Source: Fulvivirga ligni (GTDB lineage Bacteria; Bacteroidota; Bacteroidia; Cytophagales; Cyclobacteriaceae). Taken from it: a DNA stretch of 64,000 bases. Both the position numbers and the translations under genes were made by a program. The stretch covers positions 1,221,001 through 1,285,000 of the forward strand of contig NZ_CP089979.1 in assembly GCF_021389935.1 (NCBI RefSeq), written 5' to 3'. Below, in pieces: positions 1 to 64,000 of the stretch. Under the pieces are notes generated by a model that worked only from the letters and a program-made list of their open reading frames with translations, was not told the DNA's origin and searched no databases. The stretch's first letter is position 1, and every line of letters starts with the position of its first letter.

Positions 1-14
1 TTGTAGTCTTCTCA

Positions 15-1064
15 ATGCATAACGGACTAAAATTAAATCTAGGCTTTAACAACATCGTATATTTGATTCTAATAGCGCTATTTTACATATTAGCACTTTT
101 TATTGGAGGTAATGATATAGATTATGACCAAGCCCCTCATCTGGTAATAATCTTAATTTTAACAGTTTTAGCTACAGATTATAAATTTAGCCTTAAGAAC
201 ATTGTAATTTTATCTAAAGGTTTTCTAATCATTAATGTATTAATCATTGTGTATTGTATTTTCTATAATCAAATGGATATTGCATTTATTGAAGCCCGTT
301 CTTTCTTTAGATTTAAAAGTTTATTTTTAGAGCCATCTATAGCAAGCTTTTATTTTATCTTAATGTTTATTCTACTGTATAATTTTGATAAAAAGATATC
401 CATATATACATTATTGTCATTACTCTTTATAGTATTAACCTTTTCCGGTTCAGGGTACGTTATGTTGACGCTTGTTATAATCGTACTTTTAAGGTCGGCT
501 AAATTATCATATAATAGTCTTCTTGGTTTCGCACTTATCATTATACTACTTATTACGATTAGCATACTATTAGCTCAAATTGATGCATTTCAGAGTTTAA
601 TTGTTAAAAGGCTGGGCTCTGTTCAGGAGGGTAGAGATAACAGTTCCAAGTTGAGATTTTTAGCACCTTTTGAGGTAATGTATTTTACTTTAAAATCATC
701 CCCGATCTTCGGTTTTGGTTTTGGGAATTTAGCTAACACATTAAGCCGAAATTCAAGCAGCTTTCAATATCAAAGGATATTTGATGGAGCCTTCACTGAG
801 AAAGTAAATAATATTTATGCAATAATCTGTGGCTCAGGAGGAATTACATTTCTTTTGTATCATTTCTACTATTTATACAAAAACGTTTATTCCAGAATAA
901 TTAGTGGCAATAGCGCTTTGTTTATTATGCTATTGATATATCCTTTTTTCTCGGGCCATTTTGTTCATATATTTTATTGGTATCTAATTTATTTAATTAG
1001 GCATATTTATTTGGCTACTCACACTAAAATTAATAATAATGAGGAAGAAGCTTGCTATTGTTGA
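15..1064 (+). CDS. O-antigen polymerase-like (Wzy-type) membrane protein, possibly 5'-partial
   Basis: Polytopic membrane protein of 349 residues with about nine or ten hydrophobic segments. A long polar stretch around residues 190-270 ends in the motif GFGFGNLANTLSR, as in polymerases that assemble polysaccharide repeat units in the inner membrane. There is no stop codon in frame between base 3 and the ATG, so the gene may begin upstream of the window; a length below the usual 400 or so residues fits that. It overlaps the next glycosyltransferase gene by 26 bases, which indicates one transcript for a surface polysaccharide cluster. The sequence is visibly AT-rich, as is common for such clusters. 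Assignment to polymerase rather than ligase rests on topology and neighbours only. Confidence 0.55.
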   Translation: MHNGLKLNLGFNNIVYLILIALFYILALFIGGNDIDYDQAPHLVIILILTVLATDYKFSLKNIVILSKGFLIINVLIIVYCIFYNQMDIAFIEARSFFRFKSLFLEPSIASFYFILMFILLYNFDKKISIYTLLSLLFIVLTFSGSGYVMLTLVIIVLLRSAKLSYNSLLGFALIIILLITISILLAQIDAFQSLIVKRLGSVQEGRDNSSKLRFLAPFEVMYFTLKSSPIFGFGFGNLANTLSRNSSSFQYQRIFDGAFTEKVNNIYAIICGSGGITFLLYHFYYLYKNVYSRIISGNSALFIMLLIYPFFSGHFVHIFYWYLIYLIRHIYLATHTKINNNEEEACYC

Positions 1065-2106
1065 TCCCTCCTCTAGAACTCTTCCATACGATTTTCATTA
1101 TATTGAGCAAGTTTCAAAGGAGTTTGACGTTGTTTTTTATTGCTCTAAAACTCAATTTAATGGTGATTTTATTTCCTTGATAAGGGCGCTACCTAATGTT
1201 GAGGTTAAGGAGTTTAATGTTTCAAATAGAGGTAGAGTGATGGGGCTTATCTCTTATCTTGGGTTGTTGTTATCAATTATAAGTAATGTGCGAAAATATA
1301 AATATGTGCATTTCCAATGGAGTATAGCCTTTACTCTGGAGCTACCTTTATTTTTCATAATTAAGAATAAGCTTTGTTTTACTTTCCACAATAAAGTTCC
1401 TCATCATTATGAAAAGATGACTTTTTGGCCTTTCAAAATTATTTCACGTTTAAGTAGATTAGTTTTCTTTGTAAGTGAAACAGTTGCAGAAGAATTTATA
1501 AAGGATTATAAACTAACTTCAACTGAAAAAGTGAAGGTTGTCCCTCATGGGGTGATGTCTTTAAATGAAGATAATTCTGTTTTACTACACAAAAGTCCTA
1601 ATCTTGAAAAAGAGTTGATATTTTGGGGTAACGTAAAGCCCTATAAAGGAGTAGAATTATTTGAGTTCATCCCCCAAAATATTCCAAGGTCCATTTATGG
1701 AAAATGGGACAATAAGTTAAAAGGGCTAAAAGAAAGATTGCTGAAAAGTGGTGTTGAAGTGGTTGATAAATATCTAACGGTTGATGAAATTCTGAATGTA
1801 ATTGAGCGTAATGGTATATTCGTTTTACCGTACTTAAAGGCATCACAATCTGGTGTACTCTATACTTTACTTAACTATGGTTGTGTCTTTATCAGTTCTA
1901 GAGTTGGTGACAGTGCGAGTGTATTAAAAAAAGGGGGCTTAGAAGGCCTACTTTTCACATATGGGGATGTACATGAATTGATTGATGCTGTAGAATATTG
2001 TCATTCTCATTATGACGAGATAAAAAATAAACTTCACACTTTGAAAATAGAGTATTCATGGGCTAACATTATTAAAAACGGAACATATGAATTTGGCTCA
2101 AAATAG
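1039..2106 (+). CDS. GT4-like glycosyltransferase
   Basis: Cytoplasmic glycosyltransferase of 355 residues with GT-B architecture. The N-terminal half carries a Rossmann-type pattern beginning KLAIVDPSSRTLPYDFHYIE. The C-terminal donor-binding half has LIFWGNVKPYKGVELFE (around residue 195) and YLKASQSGVLYTLLNYG (residues 265-281), where family 4 enzymes have their nucleotide-sugar loop, although the usual E-x7-E pair is not clear. It probably transfers one sugar of the repeat unit made by this cluster. It starts inside the end of the preceding polymerase-like gene and itself overlaps the following gene by 20 bases, so the three genes are translationally packed. Donor and acceptor cannot be read from the sequence. 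Confidence 0.7.
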   Translation: MRKKLAIVDPSSRTLPYDFHYIEQVSKEFDVVFYCSKTQFNGDFISLIRALPNVEVKEFNVSNRGRVMGLISYLGLLLSIISNVRKYKYVHFQWSIAFTLELPLFFIIKNKLCFTFHNKVPHHYEKMTFWPFKIISRLSRLVFFVSETVAEEFIKDYKLTSTEKVKVVPHGVMSLNEDNSVLLHKSPNLEKELIFWGNVKPYKGVELFEFIPQNIPRSIYGKWDNKLKGLKERLLKSGVEVVDKYLTVDEILNVIERNGIFVLPYLKASQSGVLYTLLNYGCVFISSRVGDSASVLKKGGLEGLLFTYGDVHELIDAVEYCHSHYDEIKNKLHTLKIEYSWANIIKNGTYEFGSK

Positions 2107-3337
2107 ATTTAAAGTACTGGGGAATTTATTTTTTTGCGGATTAATATGCTTTGTAGTAACAATGCCATTACCTCCGATTTATAACTCTTTGTCAATTGTA
2201 TTTTTATTCTTGATAAGAATAGTGACGTGTATTGTCAGTCAAAAGATAGGGGTTGACATAAGATTTAGAGAGTTGTTTTACTGTTTTGTATTTATCTTTT
2301 TTAGCTTCCTTATCAGTGCATTGTGGTCTGAGCATTTATCTGATATTTTTGTTCACCTTGAGAAAAGGTTATCGTATTTAGTTTTTCCCATTATTTTTTT
2401 TCTCACACCTTCTCTAATAAGTCGAAATAGAATCTTTATAGTTTTTAAGCTCTATGTTCTAGTAATAGTTGTAGTTGCACTTTACTGTGAGCTTAACGTT
2501 TTCGTCGATATTTATTTAAAAAATCAAAATTTTAATCAATGGAATAGTTGGAGATATACAAGTGACTATTTAAGTGGCTTCGTAAATTTACATCCCTCAT
2601 ACCTCAGTATTTATGTAAATATTGCATTAATACTGGTGTTGTATATGTCTAATTTAGGTAGAAATAAAATACAGTATGCACTGGTGGCATGTCTAATATG
2701 CTTTCTTTTTGGATTTAATGTTCTATTGGCTTCAAGAGTAAATTTTATGGTAAGTGTATTTTTAGTTGTTTTCCATCTATACAATGAGCTTTGCAAAAGA
2801 ATGCAGAGGAAATATGCTTTGGGAGGGATGCTTATAGCCATTTTTTGCATTTTTCTAATGCTCTATAATATGCCATATTTTCAATCAAAAATTGAGCAAA
2901 CAATGAGTTATTTATTGAATGAAAAAGTAAATAATGGTAACTCAACTAGTGCGCATTTTGCAGCATGGGAGTGTAGTTGGGAAAGTATTAATTCTCATAA
3001 TTTGTGGTTTGGCAATGGTTTGTCTAATGTAGATAACATTTTAGCTGATTGTTATAGCTCGAAAGGCTTTAATTATAATTTGCGCAATAAATTTAATTCC
3101 CATAATCAAATTTTTCAGATCGTCTTAGGTGTAGGCGTGATCGGGTTTATTCCTTTTTTACTGGCCTATATTAATTTAGTCATTAAAAAAAGTCTTTTAA
3201 TAAATCTATTTATCTTTGTTATTTCTGTAGCATGTATGGCTGAGTCAGTCCTTGCCCGGCAGAAGGGTATTATTGTTTTCATGTTTTTCGCTTGTATTCT
3301 TTACTATTGGTCTGGTAATGAAAAAAAACATGTATAG
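2087..3337 (+). CDS. O-antigen ligase/polymerase family (Wzy_C) membrane protein
   Basis: A 416-residue membrane protein with roughly eleven hydrophobic segments. Two polar motifs are typical of the O-antigen ligase superfamily: NLHPSYLSIYVN near residue 167 and FNSHNQIFQIVLGVGVIGF near residue 337, the latter in the large periplasmic loop with the conserved His. Such enzymes join or polymerise undecaprenyl-linked glycans at the periplasmic face. It is the second polymerase/ligase-like protein within three genes, so one of the two may be the polymerase and the other the ligase. The 20-base overlap with the upstream glycosyltransferase supports co-transcription. Which acceptor it uses is not visible. 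Confidence 0.7.
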   Translation: MNLAQNRFKVLGNLFFCGLICFVVTMPLPPIYNSLSIVFLFLIRIVTCIVSQKIGVDIRFRELFYCFVFIFFSFLISALWSEHLSDIFVHLEKRLSYLVFPIIFFLTPSLISRNRIFIVFKLYVLVIVVVALYCELNVFVDIYLKNQNFNQWNSWRYTSDYLSGFVNLHPSYLSIYVNIALILVLYMSNLGRNKIQYALVACLICFLFGFNVLLASRVNFMVSVFLVVFHLYNELCKRMQRKYALGGMLIAIFCIFLMLYNMPYFQSKIEQTMSYLLNEKVNNGNSTSAHFAAWECSWESINSHNLWFGNGLSNVDNILADCYSSKGFNYNLRNKFNSHNQIFQIVLGVGVIGFIPFLLAYINLVIKKSLLINLFIFVISVACMAESVLARQKGIIVFMFFACILYYWSGNEKKHV

Positions 3338-3388
3338 GATGAAGAATTTTTCGAAATTTTTCGTTAATGATAAAAAGAACTATTGTTT

Positions 3389-4147
3389 ATGACTAACTTA
3401 CTTTTTTCAATAATAACTGCGTCTCATAATTCCGCCGAGCATATTAGAGAAGCCATTAATTCGGTGCTTCAACAGGAATATCAGAATTGGGAATTGTTAG
3501 TTACGGATGATGGTTCTGATGATGAGACGGTTCAAATCATAAAAGAATATACGAAAGACGATAGCCGTATAAAAATCTTTGAAATGCTCCATAATTCTGG
3601 GCCGGCAATTGCACGTAACAATTCCATAAGTAAGGCTAAAGGACAACTTATAGCCTTTTTAGATAGTGATGACACTTGGGAGAGTGATAAGTTAAAGATG
3701 CAGTATGAGTTTTTTTTAAAGCACCCCGAATGCCCCCTCTTGTTTTCGTCTTATAATGTAATGGATAGTGCTGGGGCTTTGCTAAAAAGGCAAGAGGTGC
3801 CATCAAAAGTTACCTATAAAGAATTGCTTAAAAATTGTCCTATAGGCTGTTTAACTGCGGTTATAAACACAGATGTAACTGGCAAAGTTTATATGCCAGA
3901 TCTAAAGAAAAGGCAAGACTATGCATTATGGTTGAAAATTTTAAAAGAACACAAGTTTGCATTATCACTGGATAAGCCCCTGGCCAACTATCGTCTAGGT
4001 AATGCCACTGTTTCCAGTAATAAATTTAAGGTGATTAAATATCAATGGTTAACGTATTATAAGGTGGAAAACCTTAACTTTTTTCAGTCAATCTATTATA
4101 TGGTTCACTGGGCACTTCATGGTGTCAATAAGCACTATTTAAATTAA
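3389..4147 (+). CDS. GT2-family glycosyltransferase
   Basis: GT-A fold glycosyltransferase of 252 residues. The N-terminus reads LLFSIITASHNSAEHIREAI, followed by TDDGSDDET and the metal-binding DxD-type motif LIAFLDSDDTWESDKL near residue 88, all classic for family 2. DLKKRQDYALWLKIL near residue 175 matches the acceptor-side motif of Bacteroidota cluster enzymes. ATG at 3389 is preferred over a TTG two codons upstream. It lies 51 bases after the ligase-like gene and 47 bases before the WecA-like transferase, so it closes the polysaccharide cluster. It presumably adds a sugar to the lipid-linked intermediate on the cytoplasmic face; the sugar is unknown. Confidence 0.85.
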   Translation: MTNLLFSIITASHNSAEHIREAINSVLQQEYQNWELLVTDDGSDDETVQIIKEYTKDDSRIKIFEMLHNSGPAIARNNSISKAKGQLIAFLDSDDTWESDKLKMQYEFFLKHPECPLLFSSYNVMDSAGALLKRQEVPSKVTYKELLKNCPIGCLTAVINTDVTGKVYMPDLKKRQDYALWLKILKEHKFALSLDKPLANYRLGNATVSSNKFKVIKYQWLTYYKVENLNFFQSIYYMVHWALHGVNKHYLN

Positions 4148-4166
4148 ATAGTTTCGACTAAATTCA

Positions 4167-4174
4167 TACCTTTG
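4167..4174 (+). promoter_or_regulatory. Candidate -7 promoter element of the WecA-like gene
   Basis: TACCTTTG matches the Bacteroidota -7 consensus TAnnTTTG and lies 20 bases before the ATG at 4195, which would give a short leader. No convincing -33 TTG was found at the expected distance. Confidence 0.35.
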
Positions 4175-4194
4175 CGCATCTAAAAATATCTTAG

Positions 4195-5247
4195 ATGACT
4201 GCAATACTTCTTGCGATAGCTACATCATTCATAATCACATTTTTAGTGATCCCCGTGATCATTAAATATTCTAAGAAAAAGGCCAAGCTTTTGGATACTC
4301 CGGGCAGGAGAAAAATCCATAAGAAGATCACTCCTTCTATGGGGGGAGTCGGTATATTTCTTGGTTTTTTTGTGGCTTTGCTGGTGTGGTTGCCTTTAGA
4401 AGGTTTTGAGTATTTCAAATATATACTTGCAGGTACTGCTATTATCTTTCTGGTTGGTATCAGAGATGATATTGTTCCTTTGAGGCCGCTCTACAAGTTA
4501 GTAGGCCAGCTTATAGCAGCTTCTATTGTGGTGCTCTTTTCTGGGGTAAGGCTACATTCATTATACGGTTTGTTTGGTGTCTATGAAATGAATGAGGTGG
4601 TAAGTTATCTTATCAGCGTTTTCACTTTCATTGTAGTTACTAACTCTTTTAACCTTATTGACGGGTTAGATGGCCTGGCCGGTACTATTGCTTTAATAGC
4701 GCTCACTAGCTTTGGCCTTTGGTTCTATCTTATAGATCAGCCTTGGGTGGCATTGCTTTCTTTAAGCATTGCCGGAGCGGTATTGGCCTTCTTAACTTTT
4801 AACTGGGAGCCTTCTAAAATATTTATGGGAGATACCGGAGCGCTGGTCATAGGCTTTGTGTTTTCGGTGATGGTAATCACCTTTATTGATGCCAATTATA
4901 ATCTGCCAGAGAGCAATCCATTCAGATTTACAGCCTCTATAACCAGTGGAATATGCGTAATCATTATTCCCCTGTTTGATACATTAAGGATATTTATTCT
5001 TAGGATTTCGAAGAAGCAGTCACCGTTTGCCCCGGATAAGAATCATATTCATCATGCTTTGATGAGATTGGGGCTGAAGCATTCTGAAACTGCGGTGGCT
5101 TTAGGCATCCTCAACATTGGTTATATATTGCTGGCTGTGGCCTGCATGAATGTTAAAGATGCCATCTTATTGCCTTTATTGATAATAATGTCAGTGGTCT
5201 TGTCACTAACGCTGGATTTTCTAATTATCAGAAAGCTAAACCGATAA
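4195..5247 (+). CDS. wecA: Undecaprenyl-phosphate sugar-1-phosphate transferase (WecA/TagO-like)
   Basis: Integral membrane transferase of 350 residues in the polyprenyl-phosphate N-acetylhexosamine-1-phosphate transferase family. It moves a HexNAc-1-phosphate from a UDP-sugar to undecaprenyl phosphate, the first step of lipid-linked glycan synthesis. Visible motifs are GIRDDIVPLRP near residue 88 (metal-binding Asp pair), NLIDGLDGLAGT near 153, IFMGDTGALVIGF near 208 and HIHHALMRLG near 283, the His-rich loop typical of WecA/TagO rather than MraY. About eleven membrane segments are present. It has its own candidate promoter and is the last gene of the polysaccharide block, convergent with cysQ. 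The exact sugar (GlcNAc or other) is not determined. Confidence 0.85.
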   Translation: MTAILLAIATSFIITFLVIPVIIKYSKKKAKLLDTPGRRKIHKKITPSMGGVGIFLGFFVALLVWLPLEGFEYFKYILAGTAIIFLVGIRDDIVPLRPLYKLVGQLIAASIVVLFSGVRLHSLYGLFGVYEMNEVVSYLISVFTFIVVTNSFNLIDGLDGLAGTIALIALTSFGLWFYLIDQPWVALLSLSIAGAVLAFLTFNWEPSKIFMGDTGALVIGFVFSVMVITFIDANYNLPESNPFRFTASITSGICVIIIPLFDTLRIFILRISKKQSPFAPDKNHIHHALMRLGLKHSETAVALGILNIGYILLAVACMNVKDAILLPLLIIMSVVLSLTLDFLIIRKLNR

Positions 5248-5255
5248 CGGTTTAG
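5236..5255. terminator. Bidirectional hairpin at the wecA/cysQ convergence
   Basis: CTAAACCG and CGGTTTAG form an 8-bp perfect stem around the loop ATAA. The stem contains the last codons of both convergent genes (stops at 5245-5247 and 5252-5254). No strong U-run follows on either strand, so termination is inferred. Confidence 0.45.
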
Positions 5256-6016
5256 AATCCAAGGGCCAGAAATCCAGTATTCAATAATGTTTCTTTGTTA
5301 TAAGTAAAAGGTACAGGTCCTGTTTCTTTCAGTACAGTACCACCAGCACTTTCAAGTACAGCTTGTCCTGCAGCCGTATCCCATTCCATAGTAGGCCCAT
5401 GACGGTAATAAATGTCTGCTTTACCTTCTGCCACCATGCAGAACTTTAGAGAACTACCTACTGAAATACTGTCAGTAACATCGTATTGCTTCAATAATAC
5501 TTCTTCTTCAGGAGATGCGTGAGACTTGCTTCTTACGGCTATTCTATTAGCAGTAGATCCATTTACTTTCAAAGGAGACTCTTCTCCATTTACAAGTTTA
5601 AATGCTCTTTCACCTGTACCTACATAAACTACATCAGGCACTGGCGCATACACAATACCAAATACTGGTTTGTGCTTATTGATCAAAGCTATATTTACAG
5701 TAAACTCACCATTTCTGTTGATAAATTCTTTAGTACCATCTAAAGGATCTACTAACCAAAAAGTGTCATACTTGATTCTAGTGCTATATTCTATTTCATT
5801 CCCTTCTTCAGAGATAATTGGTATTTCAGGGTATAATTTAGATAACCCCTTCATAATCACAGCATGAGATGCTTTATCTGCTAGTGTCAGTGGAGAGTCA
5901 TCACTTTTGTGTTCAACGTTACCAGCAAGTTCTTTATCATGATAAATATTAAGAATGGCCTGGCCGGCATGTAGAGCTAAATCAACCAGCTCCTGGGTGT
6001 TAATGGTTTCTATCAT
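5252..6016 (-). CDS. cysQ: 3'(2'),5'-bisphosphate nucleotidase
   Basis: Inositol-monophosphatase superfamily enzyme of 254 residues that hydrolyses 3'-phosphoadenosine 5'-phosphate to AMP, recycling the by-product of PAPS-dependent reactions. Metal-site motifs are present: EEGNE (residues 70-74), DPLDGTKEF (90-98) and the C-terminal WDTAAGQAVLESAGG. The ATG at 6016 is chosen because homology-like sequence begins at MIETINTQELVDLA; the longer reading from 6034 adds six unconvincing residues. It is divergent from cysC with 80 bases between the starts, consistent with shared control of sulfate activation. Family and context agree well. Confidence 0.9.
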   Translation of the reverse strand: MIETINTQELVDLALHAGQAILNIYHDKELAGNVEHKSDDSPLTLADKASHAVIMKGLSKLYPEIPIISEEGNEIEYSTRIKYDTFWLVDPLDGTKEFINRNGEFTVNIALINKHKPVFGIVYAPVPDVVYVGTGERAFKLVNGEESPLKVNGSTANRIAVRSKSHASPEEEVLLKQYDVTDSISVGSSLKFCMVAEGKADIYYRHGPTMEWDTAAGQAVLESAGGTVLKETGPVPFTYNKETLLNTGFLALGF

Positions 6017-6070
6017 GTAAACAAAACTACACAAAAGGCTATAGGGTTTATTAATTAACTTAATTAATTG

Positions 6071-6078
6071 TATTTTTG
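6071..6078 (+). promoter_or_regulatory. Candidate -7 promoter element of cysC
   Basis: TATTTTTG matches TAnnTTTG and lies 18 bases before the chosen ATG at 6097. This argues against the TTG start at 6076, which would fall inside the promoter element. Confidence 0.4.
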
Positions 6079-6096
6079 GCGTTTAAATTTCAAATA

Positions 6097-6699
6097 ATGG
6101 CTGAAAACATCCATCCCATATTCGATAAGATATTAAATACCCAACAGAAGGAAGAGTTACTCAAGCAAAAATCCCTTGTTATTTGGATGGTAGGGCTTTC
6201 CGGATCAGGAAAAAGCACTGTAGCGAGAGGTCTCGAAAACAAACTTCACGAAGAAGGATATTTAACATCATTGTTGGATGGCGATAATTTAAGAACCGGT
6301 TTAAACAATAATCTAGGCTTCTCTGAGGAAGATAGAACGGAAAATATTAGAAGAGCAGCAGAAGCTTCTAAACTATTAGCCGCGAACGGTGTAATTACTA
6401 TATGCTCTTTGATAAGCCCCACCGAAAAAATTCGGAAGATGGCAGCAGATATCATCGGAGATAAATATTGTGAGGTTTTTATAGATTGCCCTCTAGAAGA
6501 GTGTGAGAAAAGAGATGTGAAAGGACTTTACGCGAAAGCCAGAAGAGGTGAAATCAAAAGCTTTACAGGAATAGATTCACCGTTTGAAGCACCTCAAAAC
6601 CCTCATGTAAGACTAGCTACTGCTGAAGAGCCAGTTGAAGACAGTTTATCAAAACTTTTAGAATACATTTTGCCAAAAATAAAATTAAGTAAGAATTAA
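6097..6699 (+). CDS. cysC: Adenylylsulfate (APS) kinase
   Basis: Phosphorylates adenylylsulfate to PAPS with ATP in sulfate activation. The 200-residue cytoplasmic protein has a P-loop GLSGSGKST at residues 33-41 and the family motifs LLDGDNLRTGL, GFSEEDRTENIRR and DCPLEECEKRDVKGLYAKA, including the segment that accepts APS. The length is normal for a stand-alone kinase. ATG at 6097 is used because an upstream TTG at 6076 overlaps a promoter-like element. Its stop codon overlaps the cysD start by one base (TAATG), so cysC, cysD and cysN form one unit, with cysQ divergent upstream. PAPS may serve assimilation or sulfation of surface polysaccharides; no PAPS reductase is visible here. Confidence 0.95.
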   Translation: MAENIHPIFDKILNTQQKEELLKQKSLVIWMVGLSGSGKSTVARGLENKLHEEGYLTSLLDGDNLRTGLNNNLGFSEEDRTENIRRAAEASKLLAANGVITICSLISPTEKIRKMAADIIGDKYCEVFIDCPLEECEKRDVKGLYAKARRGEIKSFTGIDSPFEAPQNPHVRLATAEEPVEDSLSKLLEYILPKIKLSKN

Positions 6700-7604
6700 T
6701 GAAGGCTTACAACTTGACCCACTTAAAAGAGCTGGAAGCGGAAGCAATATACGTTATCCGCGAAGTAGCAGCTCAGTTTGAAAATCCTGCCATATTATTT
6801 TCCGGTGGTAAGGACTCTATTACAGTAGCACATTTAGCGAAAAAGGCATTCTTTCCAGGTAAAGTTCCTTTTCCATTAGTGCACATAGATACCGGACATA
6901 ACTTCCCTGAAACCATTCAGTTTAGAGATGATTTCGTGAAAGAAATGGGAGCTGAACTAATCGTAGGATCGGTTCAGAAATCAATTGATGAAGGCAAAGT
7001 AGTAGAAGAGAAAGGCTTTAACGCCAGTAGAAATGGTTTACAGACAGTAACATTATTAGAAACTATTGAATCTAATAAGTTTGATGCTTGTCTAGGTGGG
7101 GCCAGAAGAGATGAGGAAAAAGCCAGAGCTAAAGAGAGATTCTTCTCACATAGAGATGAGTTTGGACAGTGGGATCCTAAAAACCAGAGACCAGAGCTTT
7201 GGAACATATTTAACGGGAAAAAACATTTTGGAGAGAACTTTAGAGTGTTCCCTATCAGTAACTGGACTGAAATGGATGTGTGGCAGTACATCTTGCAAGA
7301 GAAAATTGAATTGCCATCATTATACTTTGCTCACGAGCGTGATATTTTCGTTAGAGATAACGTGATCATGGCCGAGTGTGATTTTATTCAGCAAAGAGAT
7401 ACTGAAATTACAGAAAAGAGAACTGTAAGATTCAGAACTATTGGTGATATGACTTGTACTGGAGCAGTAGAGTCTTCAGCATCTACTTTAGAAGATATAA
7501 TCGAAGAAGTAGCAGCGGCAAGATCTACAGAACGAGGAACCAGATCGGATGATAAAAGATCAGAGGCGGCTATGGAAGACCGTAAAAAACAAGGTTATTT
7601 TTAA
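6699..7604 (+). CDS. cysD: Sulfate adenylyltransferase subunit 2
   Basis: Catalytic ATP-pyrophosphatase subunit of the heterodimeric ATP sulfurylase, forming APS from ATP and sulfate. The PP-loop ILFSGGKDSI sits near residues 32-41, followed by HIDTGHNFPE, the GGARRDEEKARAKERFFS segment and the conserved end MEDRKKQGYF. The 301-residue length is that of the E. coli protein. It is translationally coupled to cysC by a one-base overlap and followed after 78 bases by its GTPase partner cysN. No oddities were seen. Confidence 0.97.
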   Translation: MKAYNLTHLKELEAEAIYVIREVAAQFENPAILFSGGKDSITVAHLAKKAFFPGKVPFPLVHIDTGHNFPETIQFRDDFVKEMGAELIVGSVQKSIDEGKVVEEKGFNASRNGLQTVTLLETIESNKFDACLGGARRDEEKARAKERFFSHRDEFGQWDPKNQRPELWNIFNGKKHFGENFRVFPISNWTEMDVWQYILQEKIELPSLYFAHERDIFVRDNVIMAECDFIQQRDTEITEKRTVRFRTIGDMTCTGAVESSASTLEDIIEEVAAARSTERGTRSDDKRSEAAMEDRKKQGYF

Positions 7605-7682
7605 TATCTCTTTTTTAAAATCATTTTAACAAGCATTACTCGTATCGTAAGATTTTAACGGTCTTACAAAATCCAGAAAATA

Positions 7683-8963
7683 ATGAGCAATAATAATACA
7701 GACGCTAAAGGATATTTAGATATGGAACTTCTACGCTTTACCACTGCAGGTAGTGTAGATGATGGTAAAAGTACTCTTATAGGAAGGCTTCTATATGACT
7801 CAAAGTCAATCTTTGAAGATCAGTATGAGGCTATCGAAGAGTCTAGTAAGAGAAAAGGAGATGAAAACGTAAACCTTGCTTTACTTACTGACGGACTTAG
7901 AGCTGAGCGTGAGCAGGGAATTACCATAGATGTAGCTTACAGATACTTCGCTACACCAAAAAGAAAGTTTATCATAGCTGATACTCCAGGACATATTCAG
8001 TACACCAGAAACATGGTTACTGGTGCTTCTACAGCTAACCTTGCCCTTATCCTGGTAGATGCCAGAAACGGTGTAGTAGAGCAAACACACAGACATACAT
8101 TCATTGCTTCTTTGTTAGGTATACCTCACGTGGTTTTTTGTATCAACAAAATGGACCTGGTAGACTACAGCGAAGAGGTTTACAATAAAATTAAAGGCGA
8201 TATTGAATCTTTCGCTTCTAAGCTTAATGTAAAAGATATCAGATTCATTCCTATCAGTGCCTTGAAAGGTGATAACGTAGTAAATGAGTCTGAGCAGACA
8301 CCTTGGTTTAAAGGTGGTACTTTACTTTACTTATTAGAAAATATTCACATAGGAAGTGACCACAATCACATCGATTGTCGTTTCCCTGTGCAGCATGTTA
8401 TCCGCCCTCATTCTGATAAATATCATGACTATAGAGGGTATGCTGGTAGAATAGCAGGTGGTGTGTTCAAACCTGGTGATACCGTTTCTGTATTACCTTC
8501 AGGATTCACCTCGAAAATTAAAAGTATAGATTCTTTTGATGGCGAGCTGGAAGAAGCGTTTGCTCCTATGTCTGTAACTATTCAGTTAGAAGATGATATA
8601 GACATCAGTCGTGGAGACATGATTGTGAGAGAAAACAACAAGCCAAACGTAGGTCAGGATGTAGAGATTATGCTTTGCTGGATGAATGAGAAAGCACTTG
8701 TTCCTAACGGTAAATACGGCATTAAGCATACTACAAACGATGCTCGTTGTATGGTGAAAAACATTCAGTATAAGGTAGATATCAACACTTTACACCGAAT
8801 TGAAGACGATAAGACCATTAAAATGAATGACATTGCCAGAGTAACATTGCGTACTACAAAGCCACTTTTCTTTGATAGGTATACAAGAAACAGAATTACA
8901 GGTAGTGTTATTTTAATAGATGAAGCTACAAATGAAACGGTAGCTGCAGGAATGATTATCTAA
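7683..8963 (+). CDS. cysN: Sulfate adenylyltransferase subunit 1 (GTPase)
   Basis: GTPase subunit that drives ATP sulfurylase. All translation-factor-type G motifs are visible: GSVDDGKST (23-31), the switch GITIDVAYRYF, DTPGH (100-104), NKMD (near 155) and SALKGDN, followed by two beta-barrel domains. At 426 residues it lacks any fused APS kinase domain, which agrees with a separate cysC gene. It follows cysD after 78 bases that contain the inverted repeat GTAAGA/TCTTAC (7647-7667) but no clear promoter. Only three bases separate its stop from the pheS start, so pheS is probably read from the same transcript, an unusual partner. Confidence 0.97.
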   Translation: MSNNNTDAKGYLDMELLRFTTAGSVDDGKSTLIGRLLYDSKSIFEDQYEAIEESSKRKGDENVNLALLTDGLRAEREQGITIDVAYRYFATPKRKFIIADTPGHIQYTRNMVTGASTANLALILVDARNGVVEQTHRHTFIASLLGIPHVVFCINKMDLVDYSEEVYNKIKGDIESFASKLNVKDIRFIPISALKGDNVVNESEQTPWFKGGTLLYLLENIHIGSDHNHIDCRFPVQHVIRPHSDKYHDYRGYAGRIAGGVFKPGDTVSVLPSGFTSKIKSIDSFDGELEEAFAPMSVTIQLEDDIDISRGDMIVRENNKPNVGQDVEIMLCWMNEKALVPNGKYGIKHTTNDARCMVKNIQYKVDINTLHRIEDDKTIKMNDIARVTLRTTKPLFFDRYTRNRITGSVILIDEATNETVAAGMII

Positions 8964-8966
8964 GTT

Positions 8967-9992
8967 ATGCAGGAAAAGGTAAATGCGATATTAGCAGAAA
9001 TTGGAAGTGCTGATGCTAATTCTCAAGAGGAGTTAGAGCAGTTCCGTATCCGCTTTATTAGTAAGAAGAGTGTAGTAGGAGAGCTTTTTGCCGGTTTGAA
9101 AGATGTTCCAAATGAAGAGAAAAAGGCATTTGGAATGAAGCTTAACGAGGTGAAGCAAGCTGCGCAAGCCAAATTCAAAGAACTTATTGATAAGCTGGAG
9201 TCTTCTTCGGAAGGAGGAGACCATGCTCATCCGGATTTAACCTTGCCTCCTTCTGGAGCAGGTTTAGGTAGCATGCATCCACTTACTTATGTTAGAAATC
9301 AGATCATTCAGATTTTTGAAAGAATAGGTTTCAACGTAGCTGATGGACCCGAGATTGAGGATGATTTCCATAATTTCACAGCCCTTAACTTCCCTGAAAA
9401 TCACCCTGCTAGAGAAATGCAGGATACTTTCTTTATAGAGAAGAATCCGGACATTTTACTTAGAACACATACCTCTAACGTGCAGGTGAGACTTATGCAG
9501 CATCAAAAGCCGCCATTGAGATCGATCATGCCGGGTAGGGTGTATAGAAATGAGGCTATTTCTGCCAGAGCGCATTGTGTATTTCATCAGGTAGAAGGGC
9601 TATATGTAGATAAAAACGTGAGCTTTGCTGACCTGAAGCAGACTTTATATCATTTCGCTAAAGAAATGTTTGATAAGGATACTAAAATCAGATTCAGACC
9701 TTCATATTTCCCATTTACTGAGCCAAGTGCTGAGATCGATATCTCATGTCAGATTTGTAAAGGGGATGGCTGCCAGCTATGTAAATACACTGGGTGGGTA
9801 GAAATAGCAGGTTCTGGAATGGTAGATCCTAATGTTCTGGCCAGCTCAGGTATAGATCCTGAGGAGTACACTGGTTTTGCGTTCGGTATGGGTATAGAAA
9901 GAATCACTCAGCTGAAATTCAGAGTGAATGATCTAAGGCTTTACACCGAGAACGACGTGAGGTTTTTACAACAGTTTAAAACACTGCACTGA
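8967..9992 (+). CDS. pheS: Phenylalanine-tRNA ligase alpha subunit
   Basis: Class II aminoacyl-tRNA synthetase subunit that charges tRNA-Phe together with PheT. The 341-residue protein has an N-terminal coiled-coil region (residues 1-85), motif 2 around RVYRNEAISARAHCVFHQVE, the Phe-binding segment RPSYFPFTEPSAEIDI, a small Cys cluster CQICKGDGCQLCKYTGW, and motif 3 AFGMGIERITQLKF. pheT is not adjacent, as is often the case in Bacteroidota. It sits three bases after cysN and overlaps the next gene by one base, so it is embedded in a longer operon. The start MQEKVNAILAEI is the normal family start. Confidence 0.97.
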   Translation: MQEKVNAILAEIGSADANSQEELEQFRIRFISKKSVVGELFAGLKDVPNEEKKAFGMKLNEVKQAAQAKFKELIDKLESSSEGGDHAHPDLTLPPSGAGLGSMHPLTYVRNQIIQIFERIGFNVADGPEIEDDFHNFTALNFPENHPAREMQDTFFIEKNPDILLRTHTSNVQVRLMQHQKPPLRSIMPGRVYRNEAISARAHCVFHQVEGLYVDKNVSFADLKQTLYHFAKEMFDKDTKIRFRPSYFPFTEPSAEIDISCQICKGDGCQLCKYTGWVEIAGSGMVDPNVLASSGIDPEEYTGFAFGMGIERITQLKFRVNDLRLYTENDVRFLQQFKTLH

Positions 9993-10855
9993 TGATAAAT
10001 ACGGTTAATGATATCAAGACCGTAGCAATAATTGGAGCCGGAACTATGGGCCTGGGCATCGCTCAGATCTGCGCCATGTCCGGCTTTAAAACTATACTTT
10101 TTGATATAGAAAAGGATAGTTTATCTAAGGCAGAAAAAGCCATTATCGGCAACCTTGATAAAGGCATTGAAAAAGGAAAAGTTTCAGAGGAAGATAAGGC
10201 AAAGGCATTAGATCTTATCTCCTATACTTCTGATATTAAGTCAGTTATCGCTGATTTTATTATTGAGGCCATAGTGGAAAACCTTGATGTGAAAAGAAAG
10301 GTCTTCCTTCAGCTTGAAGCGCTTAATGCAGATCACACCATACTGGCTTCTAATACTTCTTCCATTCCTATTACAAAAATAGCTTCTGTACTTACCAAGC
10401 CTGAAAGAATGGTAGGCATGCACTTTTTTAATCCTGCTCACATCATGAAATTGGTGGAGGTGATCTCAGGTGCTGCTACAGATAATAATACTACCGAGCT
10501 CACCGTTAAACTAGCGGAGAAGCTAAATAAAACGCCTGTGAGAGCTCAGGATTCACCTGGGTTTATCGTGAATAGGGTGGCCAGACATTTTTACGTAGAG
10601 AGCCTTAAAGTGCTTGAGGAGGGTGTCACAGAAGTGGAAGGCCTGGATAGGTTAATGGAAACGTCAGGCTTCCGTATGGGGCCATTTAAACTGATGGATT
10701 TAATTGGTGTGGACACTAATTATTCTGTAACTGAGTCTATGTTCAGAGCCTTTCATGAAGATCCTAAGTTTAGACCTAACCGTATTCAGGAGCAGAAAGT
10801 GAATGCGGGGCATCACGGCAGAAAATCAGGTAGAGGTTTTTATAATTATGAATAA
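9992..10855 (+). CDS. 3-hydroxyacyl-CoA (3-hydroxybutyryl-CoA) dehydrogenase
   Basis: NAD-dependent oxidoreductase interconverting 3-hydroxyacyl-CoA and 3-oxoacyl-CoA. The N-terminal Rossmann domain has VAIIGAGTMGLGIAQICA (near residues 11-28). The catalytic region has ASNTSSIPITKIA and MVGMHFFNPAHIMKLVEVI with the active-site His, followed by SPGFIVNRVARHFYVE; the C-terminal helical domain ends GHHGRKSGRGFYNYE. The 287-residue length matches stand-alone bacterial enzymes (Hbd/PaaH type). It overlaps pheS by one base and the next lipoprotein gene by eight. Chain-length preference cannot be inferred; it may serve beta-oxidation or phenylacetate/butyrate metabolism. Confidence 0.9.
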   Translation: MINTVNDIKTVAIIGAGTMGLGIAQICAMSGFKTILFDIEKDSLSKAEKAIIGNLDKGIEKGKVSEEDKAKALDLISYTSDIKSVIADFIIEAIVENLDVKRKVFLQLEALNADHTILASNTSSIPITKIASVLTKPERMVGMHFFNPAHIMKLVEVISGAATDNNTTELTVKLAEKLNKTPVRAQDSPGFIVNRVARHFYVESLKVLEEGVTEVEGLDRLMETSGFRMGPFKLMDLIGVDTNYSVTESMFRAFHEDPKFRPNRIQEQKVNAGHHGRKSGRGFYNYE

Positions 10856-11288
10856 AATATTTTCTATTCTAGCGCTTTGCTTCATGGCAGGCATGATGTC
10901 TTGCGGTGATGAAAGTTATCAGAGCGATATCCCATACACTAGCTTTGCTGATGTATATATAAATCTTGATCTTCCTGAATATAACAGCCTTGCTATTGAT
11001 AAGGGCTATTATGAATTGGATGAAGGCTTAAGAGGAATAATTATTTACAGAGAAAACTCTGGCAGCTACAAAGCTTATGAAAGAAATTGTCCATATCATC
11101 CTTATGAAGCTTGCGCCACAGTAAGTGTACATAGTTCTAAGCTGTATATTTTCTGCCCTTGTTGTCAATCACAATTCAATTCGAACAACGGTTATCCTAT
11201 GGGTGGACCAGCACAATATCCATTAAGGCAATACGGTGCTTATCTTTCAGGCCGAGCTCTCACCATTACTGATGAGGTACTGAATTAA
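10848..11288 (+). CDS. Rieske-like lipoprotein with altered cluster ligands
   Basis: Predicted lipoprotein of 146 residues: signal MNKIFSILALCFMAGMMSCG with lipobox MMSC. The body resembles a Rieske domain, with box I NCPYHPYEAC and box II FCPCCQSQF followed by GYPMGGPAQYPLRQY. In a canonical Rieske protein the boxes are CxH and CPxHG; here box I is CxxH and the box II His position is Cys, so a normal 2Fe-2S centre is doubtful. ATG at 10848 is chosen since the signal peptide begins there, which overlaps the dehydrogenase gene by eight bases. It ends the cysC operon and converges with the MoxR gene. Function unknown. Confidence 0.65.
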   Translation: MNKIFSILALCFMAGMMSCGDESYQSDIPYTSFADVYINLDLPEYNSLAIDKGYYELDEGLRGIIIYRENSGSYKAYERNCPYHPYEACATVSVHSSKLYIFCPCCQSQFNSNNGYPMGGPAQYPLRQYGAYLSGRALTITDEVLN

Positions 11289-11297
11289 AGGTGGCTA

Positions 11298-12263
11298 TTA
11301 AATAAGCTGATCGATAATATTATCTACTGAAACGCCGTCTGCTTCTGCTTTGAAGTTTCTTACCACACGGTGTCTTAAGGTAGGCTTAGCTACGGCTTTT
11401 ACATCTTCTATATCAGGAGAATACTTTCCGTTAAGTAAGGCATTACACTTAGCTCCAATCACTAAGAACTGAGACGCACGAGGACCGGCACCCCATTCTA
11501 AATATTCATTGGTTACTGAAGTAGCCTTGGTGGAGTTAGGTCTTGTTTTATGAACCAGCTCTACCGCGTACTCTACTACGTTATCAGTAACAGGTACTTT
11601 TCTTACCAGCTGCTGGAAAAAGTTAATTTCTTCAGCTGACAGCACATGCTGAGCAGTAGCACGAACGTCGCTGGTGGTATTCTTTACAATTTCTACCTCC
11701 TTCTCATAGGAAGGGTAGTCTAGCAGCACATTAAACATAAAACGGTCTAGCTGTGCTTCTGGTAAAGGATATGTACCTTCTTGCTCTATTGGGTTCTGTG
11801 TAGCTAACACAAAGAACGGCCTGTCCAGATCATACTTTTTGCCAGCAATGGTAACAGCATACTCCTGCATAGACTCTAGCAAGGCAGCCTGGGTCTTAGG
11901 AGGAGTACGGTTGATCTCATCCGCTAACACGATATTAGCGAAAATAGGGCCTTTGATAAATTTGAAATTACGATCCCTGTCTAATGTCTCTGCACCTAAA
12001 ATGTCAGAAGGCATAAGATCTGGCGTAAACTGTATCCTATTGAAGTCAAGGTCCAATACAGATGATATTGTTTGAATAAGAAGCGTTTTGGCTAAACCAG
12101 GCACACCAATAAGTAAGCAATGCCCCTGACAGAAAATAGAGGTAAGCAGAAGTCTTACTACTTCGTCCTGTCCTACTACTACTTTAGAGATTTCTGCAGT
12201 TAGTTTATGGTACGCCTCATGAAAGGCATTAGCTGCTTCTACATCCGACTCAAATGACTTCAT
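11298..12263 (-). CDS. MoxR-family AAA+ ATPase
   Basis: Cytoplasmic AAA+ chaperone-like ATPase of 321 residues. Walker A is GVPGLAKTLLIQ, Walker B is VLADEINRTPPKTQAALLES, sensor 1 is FFVLATQNPIEQEGTYPLPE and the arginine-finger region is DRFMFNVLLDYP, all diagnostic of MoxR/RavA relatives. MoxR proteins usually work with DUF58 and von Willebrand-type partners in maturation or stress pathways, but none is encoded in this window. It is the last gene of the minus-strand folding-factor operon, starting 32 bases after the SurA-like gene. The partner may be elsewhere on the chromosome. Confidence 0.92.
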   Translation of the reverse strand: MKSFESDVEAANAFHEAYHKLTAEISKVVVGQDEVVRLLLTSIFCQGHCLLIGVPGLAKTLLIQTISSVLDLDFNRIQFTPDLMPSDILGAETLDRDRNFKFIKGPIFANIVLADEINRTPPKTQAALLESMQEYAVTIAGKKYDLDRPFFVLATQNPIEQEGTYPLPEAQLDRFMFNVLLDYPSYEKEVEIVKNTTSDVRATAQHVLSAEEINFFQQLVRKVPVTDNVVEYAVELVHKTRPNSTKATSVTNEYLEWGAGPRASQFLVIGAKCNALLNGKYSPDIEDVKAVAKPTLRHRVVRNFKAEADGVSVDNIIDQLI

Positions 12264-12295
12264 ATAATGCTGTTAGTTTTTTAAGATTGGTATTG

Positions 12296-13678
12296 TCAAT
12301 TCAATATACCACAATAATTGTATTCCTCATCTATACTAATGAATACATCATCACGAGCACCATTAAACCATTTGTTTATAGCTCTGTTTTTCTTTTCATT
12401 AAGTGCTGCTGCCTGTATTTTCTGCCAGTCGTCCTTAAGGTTAGCCTGGTGAGGTTTTACCTTTGACTTGTAATATAAGATACGAATAGCTTGCTTGCCG
12501 TTATCAGTTCTGAACTTAATTGGCTTACTAATATCACCAATTTGCATACTGTCTAGTGCGAAGAAGATTACAGGATCAAGTTCTTCACTTGAAACTCTAA
12601 TGCCTTCGTTATTATCTGTAAAGAAACCACCGCTACCAGCAGTATACATGTCATCACTATATTCTTTAGCAGCCTTGGTAAAGGAGATAGAGTCTGCTAT
12701 AATTACTGATCTTAAGCTGTCAAGATACTCATAGCCGATTTCCATATCTTCTTCAGAAGGTTCTGCAGAGATAAGTATGTGTCTACTGTTATATTCATTA
12801 CCTCTACGCTCAATAAGCTGAACTATGTGCACACCAAATTGGGTAGTGAAAGGTGCTGAAATTTCACCTGGCTTTAATTTTAAAGCAGATGCTTCAAACT
12901 CAGGAGCCATCATACCTCTTTGTGCGAAACCGAGATTACCACCATATTTGGCACTACCCGGGTCTTGAGAGAACTCTTTGGCCATGGCCTCAAACTCAGC
13001 TTCTCCTGCTAGTACTTTTCTTCTTATCTCACTTAATTTCTTCTTAGCGGCGTCTATTTGTACCTCACCTACTTCCGGTATTTTCACTATCTGAGCTACC
13101 TCTACTTCTGTGCTGAAGTATGGTAAACTATCCTGAGCTATCTTTCCAAAGAATTTTTTAACCTCAGAAGGAGTGATCTTGATATCCGCTGTGATGGTCT
13201 CTTGCATTCTCTGCACCACCAGCTGCTCTTTTACCTGATCTCTTAAGTCGGCCTGAAGCTCTTCTACAGTTTTACCATAATACTGCTCTAGCTGCTCTGC
13301 AGAACCACCATATTGAGAAAGGATCATCTGCATCCTTCTGTCCAGGTTGCCATCTACTTCTTCGTCAGTTACTATTACAGAATCTATTTCTGCTTTAGCT
13401 ACCATAAGCTTCTGGCTAATAAGCTGTGCTAGGATTCTACATCTGGCATCTGATGTGGCAGGATTACCATTGGCCAGGTAGTTTATATAAGTGTTTTCAA
13501 GCTCAGATTTTAGTATAATGTAGTTATCTACTTTGGCGATAATTTCATCAACTACTACACCTGGACTGGATGATTCTTCCTGGTCTTCTGCAGCTTCGTC
13601 TTGTGCATAAATTGCAGTCCATTGTAGGGCACATAAGAATGCCAGCGCCACATACTTAGTTATATATCTCAAATTCAT
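12296..13678 (-). CDS. SurA-type periplasmic peptidyl-prolyl isomerase
   Basis: Exported folding factor of 460 residues with signal peptide NLRYITKYVALAFLCALQW ending at YAQ. A SurA N-terminal domain (VDEIIAKVDNYIILKSELE) is followed by two parvulin-type regions: one with FSQDPGSAKYGGNLGFAQRG and FGVHIVQLIERR, and a more divergent one after SRHILISAEP. SurA-like proteins escort outer-membrane barrels through the periplasm. The ATG at 13678 is preferred over one 36 bases upstream because it begins the signal peptide; it overlaps the upstream gene by 23 bases. It lies second to last in a four-gene operon of folding factors and MoxR. Confidence 0.88.
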   Translation of the reverse strand: MNLRYITKYVALAFLCALQWTAIYAQDEAAEDQEESSSPGVVVDEIIAKVDNYIILKSELENTYINYLANGNPATSDARCRILAQLISQKLMVAKAEIDSVIVTDEEVDGNLDRRMQMILSQYGGSAEQLEQYYGKTVEELQADLRDQVKEQLVVQRMQETITADIKITPSEVKKFFGKIAQDSLPYFSTEVEVAQIVKIPEVGEVQIDAAKKKLSEIRRKVLAGEAEFEAMAKEFSQDPGSAKYGGNLGFAQRGMMAPEFEASALKLKPGEISAPFTTQFGVHIVQLIERRGNEYNSRHILISAEPSEEDMEIGYEYLDSLRSVIIADSISFTKAAKEYSDDMYTAGSGGFFTDNNEGIRVSSEELDPVIFFALDSMQIGDISKPIKFRTDNGKQAIRILYYKSKVKPHQANLKDDWQKIQAAALNEKKNRAINKWFNGARDDVFISIDEEYNYCGILN

Positions 13679-14540
13679 TGTTTTGTGTTGCACGTTCATA
13701 AACTTCGTCTTCAAGCTTTTTAGCCAGCTCTACTTTACGCTTATTTATAATAATACTTCTAATATCCTCCTTCACAAACTCCAGTGGAGAAATATTATCA
13801 GATATTCTAAATTCTTCTATTCTTAGGAAATATTTAAACTTATCGTCAGATGTCTCTGCATATTTCTGTTTTTGCAAGTACTGTACCTTGTTAGGTATCT
13901 CTGCTAGAGGAGAGTCTTGTATAACCTCATCAAATATCATCCAAACGGAGTCGTCTAGCTGGTATTTGGTAGCAAAACTTAGACAGTAGGAGTTGAGTTC
14001 ATCCAAATCCTTCTTCTTGCTGGAGGTGATGAGTGATTTTACCTTCTTGATTTTCGGGGCATTCAGCGGCAACTTTATATATCGGCCCCTGATAATATTT
14101 TGCTTCAGGATAAAGTTATCGATGTGCTCATCATAGTACTGACTTACTTCTTCATCGCTCACTTCTTTATTCAAGCGTTTATTCACGTAATAAGACTGAT
14201 ACTGGTAGCCCATTAAACTATACTTATAGTCTAATACTTTCCTTTCAATATCAGCCTCATTAAATTCTATTTGAGTGGCAGCTTCCTGAATAAGAAGCTG
14301 CTTTTGAATCCAGTTATGTATAAACCTGTCCACGCGGCTAGAGCTGTCCTCTTTGCTCATTCCGGCAGGAGCTATACCTTCAAGGTCTTCCAAGTAAAGA
14401 TATTGATCTTTTACTCTGGCAATAGGCTCTCCTTTTTCGGAATCCTCGCCATTGGCGCTGTCTTTCATTTTAATGAAATCACAACCCCATAAGCTGCACA
14501 GGCATAATATTAAAACACTATTTTTCTTCCAACTGCTCAT
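13656..14540 (-). CDS. SurA-N/trigger-like chaperone lipoprotein lacking a clear PPIase core
   Basis: Predicted lipoprotein of 294 residues (signal SSWKKNSVLILCLCSLWGC, lipobox LWGC). The N-terminal part, ARVKDQYLYLEDLEGI through NWIQKQLLIQEA and VSDEEVSQYYDEH, follows the SurA/PpiC chaperone pattern. The region where a parvulin domain would be lacks its GGxLG and GxHI motifs, so isomerase activity is unlikely. The start at 14540 begins the signal peptide and overlaps the preceding isomerase gene by 23 bases, and the downstream SurA-like gene overlaps this one by 23 bases as well. It is probably a dedicated periplasmic chaperone of the same operon; clients are unknown. Confidence 0.65.
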   Translation of the reverse strand: MSSWKKNSVLILCLCSLWGCDFIKMKDSANGEDSEKGEPIARVKDQYLYLEDLEGIAPAGMSKEDSSSRVDRFIHNWIQKQLLIQEAATQIEFNEADIERKVLDYKYSLMGYQYQSYYVNKRLNKEVSDEEVSQYYDEHIDNFILKQNIIRGRYIKLPLNAPKIKKVKSLITSSKKKDLDELNSYCLSFATKYQLDDSVWMIFDEVIQDSPLAEIPNKVQYLQKQKYAETSDDKFKYFLRIEEFRISDNISPLEFVKEDIRSIIINKRKVELAKKLEDEVYERATQNNEFEIYN

Positions 14541-16500
14541 ATATGTATTTGAGACCTTTTTCATTTTCCTTCACAGGGTATTTTGCACGAAGCTCACTTA
14601 CCCATTCCTTCTCCAGGTGATTTTGGTAGTCAGAAATAACCATACCTTTGATCTCGTTTAATGCTTTCGGGCCTGCAGGAATAATTCGATGTATAACTAC
14701 AAGATTATACCTTCCGTTTTGCTCCTGAGTAAATGTACCCTCTTTCCATGAAATCTGATCAAGGACGGACTCATCCTCCTTTTCAAACACCCCTTCTTTA
14801 ACCTGCAAAGATAGCGCACCTTTCTGATTATATTTATCTTCCAGCGCTTTTGTGTTCACACTATCTCCACTAGCCAATAAATCTTTAATTTCTTTTATAA
14901 TGTCCTCACTCTTTGCATTATAGATAGTAGCCTCTACTCTTTCACCTGCCTGGTAACTATCCTGGTGGTTTTCATAGTAGTTCTTAAGGCCTACAGTATC
15001 TTTTACAGCTTTGTTCCAAACCTCTTCCTCCATCAACTGAAATAATAAAATACCTTCTTTGTACTCTTTTACAAGCATGCGATAATCTTCATATTTCTCT
15101 TCCAGATGATTTTCTTCATAAGCTAATAACTTCTGGTCAGTGTAATTATTATACATCTGTTTCATATATTCTTCAGGTGTATAAGAATTAGGAAGCTGAT
15201 TTTTAGCTAGATAGGTTACGAAATCATTCACTGTATAGTTTTCGTTTTTCACAGAAAAAAGCGGATTGTTTAAAAGCTCAGCATTTTCAGGTGCTACCCA
15301 CTTGCCTCTGGTAAGGCTGCTATCAGCATACGACCATAGGTTTTGTTTAGCAGGGAACTCCTGAAAGTCATTTTCTTTCTTAAGTCTGCTAATAAATACC
15401 TTCTTGCTTATTTGGGCTCTGCTGTCTCTTCCTATTCTATTTTTAATGGTAGGCTCCATCTCTTCAAATCTTTCAATAGGATATTTCTTCTCTAGCTTGA
15501 TGATGTGCCATCCATAAGGGCTCATGACAGGATCCGATATGTCGCCCGGATTCTTTAGAGCGAAGGCCGCTTCCTGAAATTCAAATGGGAATTTGCCAAG
15601 GCCGAAAACAGGCAAAAGGCCGCCTTTATTTTTTGAGTTGATGTCTTCTGAAAATTCTTTTGCCAGTTGATCCCAGTTTACACCGCCAGTAGCTTGGTCA
15701 TAGATTTCAAAAATCTTATTTCTAGCCTCTAGTGAGTCAGATTTGTTAGGCTGAATACGAATCATAATATGCGAAACCTCAACTCTTCCCTGATTGGGCC
15801 TTCTGTCAAGCACTTTTATGATATGATATCCGAATCGTGTTCTTACTGGTGTGGAGATGCTGCCTTTAGCAGTATTATAAGCGGCTGATTCAAATGGGTA
15901 AACCATTTGGAATGAGCTGAAATAGCCTAAATTACCACCATTGGTTTTAGCAGATGGATCATCTGAAAACTCACCCGCCAGCTTTGAAAAGTCTTCGCCG
16001 TTTAGCGCTCTGTTTCTGATGTCTATTATTTCATTGTAAGCCTTTAAAGTATCTTCTGGTGATGCGTTCTCGTCTACAGTAATGAGAATATGAGATGCAT
16101 TGATGTCTTCTTTGTAGCGGTCATAGGCTTCTTGAATTAGCTGATCCGTTACTTTGTTCTCAGTAAGATACGGCTTTTTTAATTGCTCTTTGTAAGTGTT
16201 AAATTCTCTATGAAAAGCGGCTGTGGTGTCCATGCCGCGGCTTTTGGCTTCTTTAATTTTTAGCTTAAAGTTTTCATATAGGTTGAGATAGTCGGCAATG
16301 TCAGCATGAGTGTAGGCGCTGTCATTGTTAATGTTGTTCTTTTTGTACACGTACATAAATTCGTCACAAAAAGTGGTGTCATCGGAAACGGTGAATAATG
16401 CTTTGTTGCTCTTATCTTGAGGTGCAGAGTTAGAGCTTTTGTTTACCTGACAGGAGTTAAGTATAAGTAATACAAGGATTAGGGAGAGTAGCTGTTTCAT
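14518..16500 (-). CDS. Peptidyl-prolyl isomerase lipoprotein with tandem parvulin domains
   Basis: A 660-residue predicted lipoprotein (signal KQLLSLILVLLILNSC). Two consecutive parvulin (PpiC) domains are clear: the first has ASHILITVDENASPEDTLK, FSDDPSAKTNGGNLGYF and FGYHIIKVLDRRP, and the second VSHIMIRIQPNKSD, FSEDINSKNKGGLLPVFGLG and YGWHIIKLEKKYP. A long helical C-terminal half follows, with no recognised domain. It is the first gene of the folding-factor operon and probably acts at the membrane surface on exported or outer-membrane proteins. The size and domain plan recall PpiD, but anchoring is by lipid instead of a transmembrane helix. Confidence 0.85.
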   Translation of the reverse strand: MKQLLSLILVLLILNSCQVNKSSNSAPQDKSNKALFTVSDDTTFCDEFMYVYKKNNINNDSAYTHADIADYLNLYENFKLKIKEAKSRGMDTTAAFHREFNTYKEQLKKPYLTENKVTDQLIQEAYDRYKEDINASHILITVDENASPEDTLKAYNEIIDIRNRALNGEDFSKLAGEFSDDPSAKTNGGNLGYFSSFQMVYPFESAAYNTAKGSISTPVRTRFGYHIIKVLDRRPNQGRVEVSHIMIRIQPNKSDSLEARNKIFEIYDQATGGVNWDQLAKEFSEDINSKNKGGLLPVFGLGKFPFEFQEAAFALKNPGDISDPVMSPYGWHIIKLEKKYPIERFEEMEPTIKNRIGRDSRAQISKKVFISRLKKENDFQEFPAKQNLWSYADSSLTRGKWVAPENAELLNNPLFSVKNENYTVNDFVTYLAKNQLPNSYTPEEYMKQMYNNYTDQKLLAYEENHLEEKYEDYRMLVKEYKEGILLFQLMEEEVWNKAVKDTVGLKNYYENHQDSYQAGERVEATIYNAKSEDIIKEIKDLLASGDSVNTKALEDKYNQKGALSLQVKEGVFEKEDESVLDQISWKEGTFTQEQNGRYNLVVIHRIIPAGPKALNEIKGMVISDYQNHLEKEWVSELRAKYPVKENEKGLKYIYEQLEEK

Positions 16501-16604
16501 TTAGGTTGTTGTTTTTTATCTGGCCAGATACTATAAACCTTGCAATTTTAACGAATTCTGCCTGAAAAAGCCGTAGGAATGAAAAATATGTGAGATTTTA
16601 GAAG

Positions 16605-17015
16605 TTATATCTTTTTAGAAAGGCGGCAAATGTGCTTCTTTCGGTCGGTGGTAATCTGAATGTCATCCATAATGCGCTTCACCAGGATGAGACCAACGCC
16701 TCCTTTTCTTCTTTTTTTGATGATATCATCTATACAAGGCTCTTCGTACTTATTGATGTTAAACATTTCAGATTTATCAATAATGCTGAAAACCACCTCA
16801 TTATTTTTGGTGAACTTGATTTCTAGTTCTATGGAGTCGCTGGCGTTACATTGGTGTGAATGGATAATAAGGTTAGCACAGACCTCATCTATGGCCAATA
16901 CTAATGTGCTTACATCTACTTCTGAGAGGCCGTTTTTATTCAAAACCTCCTTCACGAAGGTTCTGATGTCTTTCAGCATCTCCTTTTGACACGGAACTTT
17001 GTAACAATATTTCAT
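16605..17015 (-). CDS. Anti-sigma factor-type serine kinase (RsbW-like HATPase)
   Basis: Small GHKL ATPase of 136 residues. The N box is LAIDEVCANLIIHSH, the G1 box is SIIDKSEMF and the G2 region is RKGGVGLILVKRIMDDI. In partner switching such kinases phosphorylate a STAS protein and bind a sigma factor or other target. Its start overlaps the stop of the STAS gene by four bases (ATGA), and the PP2C phosphatase gene lies just upstream, completing the set. No sigma-B-type factor is encoded nearby, so its real target is not visible. Confidence 0.88.
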   Translation of the reverse strand: MKYCYKVPCQKEMLKDIRTFVKEVLNKNGLSEVDVSTLVLAIDEVCANLIIHSHQCNASDSIELEIKFTKNNEVVFSIIDKSEMFNINKYEEPCIDDIIKKRRKGGVGLILVKRIMDDIQITTDRKKHICRLSKKI

Positions 17016-17350
17016 CCCAACTTAGCTTGCGCTTCCCCTTTTGTTTGTTCAATATTCAATAACTGGTCTAAACCGAGTATTTCGAAAACATTTGCCACTT
17101 TTTTGTTCAATCCATATAGTATTAAGTGGATGTTTTCTTTCTTAAATTCTTCGATATAAGACATAAAAACACCCAGGCCGGCTGAGGATATATAATCCAG
17201 AGAAGTACAGTCAACTAAGAATTTTTTTCCGCCACTTTCCACGGCATCGTGTATTGCGTTGTCTAATTCTATAGAAGAGCTGGCATCTACTTCACCTACA
17301 ATTTTTATTACTTCATACTCCTCTTCCTGAATTCTTTTTATGTCAACCAT
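17012..17350 (-). CDS. STAS-domain anti-anti-sigma factor (RsbV-like)
   Basis: Single STAS domain of 112 residues. FLVDCTSLDYISSAGLGVF contains the phosphorylatable Ser of the SSAGLG loop. The unphosphorylated form would bind the kinase encoded downstream; dephosphorylation would come from the PP2C protein encoded upstream. The gene overlaps the kinase start by four bases and follows the phosphatase gene after 43 bases, so the three are one operon. Length and motif are typical for the family. Confidence 0.92.
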   Translation of the reverse strand: MVDIKRIQEEEYEVIKIVGEVDASSSIELDNAIHDAVESGGKKFLVDCTSLDYISSAGLGVFMSYIEEFKKENIHLILYGLNKKVANVFEILGLDQLLNIEQTKGEAQAKLG

Positions 17351-17393
17351 AATTGTTTTACGTATTATATAAACTTATGTTATACTTACTTCT

Positions 17394-19457
17394 TTAGGTA
17401 AATTTTATTATTAAAGTGGTGTAATCATCATCAATGGCCTTTGATCCCGAAAACTCGTAAAGGGCGTTGATAAGATCTTCCTGTATGTTCACTATTTCCT
17501 TATGGCTCACAGTCTCTATAAAGTTTTGGAGCCTTTCGTAACCAAATTCTTCTGATTTGGCATTCTTAGCCTCTGTTATACCATCGGTATAGAGCACTAT
17601 TATATCGCCTTTTTTATATTGAAAGCAGTTAGTCTGGATGTAGTTTCCAAACTCGTTATTTCTAATGATCCCTAAGCCCAAGCCCTTATTCTGAAAATAG
17701 GATGCTTTCCCGGTTTGCGAATCATAATATAGCGTAGGGCAGTGGCCGGCTCTGGCAAACTCTACTTTTTGTCGCTCACTGTCGATTACAAAATAAGAAG
17801 TGGTGATAAACGAGGTCTTATCCAGGCAGCGGCTCAAGGCAGTATTGGCTTTAACTAAAAACTCTTTTGGAGGTAAATCCAACTGAGCAAAACTGTGAAA
17901 CACCCCTTTCATTTGAGACATGTGGAAGGCCGCTGACGTTCCTTTTCCGGATACGTCACTAATAATTAGAGCTATTTTATCCTGATTGATCCTGAAGGTG
18001 TCATAATAATCACCTCCTACTTCATCTGCAGCCTCAGAAAAGGCTATCATATCATAATCTTGCCCGTGGTCCAATACCTTTGGAAGTAGGCTGCTTTGTA
18101 CGCGCTTGGCAATTTTTAACTCTTCCTTATATCGCTCGTTTTCAAGGGCCTCAGAAAGAAGCCTGAAGTTTTCAATGGATATTCCGGCCTGGTTAGTAAA
18201 GGTGTCTATAATCTTAGACATCTCTTTATTGAAACCATCACTTACATCCTTTAAAAGAGCAAGCGTACCCACATGGCTGTTTTTTACATAAATAGGAAAA
18301 GCCATGATGGACCTAAAGCGCGATGATCTCAGCGTAGAAAGGTACTTGTTCGCGTTCTTAGATTTATCAGAGCTAGGCTCCAGCACGCCAGAAATCTTAT
18401 TATTGCTAATGTGTTCCTTAATAGTACCTACTTCGGCCACTGATATTTTGTGAGTATAGAACTTGCTGTTGCCTTCTTCTTCGAAAATCTCGATCCAGGC
18501 GGCATCAGCAAATACGGTGCTGGTGGCACTTTCAAGCAAAATGTCATACACTCTCTCCTCGTTCTGCTCGGTTTGGATAGACTGGCTAAGCCTTTGGAAG
18601 TTAACTACTTCTTCCAGCTTTTGCTCAAATACCGAACTGGTAGGAAGGTTAAATAAAATTACCAGTAGTGAGAAAAGTGAGTAAATAAATATGAATATCA
18701 TTAAAGATATCAGGAAGATATTATTCCCGATATTAAGGAAAACAGGTGTGTTTTTGCCAATGTCATCTGCAAAAGAGAATACCGTAAAAGCGAAATAGCC
18801 CAGATAGAACATGGCCAGCAAAATCAGCAGGATGCTCTTCCACTTTTGCTTAAAGTTAAGGTAGGCTACCCATTTCATATTGGCCGAAAGGAAGATTCCT
18901 AAAAGCACTAATATACCCATGTAGTACCTCTCTAAGTTCGCAATGGCCGGAACAGGAAGTACCACGTAAAGTAGACTTATTAATAAGGCATATTCAAAGA
19001 TCTGCCATACGGTAAGTAAGAACTTGGATTTCTGGTAGAGAATGAGCCTTTTCCATACTATGAAAGTAGAAATGAGGAATGAAGCCAATAGACCCAGATT
19101 TATTAGATAGATAAACTCTTGAAAGAGTACATTTTCAGCCAGCTTGGTGCTGCCCAGCAATATAAGAAACAGGCGAAACACCAGAGAAACTATGGTGGTA
19201 ATAAGCCCGGTTACGAATACTTTCCAGAGCAGGTCTATGAAGTTTACACTCTCAGCTTTTTCAATTCTGTATTTGAAGAAAACGAATAGTGAAAGAATGA
19301 AAACACTCAGCGCTATTTTAGGAATGCTATCAGCAATTCCCGAGTTCATGTCGATCTTGTTACTGAAAACAATGGAAAGCTCAGTGAATACCATAGTCAC
19401 CCATGCAATGATGGAGACTAGGGTGGTGAGTCTGATTACGGCTTTCCGGCTGAGCAT
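17394..19457 (-). CDS. Membrane GAF-PP2C (SpoIIE/RsbU-type) phosphatase
   Basis: A 687-residue sensor phosphatase. The N-terminal third holds about eight membrane segments (residues 8-270), then a GAF domain (roughly 290-440) and a C-terminal SpoIIE domain. In the last, EVGGDYYDTF, ISDVSGKGTSAAFHMS, VLYTDGITEAKNAK and DDDYTTLIIKF supply the metal-binding aspartates. It would dephosphorylate the STAS protein encoded next, turning a membrane or small-molecule signal into release of the kinase's target. It is first in a three-gene operon; the start codon follows a short AT-rich gap. The ligand is unknown. Confidence 0.9.
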   Translation of the reverse strand: MLSRKAVIRLTTLVSIIAWVTMVFTELSIVFSNKIDMNSGIADSIPKIALSVFILSLFVFFKYRIEKAESVNFIDLLWKVFVTGLITTIVSLVFRLFLILLGSTKLAENVLFQEFIYLINLGLLASFLISTFIVWKRLILYQKSKFLLTVWQIFEYALLISLLYVVLPVPAIANLERYYMGILVLLGIFLSANMKWVAYLNFKQKWKSILLILLAMFYLGYFAFTVFSFADDIGKNTPVFLNIGNNIFLISLMIFIFIYSLFSLLVILFNLPTSSVFEQKLEEVVNFQRLSQSIQTEQNEERVYDILLESATSTVFADAAWIEIFEEEGNSKFYTHKISVAEVGTIKEHISNNKISGVLEPSSDKSKNANKYLSTLRSSRFRSIMAFPIYVKNSHVGTLALLKDVSDGFNKEMSKIIDTFTNQAGISIENFRLLSEALENERYKEELKIAKRVQSSLLPKVLDHGQDYDMIAFSEAADEVGGDYYDTFRINQDKIALIISDVSGKGTSAAFHMSQMKGVFHSFAQLDLPPKEFLVKANTALSRCLDKTSFITTSYFVIDSERQKVEFARAGHCPTLYYDSQTGKASYFQNKGLGLGIIRNNEFGNYIQTNCFQYKKGDIIVLYTDGITEAKNAKSEEFGYERLQNFIETVSHKEIVNIQEDLINALYEFSGSKAIDDDYTTLIIKFT

Positions 19458-19549
19458 AGATTTTTAAAAAATTGCCTTGAAGATAGTAAATAATCTTTTT
19501 TTAAATAATAAATGACATGATCAAAGGACTTTTTTGAGTTTAAAAATAA

Positions 19550-19586
19550 AAAGCCCTGACCAGTGAATTTCACCAATCAGGGCTTT
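19550..19586 (-). terminator. Rho-independent terminator of the aldolase gene
   Basis: AAAGCCCTGA and TCAGGGCTTT form a 10-bp perfect stem with a 17-base loop. On the minus strand it is followed by a T-rich tract, and it lies 20 bases after the aldolase stop codon. Confidence 0.8.
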
Positions 19587-19606
19587 AAATCTCTTAATAA
19601 ACGAGA

Positions 19607-20683
19607 TTAGGCGATAGTGCCTACGTTATTTAAGTCTTCAAATGCCTTTTTCAATCTTACAATGAAAGAGTCTTCAGCTTTTCTTAACCAAACTCTTGGA
19701 TCATAAAACTTCTTGTTTGGCACGTCATCTCCGTCAGGGTTACCAATTTGAGCCTGAAGGAAACCTTCGTTCTCTTTGTAGTAATTTTTGATGCCTTCCC
19801 AGAACGCCCACTGCTGATCAGTGTCTATGTTCATTTTAATAACACCGTAAGAAATACCTTCTCTGATCTCTTCTACAGTAGAACCAGAACCTCCGTGGAA
19901 TACGAAATCTACAGGGTGGTCTTCGCTAGTGTTATATTTTTCTTTGATGTAATCCTGAGAATTCTTAAGAATTACAGGAGTTAATTTTACGTTACCTGGC
20001 TTATAAACACCGTGTACGTTACCGAAAGCTGCTGCAATAGTAAATCTATGGCTTATTTTGCCTAATTCTTCATAAGCATAAGCTACCTCTTCTGGTTGAG
20101 TATATAACTTAGAGCTATCTACGTCTGTATTGTCTACACCATCTTCTTCACCACCAGTAACACCTAATTCAATCTCCAGAGTCATGTCCATTTTGCTCAT
20201 TCTCTCCAGATATGTTTTACAGATGTCTATGTTCTCTTCTAAAGACTCTTCAGAAAGGTCAATCATGTGAGAACTGAAAAGCGGCTTGCCGTGAGATTTA
20301 TAGAATTCCTCGCCAGCATCTAGCATACCATCTATCCATGGTAAAAGCTTTTTAGCTGCGTGGTCAGTGTGAAGTATTACAGTAGCTCCATAAAGTTCAG
20401 CCATTTGATGAACGTGCTTGGCACCAGAAACGGCACCTGCAATAGCGGCTTGTTGGTCAGTATTTGGTAAACCTTTACCAGCATAAAAACTTGCGCCACC
20501 GTTTGAGAATTGAATAATTACGGGAGATTTAATAGCAGCAGCGGTCTCTAAAACTGCGTTTACTGTGTTAGTACCTGTTACATTTACCGCAGGTAATGCA
20601 AACTGCTTTTCTTTTGCGTACTGAAATAATTTTTGTACATCATCTCCGGTGATTACTCCCGGTTTTAAATATGAAGCTGACAT
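19607..20683 (-). CDS. fbaA: Fructose-bisphosphate aldolase class II
   Basis: Zinc-dependent aldolase of 358 residues, cleaving fructose 1,6-bisphosphate to glyceraldehyde 3-phosphate and dihydroxyacetone phosphate in glycolysis and gluconeogenesis. ATVILHTDHAAKKLLPWID carries the Asp and first zinc His; LEIELGVTGGEEDGVDN, FGNVHGVYKPGNVKL and VFHGGSGSTVEEIREGI supply other ligands and the phosphate loop. The length matches the E. coli FbaA (class IIA) type. It stands alone, with a strong terminator downstream and a 166-base divergent region to accD. Confidence 0.97.
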   Translation of the reverse strand: MSASYLKPGVITGDDVQKLFQYAKEKQFALPAVNVTGTNTVNAVLETAAAIKSPVIIQFSNGGASFYAGKGLPNTDQQAAIAGAVSGAKHVHQMAELYGATVILHTDHAAKKLLPWIDGMLDAGEEFYKSHGKPLFSSHMIDLSEESLEENIDICKTYLERMSKMDMTLEIELGVTGGEEDGVDNTDVDSSKLYTQPEEVAYAYEELGKISHRFTIAAAFGNVHGVYKPGNVKLTPVILKNSQDYIKEKYNTSEDHPVDFVFHGGSGSTVEEIREGISYGVIKMNIDTDQQWAFWEGIKNYYKENEGFLQAQIGNPDGDDVPNKKFYDPRVWLRKAEDSFIVRLKKAFEDLNNVGTIA

Positions 20684-20773
20684 TATTCTATTAGTTTAAT
20701 GATTAAATGTGCTTTTATTATGCTATGCAAATAAACTAAATAATTTAGGTTGGACACATTCTTATAGGTAATT

Positions 20774-20804
20774 TTTGAAAGATTGGTATTAAGGTAGATA
20801 TTTG
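20774..20804 (+). promoter_or_regulatory. Candidate accD promoter
   Basis: TTTG at 20774-20777 and GATATTTG at 20797-20804 are 19 bases apart, the usual -33/-7 spacing in Bacteroidota. The -7 element differs from TAnnTTTG by one base. The ATG follows 45 bases later. Confidence 0.35.
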
Positions 20805-20849
20805 CAAGAATCATTTAGACTGTAATTGATCGTGGATCAATAAATATAT

Positions 20850-21698
20850 ATGGATAACATGAGCTGGTTCAAAAGAAAAGATAAGGGGATTCAGACCCCT
20901 ACAGAGGCGAAAAAAGAAGCGCCTGACGGCCTTTGGTTTAAAACTCCAAGCGGAAAAATTATACATACCAGGGAATTGAAAAACAATTCCTACGTAAGCC
21001 CGGAAGATGGGTACCATGTTCGGATTGGTAGCAAAGAGTATTTCGAAATTCTCTTTGATGATAATAATTTCACTGAGTTGGATGAAAATATGGAGTCTGG
21101 TGACCCATTGAAATTCAAAGACACCAAAGCTTACCCTGAAAGGATTAAAGCTTCTCAGAAAAAATCAGGTCTTAAAGATGCGGTAAGAACTGCACACGGT
21201 AAAATCAATGGCTTAGATTTAACTATTGCTTGTATGGATTTCGGTTTCATCGGAGGTTCTATGGGATCTGTGGTGGGTGAGAAGATTGCACGAGCTATTG
21301 ATCATTCTATTGAAAACAAGAAGCCTTTCTTAATGATCTCTAAGTCTGGTGGTGCCAGAATGATGGAGGCAGGGCTTTCTCTTATGCAGATGGCTAAAAC
21401 TTCTGCTAAACTGGCTTTACTTAGTGAGGCTAAATTACCTTATATCTCATTATTAACTGACCCTACTACAGGTGGTGTTACTGCTTCTTATGCTATGCTA
21501 GGAGATTTTAACATTGCTGAGCCAGGTGCGCTTATAGGCTTTGCCGGGCCAAGGGTAATTAGAGAAACCATTGGTAAAGATCTTCCTAAAGGATTCCAAA
21601 GTGCAGAGTTTGTGCTAGATCATGGTTTCCTTGATTTTATAGTGGACAGAAGAAACTTAAAAGCTAAGCTTACTACGTTATTAAAAATGTTGAAATAA
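20850..21698 (+). CDS. accD: Acetyl-CoA carboxylase carboxyltransferase beta subunit (zinc ribbon lost)
   Basis: Carboxyltransferase subunit that makes malonyl-CoA with AccA in fatty-acid synthesis. The 282-residue protein has the crotonase-type core: [57 protein letters not shown] and [14 protein letters not shown]. The N-terminal domain that normally holds a four-Cys zinc ribbon reads [18 protein letters not shown] and [13 protein letters not shown], with every cysteine replaced. I recall the same replacement in other Bacteroidota AccD proteins, so it looks like a lineage trait. MSWFKRKDK three codons in (20859) is an equally possible start. A terminator follows directly. Confidence 0.95.
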
Positions 21699-21721
21699 GT
21701 TTAGCTACGATATATTTAATG

Positions 21722-21752
21722 AAAAACTGCTTCGATAACCGAAGCAGTTTTT
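21722..21752 (+). terminator. Rho-independent terminator of accD
   Basis: AAAAACTGCTTCG and CGAAGCAGTTTTT form a 13-bp perfect stem with a 5-base loop, followed by TT. It lies 24 bases after the accD stop. Confidence 0.85.
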
Positions 21753-21817
21753 TTATGCTCCTTTCATAGAAGTGAAATTTTTTATTAGATTTATATTATA
21801 ACTTAAATCTTACCGCT

Positions 21818-22423
21818 ATGAACAGAGTGATTAAATTTTCTATTGTAATCCTGGCTGCAGTATTTCTAAGTGCCTTTTATCCAGCAAGAGAGGAAAAACT
21901 TGTTGTGATAGATCCGGGCCATGGAGGGGCTGATGCCGGAGCTAGGTTAGATGAGATTGCGGAAAAGGATTTGACATTGGCTATAGCCGAAAAGCTGCAG
22001 AAGTTCAATTCAGATACTCGTATCAAAATAGTCTTATCTAGAAATACAGATCACTTAAAAACACTAAAAGAAAGGGTTGAAGAGATCAATCTGTTAAAGC
22101 CTGATCTTCTAATTTCATTGCATGTATCTACTCATGAAAATGTAAATGAGCAGGGCATACAGGCTACCGTCTGTGCAAATAAGGACTATGAGTCAGTATC
22201 TTCTGTGGTTGCTGAAAATTTGGTAGCATCTTTTCCAGACGCTTTTGAAAAGCAGCCGGTTCAAGCTGGTAACTATTTTATTTTGAGGAATTTAGATAGT
22301 CCAGGTGTGCTTCTTAATATGGGCTATTTATCTAATGAGCATGATAGAGCGTATTTATCCAGTGAAGCCGGCCAGAATGAAATTGCTAATACTATTGTAA
22401 CGGCCATTCAAAAGTCATTGTAA
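21818..22423 (+). CDS. N-acetylmuramoyl-L-alanine amidase (Amidase_3)
   Basis: Exported zinc amidase of 201 residues that removes stem peptides from peptidoglycan. A signal peptide (VIKFSIVILAAVFLSAFYPA) precedes VVIDPGHGGADAGARLDEIAEKDL, with the first zinc His and Glu, then RNTDHLKTLKERVEEIN and LLISLHVSTHEN with the second His. There is no SPOR or other wall-binding domain, so it is a minimal catalytic form. A 51-codon membrane-protein gene begins 15 bases after it and is likely co-transcribed. The particular cleavage role (cell separation or recycling) is not visible. Confidence 0.88.
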   Translation: MNRVIKFSIVILAAVFLSAFYPAREEKLVVIDPGHGGADAGARLDEIAEKDLTLAIAEKLQKFNSDTRIKIVLSRNTDHLKTLKERVEEINLLKPDLLISLHVSTHENVNEQGIQATVCANKDYESVSSVVAENLVASFPDAFEKQPVQAGNYFILRNLDSPGVLLNMGYLSNEHDRAYLSSEAGQNEIANTIVTAIQKSL

Positions 22424-22437
22424 AGTGGTTATTCAAA

Positions 22438-22593
22438 ATGGATATCATTGAGACCTTCTTATCCGGGAAAGGAGCGGGTTGGGTTCTGCTGATTTTGGCG
22501 CTGATTGCTGTTTTTAGTTTTGATAAAATCGTGAAACTCATAGTGTATTTTATCAACAGAGCTGAGGAAAGAAAAAACAAGCGAAGGCATTAG
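22438..22593 (+). CDS. Small single-pass membrane protein, 51 residues
   Basis: Short reading frame beginning MDIIETFLSGKGAG with one hydrophobic helix (WVLLILALIAVFSF, residues 15-28). It then continues DKIVKLIVYFINRAEERKNK into a strongly basic tail ending RRH. The composition is that of a real bitopic small protein with an inside-positive C-terminus. It starts 15 bases after the amidase stop and ends 58 bases before the AraC gene. I recognise no family; a role alongside the amidase is only suggested by position. Confidence 0.5.
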   Translation: MDIIETFLSGKGAGWVLLILALIAVFSFDKIVKLIVYFINRAEERKNKRRH

Positions 22594-22595
22594 CA

Positions 22596-22636
22596 TTGCT
22601 GCTGAATTATTGTTTGTATATTTGAATTTTACAAAC
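22596..22636 (+). promoter_or_regulatory. Promoter and putative operator of the AraC-like gene
   Basis: TTG at 22596-22598 and TATATTTG at 22617-22624 fit the Bacteroidota -33/-7 pattern (18-base gap). Overlapping the -7 box and expected start site is the inverted repeat GTTTGTA (22612-22618) / TACAAAC (22630-22636). The half-site TTACAAAC recurs upstream of the following SDR gene. A strong ribosome-binding site AGAGGAGGT lies at 22638-22646. Confidence 0.45.
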
Positions 22637-22651
22637 CAGAGGAGGTGGATT

Positions 22652-23581
22652 ATGAGAAATGTTACTTTAGATGAGTTCTACAAAGAAGCTGCTGATTTTA
22701 CCGGTAAGGAAATAAGTGCTCTTCTGCCTCCAGGCATCACGAAGGAAATTGGTCACTTCAATGTTTTTGATGTGGCAGACACCATCCAAAAGGTAAAGCG
22801 CAAGGCGGAAATGCCTTATAACCGACGTGCCTATTATAAAATAAGCTTAATTAGAGGGAAAAACAGGGCTGAATATGCTGATAAGGTGATTCAGGTGGAA
22901 AAGAACGCCCTTCTTTTCGGTACGCCTAAAGTGCCCTATCATTGGTTGCCTCAAGATGAGAATCAGGCAGGTTCTTTTTGTGTGTTCACTGCAGAGTTCA
23001 TGGTGAAGAATAAAAGCGGTCTGGTGCTGGATGACCTTCCTATTTTTAAAGCAGGCGGCTATCCTGTGTTTGAAATATCAGAAGAAAAGGCCAATGAAAT
23101 CAATTGGATTTTCAAAAAAATGCAGGAAGAAATCAGCTCTGATTATGAGTTTAAATATGACCTGTTAAGAAATTATGTGATCGAGCTGATTCATTATGGC
23201 CAAAAATTACAGCCAGCCAGCACCGTACATAGTCAGCAAGATGCCTCAGCTAGAATCATTTCACTTTTTATAGAACTATTAGAGCGCCAGTTTCCTATTG
23301 AATCACCCACTCAGAAGCTGAGTTTGAGATCGGCCAAGGAATATGCGGACCGATTGGCCATACATGTAAATCACCTCAATAAGGTGCTGAAAGAAAGCAC
23401 AGGTAAGACTACAACAGAAGTTATAACCAGCCGCATGTTACAGGAAGCTAAGATTTTGCTTAAACAAACTGACTGGAATATTTCTGAAATTGCCTATAGC
23501 CTGGGTTTTGAAGAGGTGGCCCATTTTTCTAATTTCTTCAAGAAGAGAACAGAGCAGGCTCCACTGGCTTTCCGTGCATAG
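22652..23581 (+). CDS. AraC-family transcriptional regulator
   Basis: DNA-binding regulator of 309 residues. A cupin-like N-terminal sensing domain (about residues 30-150, with FGTPKVPYHWLPQDENQAGS) is followed by two helix-turn-helix motifs: YADRLAIHVNHLNKVLKEST and WNISEIAYSLGFEEVAHFSN, ending FFKKRTEQAPLAFRA. The ATG at 22652 is chosen because a textbook AGGAGG site is seven bases upstream; the longer reading from 22610 begins inside the promoter. The SDR gene 105 bases downstream carries direct repeats of the same half-site, so the SDR gene is the likely target. The effector is unknown. Confidence 0.88.
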   Translation: MRNVTLDEFYKEAADFTGKEISALLPPGITKEIGHFNVFDVADTIQKVKRKAEMPYNRRAYYKISLIRGKNRAEYADKVIQVEKNALLFGTPKVPYHWLPQDENQAGSFCVFTAEFMVKNKSGLVLDDLPIFKAGGYPVFEISEEKANEINWIFKKMQEEISSDYEFKYDLLRNYVIELIHYGQKLQPASTVHSQQDASARIISLFIELLERQFPIESPTQKLSLRSAKEYADRLAIHVNHLNKVLKESTGKTTTEVITSRMLQEAKILLKQTDWNISEIAYSLGFEEVAHFSNFFKKRTEQAPLAFRA

Positions 23582-23596
23582 CTTCATATTTGATTT

Positions 23597-23625
23597 TTGC
23601 AAACTATGGATTGATTCTTACAAAC
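23597..23625 (+). promoter_or_regulatory. Putative AraC-regulator operator upstream of the SDR gene
   Basis: TTGCAAAC (23597-23604) and TTACAAAC (23618-23625) are direct repeats exactly 21 bp apart, two helical turns, the layout favoured by AraC-family dimers. TTACAAAC also occurs in the araC promoter at 22629-22636. Confidence 0.4.
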
Positions 23626-23686
23626 GCCCGCTTGGGTAATTGTACGACCTTTGCTTCATCTTATTAGAATTAAAAAGTAATTAAAG

Positions 23687-24454
23687 ATGAAGACAGACAA
23701 TCAAAAAATAGCAGTTGTAACAGGTGGTAGTCGCGGACTCGGAAGAGATATGGTTATCAACTTGGCAAAAAAAGGTTTAGATGTGATTTTTACTTATCAC
23801 AGCAATAAGGAAAAAGCCGATGAAGTAGTGGCGGAAGTTCAGAATATAGGACAAAAGGCCATAGCTTTCCAGCTAGATACCAGCGACATTTCTCAGTTCG
23901 ATGGCTTTTTCGAAAAAGTAGGTTCACACTTAAAGGAAAATACAGGTAGCTCTAATTTCGATTATTTGGTAAACAATGCTGGTACAGCGCTTTATTCGCC
24001 GTTTGCACAAACTACCGAGCAGCAGTTTGATGATATTATGAATATCCATTATAAGGGTGTATTCTTCCTTACTCAAAAGGCATTGCCATTAATGAATGAT
24101 GGCGGCGGCATTGTGAATATTTCTTCCGGATTAGCTCGCTTTGCCATGCCAGGATCTTCCACTTACGGGTCTATGAAAGGAGCTGTAGAGGTGCTTACCA
24201 AATATTTGGCTAAAGAGCTGGGTGGTAGACAAATTAAGGCTAATGTAGTGGCTCCAGGTGCTATTGAAACAGATTTCGGAGGAGGCCATGTAAGAGATAA
24301 CAAGGAAACAAATCAGATGGTGGCTAATTCTACGGCGCTGGGCAGAGCCGGAGTGCCAGAAGATATTGGTGGCGTAGTAGCTTTCCTTTGTACAGAAGAT
24401 GCCAGATGGATCAACGGACAGCGCATTGAAGTTTCTGGCGGTATGAATATCTAA
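23687..24454 (+). CDS. Short-chain dehydrogenase/reductase (SDR)
   Basis: NAD(P)-dependent oxidoreductase of 255 residues. The cofactor motif is TGGSRGLGRDM (residues 12-22); NNAGTALYSP, the catalytic NISSGLARFAM and YGSMKGAVEVLTKYLAKE, and a C-terminal GVVAFLCTEDARWINGQRIE with VSGG complete the classical SDR pattern. The YxxxK pair is present as YGSMK. The substrate cannot be inferred. It follows the AraC-type regulator on the same strand, with a half-site direct repeat in the gap, and is followed by a long inverted repeat. Confidence 0.9.
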   Translation: MKTDNQKIAVVTGGSRGLGRDMVINLAKKGLDVIFTYHSNKEKADEVVAEVQNIGQKAIAFQLDTSDISQFDGFFEKVGSHLKENTGSSNFDYLVNNAGTALYSPFAQTTEQQFDDIMNIHYKGVFFLTQKALPLMNDGGGIVNISSGLARFAMPGSSTYGSMKGAVEVLTKYLAKELGGRQIKANVVAPGAIETDFGGGHVRDNKETNQMVANSTALGRAGVPEDIGGVVAFLCTEDARWINGQRIEVSGGMNI

Positions 24455-24478
24455 TAAATACGTTTTGGTCAAATAATT

Positions 24479-24537
24479 GCTGAGGTTGTTTTATTAAATA
24501 TAATTAATTCTATATTTTTCAATAAAATAACCTCAGC
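24479..24537 (+). terminator. Long inverted repeat between the SDR gene and the next gene
   Basis: The 17-base arms GCTGAGGTTGTTTTATT and AATAAAATAACCTCAGC pair with a single G-T wobble around a 25-base AT loop. There is no U-run after it, and it ends four bases before the next ATG. It may terminate the SDR transcript or fold in the leader of the next gene. Confidence 0.4.
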
Positions 24538-24541
24538 GATT

Positions 24542-24946
24542 ATGATTAAAAAAATGATTCTTTGCACCTTGCTCTGTGTAGTTATGGGCAAGGCTTATTC
24601 TCAATTTGGCGTTAGTGCTCATCAATCTAACATACCCTTTGTAGGGCTGAGTTATGAAATAAATAATACATTCTTACCTGAGCTAAGGATAGGCATGGAT
24701 TCTTATTTAGACGATTTGAGTGTAGAGCTAACGGCCAGTTATATCTATGCGAAGAATGAAACTGTAAATGGCTATGCAGGCATAGGTTACAGAGTAAATG
24801 TTTTCGAAGGTGTTGTAATTCCGATTGGAATAAATATTTACCCATTCGAACAGAAGCATTTTGGTTGCCAAATTGAGCTTGCGCCTATTCTGGCAGAAGA
24901 TGATAGTATTTTGAGAGGAAGCTGGGGTATCAGGTATAGATTTTAA
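24542..24946 (+). CDS. Small secreted beta-rich protein
   Basis: A 134-residue exported protein (signal KKMILCTLLCVVMGKAYSQF). The mature part alternates hydrophobic and polar residues in strands such as LSYEINNTFLPELRIGMD and ELTASYIYAKNETVNGYAGI, and ends in an aromatic residue (WGIRYRF) as small outer-membrane barrels do. Six to eight strands would fit. No family is recognised. It is bracketed by two long inverted repeats (24479-24537 and 24950-25003), so it is probably a single-gene transcript. Confidence 0.6.
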   Translation: MIKKMILCTLLCVVMGKAYSQFGVSAHQSNIPFVGLSYEINNTFLPELRIGMDSYLDDLSVELTASYIYAKNETVNGYAGIGYRVNVFEGVVIPIGINIYPFEQKHFGCQIELAPILAEDDSILRGSWGIRYRF

Positions 24947-24949
24947 AAT

Positions 24950-25003
24950 AAAGAGGTTGTATCAAATGTGGAGCTTGTCTGCCACGTTTGATGCGACCTC
25001 TTT
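24950..25003. terminator. Bidirectional terminator-like inverted repeat
   Basis: Arms AAAGAGGTTGTATCAAA and TTTGATGCGACCTCTTT (17 bases, mostly complementary) enclose a 20-base spacer. It lies between two convergent genes and is followed on the plus strand by ACTATT. Confidence 0.6.
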
Positions 25004-25024
25004 ACTATTCGATGTTAAATCAAA

Positions 25025-25615
25025 TTAGTATGTACCGCTTCTGGATACATCAAATCCGCTCATAATATCTGATACGGCTTTCATAGCATCGGTATCTTTT
25101 ACCGTATAATCTTGTTTAAAGGCACCATTCTCAAGTCCTTGCCATATGGTTTTTCCAGTAGTATAATCTGTGGCAGTTATTAATAGCGTACCTCTGTCGG
25201 CTTGCATGGTTTCGGGTCTTTCTATGCCAGTTGTAGGCTCTGCTCTGTTATCGAAATCTCCTTTAATATTTCCTTCCCTGTTAAATACTATATAAGAAAT
25301 CAATACATCAGGATGTTTAGGGCTGTATTTAAAATTTCTGTCAATCATTTCTTGTTTTATGGAAGTTTTGATTGACTCATTGGCTTCCGTTCCCGGGTAT
25401 TTCTCATCAGTGAAAATATAAACGCTCTGCATATTTTCACTTTCTACAATTACAGCTTCCTGTGTGCCAGGTTCCTGATCTTCATTCGGGTTTATAAAGG
25501 CAAAAGTACGGTAGGTTTTGTCTATAGATCCTGCAGCTTTTTCAGTGTGAATTTGTTGTGCATAGGCTGAGATAAAAAACACGCTCATTCCTAGTGCTAA
25601 TATTATCTTTTTCAT
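25025..25615 (-). CDS. DUF4136-like secreted protein
   Basis: Exported protein of 196 residues with signal KKIILALGMSVFFISAYAQQ. The body has features of DUF4136 proteins: KTYRTFAFINPNED near the start, ESIKTSIKQEMIDRNFKY (a helix before 'D/N-F-x-Y'), PDVLISYIVF and LLITATDYTTGKTIWQGL near the end. These proteins are periplasmic or envelope-associated, with unknown role. It is monocistronic as far as visible, with an inverted repeat beyond its 3' end. Confidence 0.6.
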   Translation of the reverse strand: MKKIILALGMSVFFISAYAQQIHTEKAAGSIDKTYRTFAFINPNEDQEPGTQEAVIVESENMQSVYIFTDEKYPGTEANESIKTSIKQEMIDRNFKYSPKHPDVLISYIVFNREGNIKGDFDNRAEPTTGIERPETMQADRGTLLITATDYTTGKTIWQGLENGAFKQDYTVKDTDAMKAVSDIMSGFDVSRSGTY

Positions 25616-25787
25616 AACTAATTTACTTTAGTTTTCTTTAAATAAATTCAATGAAAAGATTAGAAAAAACCATGCCTGATTTAAACGGGCGTTTAATGGT
25701 GTAAAATGCTTATTATGAAATAATTGAGTGGATTTTTTGAGAATTTTAGGGCAAGTTTTTACACACTAAAAATGGGTGCCAAACGGC

Positions 25788-26063
25788 CTATTTTTTATCG
25801 CTGTGTCCCAGGTCTCTTTCAGGGTCAATAATATCTCTAATCAGCTGCTTTAATTCTTTAGATTCGGGGAATCTTTCCGCTTGTTTTCTGGAGAAAATTA
25901 GCTCGTTATCTAGCCATACTTCAAAGATACCTCCAGTGCCTGGTTGAAGTGCTACTTCACTCAAATCTGTATTAAAAGTAGTAAGTAATTCCTGAGCGAT
26001 CCAGGCGGCTCTGAGCAGCCAGCGACATTGCGTGCAGTATATGATGGTGACTTTTGGATTCAT
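25788..26063 (-). CDS. Rdx/SelW-like thioredoxin-fold protein
   Basis: A 91-residue protein of the SelT/SelW/SelH (Rdx) family. The N-terminal VTIIYCTQCRWLLRAAWIAQ holds the CxxC redox pair, Cys instead of Sec, and GTGGIFEVWLDNELIFSRK is the typical central strand region. FPESKELKQLIRDII follows. Its cellular partner is unknown; family members are proposed thiol redox proteins. The gene is followed by the UPF0173 gene's upstream neighbour on the same strand and has a normal start, MNPKVTIIY. Confidence 0.88.
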   Translation of the reverse strand: MNPKVTIIYCTQCRWLLRAAWIAQELLTTFNTDLSEVALQPGTGGIFEVWLDNELIFSRKQAERFPESKELKQLIRDIIDPERDLGHSDKK

Positions 26064-26131
26064 GGTGTAAAAATAAAGGCTCTCTGGGATATGAGAGCCT
26101 TTGGCAAACTAATTAATCTAATATATCAAAC

Positions 26132-26812
26132 TTAAAAATCTTTGGTTTCACCTATTTTCATAAGTACTAATTCTTTGCCGCTTTCTTTAAATTGCTTTAC
26201 AGCATCTTCGTGATCAATTTTTATCACCTCCATGGTGTCATAATGTACTCCTAATACTTTATTACACTCCACAAAGTCAGCTGCCACTATGGCTTCTTCT
26301 ACGCCCATGGTCAAATCATTTCCGATAGGTAAAATAGAGAAATCTAATTTGAAGAATTGAGGTATCAGCTTCATATCCATAGTTAAGGCAGTATCTCCCG
26401 CATAATAGAAGGTTTTTTCGCTACTGCTGATAACAAAACCGCCAGGATTACCGGCATAGCTGCCATCTGCAAATGAGCTGGAATGTATGGCCGTAACATA
26501 TTTCACTCTACCAAAATCAAAGTCATAATATCCGCCATGGTTCATCGGGTGTACATTGTCCACGCCATTATTTTGCGCCCATGTCACAATTTCAAAGTTT
26601 GAAATGATTTTAGCACCCGTCTTCTTGGCTAGTTTTATGGCATCGGCTGTGTGGTCCTGATGACCGTGGCTGATCAAAATATAATCAGCTTCTATACTAT
26701 CTATGTCTATATCTTTTGCCTTTTCATTGGGAGTGATAAACGGATCGAACAGTAATTTCTTCCCTGACACTTCCACTGAAAAACAAGCATGTCCATAATA
26801 CGTGAGTTTCAT
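26132..26812 (-). CDS. UPF0173 family metallo-beta-lactamase-fold hydrolase
   Basis: Cytoplasmic MBL-fold hydrolase of 226 residues. It begins MKLTYYGHACFSVEVSGKKL and has the metal motif LISHGHQDHTADA (HxHxDH), then VHPMNHGGYYDF, FYYAGDTALTMDMKLI (the Asp ligand) and VLGVHYDTMEVI (the last His). These are the signatures of UPF0173. The substrate is not established for the family. The gene precedes the Rdx gene on the same strand with a 68-base gap, so the two may share a transcript. Confidence 0.92.
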   Translation of the reverse strand: MKLTYYGHACFSVEVSGKKLLFDPFITPNEKAKDIDIDSIEADYILISHGHQDHTADAIKLAKKTGAKIISNFEIVTWAQNNGVDNVHPMNHGGYYDFDFGRVKYVTAIHSSSFADGSYAGNPGGFVISSSEKTFYYAGDTALTMDMKLIPQFFKLDFSILPIGNDLTMGVEEAIVAADFVECNKVLGVHYDTMEVIKIDHEDAVKQFKESGKELVLMKIGETKDF

Positions 26813-26949
26813 AATATCTGAATGGGTTTTTAATATTAAATATTAAATTTTTTAAATTTCAGAAACACACAAGTGCTTCTATAAAATCAACTGATTAGGG
26901 ATGGAATAGTTATGCCTTTTACAAAATTTAACGTTGACTTAATTTTTAC

Positions 26950-27252
26950 ATGGAAAGCAGAGTAATCACCATTATTTCAAATATCAGGGCCACGGGTTGG
27001 GTAACTATATTAATTTTTGCCTGCACTACTTATTATGCGCTTAACAACGGCATTTTAAGCATTATGATGATGAACTTTACAAGTCAACTTAATGAAGATA
27101 CTCAGAAGGATTCAAGCGTAGTAGAAATGATTCAACTTTCAGAATATTTCTTCATAGGTTTTTTTGCTGTGCTGATTTTGAGTGTTATAGGTTTGTATAT
27201 TGGTTACGGACTTTTGAAAATAAAGAAATGGGCCGTAATAGGATTCAATTAA
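26950..27252 (+). pseudogene. 5' part of a frameshifted small membrane protein
   Basis: The first 100 codons encode two hydrophobic helices (GWVTILIFACTTYYAL near residue 16 and FFIGFFAVLILSVIGLYIGY near 67) and then LLKIKKWAVIGFN, where the frame stops at 27250-27252. In the -1 frame the sequence continues smoothly (see next entry), which indicates a lost base near 27240-27250. An intact protein would have about 170 residues and four membrane segments. It lies just upstream of an AraC-type regulator gene on the same strand. The break may be a real mutation or a sequencing error; no slippery heptamer supports programmed frameshifting. Confidence 0.5.
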
Positions 27253-27461
27253 TCTCCGTTATTATAGTGTTAACCGCACTAGGTAGTCTGGCTTACTGGA
27301 TATATGCTACTCATCAATTGATGCGGAACATGGATGTGATGATACCGGTTAGGAATTTTAGCATAATCTCTATAGGAGTATTTGTATTGCTCTGCTGCTG
27401 GTTGGTGACCAGGACTAACCTCATGCTTTTGAAAAAGGAATATCGATTGGAACTACATTAA
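27228..27461 (+). pseudogene. 3' part of the frameshifted small membrane protein
   Basis: Carries the two remaining helices of the membrane protein: LISVIIVLTALGSLAYWIYA and FSIISIGVFVLLCCWLVTRT, ending LLKKEYRLELH. The apparent start ATGGGCCGTAAT is the out-of-frame reading of the KKWAVIG codons of the upstream frame, so it is probably not a true start. It ends five bases before the AraC gene, suggesting the two belong to one operon. It could also be an independently translated small protein. Confidence 0.5.
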
Positions 27462-27466
27462 TTGCT

Positions 27467-28261
27467 ATGGTAAATATTCAGAATCTTGCAGAAGTAGTCT
27501 ATGATGAGCCCCAAAGGGTGAAAAAGTACTTTTTTATCTATATTACCAGCGGACTCCTTAATATTCAGGTTGATGATAAGCTACTTCAAGTAAAGCCCAT
27601 GCAAGTGCTAACTATTACTTCAGGTCAATATCATTTCATAAAGCCTCATCAGCAGGTAGAGGGCTTTCTTTTAGATTTTACCTTAGATTATATGGCTAAG
27701 AATGAGCAAGATATAGAGCTAATATTCCAAAACAGCCTTTTTTGCCATTTCGATTATAATGAGATCATCACTATCAACCATCCTGACCATATACTTCAGC
27801 AGCTAAAATTGATTACTAGAGAGCTGGCTGAAATGCCTTTTCAATATCTCACTTCGGTGCATGCCAGAATAGAACTTTTACTGGTGGAAGTAAATCGTGC
27901 TAAAATTGAGAATGGAGAAGAAGTTTGGAAGCCAACTGCTCTATTTCTCACTTTTCTAGAATTTGTCAGAAACAATTTTGAGCATAATTATAGCCTTTCT
28001 GAAATAGCTGCTCAGTTACAAACCACTGAGTTAAAGCTTAATGAACAGGCCAAGCTTCATGCTGGTAAAACTGCTCAGAACGTAATCTATGGCTTAGTGA
28101 TTTCAGAGGCCAAGCGTATCATTCAATATGAAAACTTGCTGATGAAAGAGGTGGCTTTTCGTCTTGGTTTTGAAGACCCTCTTTATTTTTCTAAGTTTTT
28201 CAAGAATCACACAGGCGTTTCCCCTAAAGAATATGCTGCCGCTCTAGAATCTTCCATGTAA
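27467..28261 (+). CDS. AraC-family transcriptional regulator
   Basis: A 264-residue regulator with a cupin-type sensing half (residues 15-120; KPMQVLTITSGQYHFIKPHQ). The C-terminal AraC DNA-binding domain has YSLSEIAAQLQTTELKLNEQ and KEVAFRLGFEDPLYFSKFFK, followed by the usual HTGVSPKEY ending. It starts five bases after the disrupted membrane protein gene, so the two were probably co-transcribed, and it is followed by a cupin gene after 74 bases. Ligand and regulon are unknown. Confidence 0.88.
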   Translation: MVNIQNLAEVVYDEPQRVKKYFFIYITSGLLNIQVDDKLLQVKPMQVLTITSGQYHFIKPHQQVEGFLLDFTLDYMAKNEQDIELIFQNSLFCHFDYNEIITINHPDHILQQLKLITRELAEMPFQYLTSVHARIELLLVEVNRAKIENGEEVWKPTALFLTFLEFVRNNFEHNYSLSEIAAQLQTTELKLNEQAKLHAGKTAQNVIYGLVISEAKRIIQYENLLMKEVAFRLGFEDPLYFSKFFKNHTGVSPKEYAAALESSM

Positions 28262-28335
28262 TACTCAGGATTCTCCATTTCCTCTGTGGCTATTAAGCGG
28301 CACTTTTGCTTTGTCAATAACCAAAAATCATTATC

Positions 28336-28689
28336 ATGAACATTCAGAATTATATAACCCATAGTGAAGCAAAAGAATGGCAGCCATTAATAGAAAACGG
28401 TGTTTACTATCACGGTCTTTTTGTGAAATCACTCCGATTTGATGAAGCTACTCAGCGCTCAAAAACAATTTTATTGCGTTTTGATGCCGGGGCCAGTTAT
28501 CCCTATCATAACCACCCGGCCGGAGAGGAAATCTTTGTGCTGGAAGGCCAGTGTGAGATACACGGTGAGAAACTGAAAAAGGGTGACTTTTTGTATACCC
28601 CGCCTAGCGGTAAGCATGGTGTGAAAAGTGAGATAGGGTGCACGCTGCTACTCTCTATACCTGAAGAGGTGGAGCTTCTCTCCGAATAG
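28336..28689 (+). CDS. Cupin-domain protein (ChrR cupin-like)
   Basis: Single-domain cupin of 117 residues. RFDAGASYPYHNHPAGEEIF and VLEGQCEIHGEKLKKGDFLY give the two cupin motifs, with metal-binding His, His and Glu, and the third His lies in PPSGKHGVKSE. It resembles the cupin domain of ChrR-type anti-sigma proteins but has no zinc-finger anti-sigma half. It may be a metal-dependent sensor or enzyme; nothing in context decides. It follows the AraC gene and ends before a strong hairpin. Confidence 0.8.
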   Translation: MNIQNYITHSEAKEWQPLIENGVYYHGLFVKSLRFDEATQRSKTILLRFDAGASYPYHNHPAGEEIFVLEGQCEIHGEKLKKGDFLYTPPSGKHGVKSEIGCTLLLSIPEEVELLSE

Positions 28690-28697
28690 CATCTTGC

Positions 28698-28750
28698 TTT
28701 AGACCACTTATGGCTCAAAATATACCACACGCCAGGAAAAGTGGTCTAAA
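28698..28750 (+). terminator. Hairpin after the cupin gene
   Basis: TTTAGACCACTT (28698-28709) and AAGTGGTCTAAA (28739-28750) are perfect 12-base inverted arms. There is no long U-run, so termination is inferred from position. Confidence 0.5.
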
Positions 28751-28753
28751 AGG

Positions 28754-28792
28754 AGGTTAGATGAGTTAATATAGTCATTAATCATCTAACCT
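28754..28792 (+). repeat. Perfect 11-bp inverted repeat upstream of the next gene
   Basis: AGGTTAGATGA and TCATCTAACCT enclose 17 bases and end ten bases before the ATG at 28803. It may be an operator or a leader hairpin that sequesters the ribosome-binding region. Confidence 0.35.
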
Positions 28793-28802
28793 ATTCCTAC
28801 CT

Positions 28803-29588
28803 ATGAAACAGTTCATCGTATTAATCATTTTGCTCTCCGCAGGCTCTATTTCTTATGCTCAAAAAGCCGATACTATTGTGGTAACGGCCAAAACGCTCAA
28901 CATTAAAAACCTGAAGCCGGGGAAAAGTCATTACTTGCTTTATTTTTCAGATTTAAATGAGCAGAATCACAAAAATTTAGAATTCTGGACCCGGACCGTA
29001 AGTTTCAAGAACTGGTCTGGAAAAGAGATTATCGAAATCTCTCAGAGTTGGGAGAGTAGAGATTCAGTTTATCACACTGCCATGTCTGTTTGTGATAAGA
29101 AAACCTTTGGTACCTTATATCAGGAAACCTGGTGGGGCATGAAAGAAAGAGGTACCTATAAGGCAGAAATTAATTTTGAAGATCGGAAGGCAATAATTCA
29201 GGGAAAAGATTTGACCTCTGATACTTCCTCTGCCATGGCCAAAGAATGTCTTGCTGCTTTTGATCAGGCTCGCAACGAGTATAATCTCAATTGGCATCTT
29301 GATCTGGAAACATTTGCACTACTTCCACTGGCTGAAAATAAGGTGTTTAAAATCAATTTTTACGAAGCTGGATATCCAACTCCTCCTAAATGGGAGACCT
29401 ACGCTGTGGTTGGCTCCAATACTTTTACGGGCTTTAATAATGTGCCTGTAGATTGCTGGCTGCTAAAGCATGTGACTGACCAGTCAGAAGAGGTGTTTTG
29501 GGTGAGTAAAGAAACTCATGAGGTCTTAAAGCTGAAGCAAAAACAGGGAGATCAATACCGATTTAAGATAAAACTTGAAGGTATTTAG
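28803..29588 (+). CDS. Secreted protein of unknown function (DUF3108-like pattern)
   Basis: A 261-residue exported protein with signal KQFIVLIILLSAGSISYAQ. The mature part alternates beta-type segments, for example VSFKNWSGKEIIEISQSWES and INFYEAGYPTPPKWETYAVV, and ends VFWVSKETHEVLKLKQKQ with QYRFKIKLEG. This last pattern (a property 'converted' by an outer-membrane-derived reporter strand) recalls DUF3108-type periplasmic proteins, but I am not certain. It is preceded by a perfect 11-bp inverted repeat. Function is unknown. Confidence 0.55.
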   Translation: MKQFIVLIILLSAGSISYAQKADTIVVTAKTLNIKNLKPGKSHYLLYFSDLNEQNHKNLEFWTRTVSFKNWSGKEIIEISQSWESRDSVYHTAMSVCDKKTFGTLYQETWWGMKERGTYKAEINFEDRKAIIQGKDLTSDTSSAMAKECLAAFDQARNEYNLNWHLDLETFALLPLAENKVFKINFYEAGYPTPPKWETYAVVGSNTFTGFNNVPVDCWLLKHVTDQSEEVFWVSKETHEVLKLKQKQGDQYRFKIKLEGI

Positions 29589-29657
29589 TAGTTAAAATAT
29601 TGATTCATTGAGGCTGAGTTCCTATTTAGGTTAAAAAAGGCTAGTTTAAAAGCCTCA

Positions 29658-30149
29658 ATGAATATAACAGACGACCATATCGCTCTTTTAGGAGCCATTC
29701 ATGATGCTGAGGGTCAGTCACTAAGCGTGGCTGAATTTAGCAAGAAAGAAAATCTACCATATGCTGCCATTAACCAGCTGATGCAGGAACTTGAGTCTTT
29801 TGATTTAGTGGAGACTGAAGAGGAGGCAGGTGTGTTTTACCTCACGACTTATGGATATGAGTATGTAGAAAACTATGATCGAGGGGGCGTAGCCAAACGT
29901 AAGAAGGAAGTTTTTCAAGACTTTGATCAGCTGAATGATGCGGTGGAGAAGATTGGAAGTAGTAAGGCTATGAGGTATACTTCGTTTTGGCTTTTTGGCT
30001 TCGCTATCATCTTTACCCTGGCACTTGTTTTTATGCCAGATCTATTCAGTCCTGATAAGCCTGACATACCTGATCTCAATTTAGAAAACATCCAACAACA
30101 AGTAGATTCTATTAGAACATCTGATTCTTTAAATATCCCTAATGAATGA
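29658..30149 (+). CDS. Winged-helix membrane protein
   Basis: A 163-residue protein: an N-terminal winged-helix-like domain (residues 1-75; HIALLGAIHDAEGQSLSVAE and YAAINQLMQELESFDLVETE), one transmembrane helix (WLFGFAIIFTLALVFM, near 112) and an acidic C-terminal tail with SIRTSDSLNIPNE. This layout suggests a membrane-tethered regulator or a cytosolic domain held at the membrane. Its stop overlaps the start of the next small membrane protein gene by four bases. Family unknown. Confidence 0.6.
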   Translation: MNITDDHIALLGAIHDAEGQSLSVAEFSKKENLPYAAINQLMQELESFDLVETEEEAGVFYLTTYGYEYVENYDRGGVAKRKKEVFQDFDQLNDAVEKIGSSKAMRYTSFWLFGFAIIFTLALVFMPDLFSPDKPDIPDLNLENIQQQVDSIRTSDSLNIPNE

Positions 30150-30343
30150 AAGCAAAATACGGATTAATTGTTTTGATAATCGGCTACTGTATTGATTTTA
30201 TCGCGGCAATAGTAAAGATCTTGCACTTAAAAGGTCCGGAGATGTTGTTTATGATAGCTTTGGTTTTTAAAGTGGTAGGAGCTTTGACATTGCTATATAA
30301 AATAGTTACTTATCCCAAATTCAAAGAATTCTTTAATCACTAA
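30146..30343 (+). CDS. Small two-helix membrane protein resembling the GldL N-terminus
   Basis: A 65-residue protein with two hydrophobic helices (YGLIVLIIGYCIDFIAAIV and MLFMIALVFKVVGALTLLY) joined by KILHLKGPE. The spacing and the 'K-x-L/M-H' turn resemble the membrane part of the gliding protein GldL, but the long cytoplasmic domain is missing and no other gld genes are near. It overlaps the upstream gene by four bases and the GNAT gene by one, so the three are coupled. Function is unknown. Confidence 0.55.
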   Translation: MKAKYGLIVLIIGYCIDFIAAIVKILHLKGPEMLFMIALVFKVVGALTLLYKIVTYPKFKEFFNH

Positions 30344-30750
30344 TGAACATTACCATTTCCGAAACCAGAGATATACCTGTGGAGCGAATTCTTGATTTGT
30401 ACAAAGCTAACAAATGGAGCTCTGCCGATAAGCCGGAAGAACTGTACAAAGCTCTGATGAATTCTCATGGCCTGGTTTCTGCCTGGGATGGCGACACCCT
30501 GGTGGGCATTGGCAACGCTATTTCGGATGGTTATCTGGTGGTGTATTATCCGCACCTATTGGTGCTGCCGACATACCAGGGCAAAGGCATAGGTCATATG
30601 ATCATGAATAAGATGCAGGAGAAATATTCAGGCTTCCATATGCAAATGCTTACTGCCGATGGCAAAGCCATAGATTTCTATAAAAAAGTTGGCTTTTCAA
30701 GAGCCGGACAAACCGAGCCCATGTGGATTTATAAGGGAAATGAGCATTAA
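30343..30750 (+). CDS. GNAT-family N-acetyltransferase
   Basis: Acetyltransferase of 135 residues. LVVYYPHLLVLPTYQGKGIG contains the acetyl-CoA pyrophosphate loop (QGKGIG), followed by the helix HMIMNKMQEKY and the C-terminal DGKAIDFYKKVGFSRAG, the usual GNAT end. The substrate cannot be read. Its start overlaps the stop of the preceding membrane protein by one base, and the ABM-like gene follows after 11 bases. Confidence 0.88.
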   Translation: MNITISETRDIPVERILDLYKANKWSSADKPEELYKALMNSHGLVSAWDGDTLVGIGNAISDGYLVVYYPHLLVLPTYQGKGIGHMIMNKMQEKYSGFHMQMLTADGKAIDFYKKVGFSRAGQTEPMWIYKGNEH

Positions 30751-30761
30751 AACCTAAACCT

Positions 30762-31073
30762 ATGATAGCAAGAATATGGCATGGCCGAACCAAAGCGGAG
30801 CATTATGAAGAGTACACGGCATTCACAAATGCCACAGCTATTCCCGACTATAGCGGCACCGAGGGATTCATAAAACTAAGCTTCCTTAGACGCCTGGACG
30901 GTGATGTAGCACATTATACCCTGATCACCTATTGGGAGAATATGGAGGTAATAAAAAACTTCGCCGGCGAAGATTACGAAAAGGCCAAATACTATCCTGA
31001 GGATAAGGATTACCTACTTGAGTTTGAAGAGAAAGTGATTCATTATGAGGTGTTTGCAGATGGTGACTTATAG
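30762..31073 (+). CDS. ABM-like (antibiotic biosynthesis monooxygenase fold) protein
   Basis: A 103-residue single-domain protein beginning MIARIWHGRTKAEHYEEYTA, with HYTLITYWENMEVIKNFAGE in the middle. These are the hallmarks of dimeric alpha/beta-barrel (ABM-like) proteins. Many members are oxygenases or simple stress proteins, and no catalytic residue can be assigned here. It follows the GNAT gene closely and ends 88 bases before the AbiC-like gene, so it marks the left edge of the putative defence locus. Confidence 0.65.
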   Translation: MIARIWHGRTKAEHYEEYTAFTNATAIPDYSGTEGFIKLSFLRRLDGDVAHYTLITYWENMEVIKNFAGEDYEKAKYYPEDKDYLLEFEEKVIHYEVFADGDL

Positions 31074-31161
31074 GAGAATTAAAAAATTTATTATTATAAT
31101 AATTCTAAATGATTTTGTTTAGATAACTTGGGTTTTAATTAACTTCCTTAAATGATAGCTC

Positions 31162-32391
31162 ATGCGACGATTGCTCCAGAATGAAAAACTTAGCATATTC
31201 TTAATATTCTTAGGGCTAATAATTATCGTATTAGGCATAATTAGCTTTTTGTGGCTGAATTTCAACTTAAGATTTGATAAATCCATAAATTCGGAATTGT
31301 TTGCTCGGTTTGGAGATTTTATAGGTGGAGTTGTTGGTTCAATTTGGGCATTGGCGGGTGTTATGCTATTTTATATAGCTTTATCAGAGCAAAGAAATGA
31401 TTTCAGAACTAATAGAGAGGCGTTAGACTTACAAATCAACGCCCTAAATCAACAGATTAAAGAATTTCAACTCCAGCGTGCAGAGCTTACTTCGAGTCGC
31501 AAAATATATGAAGACCAGAGCAATACCCTTAGAGTTCAGCAGTTTGAATCTAATTTCTACTCGCTCTTAAATGTTTATCTCACAATAAAAAAAAATTTAA
31601 ACGAGATAGATAAAGATGGTGATTTTTTTAAAAGCCTACAGGAAAGGCTTCTAGAAAATTATGATATTTCTAATTTGTCTGTATATGAATTGCACAATGG
31701 TCTAATTAAAAAGTATATGCAATTGTATCAGTTTCAAAGAGGGCATTTGTCTCACTATTTTAAGGCATTTTATAGACTCGTTAAAATTATTGAATCAAAT
31801 AAAGTATTAAGCGATAATGAAAAGATTTTTTATGCCAAAATTTTAAGGTCTCAATTGACTGACTACGAACAGTTAATTTTATACTATAATTCTCATTCGA
31901 TCTATGGAACTAAAGCTCGCTCACTGATACTTCAATATAATCTTCTTAAACATGTCCCAATGTTTCATAAGCCTGAATTCCATCAATTCAAAAAAGAAGA
32001 TTATCATGATTTACTTCAATTTAGTGATAGATTAACTTATTTCCTTATTAAACATATTAATTCTTCCTATGATGTTGATAATGAAGTGCTAAAAGTTGAA
32101 GAGGAGTTTGTGGTATTCAAATGTATAGTTGGAATATATTTTGAAGAAGCAATTGATTTGAAGGTTTTTTGTAAAAAGGATATTAGAGACAATAACATTC
32201 AATTAGGGGAAGATGACTTTCACGAGTTTTTGTTTTACTTTTTGCACGATAGATTAGTATTCAGTACCTATTTGGATATTACAAAAGTTAGAATTTCTAA
32301 GTTTAAAACTGAGGAAGATGAGCTAAAAATTTTTGGTTTACGTATTGAATCCGACTCTCAACTTATTCTAAATCATGACAAGATCAGCTAA
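31162..32391 (+). CDS. Putative phage abortive-infection membrane protein (putAbiC family)
   Basis: A 409-residue protein with two N-terminal membrane helices (about 10-34 and 53-75) and a predicted coiled coil (80-125, EQRNDFRTNREALDLQINAL). The cytoplasmic domain has the family hallmarks QQFESNFYSLLNVY, HYFKAFYRLVKIIE and FYAKILRSQLTDYEQLILYY. These match proteins annotated as putative phage abortive-infection (AbiC-like). The last 17 bases overlap the start of the double-DUF262 gene, so translation is coupled and the two products probably act together. The gene is more AT-rich by eye than its neighbours, as expected for acquired defence genes. Whether it is toxic or sensing is unknown. Confidence 0.75.
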   Translation: MRRLLQNEKLSIFLIFLGLIIIVLGIISFLWLNFNLRFDKSINSELFARFGDFIGGVVGSIWALAGVMLFYIALSEQRNDFRTNREALDLQINALNQQIKEFQLQRAELTSSRKIYEDQSNTLRVQQFESNFYSLLNVYLTIKKNLNEIDKDGDFFKSLQERLLENYDISNLSVYELHNGLIKKYMQLYQFQRGHLSHYFKAFYRLVKIIESNKVLSDNEKIFYAKILRSQLTDYEQLILYYNSHSIYGTKARSLILQYNLLKHVPMFHKPEFHQFKKEDYHDLLQFSDRLTYFLIKHINSSYDVDNEVLKVEEEFVVFKCIVGIYFEEAIDLKVFCKKDIRDNNIQLGEDDFHEFLFYFLHDRLVFSTYLDITKVRISKFKTEEDELKIFGLRIESDSQLILNHDKIS

Positions 32392-34720
32392 TATAGACCA
32401 AACATTAAAGGCTGAAGAATTCAGAAAAATTTTTCAATCCTCATTAAGAATTATAGCAAGAAGTATGTCTGTTAAGACACTTTTAAGCGAGAGGAACTTA
32501 AAAAGAATAGATTACAGTCCATACTATCAGCGTAATTATGTTTGGGATAAGGCGAAGCAAACATTTTTTATTGAAAGTGTAATACTTGGAACTGAGGTCC
32601 CTCCTTTAATTCTTTTTAAGATGGGCGCCAAAATTGAGGTTATTGACGGGAGGCAAAGGTTTGAGACTCTAAAGAGATTTAAAGAAAATATCCTGACATT
32701 AAGTATTAAAGGATTAAAGGAATTGCAAGTACTCAATAAACAATCATTCAATAAATTATCTGATGTAAATAAGGATACATTTTTGACCTCTAATATTAGA
32801 GTGTTTGAATTTGAAGTGATAAATCACCCTAATTTGACCGATGAAATCATTGATAGAGTTAAAAAGGAAATTTTCAGACGCTATAATACCGGTATAACAC
32901 CTTTGACACGCGACGAACTTGATAATGCCAAGTATGATAGTGATGAATTTTCGGATTTATTTAAAAATGATTTGAAACATGATTTTGAGCTTTTAGAAAA
33001 TTTCAATAAGTGTTTCTTCCCTAAGGAAAATGTTAGCGAAAAGGGTAATAATGATGGTTTAATATCGAAAAACATTGACCTAATTAGGAGGTTTAGAATT
33101 TTATATAAATTTCCAATTTCCACTTATGCCAGAGGTTCTAATAGAACAGAAATCATTGACTTATTATATGATTTTGCTCAAAATAACACGGAAGACGTAA
33201 CTTATGAGTATATACAATTTAAGTCTACTATTTTAACAGTTCTGAAAATTTTCAACAAATTAACATCCTTAGATTCAGAGTTAGCAAATAAATATATTTA
33301 CGAATGTTTATGGTGGGCGATTACGATTTTACAAGACGCCAATATTGAGTTTGAATATGATTTAATCAAATTTAAAAATTTTTACTCAGGTAATATTGAC
33401 AGTTATTCACAGGATAATAGTCACTATTATGGAAGTATAATAAAACGATTCGAAAATACCAGTCAATTATTTGAAGACCTTTTTAATTATGAATTTTCTT
33501 CCTTCATTCGAAATAGTAAATTTAAAGAACAATTGGTTAAGTTGAGGCAGACTGAGGAAGATTCAGCTCAATCCATTCAAGAATTATCTAACCTTAGATT
33601 ACATAAACCTAATCCTACCTCTACCCCAATTGATGAGATAAGGAATGATCTCAAAACTACTAGATACTTATTACGCCCATCTTATCAAAGACAAGAGAAA
33701 ATTAATGAGCTGAAAGCTTCTGCTCTAATAGAGAGCATACTGTTGGGTATCAATTTACCCCCATTGTTTATTTTTAAGCGAAAAAATAAAGTTAAGGAGG
33801 TGGTTGACGGGCAACAAAGATTATTATCTATAATTGGTTTTTTAGGAGATCAATTTCACAATGAAGATGGGAAATTGACTTACTCAAAGAATAATAATTT
33901 TAAATTAAAAGGCTTACGAGTCTTAACCGATTTGGAGGGGCGCAGATTTAGTGAATTGAGCGATTTACAGCAAGATAAAATATTGGATTTTGTTGTTGAT
34001 TCTATAATTATTGAGGAGGATATGAATGAAGGGTTTGATGAGGTTGATTTATTTATCCGATTAAATTATAAGCCCTATCCTATTAAAGCTAATTCCTTTG
34101 AAATGTGGAATTCTATTGTTGATCCAGATGTGGTTAAGAGTATAAAGGATGTTACTAACGCAGAACATATAAATTGGTTTTTTTTAAGAGAAAGAAAGGA
34201 AGGTCGGCCTGATCGTATGTATAATGAAGAGCTGATTACAGTTCTTTCATACATACATTTTAAATTTGAAAGTGAGGACGTTATAGGTTTTTTCCCAAGA
34301 CAAGATCGCATAACCTGCAGATTGAAGGATAAAAAAGGCTTAAGTGATTTTTTGATAGAATTAGACAATACTGCAATTGATAAAAAATTATTTTTACAAT
34401 CAATTCATACAACTAAAAAAATGATTTCTAATTTTGGGTTGTTGTTTCATGAAGAAATAACCAAGGATATTCTTAACGATTTTTTAAATGTAAAAAAGGC
34501 CAAAACCTATAAGCGTTCTCTTCAAGATTTTTATGTTATATGGCTTGTTTTATGTAGTGTGAGCCCGACAGCCTGTGTTTCAAAGCAAAAGGATATTTTA
34601 CTAGATATTCAACAATTGCTGGTCATTGTGAAAAATACCAACGATGACACAGTTGATAATACTTACTTTGCGAATTTTGAGGGTCACCTTAGAGAGATAC
34701 AGGGGAAATATAGGTCATAA
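32375..34720 (+). CDS. Tandem-DUF262 protein, likely anti-phage effector or sensor
   Basis: A 781-residue cytoplasmic protein with two DUF262 (ParB-like) domains. Domain 1 has YYQRNYVWDKAKQ (50-62) and VIDGRQRFETL (89-99). Domain 2 has SYQRQEKINEL (436-446) and VVDGQQRLLSI (476-486). Both keep the D-G-x-Q-R core, which in SspE and GmrS-type proteins is needed for NTP hydrolysis. No C-terminal HNH/DUF1524 nuclease motif is visible, unlike GmrSD, and residues 640-781 match nothing I know. Its gene overlaps the AbiC-like gene by 17 bases. A role in recognising modified or foreign DNA is inferred from the family. Confidence 0.8.
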   Translation: MTRSANIDQTLKAEEFRKIFQSSLRIIARSMSVKTLLSERNLKRIDYSPYYQRNYVWDKAKQTFFIESVILGTEVPPLILFKMGAKIEVIDGRQRFETLKRFKENILTLSIKGLKELQVLNKQSFNKLSDVNKDTFLTSNIRVFEFEVINHPNLTDEIIDRVKKEIFRRYNTGITPLTRDELDNAKYDSDEFSDLFKNDLKHDFELLENFNKCFFPKENVSEKGNNDGLISKNIDLIRRFRILYKFPISTYARGSNRTEIIDLLYDFAQNNTEDVTYEYIQFKSTILTVLKIFNKLTSLDSELANKYIYECLWWAITILQDANIEFEYDLIKFKNFYSGNIDSYSQDNSHYYGSIIKRFENTSQLFEDLFNYEFSSFIRNSKFKEQLVKLRQTEEDSAQSIQELSNLRLHKPNPTSTPIDEIRNDLKTTRYLLRPSYQRQEKINELKASALIESILLGINLPPLFIFKRKNKVKEVVDGQQRLLSIIGFLGDQFHNEDGKLTYSKNNNFKLKGLRVLTDLEGRRFSELSDLQQDKILDFVVDSIIIEEDMNEGFDEVDLFIRLNYKPYPIKANSFEMWNSIVDPDVVKSIKDVTNAEHINWFFLRERKEGRPDRMYNEELITVLSYIHFKFESEDVIGFFPRQDRITCRLKDKKGLSDFLIELDNTAIDKKLFLQSIHTTKKMISNFGLLFHEEITKDILNDFLNVKKAKTYKRSLQDFYVIWLVLCSVSPTACVSKQKDILLDIQQLLVIVKNTNDDTVDNTYFANFEGHLREIQGKYRS

Positions 34721-34943
34721 GCTCTGTTAATTTCATATGAGCCGTTTGTAGTGTTCCGACAGGTTCACTGCAAATTACAACATGAATTAGAAGTCTCTGA
34801 CTTCGCTACATCGGCTTCATTAATAGAACTCTAACCACAACCACTCAGGTCCACCAAATGATCTCAGCTTCCGCTTATTGAAAAAGTATCTGGTTAATTA
34901 TGCATTGAATGTTATATTACGAGAGTATTTAAGAAAACCGCTG

Positions 34944-35384
34944 ATGAATTCACTTGAACCACGACAGATTGATAATGCCAAATTAGCCGCAAAATATGAG
35001 CAGTTTAAATCTTTGCTCCAAGAGCTGGATAATCGTGAGCTGTCAGAAGAAGTGTTGGAAGTGGTTAATAATGAGGTGAATACCATTAATGCATCTACAG
35101 ATAAGGGACTTCATAAACATCTTACAGGAGCCAAAACCAGGATTTTCAGAAAGCTGATGACCGTGCATAAGTTGGTGCCTAAAAATTATTATAGAACCAC
35201 CTGGTTATTGTTAGGGATGACGGCTTTAGGGTTGCCATTTGGAACGGCTTTCGCCTTGTCTCTGGGAAACACTGCTTTTATAGGGATTGGTTTGCCTATT
35301 GGTATGGCGCTGGGAATGGCCATCGGCGCTAAGATGGATAAGAAGGCTGAAGAGGAAGGTAGGCAGTTGGGTTTTTCGGTTTGA
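34944..35384 (+). CDS. Glycine-zipper membrane protein of unknown function
   Basis: Cytoplasmic helical N-terminal region (ELDNRELSEEVLEVVNNEVN) followed by two hydrophobic segments at the C-terminus: TTWLLLGMTALGLPFGTAFA and IGIGLPIGMALGMAIGAKMD. The latter is glycine-rich with GxxxG spacing, typical of tightly packed helix pairs. The 146-residue reading from ATG 34944 is listed; a TTG at 34878 would add 22 plausible residues, so the true start is uncertain. It stands alone 223 bases after the DUF262 gene and is unlikely to belong to that system. Confidence 0.55.
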   Translation: MNSLEPRQIDNAKLAAKYEQFKSLLQELDNRELSEEVLEVVNNEVNTINASTDKGLHKHLTGAKTRIFRKLMTVHKLVPKNYYRTTWLLLGMTALGLPFGTAFALSLGNTAFIGIGLPIGMALGMAIGAKMDKKAEEEGRQLGFSV

Positions 35385-35428
35385 TCATTAACAGTGTAAT
35401 AATCTCACCCTCTCCTCGTTCCAACTGA

Positions 35429-36685
35429 ATGCAAAATACTTTACAGGCTACCCGACAGAATAATAGAATTCAATCGCTTGATTTTTTACGTGGGCTGGCG
35501 GTGCTGGGAATATTGCTGATCAATATTGAATCATTTTGCTACCCTAATCCATGGAGCTCTTATGAATATGGATATCAGTCGACACTAGATCATGATGTTC
35601 GGTTTTTGGTTTATTTTCTGGCTCAGGGCAAGTTCTTTGGAATGTTTTCACTCCTTTTTGGAGTAGGGTTTTACATCTTTCTGGACCGACTGGAGGCTAA
35701 GGGAATCGGCTTAAAGGCTTTGGATATCTATGCCCGAAGGCTGCTGATATTATTTCTTTTAGGTGTAATTCACGCTTACTTTATTTGGGATGGTGACATA
35801 TTGTATCATTATTCCATTTGTGGATTTCTACTCTTTCCCTTTCGCGCTTTTACCGTGAGGAAGCTGCTCTTTATTTTGCTGGTACCTGTTTCTGTTTTAT
35901 CATATAACTCCATTTCTAATATATTGAGCAGGCAGGATCAACATCAGAAATATGTAGAAGCTTCCAGTGCTAAAAATCCTACCGAAGAGCAGAAGAAAAT
36001 AGTGGAAAAGTGGATTTCCAGAACATCCCGGAAAGAAGGTCACATTGGTGACATAGAAAATCACCGGCAAACTTACTGGCAAAGTGTGAAGGCCAACGCT
36101 GAACATACTAAAGTGCATAAAGGCGAGGTGATGTATTCCGGCATACTGTTCCGCACCCTGATCATGATGATTCTCGGTATCATCTTATACAAAAGTGGCG
36201 TGTTTAGAGATTATCACTCTGTAAAATACTACTGGCTGATCACCGCGGCCGTCACTGCTTTTGCCGTTTATGTTAACTACATCAGATACTACCACTGGAC
36301 ATACCAATACTTTGACCCAGTGCTCAGTGTATGGAAAGAATGGCTTTTCACCTTTCCAAAAGAAACCATGGCCCTTGCCTATATTCTGGTGTTCAACGGA
36401 CTCTACCAGAAGTTTTCAATATTCAAACGCCTGATACCAATTTCCCTGGCAGGCCGAATGGCCCTCACCAACTATATCACCCAAAGCATCATCTGCGGAT
36501 TAATATTCTATGGCTATGGCTTTTCCCTCTACGGCCAACTGGCTCGCCATGAGCTACTTTACATAGTCCCCTGCATTTGGATGCTACAATTAATCTGGAG
36601 CTACTTCTGGTTCAAAAAGTTTGAATACGGGCCATTAGAGTGGTGCTGGAGGAGGTTGACTTATTCGGGGGGGGGGGTGGGGTAA
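35429..36685 (+). CDS. DUF418-family membrane protein
   Basis: Polytopic membrane protein of 418 residues with about nine helices. The start RIQSLDFLRGLAVLGILLIN and FGMFSLLFGVGFYIFLDRLE, then GRMALTNYITQSIICGLIFY and the C-terminal WSYFWFKKFEYGPLEWCWRR, are diagnostic of DUF418 (YeiB-like) proteins, which are often placed near acyltransferase-3-type proteins. Function is not established. The coding sequence ends in an 11-G homopolymer (36667-36677) just before the stop, so the true C-terminus (LTYSGGGVG) may differ by frame if the run length varies. Confidence 0.9.
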   Translation: MQNTLQATRQNNRIQSLDFLRGLAVLGILLINIESFCYPNPWSSYEYGYQSTLDHDVRFLVYFLAQGKFFGMFSLLFGVGFYIFLDRLEAKGIGLKALDIYARRLLILFLLGVIHAYFIWDGDILYHYSICGFLLFPFRAFTVRKLLFILLVPVSVLSYNSISNILSRQDQHQKYVEASSAKNPTEEQKKIVEKWISRTSRKEGHIGDIENHRQTYWQSVKANAEHTKVHKGEVMYSGILFRTLIMMILGIILYKSGVFRDYHSVKYYWLITAAVTAFAVYVNYIRYYHWTYQYFDPVLSVWKEWLFTFPKETMALAYILVFNGLYQKFSIFKRLIPISLAGRMALTNYITQSIICGLIFYGYGFSLYGQLARHELLYIVPCIWMLQLIWSYFWFKKFEYGPLEWCWRRLTYSGGGVG

Positions 36686-36698
36686 GCATTAGTTTATC

Positions 36699-36717
36699 TC
36701 AGGCTCGTAATCCTCTG
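36699..36717. repeat. Fragment of the dispersed CGAGCC/GGCTCG repeat
   Basis: CTCAGGCTCGTAATCCTCT matches the head of the repeat units at 37533, 37659, 37919 and 41455 but lacks the left arm. It marks the left edge of the repeat-rich island. Confidence 0.5.
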
Positions 36718-36839
36718 GATTGACATTTTTTTATATTTTACGCTTAAAACTTCGTTAAATGAATTTAAAGCCTTCTTTCTTAGAATAAAGAGAGTTTGGG
36801 AGATAGGGCAATGAAAATTTGTTTAGACTAAAAACAGGC

Positions 36840-37499
36840 TTAGATCTTCTCCAAATCCTCTGAAAATAGATCATTGAAAACCTTGTCATGATCTTTAAAA
36901 TACTGAGGGTATTTAAACACCTCATCAGAATAAAATTCTTTTCTCTGCTGAAGTTCTACCAAGTAATCCGTGGAGTGAACTAACTTTTTTATCAGAGGTA
37001 TTTTTATACCGATAATACCCGATACAAAATTACTAGTCTCATCCTCTGACATCCTAGCTACATCTTCATTGACTTTTTTAAGTTCTTTGTATCTTTCAAA
37101 AAACGGAAGCACTCCGTTCAAAACAATCTTTTCAACCACGGACATGACCGTTCTATAAGAATATTCATCGTTAATCTCTGTATCGAGGACTTTGTAATCA
37201 ATACCATTGAGTGTTTGGAATGACTTCTGAATGGTTGTATTGCCGTATCTCTGATCAATTCTATGTTTATCCAACAGGATATTTAATTTATCCTCAACTT
37301 CATTAAAGTAGATGTCAGCAGATACACTAGTGAGATAAAAGCCATGTGGTGCGTAATCTTTGTAACTGAGGGTAATTGTCTCTGTACGATATTGCTCTTT
37401 TCGAACGAACAAATAAGCCTGAACAGCACTCTTTAGTTTAAAGCCTTCAATTTGAAGGGTACTTATGTGGTTATTAAAGTCTGCTTTGTTATAAATCAT
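36840..37499 (-). CDS. Unknown protein, paralogue of the 39359-40030 protein
   Basis: A 219-residue cytoplasmic protein of no known family. MIYNKADFNNHISTL is the chosen start; an upstream ATG would read through a dispersed repeat and is rejected. LNGVLPFFERYKELKKVNED near residue 146 closely parallels ILPFFEKYPDLQAVNDKI in the protein at 39359-40030, and both continue with a GI/GN-type turn and an IIMK/IPLIKK helix. A shared fold is therefore clear. Its location beside DUF4253- and Imm49-like genes suggests an immunity-type protein, but this is inference only. Confidence 0.6.
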   Translation of the reverse strand: MIYNKADFNNHISTLQIEGFKLKSAVQAYLFVRKEQYRTETITLSYKDYAPHGFYLTSVSADIYFNEVEDKLNILLDKHRIDQRYGNTTIQKSFQTLNGIDYKVLDTEINDEYSYRTVMSVVEKIVLNGVLPFFERYKELKKVNEDVARMSEDETSNFVSGIIGIKIPLIKKLVHSTDYLVELQQRKEFYSDEVFKYPQYFKDHDKVFNDLFSEDLEKI

Positions 37500-37532
37500 T
37501 CTATTGCATTTTTTCAATCCCTTCACCCCCCT

Positions 37533-37695
37533 CGCTGGTGCGAGCCTCAGGCTCGTATCCCTCTGCACATTAAAGTAATCAAAATCTATTGATTAAACCT
37601 ACATTGCTTAAAGTCCGAGCTAGAACCTCGAACTAGCGATTAATAAAAAAGCAATCCCGCTGGTGCGAGCCTCGGGCTTGTATCCCTCTACACAT
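37533..37695. repeat. Dispersed repeat, head-body-head unit 1
   Basis: Head GCGAGCCTCAGGCTCG (a hairpin) lies within 37533-37570. A roughly 85-base body containing TTAAAGTCCGAGCTAGAACC follows, then a second, slightly diverged head at 37659-37695. The body includes the inner palindrome GCTAG...CTAGC (37619-37637). The same arrangement occurs at 41455-41602. Confidence 0.75.
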
Positions 37696-37746
37696 AAACT
37701 AATCTACTCCCATCGTATTCCGAGCAAATGCTCTTGCTCATGATAA

Positions 37747-37776
37747 GTCGTAGGACCGCTGCGCTTAACCTACGAC
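37747..37776. repeat. Isolated palindrome GTCGTAGG...CCTACGAC
   Basis: Eight-base perfect arms around 14 bases, in the 593-base non-coding stretch 37500-38092. That stretch otherwise holds the repeat units and no convincing gene. Confidence 0.5.
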
Positions 37777-37918
37777 CAGTGGGAGACTGCGGGAAGGCGA
37801 CTGCTAGTGCTGCTAAATATAAAATTGAACAGGTTTAGGGTAACTAGTAGAAGGTAAAGTATTTATGCCTAAACACTTTATAAACATATTATAAATTACA
37901 AATGAAAAATTCTTCTCC

Positions 37919-38013
37919 CGCTGGTGCGAGCCTCAGGATCGTATCCCTCTACATAATAAAGTACTCAAAATCTTATTGATTAAATCTACAATGCTTAAAG
38001 TCCGAGATAGAAG
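37919..38013. repeat. Dispersed repeat unit 2 (truncated body)
   Basis: Head CGCTGGTGCGAGCCTCAGGA followed by the body up to GTCCGAGATAGAAG, where it is cut short. The RAYT-flanking palindrome begins eight bases later, so the element may have inserted into this unit. Confidence 0.65.
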
Positions 38014-38021
38014 TTCACCCT

Positions 38022-38051
38022 CCTCAGAGTCACTCGCAGAGGACTCTGAGG
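38022..38051 (+). repeat. REP-like palindrome downstream of the RAYT gene
   Basis: CCTCAGAGTC and GACTCTGAGG (10-base perfect arms) around ACTCGCAGAG. The palindrome as a whole is the exact inverse of the one at 38670-38699. Confidence 0.85.
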
Positions 38052-38092
38052 TCCTTCTATTGGCAAATGATCAATATACTTCGTTATAATCA

Positions 38093-38644
38093 TCATGTTA
38101 ATGCTAAATCTTTATAGTGTGTTACATAGTTATTCGCCAAACCTAACTCATAGTAAGCTGCACTAGTAAAATCCTTTACCAATTCCCATTTGCCGCATAC
38201 CGGGTTATGATGAATGTAATCCAACTTGTGCTCTATCATCTGCATGTCAAAACATTTCCTGGAATCAAAGGACAATCTGAAAACCTGATGTTTTTTACCC
38301 TTTTGCCGTTCATTTTCCTGAACTCCTCCCTCGATAACTTGTAATAATCTAACATCGGCTTGCTTTTTGATATCTTTCACTATAGCATAGGCCATAAACC
38401 GTTTTCCCTCACTAAAAAGCAGGTTTAAAGGTTTTGATGGATGGGTAGGACTAAGAAGACAATACAAATGATTGGGCATGATCATATAAGCCAAAATACA
38501 GCAACCATCTTTCAATAAATGATCAAACCACTTATACACAGCTGGATATGCCTGCGCCTGCTCAAATAGCGCCAACCATTGGTAGCCGGTTAAAGTACAG
38601 TGGAAAACTTCGTTTGTTTTGGTATGTAATCTATGGGTTGACAA
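38093..38644 (-). CDS. REP-associated tyrosine transposase (RAYT), altered HUH motif
   Basis: Y1/IS200-like transposase relative of 183 residues. CCILAYMIMPNHLYCLLSP is the HUH region, but the second His is Tyr (NHLY where NHLH or NHVH is usual). HKLDYIHHNPVCGKWEL carries the catalytic Tyr in the YIHxNP motif. RAYT proteins recognise and cleave REP-type palindromes. Here perfect inverted copies of one palindrome lie 42 bases after the stop and 26 bases before the start, the usual layout of a REP-RAYT element. The lost His suggests impaired cleavage or an unusual active site. Confidence 0.85.
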   Translation of the reverse strand: MSTHRLHTKTNEVFHCTLTGYQWLALFEQAQAYPAVYKWFDHLLKDGCCILAYMIMPNHLYCLLSPTHPSKPLNLLFSEGKRFMAYAIVKDIKKQADVRLLQVIEGGVQENERQKGKKHQVFRLSFDSRKCFDMQMIEHKLDYIHHNPVCGKWELVKDFTSAAYYELGLANNYVTHYKDLALT

Positions 38645-38669
38645 TTTATTATTTTTTAATTCTCTAATT

Positions 38670-38699
38670 CCTCAGAGTCCTCTGCGAGTGACTCTGAGG
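38670..38699 (-). repeat. REP-like palindrome upstream of the RAYT gene
   Basis: CCTCAGAGTC and GACTCTGAGG arms with the loop CTCTGCGAGT, the reverse complement of the copy at 38022-38051. A fragment of the other repeat family (GCTCGAACTAGCGCTGG) follows at 38711. Confidence 0.85.
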
Positions 38700-38743
38700 A
38701 GGGGAAAAAAGCTCGAACTAGCGCTGGAATTTTATTAATGTTA

Positions 38744-39331
38744 CTAATCCCACCACAAACGAACAATCCTGTGATAGTTAATAGTACTACGGATCATGAA
38801 CTTACTCCAACCTTCTCCTCGTTCTGAATAATTATCTTGATACAGGTAATCTGGACAAAATTTAATCAGTTCCTCAACATATTCATCTAAATCTTCAGGG
38901 AGGATTTCGAGCTGAAACATCACCCAATCCCTATTCGCTCCCGCGATATATAAACCGTATAGCTTTTTCCACTCGGAAAGTCTCTCTATTATGTCTTCAG
39001 TAAGCAAATTATAATTGGGAGCTTCTGTTCCGTGAAAACGAAGTATATCAAATTCATCATCAACGTTTAGAAGATTCAACAGATATTCTTGCTTGCCCAA
39101 TTGCGAAAAATAAACCTGACACCCTTTAGGATTTAGGGACGACCGAAGTGTTGCTATTGCCTGATTAGCCCTGGTCTGGCTTATAGGAAATACAATACTT
39201 ACATCTAATGAATCTACCGTAACAAAAGCATCTAGATCAGTTTGCTTATATTTTAATATCTCCTGAAGATCAACAGGATCAAGCCCGGCTTCTTCTATTA
39301 TTTCTAGTTCTTTATCAGTAAATCCAGCCAT
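38744..39331 (-). CDS. DUF4253-like protein
   Basis: A 195-residue cytoplasmic protein. The C-terminal half has LIKFCPDYLYQD and ends HRIVRLWWD, the 'FCPD ... LWWD' pattern I associate with DUF4253. The N-terminal half (DVSIVFPISQTRANQAIATL) is a separate alpha/beta region. DUF4253 proteins are often found among polymorphic-toxin immunity genes. It is adjacent to the unknown protein at 39359 on the same strand (27-base gap), so they are probably co-transcribed. Function unproven. Confidence 0.55.
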   Translation of the reverse strand: MAGFTDKELEIIEEAGLDPVDLQEILKYKQTDLDAFVTVDSLDVSIVFPISQTRANQAIATLRSSLNPKGCQVYFSQLGKQEYLLNLLNVDDEFDILRFHGTEAPNYNLLTEDIIERLSEWKKLYGLYIAGANRDWVMFQLEILPEDLDEYVEELIKFCPDYLYQDNYSERGEGWSKFMIRSTINYHRIVRLWWD

Positions 39332-39358
39332 TAGTTAAATAAATTATAACATTTTATC

Positions 39359-40030
39359 TCAAAAAGTAGTTTTATCTAAATACGCAACCATTTCATGGAA
39401 TGCATCATAGGATGGTTGCCATCTGGCAGGGTCTTGTTTCACAAACCTGATATAATCATCTTCTTTCACTTTCTTGTATTCTTCGTACTGAGGATTATTG
39501 AACATTTTCATTATGATCAAACTTTTGAAAGTGCAATTACCAGGAATATAACTAGAGTATTCACTGAAAGAATGTGCATTAAGAATTTTATCATTTACTG
39601 CCTGCAGGTCTGGATATTTCTCAAAAAAAGGTAGAATGTAAGTAGCTACATGGTTCATGATGGCAACCTGAAAGGCCTCTATATCACTCTTCAGTTTTAG
39701 GGGCATAGACCCCAAATCTTTCAGAACATGAGTCCAAGCTTCTTTGTCTCTCCAAACCTCATGACTAGTCAATAATGGTTCAAAGTCTGGATTTTTTAAA
39801 TCTATTATTTTGCCCAAGTGATAATTCATGCTTTCAAACCCTAAATCTCCGGATATTCTAACAAATCCTCTGTTGGTTAGGCTCATGCTCAAAGAAATTC
39901 TATAGATGGCATTTCCTTTTTTCTTTTTATACCTAGCGACTCCATGATGAGCCAGATACTCAGACTCTTCAAATTCTATTGTCTGAAATCGAAGGGCGAA
40001 TGATTGATATATACTCTCGTTAAACTTCAT
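39359..40030 (-). CDS. Unknown protein, paralogue of the 36840-37499 protein
   Basis: A 223-residue cytoplasmic protein. YILPFFEKYPDLQAVNDKIL near residue 130 and FKSLIIMKMFNNPQYEEYKK near 168 align with the corresponding segments of the protein at 36840-37499. No known family is recognised. It lies directly upstream of the DUF4253-like gene on the same strand. The recurrence of one fold twice in a five-gene island with other immunity-like genes suggests duplicated immunity or orphan protection genes, by inference. Confidence 0.6.
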   Translation of the reverse strand: MKFNESIYQSFALRFQTIEFEESEYLAHHGVARYKKKKGNAIYRISLSMSLTNRGFVRISGDLGFESMNYHLGKIIDLKNPDFEPLLTSHEVWRDKEAWTHVLKDLGSMPLKLKSDIEAFQVAIMNHVATYILPFFEKYPDLQAVNDKILNAHSFSEYSSYIPGNCTFKSLIIMKMFNNPQYEEYKKVKEDDYIRFVKQDPARWQPSYDAFHEMVAYLDKTTF

Positions 40031-40358
40031 ACTTATTTCGCTTCTATAGATCCTCCATTTTGATATAACTTAATAAAATCACACCTGGTGCGGGGTGGCC
40101 CAAAGTGGCAGAACAGTAAATATTAAAAAATGGGTAAGTAAAGTTTTTTTCATGGTTTAGACATTAAATGTTTTCATGTATATACTTTAAAATTTCGACT
40201 CTCAATATTATATTTTTCGTTGATTTATTCATTTCATCATTATTGATTCTCATCACTCTAGAAATTTAAAAATTGATTCTACCCAGAACTACGTTTTTTC
40301 TTGCATTCACTGAAAAAAAGTAGCGATAAGCCAAGTAATTTAGCAACCAAAAGAAACG
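40031..40358. other. Non-coding AT-rich stretch
   Basis: No gene is visible in these 328 bases. They are AT-rich, without a perfect inverted repeat or one of the two repeat families, and may hold the promoter of the 39359 gene. Confidence 0.4.
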
Positions 40359-40550
40359 CTAGCTACTACTTTCCAATTTTGCTACAGCATAAACAAATCC
40401 TGATGTTTTAGAAGATCCCAATTCAGAAGAGGTCCTATCTCCTATCATATAGGAAAACCATTTAAATGCAACAGCAAAAGATAATAATGCTGATAACACA
40501 CCCATTATCATGAAGTCCAACCAACTAAGTTCATACTCAGATTTTGCCAT
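40359..40550 (-). CDS. Small membrane protein, 63 residues
   Basis: One hydrophobic helix (FMIMGVLSALLSFAVAFKWF, residues 13-32) lies between the N-terminal KSEYELSWLD and a Ser-rich tail (SSELGSSKTSGF). The coding quality is plausible but there is no family match. It sits between immunity-like genes on the same strand. A lysis-type toxin, an immunity protein or a random frame are all possible. Confidence 0.35.
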   Translation of the reverse strand: MAKSEYELSWLDFMIMGVLSALLSFAVAFKWFSYMIGDRTSSELGSSKTSGFVYAVAKLESSS

Positions 40551-40652
40551 ATGTTAATTATATTTAAAAAATTATTTCAACTAATATTATGGCTTCATCA
40601 CATATGAAATATGATAGCAAAACGCTCACTTCACTGTTAAAAATATTTATTT

Positions 40653-41408
40653 TTACTTTAAAAAATCATATTCATCTTTGTAATTACTATTCGGCCGTAC
40701 TGGCAACATTACATTTGGAATTAGAGGGTTATCTAACTCCACCATTACCCCTTTTAACCAAGCCAGCTTAGCATAACCTAAGGCCGGATGTGATATAAAC
40801 TCATTAACCAGTTCCATGTATTTATTGCGTTGCTTATGCCGTCTAGGTGTCAACAGCTCATTAATCGCCACTTCACAACCTGATTTATCCTTTTCTATCA
40901 AAGCTCTAAAAAAAGTTACGTCGGGCTGAATTGAAACATTCCGTTTCTTTTGGCTTAGTGCATCCAAAATATCAACATAGCTATGTTCTAATTCATCTTT
41001 TATAGCTAATTGAATAGCATAAATAATTGAGCCTTTTTTGGTGATCTTATCATAGCCGGAATGCCTGAGATGAGCATAACGATTAATCAAACCCTGGTGA
41101 TCACTTAAAAGTGCATATGATACATGAGCCATTCCATATTCCAGTATGCGGCTGTCATAATTATTTATTAGATGCTCATCAAGTCTTCCGCAGGTGTAAA
41201 AATGCTGCCGACACCCTAAAAGAGAACCTTCTAAGAAAAATGATTTCAAAGCAAATCTTTGATGATCGTACCACTTTGATGATTTAAAGGATTCAATTCT
41301 GACTTTTCCTGATTTCAGGCTTTGTAGTAAATCATCCTCATTATCAATTACACTTTGACAAACCTTTAACAATCTTTCCTCCCTACTTTGCAAACTAAAT
41401 TCCACCAT
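40653..41408 (-). CDS. Imm49-like protein
   Basis: A 251-residue helical cytoplasmic protein. The C-terminal segment HPALGYAKLAWLKGVMVELD followed by NPLIPNVML resembles the end of Imm49 family proteins, and GCEVAINELLTPRRHKQRNK precedes it as a helical stretch. Imm49 proteins neutralise polymorphic toxins. No toxin gene accompanies it, so it would be an orphan. The end of the gene lies 103 bases after the small membrane protein's start. The family assignment is tentative. Confidence 0.45.
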   Translation of the reverse strand: MVEFSLQSREERLLKVCQSVIDNEDDLLQSLKSGKVRIESFKSSKWYDHQRFALKSFFLEGSLLGCRQHFYTCGRLDEHLINNYDSRILEYGMAHVSYALLSDHQGLINRYAHLRHSGYDKITKKGSIIYAIQLAIKDELEHSYVDILDALSQKKRNVSIQPDVTFFRALIEKDKSGCEVAINELLTPRRHKQRNKYMELVNEFISHPALGYAKLAWLKGVMVELDNPLIPNVMLPVRPNSNYKDEYDFLK

Positions 41409-41454
41409 GGCTTAAAAATCTCCTAATCTTAATAAATTAACTTGACCAGACTCC

Positions 41455-41602
41455 CGCTGGTGCGAGCCTCAGGCTCGTATCCCACTGCACATGAAAGTAC
41501 TCAAAATCTATTTATTAAACCTACAATGCTTAAAGTCCGAGCTGGAACCTCGAACTAGCGATTAATAAAAAAGCAATTGCTGGTACGAGCCTCAGGCTCG
41601 TG
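41455..41602. repeat. Dispersed repeat, head-body-head unit 3
   Basis: Full head GCGAGCCTCAGGCTCG (41455-41492), the same body as unit 1 (GTCCGAGCTGGAACCTCGAA) and a second head at 41579-41602. It lies just before the response-regulator gene's 3' end and marks the right edge of the island. Confidence 0.75.
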
Positions 41603-41623
41603 CCTCAACTATCTCATAAGCAC

Positions 41624-42304
41624 CTAAACCACCAACTTATACCCATACCCCCTAACATTCAAAATCTGAATAGAACTATCATGTTGTAATTTTTTTCGGA
41701 GCTTGCTGATGAAAACATCCATGCTGCGGGCGTTGAAAAAGTCATCGTTGCCCCAGAGCTCTTTGAGGATCACGCTTCTTTCTGTGAGGTCGTTTTTGTG
41801 TATGATCAGCTGGTAGAGCAGCTGGGCTTCGCGGTGGGTCAGGGTTTCTTCGGCTTTTTCATGTACCAGTACCTGCTTGCTCAGGTGAAACTGGTAGCTG
41901 CCCAGCGTAATCCAGGCGTCAGTTTCGGGCTTGGCGGCCCTGTTCACTAGTGCGTTGATTCTCACAATTAATTCTTCCATGCTAAATGGCTTTTTAATGT
42001 AATCATTGGCACCATAGCCAAAGCCTTCCACCACATCTTCAGTACGAGATTTGGCCGTGAGGAAGATAATGGGAATAAACGGATCTATCCTTCTGATTTC
42101 CTGGGCTACGGTAAAGCCATCTTTCTGAGGCATCATCACGTCAAGTACCAGCACATCTGGTTTATTTGAGGCATAACTTTTTGATGCTGCTACGCCATTT
42201 TCGCAAAGCTCTACCTGGAAGCCGCGGCTTTCCAGACTTTCTTTTACGATGAGCCCTAGTGCGGCCTCGTCCTCTGCTAATAGCACTTTTATTTCTTCTT
42301 TCAT
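41624..42304 (-). CDS. OmpR-family response regulator
   Basis: Two-domain regulator of 226 residues. The receiver has VLLAEDEAALGL (acidic pocket), VLVLDVMMPQKDGFTV (the phospho-acceptor Asp) and FLTAKSRTEDVVEGFGYGAN with the conserved Lys in YIKKPF. The C-terminal winged helix has LTHREAQLLYQLIIHKNDL and SMDVFISKLRKKL ending NVRGYGYKLVV. Its start overlaps the end of the kinase gene by four bases, so the two are translated together. The likely operator, three 10-bp-spaced GTTAAC repeats, lies upstream of the pair. Confidence 0.95.
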   Translation of the reverse strand: MKEEIKVLLAEDEAALGLIVKESLESRGFQVELCENGVAASKSYASNKPDVLVLDVMMPQKDGFTVAQEIRRIDPFIPIIFLTAKSRTEDVVEGFGYGANDYIKKPFSMEELIVRINALVNRAAKPETDAWITLGSYQFHLSKQVLVHEKAEETLTHREAQLLYQLIIHKNDLTERSVILKELWGNDDFFNARSMDVFISKLRKKLQHDSSIQILNVRGYGYKLVV

Positions 42305-43803
42305 GGCAGTTCTATTTTGAAAGTGGTATGCTGATCGTCAGCGATTAGCGTTACTTGTCCGCCATGCTTTTCTATGATGTTTTTAGTGTAATAAAGTCCT
42401 ATTCCAAAGCCTTTTACATCATGCACATTGCCTTTTGGTATGCGATAAAACTTTTCAAATATCTTGTCTCGCTGTCCCTTGGGAATGTTTCCGCCATTGT
42501 CATCTACCAAAATAGTGGGTTTAGCCGTATCAGCAAGGGTGATGTGTATATCATCTCCACCATATTTAGCAGCATTATCTACCAGGTTAGAAACCGCGTT
42601 TTCAAAATGGAAGGCATCTACTTCCGCCATTACTTGCTTTTTCAGTGTTAGCCTGATCTGCTTTCCGGGATGAATGGTAGTATACTTTTCGGTGATCTGT
42701 TTTAAAAGCTGTCCCAGATCTGCGGGCTCTAAATGAAGCAGTAATTTTTCACTATCTAAAGTGGCCGTTTCCAGAAGCTTTTCAACCATTAGATTCAGTT
42801 TAATCAGTTGATCATGAGATATTTGTAGATACTTTTCAGTTTTCTTCGGGTCGTTCTCTGTATTGAAATTCCGAATACCTTCTATAGCAGTCGATACCGT
42901 GGCAATAGGCGTTTTAAACTCATGTGTGATGTTATTGATCAGGTCATTCTTAATCTCAGAAAGCTCTTTTTGTGATTTTATGGTACGATAGAGGAAAGCC
43001 AATGTAGCACTGATAAGTAGCACAAAGAGCACCGAGAAGAGGATGTTCCAAAGACCCTTTTTTAATATGATCAAAGGAGCATTTTCATACTTCATTTCCA
43101 GCTTCTGCTGATCAGGCAAGTAGGTGGATTTCGAGAATGTACTTAACACCAGTGGTTGACCCTGGCCTGTTTGGTAAGAGTCCGTTATAGAATCTTTGTT
43201 GATGTGAATGAGCGCGTAATCAATGGTGAGGTTCTTCCTTTCTAATTCATCGGCTAAGAGTTCATTTAGCATAGGGAAATCCAATGTATCTCTTGTCAAT
43301 GAAACTACAATTTTGTTAGTGAGTGTTTGCAACTTTTCCAGACTATCAGCTAAATGTCGGCCTTTAAACATAGCAATGGCATTGGTTTCATCAATCATAA
43401 TGCTATCCGCAATATTCTTAGTGATCTTGACAAATGATATATGAACACTATCATCATTAATTACAGTATCCGGATTATCCCAAAGTAAAGCCTGTTTTCG
43501 TAATAGATGACTTTTGCCAATGCGCCTGGTGAAATTTTGACTGTTAATTAATGAGTCAGGTTGGCTTCCAAATCCGAACTGAAGTTTGATGTCCTTCATG
43601 TCTGTGAAAGTGAGAATATCAGATTTGGCTATTTCCGAATAATATTCTTCTACACTATTATCCAGGCTTTGCTGTACTTCATTTTCAAAGCGCAGCTTAT
43701 TCTGCTGGTAATTTTCCTGTATGTAGTACAGTTGCAAAGCGGTGGTGACCACAATGATAATCACTATTGCTACCCCAATAAGCCTGAAACGTTTGGAATT
43801 CAT
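42301..43803 (-). CDS. Membrane sensor histidine kinase
   Basis: A 500-residue kinase with two membrane helices (about 9-30 and 255-275) enclosing a periplasmic sensor region. The H box is NNITHEFKTPIATVSTAIEG, and the catalytic domain has NAVSNLVDNAAKYG (N), VDDNGGNIPKGQRDKIFEKF (G1/F) and GFGIGLYYTKNIIEKHGG (G2). The ATG at 43803 is preferred because longer readings (43836 or 43860) would run into the GTTAAC repeats upstream. The partner regulator overlaps it, and the divergent GLPGLI/receptor genes are likely regulon members. The signal is unknown. Confidence 0.92.
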   Translation of the reverse strand: MNSKRFRLIGVAIVIIIVVTTALQLYYIQENYQQNKLRFENEVQQSLDNSVEEYYSEIAKSDILTFTDMKDIKLQFGFGSQPDSLINSQNFTRRIGKSHLLRKQALLWDNPDTVINDDSVHISFVKITKNIADSIMIDETNAIAMFKGRHLADSLEKLQTLTNKIVVSLTRDTLDFPMLNELLADELERKNLTIDYALIHINKDSITDSYQTGQGQPLVLSTFSKSTYLPDQQKLEMKYENAPLIILKKGLWNILFSVLFVLLISATLAFLYRTIKSQKELSEIKNDLINNITHEFKTPIATVSTAIEGIRNFNTENDPKKTEKYLQISHDQLIKLNLMVEKLLETATLDSEKLLLHLEPADLGQLLKQITEKYTTIHPGKQIRLTLKKQVMAEVDAFHFENAVSNLVDNAAKYGGDDIHITLADTAKPTILVDDNGGNIPKGQRDKIFEKFYRIPKGNVHDVKGFGIGLYYTKNIIEKHGGQVTLIADDQHTTFKIELP

Positions 43804-43842
43804 ATACCAAATATAAGGAAGTAATTGGCCTTTCATCAGTCG

Positions 43843-43871
43843 GTTAACACTCGTTAACACTAGTTAACCCA
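43843..43871. promoter_or_regulatory. Three tandem GTTAAC repeats at 10-bp spacing, likely regulator operator
   Basis: GTTAACACT (43843), GTTAACACT (43853) and GTTAACCCA (43863) occur at exact 10-bp intervals in the gap between the divergent kinase gene and the GLPGLI gene. OmpR-family proteins bind such helical-turn-spaced direct repeats. Binding by the adjacent regulator is inferred. Confidence 0.55.
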
Positions 43872-43921
43872 GTCTTAAGACTCTTTCCATTTTGTTTGCT
43901 AAAGATCAACATTCAAACATC

Positions 43922-44755
43922 ATGACAACATTTACCCGATTACTCTTCAGCATCTTTTTGATTTCATTCTTTAGCTATAAGGTATCAGCCCAGAATTTTT
44001 CAGGCATTGCTACTTATACAACTAGCTCTTCTATCCATATATCTATGGACAGCACACAGGTGCCTCTTGAAGAGATAACAAGAATCCAAAATGAGCTTAA
44101 GAAGAAGATGCAGAAAGAATATACGCTCGTTTTTAACACCACTGAATCTAGTTGGAAGCAGGTAGAATCCTTAAATAGTGGGCCAGCCAAAGCTTCAGGC
44201 AATGGCATGGAACTTATGATTGTCGATAATTCTTCCGATGAAGTCCTTTATAAAAACCTGCCTATGAAGCAGTTTGAAAGAGGCTCTGATCTGATGGGTA
44301 AAAAATTCATAGTTAAAGATTCACTTCGGAATTATAACTGGGTACTTACTAATGAGACCAAGACCATTGGAAATTATAAATGTCAGAAAGCTATAAGCAC
44401 AAGGATAGTGGAGGCCAAGAAATTTTCAACCGGAATGACGGAGATGGAAGTAACTCAGGATACTATTAAAACAGTAGTTTGGTTTACCCCGGATATTCCA
44501 GTAGCCCATGGTCCGCAGGAATACACAGGTTTGCCCGGTCTTATATTGGAGGTCAACACCGGCAATAGAGTAGTGATCTGCACCAAAGTGATCCTGAATC
44601 CCACCGAGCCAGTGAAAATAGAAAGACCCACCAAAGGAAAAGTAGTGACATCAGAGGAATACAGAGCCATCTCTGAGAAGAAGATGGAAGAAATGATGAA
44701 GCGCTACAACGGCGGAGATGGTGAAAATATTATCGAAATAAGAACGAGCGGCTGA
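43922..44755 (+). CDS. GLPGLI family protein
   Basis: An exported protein of 277 residues (signal FTRLLFSIFLISFFSYKVSA) containing EYTGLPGLILEVNTG, which names the family. WKQVESLNSG and VLTNETKTIGNYKCQKA are other recurrent family elements, and the mature part is beta-rich. In Bacteroidota such proteins are placed next to TonB-receptor-type genes. ATG at 43922 starts the signal peptide; an upstream ATG at 43892 is rejected. It is separated from the receptor gene by a perfect 19-bp hairpin. Function is unknown. Confidence 0.9.
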   Translation: MTTFTRLLFSIFLISFFSYKVSAQNFSGIATYTTSSSIHISMDSTQVPLEEITRIQNELKKKMQKEYTLVFNTTESSWKQVESLNSGPAKASGNGMELMIVDNSSDEVLYKNLPMKQFERGSDLMGKKFIVKDSLRNYNWVLTNETKTIGNYKCQKAISTRIVEAKKFSTGMTEMEVTQDTIKTVVWFTPDIPVAHGPQEYTGLPGLILEVNTGNRVVICTKVILNPTEPVKIERPTKGKVVTSEEYRAISEKKMEEMMKRYNGGDGENIIEIRTSG

Positions 44756-44759
44756 TCAG

Positions 44760-44807
44760 TAGTAAAGAGGTTACTCTTACCACTTCGAAAGAGTAACCTC
44801 TTTACTA
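44760..44807 (+). terminator. Perfect 19-bp hairpin between GLPGLI and receptor genes
   Basis: TAGTAAAGAGGTTACTCTT and AAGAGTAACCTCTTTACTA are perfect 19-base arms around 10 bases. A third partial copy of the arm (AACCTCTTTACT) follows at 44823. It may terminate or attenuate transcription into the receptor gene, 72 bases before its ATG. Confidence 0.6.
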
Positions 44808-44879
44808 CTGCTAAAGCAAGAGCAACCTCTTTACTTGACTACCGCTCTCTCTCGAAATAACCAACAACAACACAAATCC

Positions 44880-47555
44880 ATGCTCCGCTATACTCTACTC
44901 ATTTTATTAAGTTTTTGCGCTTTTAAGGTCAAAGCTCAAAATATAGTGCTCACGGGCAGGGTGATCGATTCTTTGAGATCACCCATTGCCTATGCTAATG
45001 TGCTGGCTACTAACCCTGAAACCAATGCAGTTACCTCTTTCGCGGTTTCGGATGCTGAGGGAAGGTTCAAATTATCGCTGGCCAGGAATACTCGTTATTT
45101 ATTAAAGGTTTCTTTTATCGGCTATGCTACTTTTGAAGAGGAGCTAACCACTCAAAATGCTGATAGAGAGAACCTTTTGATTGAGTTGAGTCAGTCTACC
45201 AGCTACCTGGATGCCGTGGAGGTGGTGGAGGAAATGCCTGTAACCATGTCGGGAGACACCTTAATTTATAAAGCTGACGCCTTTACCAACGGCAGAGAAA
45301 GAAAATTGGGAGATGTGCTGGAAAAGCTGCCGGGGATAGAGGTGGATGATAATGGCGATGTGAAAGTGCAAGGGAAGAAGGTGAATAAGGTGTTAGTAGA
45401 TGGTAAGCAGTTTTTTGATGGAGACACAAAAATGGCAACTAAAAACCTGCCTGCCAATGCCGTCGACAGGGTGCAGGTGCTAAAAGATTACAATGAAGTA
45501 TCGCCTATGAATGGTTTATCAAATGATGATAATCTTGCGCTGAACATTCAGCTGAAGGATGGAAAAAAGAACCTGGTTTTTGGTGATGTTTCGCTTGGCG
45601 TAGGGCCTGAAGCAAGGTATGCCGGACATGGGAATGTTTTTTACTATAGTCCAAAGGTAAATGTGAATTTCATCGGTGATGCTAATAATATTGGAGAGCA
45701 GCCTTTTACTATGCAGGATTATTTCCGATTTAGCGGTGGGCTTGGAGAAATAGCCTCACATTCGGGGGCAGATGTAAATATATCATCTAGTGATTTAGGT
45801 TTTCCGATGGCCAATAAGGAAAGCGCACGGGATTTAGAGACCAAACTTGGAGCTCTAAATTTTAACTATAATCCCAGTAAGAAGTGGCGCCATTCGGCTT
45901 TTTTTATTGGTTCAGAATCAAAAAATACTTTTGGTAGCTTGTCGCAAAGAAGATATTTGAGAGAGGATATTACCTCTGAAGAGCTATTGCAAACTGATCT
46001 GTCTACCACAAACCAGTCAGGGCTGCTGAAATATTCGGCAACTTATACTCCTCGGGAGGAGACGTACATTAAGTACAGCCTTTTTGGAAAAGGGGCGGCA
46101 CAGACATCTGATAATAATCAATTGTCGCAGTTTCCTGAGCAAACATCAGCTATTCAGGAAAGGGAAAAGCAGAATCCTTTGAGCATTGATCAGCAAATAG
46201 AATGGTATCATACGCCTAATGAAAAGAATGTGTTTTCCATGGAAGCAAAGTATTCATATCAATCAAAAGACCCATTTTTACGACTGAGTGGTGATCAGCC
46301 GTTGTTTCCCACTTTTCTGGATGCTGATGTTCGGGCTCTACGCCAGTCTCGGAATATCAGTAGTCAGAAAGCGGTGTCAGCATTTAATTATTACCGCGTT
46401 TTAAATAAAACCAATCATATAAACCTCTCACTGGGATATCGATACCTGAGGCAAAATTATACCTCAGATATTTACCATGAGCAGGAGAGTGGTGCTTCGA
46501 CTCAACTGGATTCAGGTGTTTTTTTGATAGATGCCGATTATCATTTCTCCGATCTTTTCGGCGGTGTATCTTATAAAATGAAATGGGGACCATTGGTCTT
46601 AAGTCCTTCTTTGTATCTGCATCAGTACCAAGTAAAGAATGTGCAGCAAACTGTGGATATCACTAATAGACCGGTAATGGTTTTACCATCCATGTACGCC
46701 AAATGGTCTATAAGAAGTACTCAAAGTTTGACCTTCAGATATGGTATGAATGCAGAATTTGCTGACATAGAAAAGCAGATGAATGGCCTGATCATTTCGG
46801 ATTATAATGCGCTGTACCAAGGGAATCCATTTTTGAAATATGGTTTATATCATTCATTATCAATGTATTATAACTATTTCAACCTCTTCGGTGGTATGAA
46901 TATGTTTGGTAATGTGAGTTATAACCACAAGGCTGATGACTTTGCCAGTACTTCTAATTTCTCCGATTTACAACGTATTAATGGTGTCTATAATGCTCAT
47001 CTGATTAATGAGAATTTTAGTGGTATGCTGCAGGCAGATAAAAGATTTAATCAGTTTAAAATCAGTGGCTCAGCAGAAGTAACGGCGAACACCAGCAATA
47101 ATGAAGTGGAAGGTGATTTAGTAAAAAACAATAGCATCAGTCAGACTTACAAAGCCTCTTTGGCTACTACCTTCTTTAAAAAGTTGGATGTAAAAGTCGG
47201 TTACAGCCATCAGTTTAATAATTATAAATCTACTGTGGCCAATAATTCTTTTACTACTTATAATCCTTTTGTGAGATTAGATTTGGATGTAACTAAGTCG
47301 CTAAACCTCAACACAGAATATAGGTATAATGCCTACAAAAATACAGACACCCAAACCACTAGTAAGTTCATGCTTTGGGATGCCTCTATTAGAATTCATA
47401 AACCTTCCTCTGCATGGGAATTTAACCTGGTAGGCTATAATTTACTCAACACGCTCGGTGTACAGAGGAACAGCTTCAACGCCAATTTAATAAGCACCTT
47501 TGAATATTATATTCAGCAGCGTTATGTGGTGTTTTCTGTGAAATATGATTTGTGA
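44880..47555 (+). CDS. Outer-membrane receptor-like barrel with carboxypeptidase-like regulatory domain
   Basis: An 891-residue outer-membrane protein. A signal peptide (YTLLILLSFCAFKVKAQ) precedes a CarboxypepD_reg-like beta-sandwich (LTGRVIDSLRSPIAYANVL, near residues 23-105). Then comes a plug-like region with LEKLPGIEVDDNGDVKVQGK and VDRVQVLKDYNEVSPMNGLS, and a long barrel with many aromatic strand ends, finishing YVVFSVKYDL. It resembles the outer-membrane beta-barrel family of SusC/TonB-receptor type, but no TonB box or SusD partner is present. ATG at 44880 begins the signal peptide. Control by the adjacent two-component system is probable. Confidence 0.85.
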   Translation: MLRYTLLILLSFCAFKVKAQNIVLTGRVIDSLRSPIAYANVLATNPETNAVTSFAVSDAEGRFKLSLARNTRYLLKVSFIGYATFEEELTTQNADRENLLIELSQSTSYLDAVEVVEEMPVTMSGDTLIYKADAFTNGRERKLGDVLEKLPGIEVDDNGDVKVQGKKVNKVLVDGKQFFDGDTKMATKNLPANAVDRVQVLKDYNEVSPMNGLSNDDNLALNIQLKDGKKNLVFGDVSLGVGPEARYAGHGNVFYYSPKVNVNFIGDANNIGEQPFTMQDYFRFSGGLGEIASHSGADVNISSSDLGFPMANKESARDLETKLGALNFNYNPSKKWRHSAFFIGSESKNTFGSLSQRRYLREDITSEELLQTDLSTTNQSGLLKYSATYTPREETYIKYSLFGKGAAQTSDNNQLSQFPEQTSAIQEREKQNPLSIDQQIEWYHTPNEKNVFSMEAKYSYQSKDPFLRLSGDQPLFPTFLDADVRALRQSRNISSQKAVSAFNYYRVLNKTNHINLSLGYRYLRQNYTSDIYHEQESGASTQLDSGVFLIDADYHFSDLFGGVSYKMKWGPLVLSPSLYLHQYQVKNVQQTVDITNRPVMVLPSMYAKWSIRSTQSLTFRYGMNAEFADIEKQMNGLIISDYNALYQGNPFLKYGLYHSLSMYYNYFNLFGGMNMFGNVSYNHKADDFASTSNFSDLQRINGVYNAHLINENFSGMLQADKRFNQFKISGSAEVTANTSNNEVEGDLVKNNSISQTYKASLATTFFKKLDVKVGYSHQFNNYKSTVANNSFTTYNPFVRLDLDVTKSLNLNTEYRYNAYKNTDTQTTSKFMLWDASIRIHKPSSAWEFNLVGYNLLNTLGVQRNSFNANLISTFEYYIQQRYVVFSVKYDL

Positions 47556-47601
47556 TTATTTTTATTTAATTTAGTACTTTGCTAGTTAAAATGTAATGTG
47601 A

Positions 47602-49038
47602 ATGCCTAAATTATTAAAAATAGACCTCTTATCGGTAATACTAATAATATTTATCATTCTATCCTGCAACGATGATAAGGAAGTTGATGTTAGTTCAAAT
47701 TTAGATTTAGAGATTGGATACGCTCGTGAATATTTTAATCAGAATAGGGAAGAGCTTTTCGGTCGATTTTCATTGAAGTCAGGGCGGTCTAAATTAATGC
47801 AATTGCACTGGGAGGGCGCTCATTTCAATAAAATGGATGACGCTCAATTGATAATTCCTTTCCATTTTAATAATACCTTGGTGGCTAAGACTGATGGTCT
47901 TCAAATGCCACTAGCGGATATAAGTTATATTATGATGAAAAAAATAGGCGATAATTATTTTGTAAGAAGAATTATTTCAATTCCAATTTTGGAATCATCT
48001 ACTGCTCGTCTTGATCCTGATTGTTTTTCTGGGGTTCAATTTGTACAAAAGTTAAGTGGAGAAACGGTTGACGCTTATACTTTTGAAAATGGGATTGCTA
48101 GTAGGTTAAATGTGAACGGTGGTAGTAGAGATAATAGGATGTATTTGGATTGCTATACGATAGACTATTATGAATGTCAAAATGTTTTCGTGCCAGACTA
48201 TGGGATTGATGAAACTTCATGTAATTATAGCTATTCAGAAACAATTTGTATGGAGCACGGAGGGACAGAGGGAGGATCTGACGGAAGTGATAATACTGGA
48301 GGAGGTGGGGATAATAGTTCTTACCCTCCTGGAAATGGAGCTGGAGATTCATGTTCTGGCCCCGGTGTTGGAGAACCCATAGAAGATTGTGGTGAGGGTT
48401 ATATTATGGATGAAAATGGTGATTGTGTACGTCAAGTACAAGATCCATTACAAGATATTATGAAGTGTGAAGATTTAGATGATACACAGTTAGAAAAATT
48501 AAGAAACGTAGTAAAGGAATATTTGACTGCCGAATATTTAGCTAGCTGCCTAAATAATCAAATATATCAATATAATATCGATCACGGAAAGGAGTTGTGT
48601 TTTAAAATGGGAACTAGTACGGGCTCCCCGGGGGAATATGTTTCATCTAATGAAACCATATTCTTTCGAGATAATCAAGATATAGATGAAACAGTATTTG
48701 GTGAGGAGTTTTTTCATGTTTATCAAGATTTATTTTATAATGGGCTTCCATCTAATTTAGGTCGATCGAACGTAGAGTTTGAGGCAAAACTTTTCCATGA
48801 CCTCAGCCATGGAGGTCAATGTTGTATTGCTTTTTGGGATCCTGAAATTCAGGAAGAGTATGTTGATTGGATTCGAGAAATTACAGATTGGTATTCTAAA
48901 ATGCCCATATGGACAGATATGAGTGGGAAATATTTCCAATTCATGGAACAATTTATTCAGCTCAAGCCTGAGTATAACTTTCCAATTGACTATCAAAAAA
49001 AACCTGAGGCTATTTTTAATTTGAATGATTGTTTATGA
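47602..49038 (+). CDS. Secreted lipoprotein with Gly/Ser-rich linker and degenerate zincin-like motif
   Basis: A 478-residue predicted lipoprotein (signal DLLSVILIIFIILSC, lipobox ILSC). The middle has a Gly/Ser/Asp-rich linker (GGSDGSDNTGGGGDNSSYPP). The C-terminal half contains VFGEEFFHVYQDLFY: Bacteroidota proteins with HExxHxxQ-type sequences often have HEFFHxYQ here, so the first His appears replaced by Glu and a peptidase role is doubtful. The stop overlaps the start of the next lipoprotein gene by four bases. Function unknown. Confidence 0.6.
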   Translation: MPKLLKIDLLSVILIIFIILSCNDDKEVDVSSNLDLEIGYAREYFNQNREELFGRFSLKSGRSKLMQLHWEGAHFNKMDDAQLIIPFHFNNTLVAKTDGLQMPLADISYIMMKKIGDNYFVRRIISIPILESSTARLDPDCFSGVQFVQKLSGETVDAYTFENGIASRLNVNGGSRDNRMYLDCYTIDYYECQNVFVPDYGIDETSCNYSYSETICMEHGGTEGGSDGSDNTGGGGDNSSYPPGNGAGDSCSGPGVGEPIEDCGEGYIMDENGDCVRQVQDPLQDIMKCEDLDDTQLEKLRNVVKEYLTAEYLASCLNNQIYQYNIDHGKELCFKMGTSTGSPGEYVSSNETIFFRDNQDIDETVFGEEFFHVYQDLFYNGLPSNLGRSNVEFEAKLFHDLSHGGQCCIAFWDPEIQEEYVDWIREITDWYSKMPIWTDMSGKYFQFMEQFIQLKPEYNFPIDYQKKPEAIFNLNDCL

Positions 49039-49391
49039 AAAAATTCGTATTTATTACATCAATATTAATGCTTTCTATGACAAGCTGTAAATCTCAGAAC
49101 CATTCTCAGGATGCTCGCTTGATAGGAAGTGTAGATAGTTTGTTTCAAGCTATTCAGGATGAAACAACCCTTAAATTCAAGTGTGAGGAAAAAAGAAAGG
49201 TTCACTTAGATTATATAATTAAGGAGGATGGAAATGTTGGAAAAGTAACGGTTGCTAAAGGTATTTGTCCTAAAGCAGATTCAATTGCCACTGTAATTGT
49301 GAAAAGGTTAAAATATCACCCTGCTATAAGAGATAATAATGCGGTTGAGGTTAGGAAGTCTATTGCAATTCCTTTTCGATGGAATGAATGA
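49035..49391 (+). CDS. TonB C-terminal-like lipoprotein
   Basis: A 118-residue predicted lipoprotein (signal KKFVFITSILMLSMTSC, lipobox MTSC). The mature part, VHLDYIIKEDGNVGKVTVAK, VIVKRLKYHPAIRDNNAVEV and KSIAIPFRWNE, is the TonB C-terminal domain pattern that contacts outer-membrane receptors. It has no membrane helix or Pro-rich linker, so it could not transmit energy like TonB and may act as a receptor-binding or sensing domain. The gene overlaps the preceding lipoprotein gene by four bases (ATGA). Confidence 0.7.
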   Translation: MKKFVFITSILMLSMTSCKSQNHSQDARLIGSVDSLFQAIQDETTLKFKCEEKRKVHLDYIIKEDGNVGKVTVAKGICPKADSIATVIVKRLKYHPAIRDNNAVEVRKSIAIPFRWNE

Positions 49392-49401
49392 CTATTTCTT
49401 C

Positions 49402-49572
49402 TTACTCCCTCTGCTTCTCCTTATAAACCAGCACCCTCCTGCCAATAATACAACCCAAAGACAGTATTAGAAAAACATAAGTATAATTGGCATAGATGTC
49501 ATACACTTCACGAAGAATCGCAAAAGTGGCGAGAAAGATTAAAGCGCCTAGAAACAGGAGTTTGTGGTACAT
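49402..49572 (-). CDS. Small membrane protein behind hemE, 56 residues
   Basis: Short reading frame beginning MYHKLLFLGALIFLATFAIL, with two hydrophobic segments (residues 5-19 and 32-45, YVFLILSLGCIIG). It ends with a basic tail, RRVLVYKEKQRE. Coding character is good and the basic end suggests an inside C-terminus. It begins 35 bases after the hemE stop on the same strand, so it is probably co-transcribed. No family is recognised and no link to haem is evident. Confidence 0.55.
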   Translation of the reverse strand: MYHKLLFLGALIFLATFAILREVYDIYANYTYVFLILSLGCIIGRRVLVYKEKQRE

Positions 49573-49607
49573 ATAGATTTTTTTGCGTGCTTAAAACAGC
49601 AAGGAGA

Positions 49608-50642
49608 CTACCTCATCCCCTTACTCAATTCCTTCACCGTTTCTACAAAAAACTTCACCTTGCCAGGGTCTGTGTCAGGATATACGCCATGACCAAGGTT
49701 GGCTATGTGCTTATAAGGTCCAAAGGCTTCAAGCATGTTTTTCACGGCTTCTTTAATATCATTTTCAGATCCGTAAAGCACACAAGGATCAAGATTTCCT
49801 TGTAGCACTTTATCTGGTCCTATCAGTGCTCTGGATTCTTTCACGTCCATACACCAGTCAAGGCCGATGGTATTGCAGTTTACCTTGCCTAGGGCTTGTC
49901 TTGCGAAGTATGCATCCTTGGCAAAAACTGTTTTTGGTACTTCTGTTATGGCATCACAAATCTGTGAGATGTACGGTAAGCTAAATGTTTCGTACTGTGC
50001 AGGAGATAAGATACCAGCCCAAGAATCAAATATTTGAATGAAATCAGCGCCAGCGGCTATTTGTCCTTTTAGGTAATTGATGGTGCTGTCTGTAATTTTC
50101 TGTAAAAGCTGATGCGCCATTTCTGGCTCAGTATAGAGCATGGCTCTGGCTTTTGAAAAGGTTTTGCTGCCGCCACCTTCAACCATATAGGCAAATATAG
50201 TCCAAGGTGCACCGGCAAATCCGATCAATGGCACACGACCGTTCAGCTCCTGTTTTGTGATTTTAATGGCATCGATGGTGTAGTGCAGATCTTCTGCTTC
50301 GGCTACCTTTAGTTGATCTACATCACCTTTGCTTTTAATGGTTTTAGGGAAGCTCGGACCTTTTTTCTCTACCATTTCATAAGTAAGCCCCATCGCTTCG
50401 GGGATAACCAAAATGTCAGAGAAAATAATGGCGGCATCTACCCCGAGAATATCCACTGGCTGAATAGTGACCTCGGCTGCCTTTTCAGGAGTTTCTACCA
50501 ACTCTTTAAAGCCACTAAGGGCACCTCTCACCGCTCTGTACTCAGGTAAAATTCTGCCAGCTTGTCTCATTAACCAAACTGGGGTTCGTTCCGTTTTTTC
50601 TCCTTTAATAGTGCGGAGAATAAGGTCATTTTTTAAAAGCAT
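49608..50642 (-). CDS. hemE: Uroporphyrinogen decarboxylase
   Basis: Decarboxylates the four acetate side chains of uroporphyrinogen III in haem synthesis. The 344-residue protein has the N-terminal signature [36 protein letters not shown] with the catalytic Asp, [40 protein letters not shown] and a C-terminal [32 protein letters not shown] at 50642 is the family-like start; longer readings (to 50789) would overlap the divergent SdiA-regulated-like gene and lack coding character. It is followed by a small membrane-protein gene. Confidence 0.97.
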
Positions 50643-50733
50643 GCGCAAAGATAATCCCATCTTATTAAAATGAAGAACGTTTTTTCTTAAACTCAAATTT
50701 GTTTGATTTGTTGAGAGGGTAGAATTTATAAAT

Positions 50734-51624
50734 ATGAGGACTTTTACATTACTATTTTTATCGATGGTGGCACTGATCATGCTCACCAATAATTGCGTTA
50801 CTTTTTCTGAAACTACGGATAAAGACAGTACCTATATGGACTATGATGAGGCCGCGTTAGGCTATAAATTTTATGAACCTACGCTGGATTTGAAGCTTGA
50901 AGATGAATTAGAAGAAACCTCAGGGCTGGCATATGTAGATAGAAGTACGCTGGCCACCATTGAAGATGAGAATGGTGATTTGTATTTGATTGATTCTCAG
51001 ACTGGTGAAACTAAAAGAAAGATAAAGTTCCATAAAGATGGCGACTATGAAAGTGTGGAAATAGTCAATCAAACGGTTTATGTCATGAAAAGTAATGGCG
51101 ACCTCTATTATTTTGAAATGCCTGATGAAGATGAAGTAGATGCGGAGGAGATCGATACTGAATTTTCCTCAAAAAATAACCTGGAAGGCATGGGGTATGA
51201 CGGTGAAAAATTATTGATTGCCTGTAAGAATAGCGGAGATGTAGATGATAATGAAGTGGATGGAAAGGCCGTATATAGCTTTGATCTTTCAGAGAAGAAA
51301 GTAAGTAAAAAAGAGGCTTTTAGCATAACGGAAGATGAGCTAGATGCCTTTATAAAAGACCGTAAATACTTCGATAATGTTAAAGATTTTGATCCTTCAG
51401 GAATAGCGGTCCATCCCATAACCGGCGATGTTTATCTCCTCTCTGCGGATCATGTTTTAGTGGTTTTTACTAAAAGCTACAAGCTGAAGGAAGTGGTTAA
51501 GCTGGATCATGATATCTATCGCCAGCCAGAAGGTATCTGCTTTGCGCCAGATGGCACGTTATATATCTCTAGCGAGGGTGCCGGTAAAAGCGCCAAGCTA
51601 TTTCAACTATTATATCAGGACTAA
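50734..51624 (+). CDS. SdiA-regulated-like beta-propeller lipoprotein
   Basis: A 296-residue exported protein; signal [20 protein letters not shown] ends in a plausible lipobox Cys. The beta-propeller repeats include [60 protein letters not shown] and [20 protein letters not shown]. The 'SGLA' and 'PEG(I)' repeats fit SdiA-regulated and esterase-like phytase-type propellers. It is very acidic. It diverges from hemE with 91 bases between starts. Its substrate or ligand is unknown. Confidence 0.75.
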
Positions 51625-51657
51625 GCCTTTGTTTTTCCGCTATACCCGTATAACTTA

Positions 51658-52110
51658 ATGAATCTTAATCAAACATATGGGGTGAAGCGTTTAAATATAT
51701 ACCTGGTTCTTTGTATTCTTTTGTTTATGGGACTTTCTGCTCAGGCTCAGAAGGCGGATTCTATTATTACTTCTGCCAGTGAGCAATATGAGACTCACAG
51801 CAAGTTTAAGGTAAAGATGCTGGGAGAAAACTATCGAAAGGAGTGGCAGCAGCCATTGTCCGTAAAAGTCTTCCGTATTAATGAGGAGCATGGTGGGCTT
51901 GTGATAGTACAAAAGGGGGGCGGACAGCAGACCAAATCTCTTAGGTTGGAGGCTAAGAATGGTAAGCAATACGTACTTAGAACCATTGAAAAGTATGCTG
52001 AAGGCGCTATCCCTCAGATGATTAGAAAAAACTTTTGCTCAGGATTTGGTGCAAGATCAGATTTCAGCTTCACATCCTTACGGAGCGTTCGTGGTTCCTT
52101 TTCTGGCTGA
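51658..52110 (+). pseudogene. 5' part of a frameshifted kinase-like/outer-membrane barrel gene
   Basis: Encodes the signal peptide (YLVLCILLFMGLSAQAQ) and the N-terminal lobe of a kinase-like domain. GGLVIVQKGGGQQTKSLRLE resembles a glycine-rich loop, and QYVLRTIEKYAEGAIPQMIR supplies the strand and helix that follow it. At 52026-52031 the run GAAAAAAC holds one A too many: with five A's the protein would read IRKTFAQDLVQDQ and join the downstream frame smoothly. As it stands this frame continues to a stop at 52110. The sequence could carry a real mutation or a sequencing error. Confidence 0.6.
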
Positions 52111-54298
52111 AGCTGCTGGCATCTATCACACTAATCCACAGCTGGTTTACATTCCTGCAGATACCAGCTTTGGGGAATATCAGTCCCTTTTTGAAAATTC
52201 ACTAGCCCTTTATGAGGAGCGTCCTGATGATGACTGGTCAGATGCTGATTATTTTGGTAACTCTGAAAAAATAATGAGTACAGCCAAAGTATTAGAAAAG
52301 CTGGCAGAAGATAATGATGATGAAATAGATCAAAAATTTGTAGTGCGTTCGCGCTTATTTGATATGCTAATCGGCGACTGGGACAGGCATGATGACCAGT
52401 GGCGATGGGCTTCTTTTGATAAAAAAGGAAAAGGAAAACTCTACAGACCAATACCCCGAGATCGTGATCAGGCCTTTTTTGTGAATGAAGGTTTTCTTCC
52501 CTCAATAGTGAGTAGAAAATGGGCCTTACCCAAGTTGGAAGGCTTTGACTATGATATTAGATGGCCTTCCGGATTAAGCTTTAATGCCAGGTACTTCGAT
52601 AGATCATTTCTAACTGATCTTTCTAAAAAAGACTGGATAGAGCAGGCTCAGGATTTAAAGAAAAATATTACCGATGAAGTTATAGAGAAAGCGGTTCGTC
52701 AATGGCCAGATTCTATATTTCAATGGCACGGGGAAGAAATCATTGCCAAACTGAAATCGAGAAGAGATCATCTGGAAAAATATGCCGAGCAGCATTATTT
52801 GTTTCTGGCCGAGTCGGTTGATGTAGTAGGTACGGATAAACACGAGTATTTTAAAATAGAGAGAAAGGCGAATAATGATGTGGAGGTCACCGTAAGAAAA
52901 ATGAAAAAGGATGGTGAGCAGAAGAAAAAGATCTACCACAGAACCTTTCATGCCTCAGAAACGGATGAGATCCGGATTTATGGACGCGGGGATAGTGATG
53001 AGTTTCATATTTCTGGCGAGTCATCTTCAGGCCCGAAGATTAGGGTGATTGGCGGCGATGGCGATGACGTATTTGTAGATTCTTCTAAAGTGGCTGGTTG
53101 GGGTAAAAGGAATATTTTTTATGACACTAAAGAGGGCACCAAAGCAGCCTTAGGTTATGAAGGTCGAAACAAGTTCAAGAATGATACTACTGTTAATGTG
53201 TATGATAGGAAGTCATACAAGTACAATGTGCTAATGCCTTTGCTTACAGGTAATTATAATGTGGATGACGGCATATTTATAGGTGGAGGCTTTGTCTATA
53301 CTGATCATGGTTTCAGAAAAGAACCTTTCAGAAATAAACATATGGTAATGGGCAGCTATGCCATAAAAACTACTTCATTTAACTTAAAATATAAAGGTGA
53401 GTTCACTGATGTCATTGGCACCTGGGATTTGAATACCACCTTGGATATTAAACGGCCGAATTTTGTGAATAACTTTTTCGGCATGGGTAACGAGTCTGTC
53501 TATGATAAAAGTGCAGAGGAAACTTTTGGGCTGGAACGACCTATCGATTATTACCGCTTAAGGTTTGAGGAAATAGCCACAGATATCGGGCTGTCTCAAA
53601 ATTTAGGTAAAAAAGGGAAGATTACAATCTCTCACCTTTTTCAATCTTTTGAAATAGAAAGTGAGTCTGATAAAGAGCGATTTATTTACGCTTATGATGC
53701 TGTGGTTGCGAAAGATCTTGTAGGCGTGTATAGAAACTATATGGGAGGAAAAGTTAACCTGCTAATAGACGGGCGAGATAACCCTGTACTACCTCTGTCC
53801 GGAATTTATGTAAATACGGACCTTGCCGTGATGCGGGGTATTTATAATTCTAGCAATACCTATACTGCTTTTAATGCCGCTCTTTCAAGTTACAATAGCA
53901 CTAACACTGTTCATCCACTTACGCTGGCAGTAAGAGTGGGCGGTGGGGCTAACTTTGGTGATTACGAATTTTACCAATCACAAATTCTTGATGGTAAAAC
54001 GGAGCTGAGAGGCTTTAGAAAAACTCGTTTTTATGGAGAGCAGAAAGTGTTTACTAATGTAGAGTTGCGCTGGGAGCTCTTTACTTTTAAAACTTATATT
54101 TTTCCTGGAAGCTTCGGAATTCTTGGCTTTCATGATTTTGGTAGGGTGTGGTATAATGATGAAGATTCAGATAAGTGGCACAAAGGATATGGTGGAGGTA
54201 TTTGGGTGGCTCCATTTAATATGGCAGTAGTATCTGCTGAAGTAGGACATTCTGATGAGGACACACTCTTCTATCTGAGGTTGGGATACCTCTTCTAA
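52046..54298 (+). pseudogene. 3' part of the frameshifted gene: kinase-like C-lobe and D15-type barrel
   Basis: Continues the protein for about 750 residues from TFAQDLVQDQISASHPYGAF. The kinase-like lobe has LFDMLIGDWDRHDDQWRWAS (cf. the DRHxxN loop of HipA/Fam20C-type kinases) and PIPRDRDQAFFVNEGFLPSI, in which DRD may bind metal. The C-terminal half is an outer-membrane barrel with GKTELRGFRKTRFYGEQKVF, the D15/BamA-type motif, and ends LFYLRLGYLF. The apparent TTG start at 52046 is an artefact of the frameshift. Together the two parts would give about 870 residues. The product may be an outer-membrane-linked kinase-like enzyme. Confidence 0.65.
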
Positions 54299-54305
54299 AA
54301 CAAAA

Positions 54306-54337
54306 AATCCCGATCACTGAGGATAGTGGTCGGGATT
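54306..54337. terminator. Bidirectional terminator
   Basis: AATCCCGATCACT and AGTGGTCGGGATT (13-base arms, one G-T wobble) enclose six bases between convergent genes; the loop is short and each flank is A- or T-rich. Confidence 0.7.
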
Positions 54338-54358
54338 CAGAATTGAGTTAGGTTTTTT

Positions 54359-54565
54359 CTAGAGTTGGTATATGGTTTTGATTGAATTTCTAGGAATAAA
54401 TCCACCGTCTTTAGTCAACACTAAGTCTTGCTTAAGGCCTATGATTGTATCGATGATCGTCTCATAACCTTCATGAATCGCCTTCACGATTTTCACCTTT
54501 CTGTGGTAAAAGTTACCTAGAATTAAAGCTCTTTTCAACTTGATCTCTTTTTCCTCTACATTCAT
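54359..54565 (-). CDS. Small conserved-looking cytoplasmic protein, 68 residues
   Basis: A charged, soluble 68-residue protein (NVEEKEIKLKRALILGNFYH, then KIVKAIHEGYETIIDTIIGL and KDGGFIPRNSIKTIYQL). The pattern strand-helix-strand with 'GG.IPR.SI..I' fits a small beta-barrel-type (SH3-like or KOW-like) fold; I recognise no named family. It stands alone with a bidirectional terminator beyond its 3' end and 237 bases of non-coding sequence upstream. Confidence 0.6.
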   Translation of the reverse strand: MNVEEKEIKLKRALILGNFYHRKVKIVKAIHEGYETIIDTIIGLKQDLVLTKDGGFIPRNSIKTIYQL

Positions 54566-54802
54566 CTTAGTACTGTTTATAGTTAGTTGGGTATTTTTGT
54601 AATAGCTTAACTAATTAACGCATTTTACCGCAGATTTTAAGGGCTTGGTAGACAAGCTGCTTTATAAACCAACTAATTGCATTTTTAGGCGATAAACTGC
54701 GGAGTGGGCGGAAGAAATGATTTTTTCATCGATGAGTGGTAGATTATCCCGATGAACTAACCGGTGTATCTATAAGTAGCGGTTACCGCATTTTTACTGT
54801 TT

Positions 54803-55780
54803 TCAGAAAAGTTGTTTCCAAGTACCTTTAAGGCGGTTGTACTTAATGGTGCTGGGCAGAGCCTTCCACCAGTACTTATTCATTTCAACAGCAAATGAGG
54901 GTTGCATATAACAGTTTATAGTACAGCCTTCGCAGGCAGGTAGCCTACCTTCCTGAGCAACCAGCGATTGTACCTTGTCTGTTTGGTAAAGCTCATAGAG
55001 GTCATTCTGAATTTTGACAGACTGAATCCCCAAATGATAGCATGGTAAAACAAGTTCGTTATAAGGAGAAATTACAATAGTGGAGCTGGCGGCTTTGCAC
55101 ACCGGTTTGTCAATGTGGTTTCCACCATCCATCCTGAGCTGGATAAAGGCATCATTCAGGTAAACATTCTTCTTCTTTGACCAGCTGGCTAAAGTTTTTA
55201 AACTTTCTGATGAAAATGACTCGCCTGTATTGACATCGTTATATTCAAACATGGGGTTAAGAATGAGTACAAGGTTTTGTGGTAGACAAAACTTCTGATA
55301 CACTTCTTCTATTTGATGAATATTATGCTCGAAAACAGTAAACAGAATGTCTGGCTGCTCTCCTAACTCATTGGCCTTTGCGAGCGATTGTAATATAAAA
55401 TCATAGCAGGCGACACCCCTCGATTCATTGTGCTCTTCCTCATGGGGTGAGTCCAGAGAGAAATGAAGCATGTCGATAAGGCCTTTGAGCTTATCCGCAT
55501 ATTTTGGGTATAGCAGGCAGTTGGTAGTAACGGTGGTGATAAAGCCATATGACTTAGCCAAAGAAAGTAGCTGGTCCAGCTGCTGATGTAGCAAGGGCTC
55601 ACCGCCTGTGAAGTCAATTACCTTCACACCAAGCTTTTTTAGTGCCTTAAAATTTTCCTCAGCAGACTTCAGATCAACATATGGTGATGGCTTCTCCCAG
55701 ATATCACAAAAGCCGCATTTTGCATTACACCGATAGGTGACATAATAGTTGCAAAGAATAGGATGTGATATCAAGCGCAT
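54803..55780 (-). CDS. Radical SAM protein with SPASM-like C-terminal cysteines
   Basis: A 325-residue radical SAM enzyme. CNAKCGFC at residues 18-25 is the CxxxCxxC motif for the 4Fe-4S cluster, and VIDFTGGEPLLHQQLDQLLS carries the SAM-binding GGEP. C-terminal cysteines in CKAASSTIVISPYNELVLPC and ACEGCTINCYMQ resemble a SPASM-type auxiliary cluster domain. Such enzymes modify peptides or lipids; no precursor peptide or partner is visible nearby. It stands alone on the minus strand, downstream of the ECF operon. Confidence 0.82.
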   Translation of the reverse strand: MRLISHPILCNYYVTYRCNAKCGFCDIWEKPSPYVDLKSAEENFKALKKLGVKVIDFTGGEPLLHQQLDQLLSLAKSYGFITTVTTNCLLYPKYADKLKGLIDMLHFSLDSPHEEEHNESRGVACYDFILQSLAKANELGEQPDILFTVFEHNIHQIEEVYQKFCLPQNLVLILNPMFEYNDVNTGESFSSESLKTLASWSKKKNVYLNDAFIQLRMDGGNHIDKPVCKAASSTIVISPYNELVLPCYHLGIQSVKIQNDLYELYQTDKVQSLVAQEGRLPACEGCTINCYMQPSFAVEMNKYWWKALPSTIKYNRLKGTWKQLF

Positions 55781-55844
55781 GGGTTAAAGGTAGCTAACGG
55801 AGGTGGTAATCGTATGGCTACCTTTAATTAATCTTACAGCCAGT

Positions 55845-56498
55845 TTAGTCTCGCTTAAAATTATCTATCTCTTCAATAAAAGAAGCGGCTTCTGCCACCT
55901 CTCTACCTACCGCATGAGTCACTAATTTATTCACCCACTTCTTATGCATATTTTTAAATGAGAGCTGACTTACCACATAAGCTACTGCTACCATAAGCAC
56001 ACCGCTGAAGATAAGGTTGCTCATTAACCAGGTAGAATTTACTTCCGGGAAAATATCAAAACCTGTAATTAATTTAAAGCCGAAGAAAAAATAGGCCATC
56101 CAGAATGGAATGGTGCACAGGATTAATTTGAAGACACCTAAAGCATGGGCTTTTATGTTTTCTAATTGCTTTTGTACACGGGTTATGCCTCTGGAATAGT
56201 CCAGTTTACTTATCATTACCACTTGGCCTATGCTACCTATAAGTCCAATAATGGCAAACGTGCATAACAGGCCCGCAGATACTATCGGTGCTGTAAAGGC
56301 AGGCTCAGCTTTGATGGAATCCACGAGACCGGATATAATGACGATGAATATGGCACCTTCTATTATTCTATAGGCCAGTACTTTCTTTAAGCCGTCCTGC
56401 ACTTTTTGTTTTAAGGCAGCTTCAGCATTGAGTTTTACGTTAACCTGTATTTCCTGATTATACTGCTGCCAAACTGATTGTATGTTATCTAATTCCAT
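55845..56498 (-). CDS. Membrane protein partner of the ECF sigma factor
   Basis: A 217-residue protein: a soluble N-terminal stretch MELDNIQSVWQQYNQEIQVN followed by four hydrophobic helices (around residues 42-60, 72-98, 120-138 and 150-170) and a short charged tail with EVAEAASFIEEIDNFKRD. Proteins of this type follow ECF sigma genes in Bacteroidota and may act as anti-sigma or accessory membrane proteins. It starts seven bases after the sigma gene's stop, so the two form an operon. A canonical anti-sigma zinc motif is not visible. Confidence 0.65.
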   Translation of the reverse strand: MELDNIQSVWQQYNQEIQVNVKLNAEAALKQKVQDGLKKVLAYRIIEGAIFIVIISGLVDSIKAEPAFTAPIVSAGLLCTFAIIGLIGSIGQVVMISKLDYSRGITRVQKQLENIKAHALGVFKLILCTIPFWMAYFFFGFKLITGFDIFPEVNSTWLMSNLIFSGVLMVAVAYVVSQLSFKNMHKKWVNKLVTHAVGREVAEAASFIEEIDNFKRD

Positions 56499-56505
56499 GT
56501 TGTTT

Positions 56506-56994
56506 TTATTTTAAGTTATTGAATTTTTCTTTTAGTTGAATCTTTATTCGGCTGATCTTAGTGCCTACATTACTTTCTGAAATATTGAGTATCTCGGCTA
56601 TTTCTTTATGGCTATTCCCATCAAGGTATAAGATCATAAGTGCTTTATTAAGCTCATCCAGCTCTGCTATAAATTGGTTAAGCAGTTTTATATTTTCATT
56701 TTCTGGTTGCTCGCTTACCTCGAAGGTGTGCTCCTGAATCGGTTGTATGTATTTCTTTCTCGTCTGCTCTTTGCGGTAATAAGAAATGGCCACATTCAAC
56801 GCTATGCGGTAGATCCAGGTAGAGAGCTTATAATCGGCATTATATTTAGGGTAAGCTTTCCATAAATGGCCGATAACATCCTGTACAAGATCCTCTCTGT
56901 CATCAGCCTCTTTGCAGTAGCCATTACATATTTTGTATATGATGCCTTTGTGCTTTTCTATTATATCTACAAACTCTTTTTTGACAGGTTGCAT
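56506..56994 (-). CDS. ECF-type RNA polymerase sigma factor
   Basis: A 162-residue sigma-70 family protein with only regions 2 and 4. Region 2 has DREDLVQDVIGHLWKAYPKY and LSTWIYRIALNVAISYYRKE; region 4 has ALMILYLDGNSHKEIAEILN and SESNVGTKISRIKIQLKEKF, a helix-turn-helix for the -35 element. The length is typical. It is first in an operon with the membrane protein downstream and lies divergent to the esterase gene. The regulon is unknown. Confidence 0.92.
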   Translation of the reverse strand: MQPVKKEFVDIIEKHKGIIYKICNGYCKEADDREDLVQDVIGHLWKAYPKYNADYKLSTWIYRIALNVAISYYRKEQTRKKYIQPIQEHTFEVSEQPENENIKLLNQFIAELDELNKALMILYLDGNSHKEIAEILNISESNVGTKISRIKIQLKEKFNNLK

Positions 56995-57197
56995 ACAGCC
57001 AATCTATTTTGTTTCTGCCTCATTATTCGCAGAGTGCTCTGGAAAATCACAGTAAGTAAAATATTTTTTTTAATAAATGGCCTAAATCCTATTATAAGCT
57101 GATAATGGGGTGTTTATAAAATTTATCTTAATGTAGTTTGATAACTATATATGGGGTCTCATGTTCTTTTTGTAATATAAACTATAGATTAAATTTT

Positions 57198-59093
57198 ATG
57201 AAAAAAATCTTTTACCTAACCCTGTCGTTGTTAATTTTAGTTGGCTCTCAAGTTACGGCGCAACAGACCAAGCAAAGGATGCCGGGCACGGATAACTATT
57301 ACTGGTTACACCTGCCGCCTGGCTACAATGCTAATTCCTCAGAAACGTATCCATTTATACTGTTTTTGCATGGATGTGGAGCTGTAGCCTTTAGTAATAA
57401 TTGTGGAAACACAAGATATCAAAGTGATCCCTGGACTGAACTGAATAAAGTTCTAAGAGAAGGTGTAGCCAGAGAAATAAATAATGGCTCCAACATGTGC
57501 TTTACGGTGAATGGAGAAGAGCAGTGTTTCATAGTAATATCACCTCAGCTGGATGGAGGTAACTGGAATCAAAGCATTGTGGCTAACTGGCTTCAATATG
57601 CCATGCAGACCTATAATATAGATGAAGAAATGGTTTATCTCACCGGGCTCAGCTTAGGGGGGATAGGTACCTATGAGTTTGCCCTATCTAATTCAGGAAG
57701 CTTTTATTTTAATGACCATTTAGCCGCGGTTGCTCCAATAGCTGGTATGGGGAGACGTTACCTGGCCTGTAATTTTGTAGAGAAAGATTTGCCATTATGG
57801 GCTTTTCACGGAGATCAGGATAATGTAGTGAGTTTTAATGCTGATCAGGGAATGATTGATGACATTAATGCTTGTGTACCAGGCCCTTATCCGCCACCAG
57901 TATTTACCGTATTTGAAGGTTATGGTCACAGTGGTTATGTTTGGAATACAGCTTATAATACTACCAATGATTATTTTAAACCCAATCTTTACCAATGGTT
58001 TTTAACCAATAAGGACGGCGCTAATGGTAATGTTACTCCTAACAGAGTTCCTGTGGTAGATTTGGGTAATGATGTCACTGTAACAGGTCCCAATGTTACT
58101 TTAACCAGTGAAGCAGTAGACTATGATGGCAGCATTGCCGCTTACACCTGGACGCAGCGCAGTGGTCCTAGAAGCGCAACCTTAAATAATGCTAATCAGG
58201 CCAATGTGAATGTTTCAGGCATGTCCCTGCCAGGTACATATAAGTTCAGACTTACAGTAAGAGATAATAGGTGGGCTACAGCATACGATGAGATTACAGT
58301 TACAGTAACTGGTGGTGGAGGTGGAAACCAATCAGGAAACTGGTTACAAATGACCTTGAACAATGGTGCCGGAAAGGCAGTGACCATGTACTATAACTCT
58401 AGCAAGAGCAACAGCCAGCAGCAGGATGTTAGAAATTCAGGTAATAACAACCTTAGATTTTCACTTAAAAGTGTCTCAGGATCAATTAATTGGGATGAGG
58501 TGAAAATTAATCTTACCGTAGGTTATCAGACCAAAACATTGATGATCGGGGATTATACTAACTATGTTGGCTCTGGCTGGACCAACGTGACTATTCCATT
58601 AGCCGCCTTTGGTCATGATGCCTCAAAATGGCAAAACGGAGGAGTATCGGCAGTAAGCTTTAAAGCTAAAGCAGGTGCAGGTAATGGAGTTTTTGGAGTA
58701 GATGAAATCAAGTTTATTGGGGGTAGTCAGGATTTTGTATGGTACGGAGATAGTTATGCGGTGTCAGGGGAAGCATCATCAATTACTCAGGCGCCTAACC
58801 AATTCTATGTAAGTAACCGATTAACAAATGGAGGTGTGAACACTACCAGTGCCAATAGCGCTGTTGCTAATAGTCTTTCAGAAATGAAGGTGAAAGAAGA
58901 AGTGGCATTAGATAATGGCGATTTTGTAGCGGTCTTTGATGCTTATGGAAATAAGCTCAAAGAGTTTACTTATGAAGGCGAATCTAAGGATGTGAAAAGC
59001 TTGAGGGAATATGTAAATAAAGAAGGTTTGTTTATTTACAAAGTCTTAAAATCTGACGGTACGGCACATACAGTGAAAATAATGCAGAAATAA
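57198..59093 (+). CDS. Secreted multidomain esterase with PKD and CBM-like modules
   Basis: A 631-residue exported protein (signal IFYLTLSLLILVGSQVTAQ). The first domain is an alpha/beta-hydrolase: HLPPGYNANSSETYPFILFL, HGCGAV as oxyanion region, GLSLGGIGTYEF with nucleophile Ser near 152, HGDQDNVVSF (Asp) and GYGHSGYVW (His), as in feruloyl or acetylxylan esterases. A PKD domain (VDYDGSIAAYTWTQRSGPRS) and a CBM-like beta-sandwich (WLQMTLNNGAGKAVTMYYNS) follow, then a C-terminal region ending SDGTAHTVKIMQK that resembles a T9SS sorting segment. Converges with the GH9 gene. Exact ester substrate is unknown. Confidence 0.78.
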   Translation: MKKIFYLTLSLLILVGSQVTAQQTKQRMPGTDNYYWLHLPPGYNANSSETYPFILFLHGCGAVAFSNNCGNTRYQSDPWTELNKVLREGVAREINNGSNMCFTVNGEEQCFIVISPQLDGGNWNQSIVANWLQYAMQTYNIDEEMVYLTGLSLGGIGTYEFALSNSGSFYFNDHLAAVAPIAGMGRRYLACNFVEKDLPLWAFHGDQDNVVSFNADQGMIDDINACVPGPYPPPVFTVFEGYGHSGYVWNTAYNTTNDYFKPNLYQWFLTNKDGANGNVTPNRVPVVDLGNDVTVTGPNVTLTSEAVDYDGSIAAYTWTQRSGPRSATLNNANQANVNVSGMSLPGTYKFRLTVRDNRWATAYDEITVTVTGGGGGNQSGNWLQMTLNNGAGKAVTMYYNSSKSNSQQQDVRNSGNNNLRFSLKSVSGSINWDEVKINLTVGYQTKTLMIGDYTNYVGSGWTNVTIPLAAFGHDASKWQNGGVSAVSFKAKAGAGNGVFGVDEIKFIGGSQDFVWYGDSYAVSGEASSITQAPNQFYVSNRLTNGGVNTTSANSAVANSLSEMKVKEEVALDNGDFVAVFDAYGNKLKEFTYEGESKDVKSLREYVNKEGLFIYKVLKSDGTAHTVKIMQK

Positions 59094-59104
59094 TAAACTT
59101 TAAA

Positions 59105-59155
59105 AAGAAGCTGCCTTAAAAGCTATAGCTACCCTATCTTTTAAGGCAGCTTCTT
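59105..59155. terminator. Bidirectional terminator between the two secreted enzymes
   Basis: AAGAAGCTGCCTTAAAAG and CTTTTAAGGCAGCTTCTT are perfect 18-base arms around 15 bases, followed by T-rich sequence on the plus strand and serving both convergent genes. Confidence 0.85.
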
Positions 59156-59158
59156 ATT

Positions 59159-62071
59159 TTATTTTTCGATCAGAATATGAGAAGTTACGGCTTCATCATC
59201 ACTGGCCAGTTTTATAATATAAAAACCAGGCTTAAGATTATTTACCGGTATCGTCAACTCATCTTCCTGGCTTAAGTTCCTTTCAAAAGCCACTTGTCCC
59301 GTGGTGGTAATTATGAATACCTGTGAATAGTCCTTTATTCCTTTCAGGTGAATTTCACTGGAAGCAGGATTCGGGTATAGAGTGGCATCTCCTAAATTAC
59401 TCGCTAACAGACTTGAAGATGCGCCGTTAAATTCAGCATGAGACCATGGGAAATTCCCTGAATAATGGATGTAATAATTGCCATCTATCCTGGCAGGCAT
59501 ACTGTTAGACCAAGTGTTTGTATAATCCACTCCATTAATAGTAAGTTCAACTAAATTCCATGAGTTAATATAGCTGATATTACCTGATGTTACCCAGCAA
59601 TATTCTCCACTACCTTCCTGAGTATACGGCAATGAGATTGGCGTATATGTTGCACAACCTGTAGGCGGTGTATCAACTTCACTAAAGGTAGCCGTTATGC
59701 TGAGATTAGAATTCACAGTTACACTTAATGGATTAGCTGTACTGCTAACGCTGCCAGACCAGCCATCAAACTGATATCCGCTCGATGCGGATGCTGTTAA
59801 AGTTACCACTGTGCCAGCATCATATGTGCCTCCCGCAGGGCTTACGCTTACTGTTCCTGACCCCACTACAGAGGTAGTTAGAGTATATTGCTCAATAGGA
59901 TCATCAGTCACCGTGATGGTACTTGTATCTGTGTATCCGCCATCTGCTGTGGTTACGGTAATGGTAGCAGATCCTTCACCCTGAGCAGTCACAACTCCTG
60001 AGGCCGAAACAGTTGCCACGTCAGTGTCACTTGAAGACCAGCTAACAGCCTTGTTGCTTGCATTCGATGGAGTTACAGTAGCCGTGAGTGTTGCTGTTTG
60101 TCCCAGGCTAAGCTCCACATTTGATGGAGATAATGATACCCCACTAACATCCACCGGCTCACTAGCTCCTGGTTCTTCACCAAAAGCTAATTGCCCATCC
60201 ACATACAATGGAATATTAGGAGTTTTTGCTAATCCAGACCCTACTCCTTGATATGAGTAGTCATTAGAAGGATCCCACGCGCTGGCAGGTGCATCGTAAG
60301 GTAGTCTAATCCTCATTTGCACTTCTTTTCTGGATTCTCCCTGCCCCCCAGGCCATAAAAATACTGATGGGCTTAGTGTTACTTCCGTGAAGTAAATATT
60401 GTTAGCGGCATCCCAGGCTTGTAGTCCGGTATAGGTAGCAATGCCTCCATTATTAGTGCTTACAACGTAATCCGATGCTGAATATCCAGCGGCAACACCT
60501 TCGGATATATTAATGAATAATCTGAAGGAATGATTGTCTGCTATACGAGAAGGCCATGCAGTATGATTGTAGATCCAAACAGCCCATTCCGTGTGAGAAG
60601 GACCTTGAGCATTGAGTTTAGCTTCTGTAAAGAACTCTTCACCAGGTATTTCTGGTGTAGGAAAACTGCTCAGCTCTGATCCGCCAAAGTCTTCCACGAG
60701 TTTGGCCATTACACCTGAAAAACCAGCATTGTAGTCACAGGCCACTTCATTATTTACATAATTAGAGCGCTCATCCGCATAAGAATCATCATTGTTAGGT
60801 CCGCCGACCAATGCTCCGTAAAGGGTATGACGAGTGAATGAAGGAGGTCCGTTCTGGTTATTAGACCAGCAACCATGAGCCGTTCTATGGTGCGGATTTA
60901 ATGGTGGATTAGTACCATAACCACATACGTAGCTACTATTTCTTGGATTATCGCCTAAAGCGTATTGCGCTTGTGAGAGTGCAAAGTCATAGTATTTGCT
61001 GGCTTTGGCGCTGGAGGTGGCCAGGGGTGAATAAACCAAAGCTAAAAAGCTGGTATTCAGGCTGTACCTCAAAGCACCCCAAACATCCAGATAAGCTAAG
61101 CCTCCCGGTGTGTAAGTAATTCTGCTGCCATTGTAGCCGTCAGTCCAGTAGTCCAGGTGGCGCTCTGCATCAGTTTTATACTGAGCGTTGCCAGTAAGCT
61201 GAGCCATGAGTACATAACAGCCATATGATTTATCATCCCAGGCTAGTCCCCATTTGTAAGACTTGTCGGTACTTTGTCTTTCATTACTCAAATTAGCGTA
61301 ATAGCTGGTAGCCTTGGTAAGGTAGCTCTGATTGCCAGTGGCTTTATATAACCAAATAGCTCCCCAAACTAATTCATCATTATAGCCACTGTATGAGCGA
61401 TAGTAGCCGGCCGCATCAGTAATGGCATCAGAGTAAGAGCCTCTGTAGGTGTCAGCGAAACTATATAGTTGCTCTGCATGTGCTAATAAAGTACTGCTAT
61501 AGGCAGGGTCATCATTAGCAAAGATGATACTAGCTGCAGCCATGGCAGCAGCAGTTTCGGCTGCCAGGTCAGAGCCAGGGTTGCTGGCATCTATTTTATA
61601 TGATGGCCTTTCCATTTGCATTACTTCTGCAGAGCCCCACCAGGCATGGTCTGTTCCACCGTTGCCTACCTGTCCCCAAAATTCATTGGGAGCGGTATGG
61701 CACTTAATGAAATAATCATTTACCCATCGTAGATTTCTCTTTAGATAAGCCATCTGGTTGGTGGAGGTATAGCCATCTTCAAACTCTATTGCTCCCCAGG
61801 CCAGCACAGTGGCAGAAAAAGCCATCGGGAAGCCAAACTTTACATGGTCTCCGGCATCATACCAGCCACCGGTTAAGTCATGGCCAACATCGGCACCGTC
61901 ATCCAGGGCAGAATCATCGCGCCAGTTGAGGCGGTTGTTGTTTAACTGGCCGGATTCCTGAGCTTCGTAAAAAAGCATTGATTTTTGTAAAACTTCGGCA
62001 TAATTATACTGTGCCCATGCCAGGGGCATGCTCATGAGATAAATGAGCACGAATGTGCTTAACGTTTTCAT
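59159..62071 (-). CDS. GH9 endoglucanase with CBM3-like, BIG2 and T9SS sorting domains
   Basis: A 970-residue exported cellulase that hydrolyses beta-1,4-glucan. After the signal (KTLSTFVLIYLMSMPLAWAQ) comes the GH9 catalytic domain with YDAGDHVKFGFP (residues 71-82, the nucleophile-side Asp pair), NPHHRTAHGCW near 392 and DERSNYVNNEVACDYNAG near 435, including the acid Glu. A CBM3-like domain (about 480-640), a BIG2 Ig-like domain (NASNKAVSWSSSDTDVATVS), an InlB-type repeat (TLTASASSGYQFDGWSGS) and a C-terminal T9SS sorting domain (DATLYPNPASSEIHLKGI) follow. Converges with the esterase gene. Confidence 0.93.
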   Translation of the reverse strand: MKTLSTFVLIYLMSMPLAWAQYNYAEVLQKSMLFYEAQESGQLNNNRLNWRDDSALDDGADVGHDLTGGWYDAGDHVKFGFPMAFSATVLAWGAIEFEDGYTSTNQMAYLKRNLRWVNDYFIKCHTAPNEFWGQVGNGGTDHAWWGSAEVMQMERPSYKIDASNPGSDLAAETAAAMAAASIIFANDDPAYSSTLLAHAEQLYSFADTYRGSYSDAITDAAGYYRSYSGYNDELVWGAIWLYKATGNQSYLTKATSYYANLSNERQSTDKSYKWGLAWDDKSYGCYVLMAQLTGNAQYKTDAERHLDYWTDGYNGSRITYTPGGLAYLDVWGALRYSLNTSFLALVYSPLATSSAKASKYYDFALSQAQYALGDNPRNSSYVCGYGTNPPLNPHHRTAHGCWSNNQNGPPSFTRHTLYGALVGGPNNDDSYADERSNYVNNEVACDYNAGFSGVMAKLVEDFGGSELSSFPTPEIPGEEFFTEAKLNAQGPSHTEWAVWIYNHTAWPSRIADNHSFRLFINISEGVAAGYSASDYVVSTNNGGIATYTGLQAWDAANNIYFTEVTLSPSVFLWPGGQGESRKEVQMRIRLPYDAPASAWDPSNDYSYQGVGSGLAKTPNIPLYVDGQLAFGEEPGASEPVDVSGVSLSPSNVELSLGQTATLTATVTPSNASNKAVSWSSSDTDVATVSASGVVTAQGEGSATITVTTADGGYTDTSTITVTDDPIEQYTLTTSVVGSGTVSVSPAGGTYDAGTVVTLTASASSGYQFDGWSGSVSSTANPLSVTVNSNLSITATFSEVDTPPTGCATYTPISLPYTQEGSGEYCWVTSGNISYINSWNLVELTINGVDYTNTWSNSMPARIDGNYYIHYSGNFPWSHAEFNGASSSLLASNLGDATLYPNPASSEIHLKGIKDYSQVFIITTTGQVAFERNLSQEDELTIPVNNLKPGFYIIKLASDDEAVTSHILIEK

Positions 62072-62504
62072 AAGGATATGTTTAAGGTGAAAAATGGTTT
62101 AGGTTGAGACAATATAATCTCAGGTTCAGAATGGTGAATTCTGAAAATATAAGGTGGCATGCCGGGTAGCTGGTATGCCGGGTTAAGTTTCTAAGATTGT
62201 GTAATTACAACACTAGGTCCGCAGCAAATCTCTGCGAGAGTGATGTGAAAATGGCCAATAGACAGTAGTGGTTTTTAGTAGTAGAAGCATGAGGTTTAGG
62301 TTATGGTAGTTTTGATTATAACTATACTGAATTTAGTGATTTTTTGTGAGAGATAAAAGCCAAAAGTGTTGCAGAAGGCACTAAACGAGCCAGTTGAGAA
62401 AGGTTGATTAAATGTTTTTACTACAATTAATTGATAGTCAGAGAGGTGATGGACCAAATAAAATCTGAACTTCTAATTTTTAAAATCAGATTTGATCTGT
62501 CAAA
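62072..62504. other. Non-coding region upstream of the GH9 gene
   Basis: These 433 bases hold no convincing gene. Short direct repeats GGCATGCCGGGT and GGTATGCCGGGT occur near 62155-62185, and the inverted repeat AAATCTGA/TCAGATTT (62461-62493) may terminate the lipoprotein gene that ends at 62505. The GH9 promoter should lie here but no TAnnTTTG is evident. Confidence 0.45.
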
Positions 62505-63074
62505 CTATTCCAAACTCACCTCATAGTCATACCTATCCATCTTTTGTACTCCTGAAAATGAAACGGTAAGCTTTTTCTTGGTCCAGTCGCCTTTGTAGTA
62601 TCCTAGAATATCATCATCTCCCAGGTATTTGGAAACATCATTATAGGTTAGGCCATCTTTCATCATTTGTTCATAGTAAACTCTGATTACTGGCTCTATC
62701 TGTTCAATGTTTTTATCAGTATCCATCTCTAAAAGGAAAATAACCAGTTGCTCAGGTTTTGAGTCCAGTTTTAAAGGAATATTAACTTCACGATTTGAGG
62801 AGGAAAGAATAAGTGTTTTGGCTAGTAAAGGGCTTGATAGAGTTGGCTGTTGAGTATTCTCATATATCAAAAGCATGAGCTCATCATTTTGAGTAGATAG
62901 AGTACTCATGTCTTCACTCAGGTTATACGCCTTTACGAAGATATTATATGTATCTGATAATGAGGAGGTAGTTGGTTTTGCGGAATTTGAGCTACTACTA
63001 GTGCTGGTGGGGTGCTGTTTAGATGCACAGCTGACTAGAATTAAGAAAGCAGAGAGGTAAGCAAGGTATTTCAT
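62505..63074 (-). CDS. Ser/Thr-rich lipoprotein of unknown function
   Basis: A 189-residue predicted lipoprotein (signal KYLAYLSAFLILVSC, lipobox LVSC) with a Ser/Thr-rich linker directly after the Cys (STSSSSNSAKPTTSS). The folded part has EDMSTLSTQNDELMLLIYEN, LVIFLLEMDTDKNIEQIEPV and DILGYYKGDWTKKKLTVSFS and ends YDYEVSLE. No family is recognised. It lies 53 bases after fabG on the same strand and may be co-transcribed. A weak hairpin follows. Confidence 0.6.
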   Translation of the reverse strand: MKYLAYLSAFLILVSCASKQHPTSTSSSSNSAKPTTSSLSDTYNIFVKAYNLSEDMSTLSTQNDELMLLIYENTQQPTLSSPLLAKTLILSSSNREVNIPLKLDSKPEQLVIFLLEMDTDKNIEQIEPVIRVYYEQMMKDGLTYNDVSKYLGDDDILGYYKGDWTKKKLTVSFSGVQKMDRYDYEVSLE

Positions 63075-63127
63075 AAACTAAAAATTGGGTGCACCTAAAG
63101 CCGGCACACCCAATGATTATATTTTTA

Positions 63128-63874
63128 TTAGGTAAGCATTCCACCGTCTACCTGTAGTACTTGTCCTGAGATGTATGAAGACATATCAGATCCTAAGAAT
63201 ACACAAGCTTCAGCTACATCTTCCGGAGTACCACCTCTTTTCAAAGGGATAGCGTCTCTCCATCCTTGTACCGTTTTTTCGTCAAGCTTATCAGTCATTT
63301 CAGTTTCTATAAATCCTGGAGCAATGGCGTTAGATCTTACACCTCTTGAGCCAAGCTCTAAAGCTACTGATTTAGTGAAACCGATAATACCTGCTTTACT
63401 AGCAGAATAGTTGGTCTGGCCGGCGTTACCCTTAATTCCTACTACAGAAGTCATGTTTATGATAGAACCACTTCTCTGCTTCATCATAGTTTTAGTAGCA
63501 GCTTTCACTGTGTTAAAACAAGACTTCAAGTTTATATTGATTACAGAATCCCAATCAGCTTCATTTATTCTAAGAAGCAAGTTATCTTTAGTAATACCTG
63601 CATTGTTCACAAGGATATCTAAAGATCCAAATTCTGCAACTACGTCGTTGATTAACTGCTCAGCAGCAGCAAAATCAGAAGCATCCGAGCGATAACCTTT
63701 GGCCTTAACACCTTTGTCAGCCAACTCTTTTTCTAAAGCTTCACCTTTTTCTACACTAGAAAGATAAGTGAAAGCAACATTAGCTCCTTGCTCAGCATAT
63801 TTTAGAGCAATGGCTCTTCCTATACCTTTTGAAGCTCCGGTTACCAACGCGGTTTTGCCTTCTAATAATTTCAT
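63128..63874 (-). CDS. fabG: 3-oxoacyl-[acyl-carrier-protein] reductase
   Basis: NADPH-dependent SDR of 248 residues that reduces 3-oxoacyl-ACP in fatty-acid elongation. The cofactor motif is TGASKGIGRAIALKYA near residue 11, followed by LVNNAGITKDNLLLRINEAD, NMTSVVGIKGNAGQTNYSAS with catalytic Ser and Tyr (YSASKAG), RSNAIAPGFIETEMTDKL and the C-terminal YISGQVLQVDGGML. These match FabG throughout. A -7-like TATTTTTG (minus strand, 63913-63920) lies 38 bases upstream of its start. Confidence 0.96.
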   Translation of the reverse strand: MKLLEGKTALVTGASKGIGRAIALKYAEQGANVAFTYLSSVEKGEALEKELADKGVKAKGYRSDASDFAAAEQLINDVVAEFGSLDILVNNAGITKDNLLLRINEADWDSVININLKSCFNTVKAATKTMMKQRSGSIINMTSVVGIKGNAGQTNYSASKAGIIGFTKSVALELGSRGVRSNAIAPGFIETEMTDKLDEKTVQGWRDAIPLKRGGTPEDVAEACVFLGSDMSSYISGQVLQVDGGMLT

Positions 63875-63912
63875 TTGTATACGTTTTATTATTCTATTTT
63901 AAATATCACCAG

Positions 63913-63920
63913 CAAAAATA
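63913..63920 (-). promoter_or_regulatory. Candidate -7 promoter element of fabG
   Basis: On the minus strand TATTTTTG matches TAnnTTTG. No -33 TTG is at the expected distance, so this is weak. Confidence 0.3.
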
Positions 63921-64000
63921 CAGATATGAATATTATTCCCGAGCTTTTTTGTTCTTCTTTAACAATGTTGGTGCTAATTGTAAGGCGGAAATAGTGATTA

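What the first reader, a model, noticed from the sequence alone, without database searches (positions are those of the whole stretch)
31162..34720. Candidate two-gene defence system: membrane AbiC-like protein coupled to a double-DUF262 protein
A putAbiC-type protein with two N-terminal membrane helices and a coiled coil overlaps by 17 bases the gene of a 781-residue protein with two DUF262 domains. Seen directly: the overlap, the DGRQR/DGQQR motifs, the membrane helices and AT-rich composition relative to flanks. Known: putAbiC proteins are linked to abortive infection, and DUF262 proteins such as SspE and GmrS act against modified or foreign DNA. Inferred: they form one system in which the DUF262 protein senses or cuts and the AbiC-like protein executes at the membrane. 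I do not know a described system with this pair.
Basis: partly seen in the sequence, partly recalled or inferred. Interest (0 to 1): 0.78.

Follow-up and report, generated by a model that had tools for sequence, protein, structure and literature searches.

The report
Membrane-effector partner of twin DUF262 NTPase
Two overlapping genes form a mobile unit, found in several bacterial phyla, that looks like an antiviral system: a twin nucleotide-using sensor protein coupled to a membrane protein, where its cousins carry a DNA-cutting or other module instead.

Summary
Confirmed and extended. p1 (31162-32391, 409 aa, putAbiC, two TM helices) overlaps by 17 nt p2 (32375-34720, 781 aa, two GmrSD_N/DUF262 domains). 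Scans of GTDB genomes and IMG/VR gave 82 full- or near-full-length double-DUF262 loci. In the clade that holds p2 (SH-aLRT 100), 29 of 30 fetched loci have putAbiC directly upstream; the thirtieth is cut by its contig edge. p1 has a C-terminal extension seen in all 29 partners (26 of them trained the model) and in none of 48 other putAbiC-type ORFs. Other double-DUF262 loci carry a C-terminal HNH (28), or adjoin a ~500-aa unknown gene (13), PIN_8 (7) or AlbA_2 (1); none has HNH plus one of these partners, 4 are unassigned. One pair lies between portal and replication genes of a P2-like prophage, the published P2 antiviral hotspot. Reading: p2 is an NTP-driven sensor; p1 is the membrane effector in place of HNH. 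I found no description in the held papers. Defence, trigger and membrane action are inferred. The pair is rare: 1 of 395 phylum genomes.

The parts
31162..32391 (+). p1: putAbiC membrane protein, 409 aa (with stop)
   Evidence: partner in 29 of 30 fetched loci of p2's clade
31195..31251 (+). p1 TM helix 1 (residues 12-30)
   Evidence: Kyte-Doolittle; AlphaFold helix 8-33
31327..31383 (+). p1 TM helix 2 (residues 56-74), at the G51-D52-F53-x-G55-G56-x-x-G59 motif
   Evidence: G51 and G56 also in 42 of 47 other putAbiC
31390..31608 (+). p1 coiled-coil stalk (residues 77-149) with polar heptad Q77, N84, Q91, Q98, Q105, S112, Q119
   Evidence: Q77, N84, Q91, Q98, Q119 in 27 of 27 and Q105 in 24 of 27; one continuous helix 44-149
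31744..31959 (+). p1 putAbiC core domain (residues 195-266)
   Evidence: PF16872
31999..32388 (+). p1 C-terminal extension (residues 280-409), seen only in partners of double-DUF262; proposed p2-contact domain
   Evidence: HMM: 29 of 29 partner loci (26 of them in its training set), 0 of 48 other putAbiC-type ORFs
32375..32391 (+). 17-nt overlap of p1 and p2 reading frames
32375..34720 (+). p2: double-DUF262 protein, 781 aa (with stop)
32474..32932 (+). p2 first DUF262/GmrSD_N domain (residues 34-186)
32645..32659 (+). p2 DGRQR motif (residues 91-95)
33563..34270 (+). p2 second DUF262 region (residues 397-632), best PADLOC model NsnA
   Evidence: E 4.6e-54
33806..33820 (+). p2 DGQQR motif (residues 478-482)

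Best explanation
The two genes are one horizontally moving anti-phage unit. p2 is a cytoplasmic sensor-switch with two ParB/Srx-type NTP-binding DUF262 domains. On meeting an infection signal (most likely phage or modified DNA) it binds and hydrolyses NTP and changes shape, as SspE does to license its HNH. Here the licensed effector is not a nuclease but p1: a two-TM protein whose long coiled coil and C-terminal extension couple it to p2. When switched on, p1 oligomers disrupt the membrane and stop the infected cell (abortive infection). Supported by sequence: the pairing, the extension specific to it, the intact motifs, the mobility and defence setting, and the swap among HNH, PIN_8, AlbA_2, unknown-gene and putAbiC modules. 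Inferred: the signal, NTP use, p1-p2 contact, membrane damage, cell arrest.
For: Pairing: putAbiC directly upstream in 29 of 30 fetched loci of the clade: Bacteroidota 17, Pseudomonadota 6, Bacillota 2 (both MAGs, nested among Bacteroidota, so binning error is possible), Spirochaetota 1, Planctomycetota 1, one unnamed bacterium, one viral contig; in the thirtieth, L131, the 120 nt before p2 hold a 39-residue frame that by eye resembles a p1 tail. Spacing -74 to +12 nt by first start codon in 28 of 29, the other having a split p1. Linked divergence: r 0.85 over 27 pairs, 0 of 5000 permutations as high. Extension: absent from 48 of 48 other putAbiC-type ORFs and from 29 further loci. Module swap: of 82 loci 28 have an HNH tail, 50 one of four partner families (29 putAbiC, 13 ~500-aa, 7 PIN_8, 1 AlbA_2), none both, 4 unassigned. 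A close same-strand neighbour is present in 50 of 50 partner loci and 5 of 28 HNH loci. On the tree the labels need 9 changes against a shuffled mean of 43.1, 0 of 200 as low. p2 ends where the related Priestia protein goes on into HNH. p2's best, sub-threshold, fold matches are BrxU and ParB-CDP. A pair lies between portal and replication genes of a P2-like prophage, a published antiviral hotspot. Neighbouring ORFs match 194 PADLOC models (112 ORFs) against 4 (77 control ORFs). SspE is the precedent for an NTP-licensed effector.
Against: No experiment. The window's own neighbours show no known defence system (10 ORFs). p1 has no fold match in PDB or BFVD at E <= 0.001, so membrane disruption rests only on two TM helices and a coiled coil. 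None of 45 other putAbiC loci has DUF262 nearby, so putAbiC can evidently exist without p2. One double-DUF262 locus of the ~500-aa group (L184) shows no partner in the 332 nt before it. The correlated divergence would also follow from linked inheritance alone. The PADLOC count is inflated by redundant models and its control comes from one genome.
Confidence: 0.6

Rival explanations
1. Membrane sensor and cytoplasmic cutter: p1 senses phage entry or envelope stress and releases p2, whose DUF262 domains cleave or disable DNA.
For: Some DUF262 proteins are filed as Type II restriction enzymes in PADLOC (REase_II hits of p2 and relatives); p1 has two hydrophobic helices.
Against: p2 lacks the HNH that 28 of 82 relatives carry, and 50 of the others have a separate partner gene; the retained DGxQR motif is the one tied to GTP hydrolysis in SspE, not a known nuclease motif.
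Confidence: 0.15
2. DNA tether: like the ParB-fold protein Noc, p2 loads on foreign DNA as an NTP clamp and p1 pins the complex to the membrane, blocking replication without killing the cell. (That Noc is a CTP-dependent membrane binder is recalled.)
For: Noc and ParB bound to CDP are among p2's best Foldseek matches; p1 is predicted membrane-anchored with a long stalk.
Against: Those fold matches are weak (best E 0.008 for ParB-CDP, 0.04 for Noc); sister loci replace p1 by nuclease-type modules (HNH, PIN_8), which favours a destructive effector.
Confidence: 0.12
3. Toxin-antitoxin pair: p1 is a membrane toxin held back by p2, and infection frees it.
For: Two-gene overlap and consistent pairing.
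Against: 28 of 82 relatives of p2 have a fused HNH rather than a separate gene of the four partner families; antitoxins are usually small (recalled) and p2 is a large two-motif protein.
Confidence: 0.1
4. Not defence: a conserved membrane-linked DNA-maintenance module.
For: ParB-like fold matches.
Against: Patchy distribution (1 of 395 genomes), low GC and absence from the same site in a relative, P2 hotspot cargo, R-M and other defence genes among neighbours.
Confidence: 0.05

Closest known systems
SspE (Ssp phosphorothioate system)
   Same: DUF262 NTPase switch licensing an effector; DGQQR motif (abstract and passages seen in PMC13251355, passages in PMC10952713)
   Different: Own HNH/DUF1524 nuclease and SspBCD marks; p2 has two DUF262, no HNH and a membrane partner
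TgvAB / GmrSD / BrxU (Type IV restriction)
   Same: TgvAB needs two DUF262 domains, one in each of two proteins (passages seen in PMC11411939); BrxU is p2's top, sub-threshold fold hit
   Different: Effector is a DUF1524 nuclease; here both DUF262 are in one chain and the partner is a membrane protein
Menshen (PADLOC NsnA; the link of that model name to Menshen is recalled)
   Same: p2 scores E 4.6e-54 to NsnA; a DUF262 protein with a separate partner, said to be a predicted OLD nuclease (PMC10952713 passages)
   Different: The NsnA model is 385 positions long, half of p2; p1 matches no other Nsn model; no OLD gene found among the neighbours scanned
PD-T4-2
   Same: p2 hits PD-T4-2_A (1.1e-14, best stretch in the first half)
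   Different: p1 matches no PD-T4-2 model
putAbiC / AbiC proteins
   Same: Core domain, hydrophobic helices, GDxxGG motif
   Different: No C-terminal extension in 48 and no DUF262 neighbour in 45 examined; PADLOC's AbiC model hits relative L122 (3.5e-6) but not the window p1

Membership tests
putAbiC (PF16872) | Pfam domain above gathering score | tested here: met
   61.5 bits, cut-off 22
AbiC (PADLOC) | match to the AbiC model | tested here: not met
   no AbiC hit for window p1 at E <= 1; relative L122 hits at 3.5e-6
GmrSD / BrxU | DUF262 (GmrSD_N) | tested here: met
   two stretches
GmrSD / BrxU | DUF1524 / GmrSD_C nuclease | tested here: not met
   no such Pfam hit in p2 at E <= 0.1
SspE | HNH-type nuclease domain at the C-terminus | tested here: not met
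   no HNH hit in p2
SspE | sspBCD genes nearby | tested here: not met
   none among 10 neighbouring ORFs scanned with PADLOC
Menshen | NsnA plus further Nsn proteins | tested here: not met
   only the NsnA model is hit, by p2; p1 and 10 neighbours show none
PD-T4-2 | A plus partner protein | tested here: not met
   p1 shows no PD-T4-2 hit
Double-DUF262 family with swappable effector (defined here) | two DUF262 with both DGxQR motifs plus one of the five module types | tested here: met
   78 of 82 relatives fit one module type, 4 unassigned
Anti-phage system | protection against phage | not testable with these tools
   needs a plaque assay

The most novel reading that the evidence does not exclude
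Double-DUF262 is a general immune switch whose output is exchangeable: an HNH nuclease, a PIN_8 protein, an AlbA_2 protein, an unknown ~500-aa protein, or a membrane protein. In the window's version an NTP-driven DNA sensor directly gates a membrane effector whose Gln/Asn-striped coiled coil, running on from TM2, forms or opens a pore: recognise-hydrolyse-permeabilise, with no second messenger.
Probability: 0.45. Interest if true: 0.83.

Novelty: new variant of a known kind. Interest (0 to 1): 0.72.

Why it matters
The characterised DUF262 switches that I read about license nucleases. If one licenses a membrane protein directly, nucleic-acid sensing and membrane collapse would be joined in a two-protein circuit without cyclic nucleotides. 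The swap series offers a natural experiment: the same sensor with five kinds of output, so that sensing and killing can be studied apart. It would also give a partner and a testable role to one branch of the putAbiC family, whose Pfam name and accession appear in no paper of the held library.

Tried and rejected
A first genome-contig scan and a first viral scan with p2 alone found no relative; adding the truncated Priestia protein as a second row opened the family. putAbiC genes on five plasmids (scanned; two of the five records are unannotated there) and 45 order-level putAbiC loci show no DUF262 partner, which first looked like a refutation; it is explained by the extension-bearing subfamily being rare. 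tblastn hits covering both halves of p2 in plasmids and phages look like two matches of one single-DUF262 protein and were not counted as double. E. coli genomes: no DNA match to the Pseudomonas p2 gene. PDB by sequence: no usable hit for p1, p2 or the ~500-aa partner. Fold search of p1: nothing at E <= 0.001; two short unnamed viral matches with probability 0.99-1.00 but E 0.013 and 0.02 were not followed up. The ~500-aa partner was labelled MT-like in scripts from its look only; Pfam gives nothing for the two members scanned, so no function is claimed. Promoter and terminator scans were near chance.

Rows dropped before counts: one search kept 80 of 115 relatives; the mirror test left out three partial or broken p1 (L139, L142, L145; L142's p1 is split in two ORFs); the structure alignment of p2 used the window plus 71 of 82 loci; the neighbour tally used 112 of 118 ORFs (six dropped for the residue limit). 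Four of 82 loci are unassigned: L131 (p2 starts near the contig edge), L156 (C-terminus cut by the contig end), L151 (857 aa, no detectable HNH) and L184 (332 nt before p2 show no partner). In one search only 29 of the non-window matches were fetched; unfetched ones (for example a C-extension-only hit in G627 and a 749-aa frame in G559) were not examined, and at most 4 candidates per genome were scored, so 1 of 395 is a lower bound.
Full report
OBSERVATION. Both reading frames are present as described: p1 at 31162-32391 and p2 at 32375-34720, overlapping by 17 nt. Pfam puts putAbiC in p1 (residues 195-266, E 1.1e-16) and GmrSD_N/DUF262 in p2 (two stretches, E 3.4e-26). PADLOC gives NsnA (4.6e-54, best stretch 397-632) and PD-T4-2_A (1.1e-14, best stretch 43-317) for p2, and only a weak coiled-coil match (LmuB, 18.1 bits) for p1. 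GC of the pair is 30.6% against 38.4% and 38.7% in the 10 kb on each side.

MOBILITY. In a same-genus genome (G005, locus L243) the stretches at 29658-31062 and 35456-36668 are collinear with the window, but the pair and the ORF at 34878 are absent; the interval there holds two small ORFs instead. Among 145 genomes searched (own included) only the own one has a full-length p2 match. Of 395 genomes drawn from the phylum only the window's own has a full-length p1 match; 35 others match part of the p1 profile, and in the 29 of those loci that I fetched no p2 relative lies within 1.5 kb. At most 4 candidates per genome were scored, so this is a lower bound. The unit is sparse and, with its low GC and the empty site, probably mobile.

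FAMILY. A second scan of genome contigs, with an alignment of p2 and a truncated Priestia relative, confirmed 115 relatives and kept the best 80; IMG/VR gave two more full-length ones. The query patterns lie in p2 only, so the sample was not chosen by partner. 81 of 83 proteins (82 loci plus window) keep both DGxQR motifs: the first is DGRQR in 79 and DGKQR in 2, the second DGQQR in 81; the two exceptions are shortened ORFs.

EFFECTOR SWAP. 78 of 82 loci carry one of five module types: putAbiC directly upstream (29); a C-terminal HNH tail (28); a ~500-aa gene upstream (13; no Pfam match in the two scanned); a PIN_8 gene downstream (7; Pfam on two, the rest by similarity to one of them); a Schlafen AlbA_2 gene upstream (1). 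None has HNH plus one of these partner genes. A same-strand ORF of 100 aa or more within 60 nt is present in 50 of 50 partner loci and in 5 of 28 HNH loci; those five neighbours (L155, L157, L165, L171, L190) were not identified. Four loci are unassigned: L131 at a contig edge, where the 120 nt before p2 end in a 39-residue frame that by eye resembles a p1 tail; L156 cut at its C-terminus; L151, 857 aa long without a detectable HNH; and L184, whose 332 upstream nt show no partner. One HNH member also carries treble-clef zinc fingers by Pfam (L170, DUF4379), and two more look alike by eye (L172, L190).

TREE. The putAbiC-linked proteins plus L131 form one clade of 31 rows including the window (SH-aLRT 100); the PIN_8 group is another (100); HNH members are scattered. 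With unassigned rows as a state of their own the labels need 9 changes (least possible 5, shuffled mean 43.1, 0 of 200 as low); without those rows the script returned 5. It is a quick tree without bootstrap and is unrooted, so gain and loss of HNH are not separated. p2 of the window ends where its Priestia relative continues into HNH.

THE PARTNER. p1 proteins of this clade are 406-440 aa when complete (first start codon). Their extra ~130 residues (window 280-409) are recognised by an HMM in 29 of 29 partner loci and in none of 48 other putAbiC-type ORFs held, nor in 29 further loci. The positives are partly by construction, since 26 of the 29 and the window trained the HMM; the absence elsewhere is the test. 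Since it tracks the pairing, I infer that it is the p2-contact domain. All 27 complete proteins have at least two N-terminal hydrophobic segments. The charged N-terminus and the short loop between the helices suggest that coil and extension are cytoplasmic (inference). Q77, N84, Q91, Q98 and Q119, in heptad register on the helix leaving TM2, are invariant in 27 of 27, and Q105 is present in 24 of 27. In 47 other putAbiC position 77 is also mostly Q (39), the rest are less conserved or gapped. AlphaFold gives p1 mean pLDDT 90.1 and pTM 0.69, without a fold match at E <= 0.001. p1 and p2 distances correlate at r 0.85 (27 pairs, 0 of 5000 permutations), which linked inheritance alone would also give.

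DEFENCE SETTING. Viral contig L202 carries the pair at 4721-8331 between a portal gene (phrog_68) and a replication-nicking gene on the other strand (phrog_91), with terminase, scaffold and integrase genes nearby; I read it as a P2-like prophage. Rousset et al. 2022 (PMC9122126, passages seen) describe the interval between gpQ (portal) and gpA (replication) of P2-like phages as a hotspot of anti-phage systems. Around the other paired loci, 112 neighbouring ORFs match 194 PADLOC models at E <= 1e-20 (25 listed, among them Type I and IIG R-M, Wadjet JetC and Druantia DruM, each in one or two ORFs), against 4 models for 77 control ORFs from 12 stretches of the window's genome. Models are redundant, ORFs with a hit were not counted, and the control is one genome, so this is an indication only. 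The window's own neighbours (10 ORFs) give no known defence system, only one weak homing-endonuclease match.

MECHANISM. SspE recognises its mark, hydrolyses GTP through DGQQR and thereby licenses its HNH (PMC13251355, abstract and passages seen). TgvAB needs the DUF262 domains of two proteins and one DUF1524 nuclease (PMC11411939, passages seen). p2 has two DUF262 domains in one chain, both motifs intact, and BrxU and ParB-CDP as best though weak fold matches (E 0.004 and 0.008). The simplest reading of the swap series is that p2 is the switch and that HNH, PIN_8, AlbA_2, the unknown protein or putAbiC is the output. For the window this means an NTP-driven switch acting on a membrane effector. 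The trigger, the contact and membrane damage are inferred.

NOVELTY. Full-text searches of the held library found no paper with 'putAbiC' and 'DUF262', 'PF16872', 'putAbiC', or 'phage abortive infection protein' and 'DUF262', and none with two, tandem, double or duplicated DUF262; the five papers listed matched only 'DUF262 domains'. Broader searches were seen as listings only; I opened passages of four papers. Most papers of subscription journals are outside the library, and PADLOC here dates from 2023. DUF262 switches and membrane effectors are each known kinds; their direct pairing and the swap series appear new.

Noticed in passing
L031:6019-7722 (Priestia megaterium plasmid): Annotated HNH endonuclease looks like an N-terminally shortened double-DUF262-HNH protein: tblastn similarity to p2 begins at p2 residue 290, a little upstream of its start codon, and no first DUF262 was found there.
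   Followed up: partly
L181, L188, L175 and 10 more loci (upstream of p2 homologues): A ~500-aa family (motif LSGPEPxNDF, YIDACGS), without Pfam or PADLOC match in two members scanned and without a usable PDB sequence match, adjoins double-DUF262 in 13 loci, 12 of them Bacillota and one a viral contig.
   Followed up: partly
L170, L172, L190: Double-DUF262-HNH proteins with N-terminal treble-clef zinc fingers (DUF4379 by Pfam in L170; L172 and L190 by eye), possibly extra DNA-reading modules.
   Followed up: no
L142:4724-5977: Shewanella sairae p1 is split into two ORFs next to a full-length p2.
   Followed up: no
window 40653-41408: Imm49-type immunity protein (PF15575, 2.4e-15) near a DUF4253 protein and unknown genes; no toxin gene was looked for.
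   Followed up: no
G000:C1:42592-43110 (L030, L120): The same genome holds a separate single-DUF262 protein (455 aa); a similar one is in G005 (L119); no p1 relative in the fetched flanks of either.
   Followed up: no
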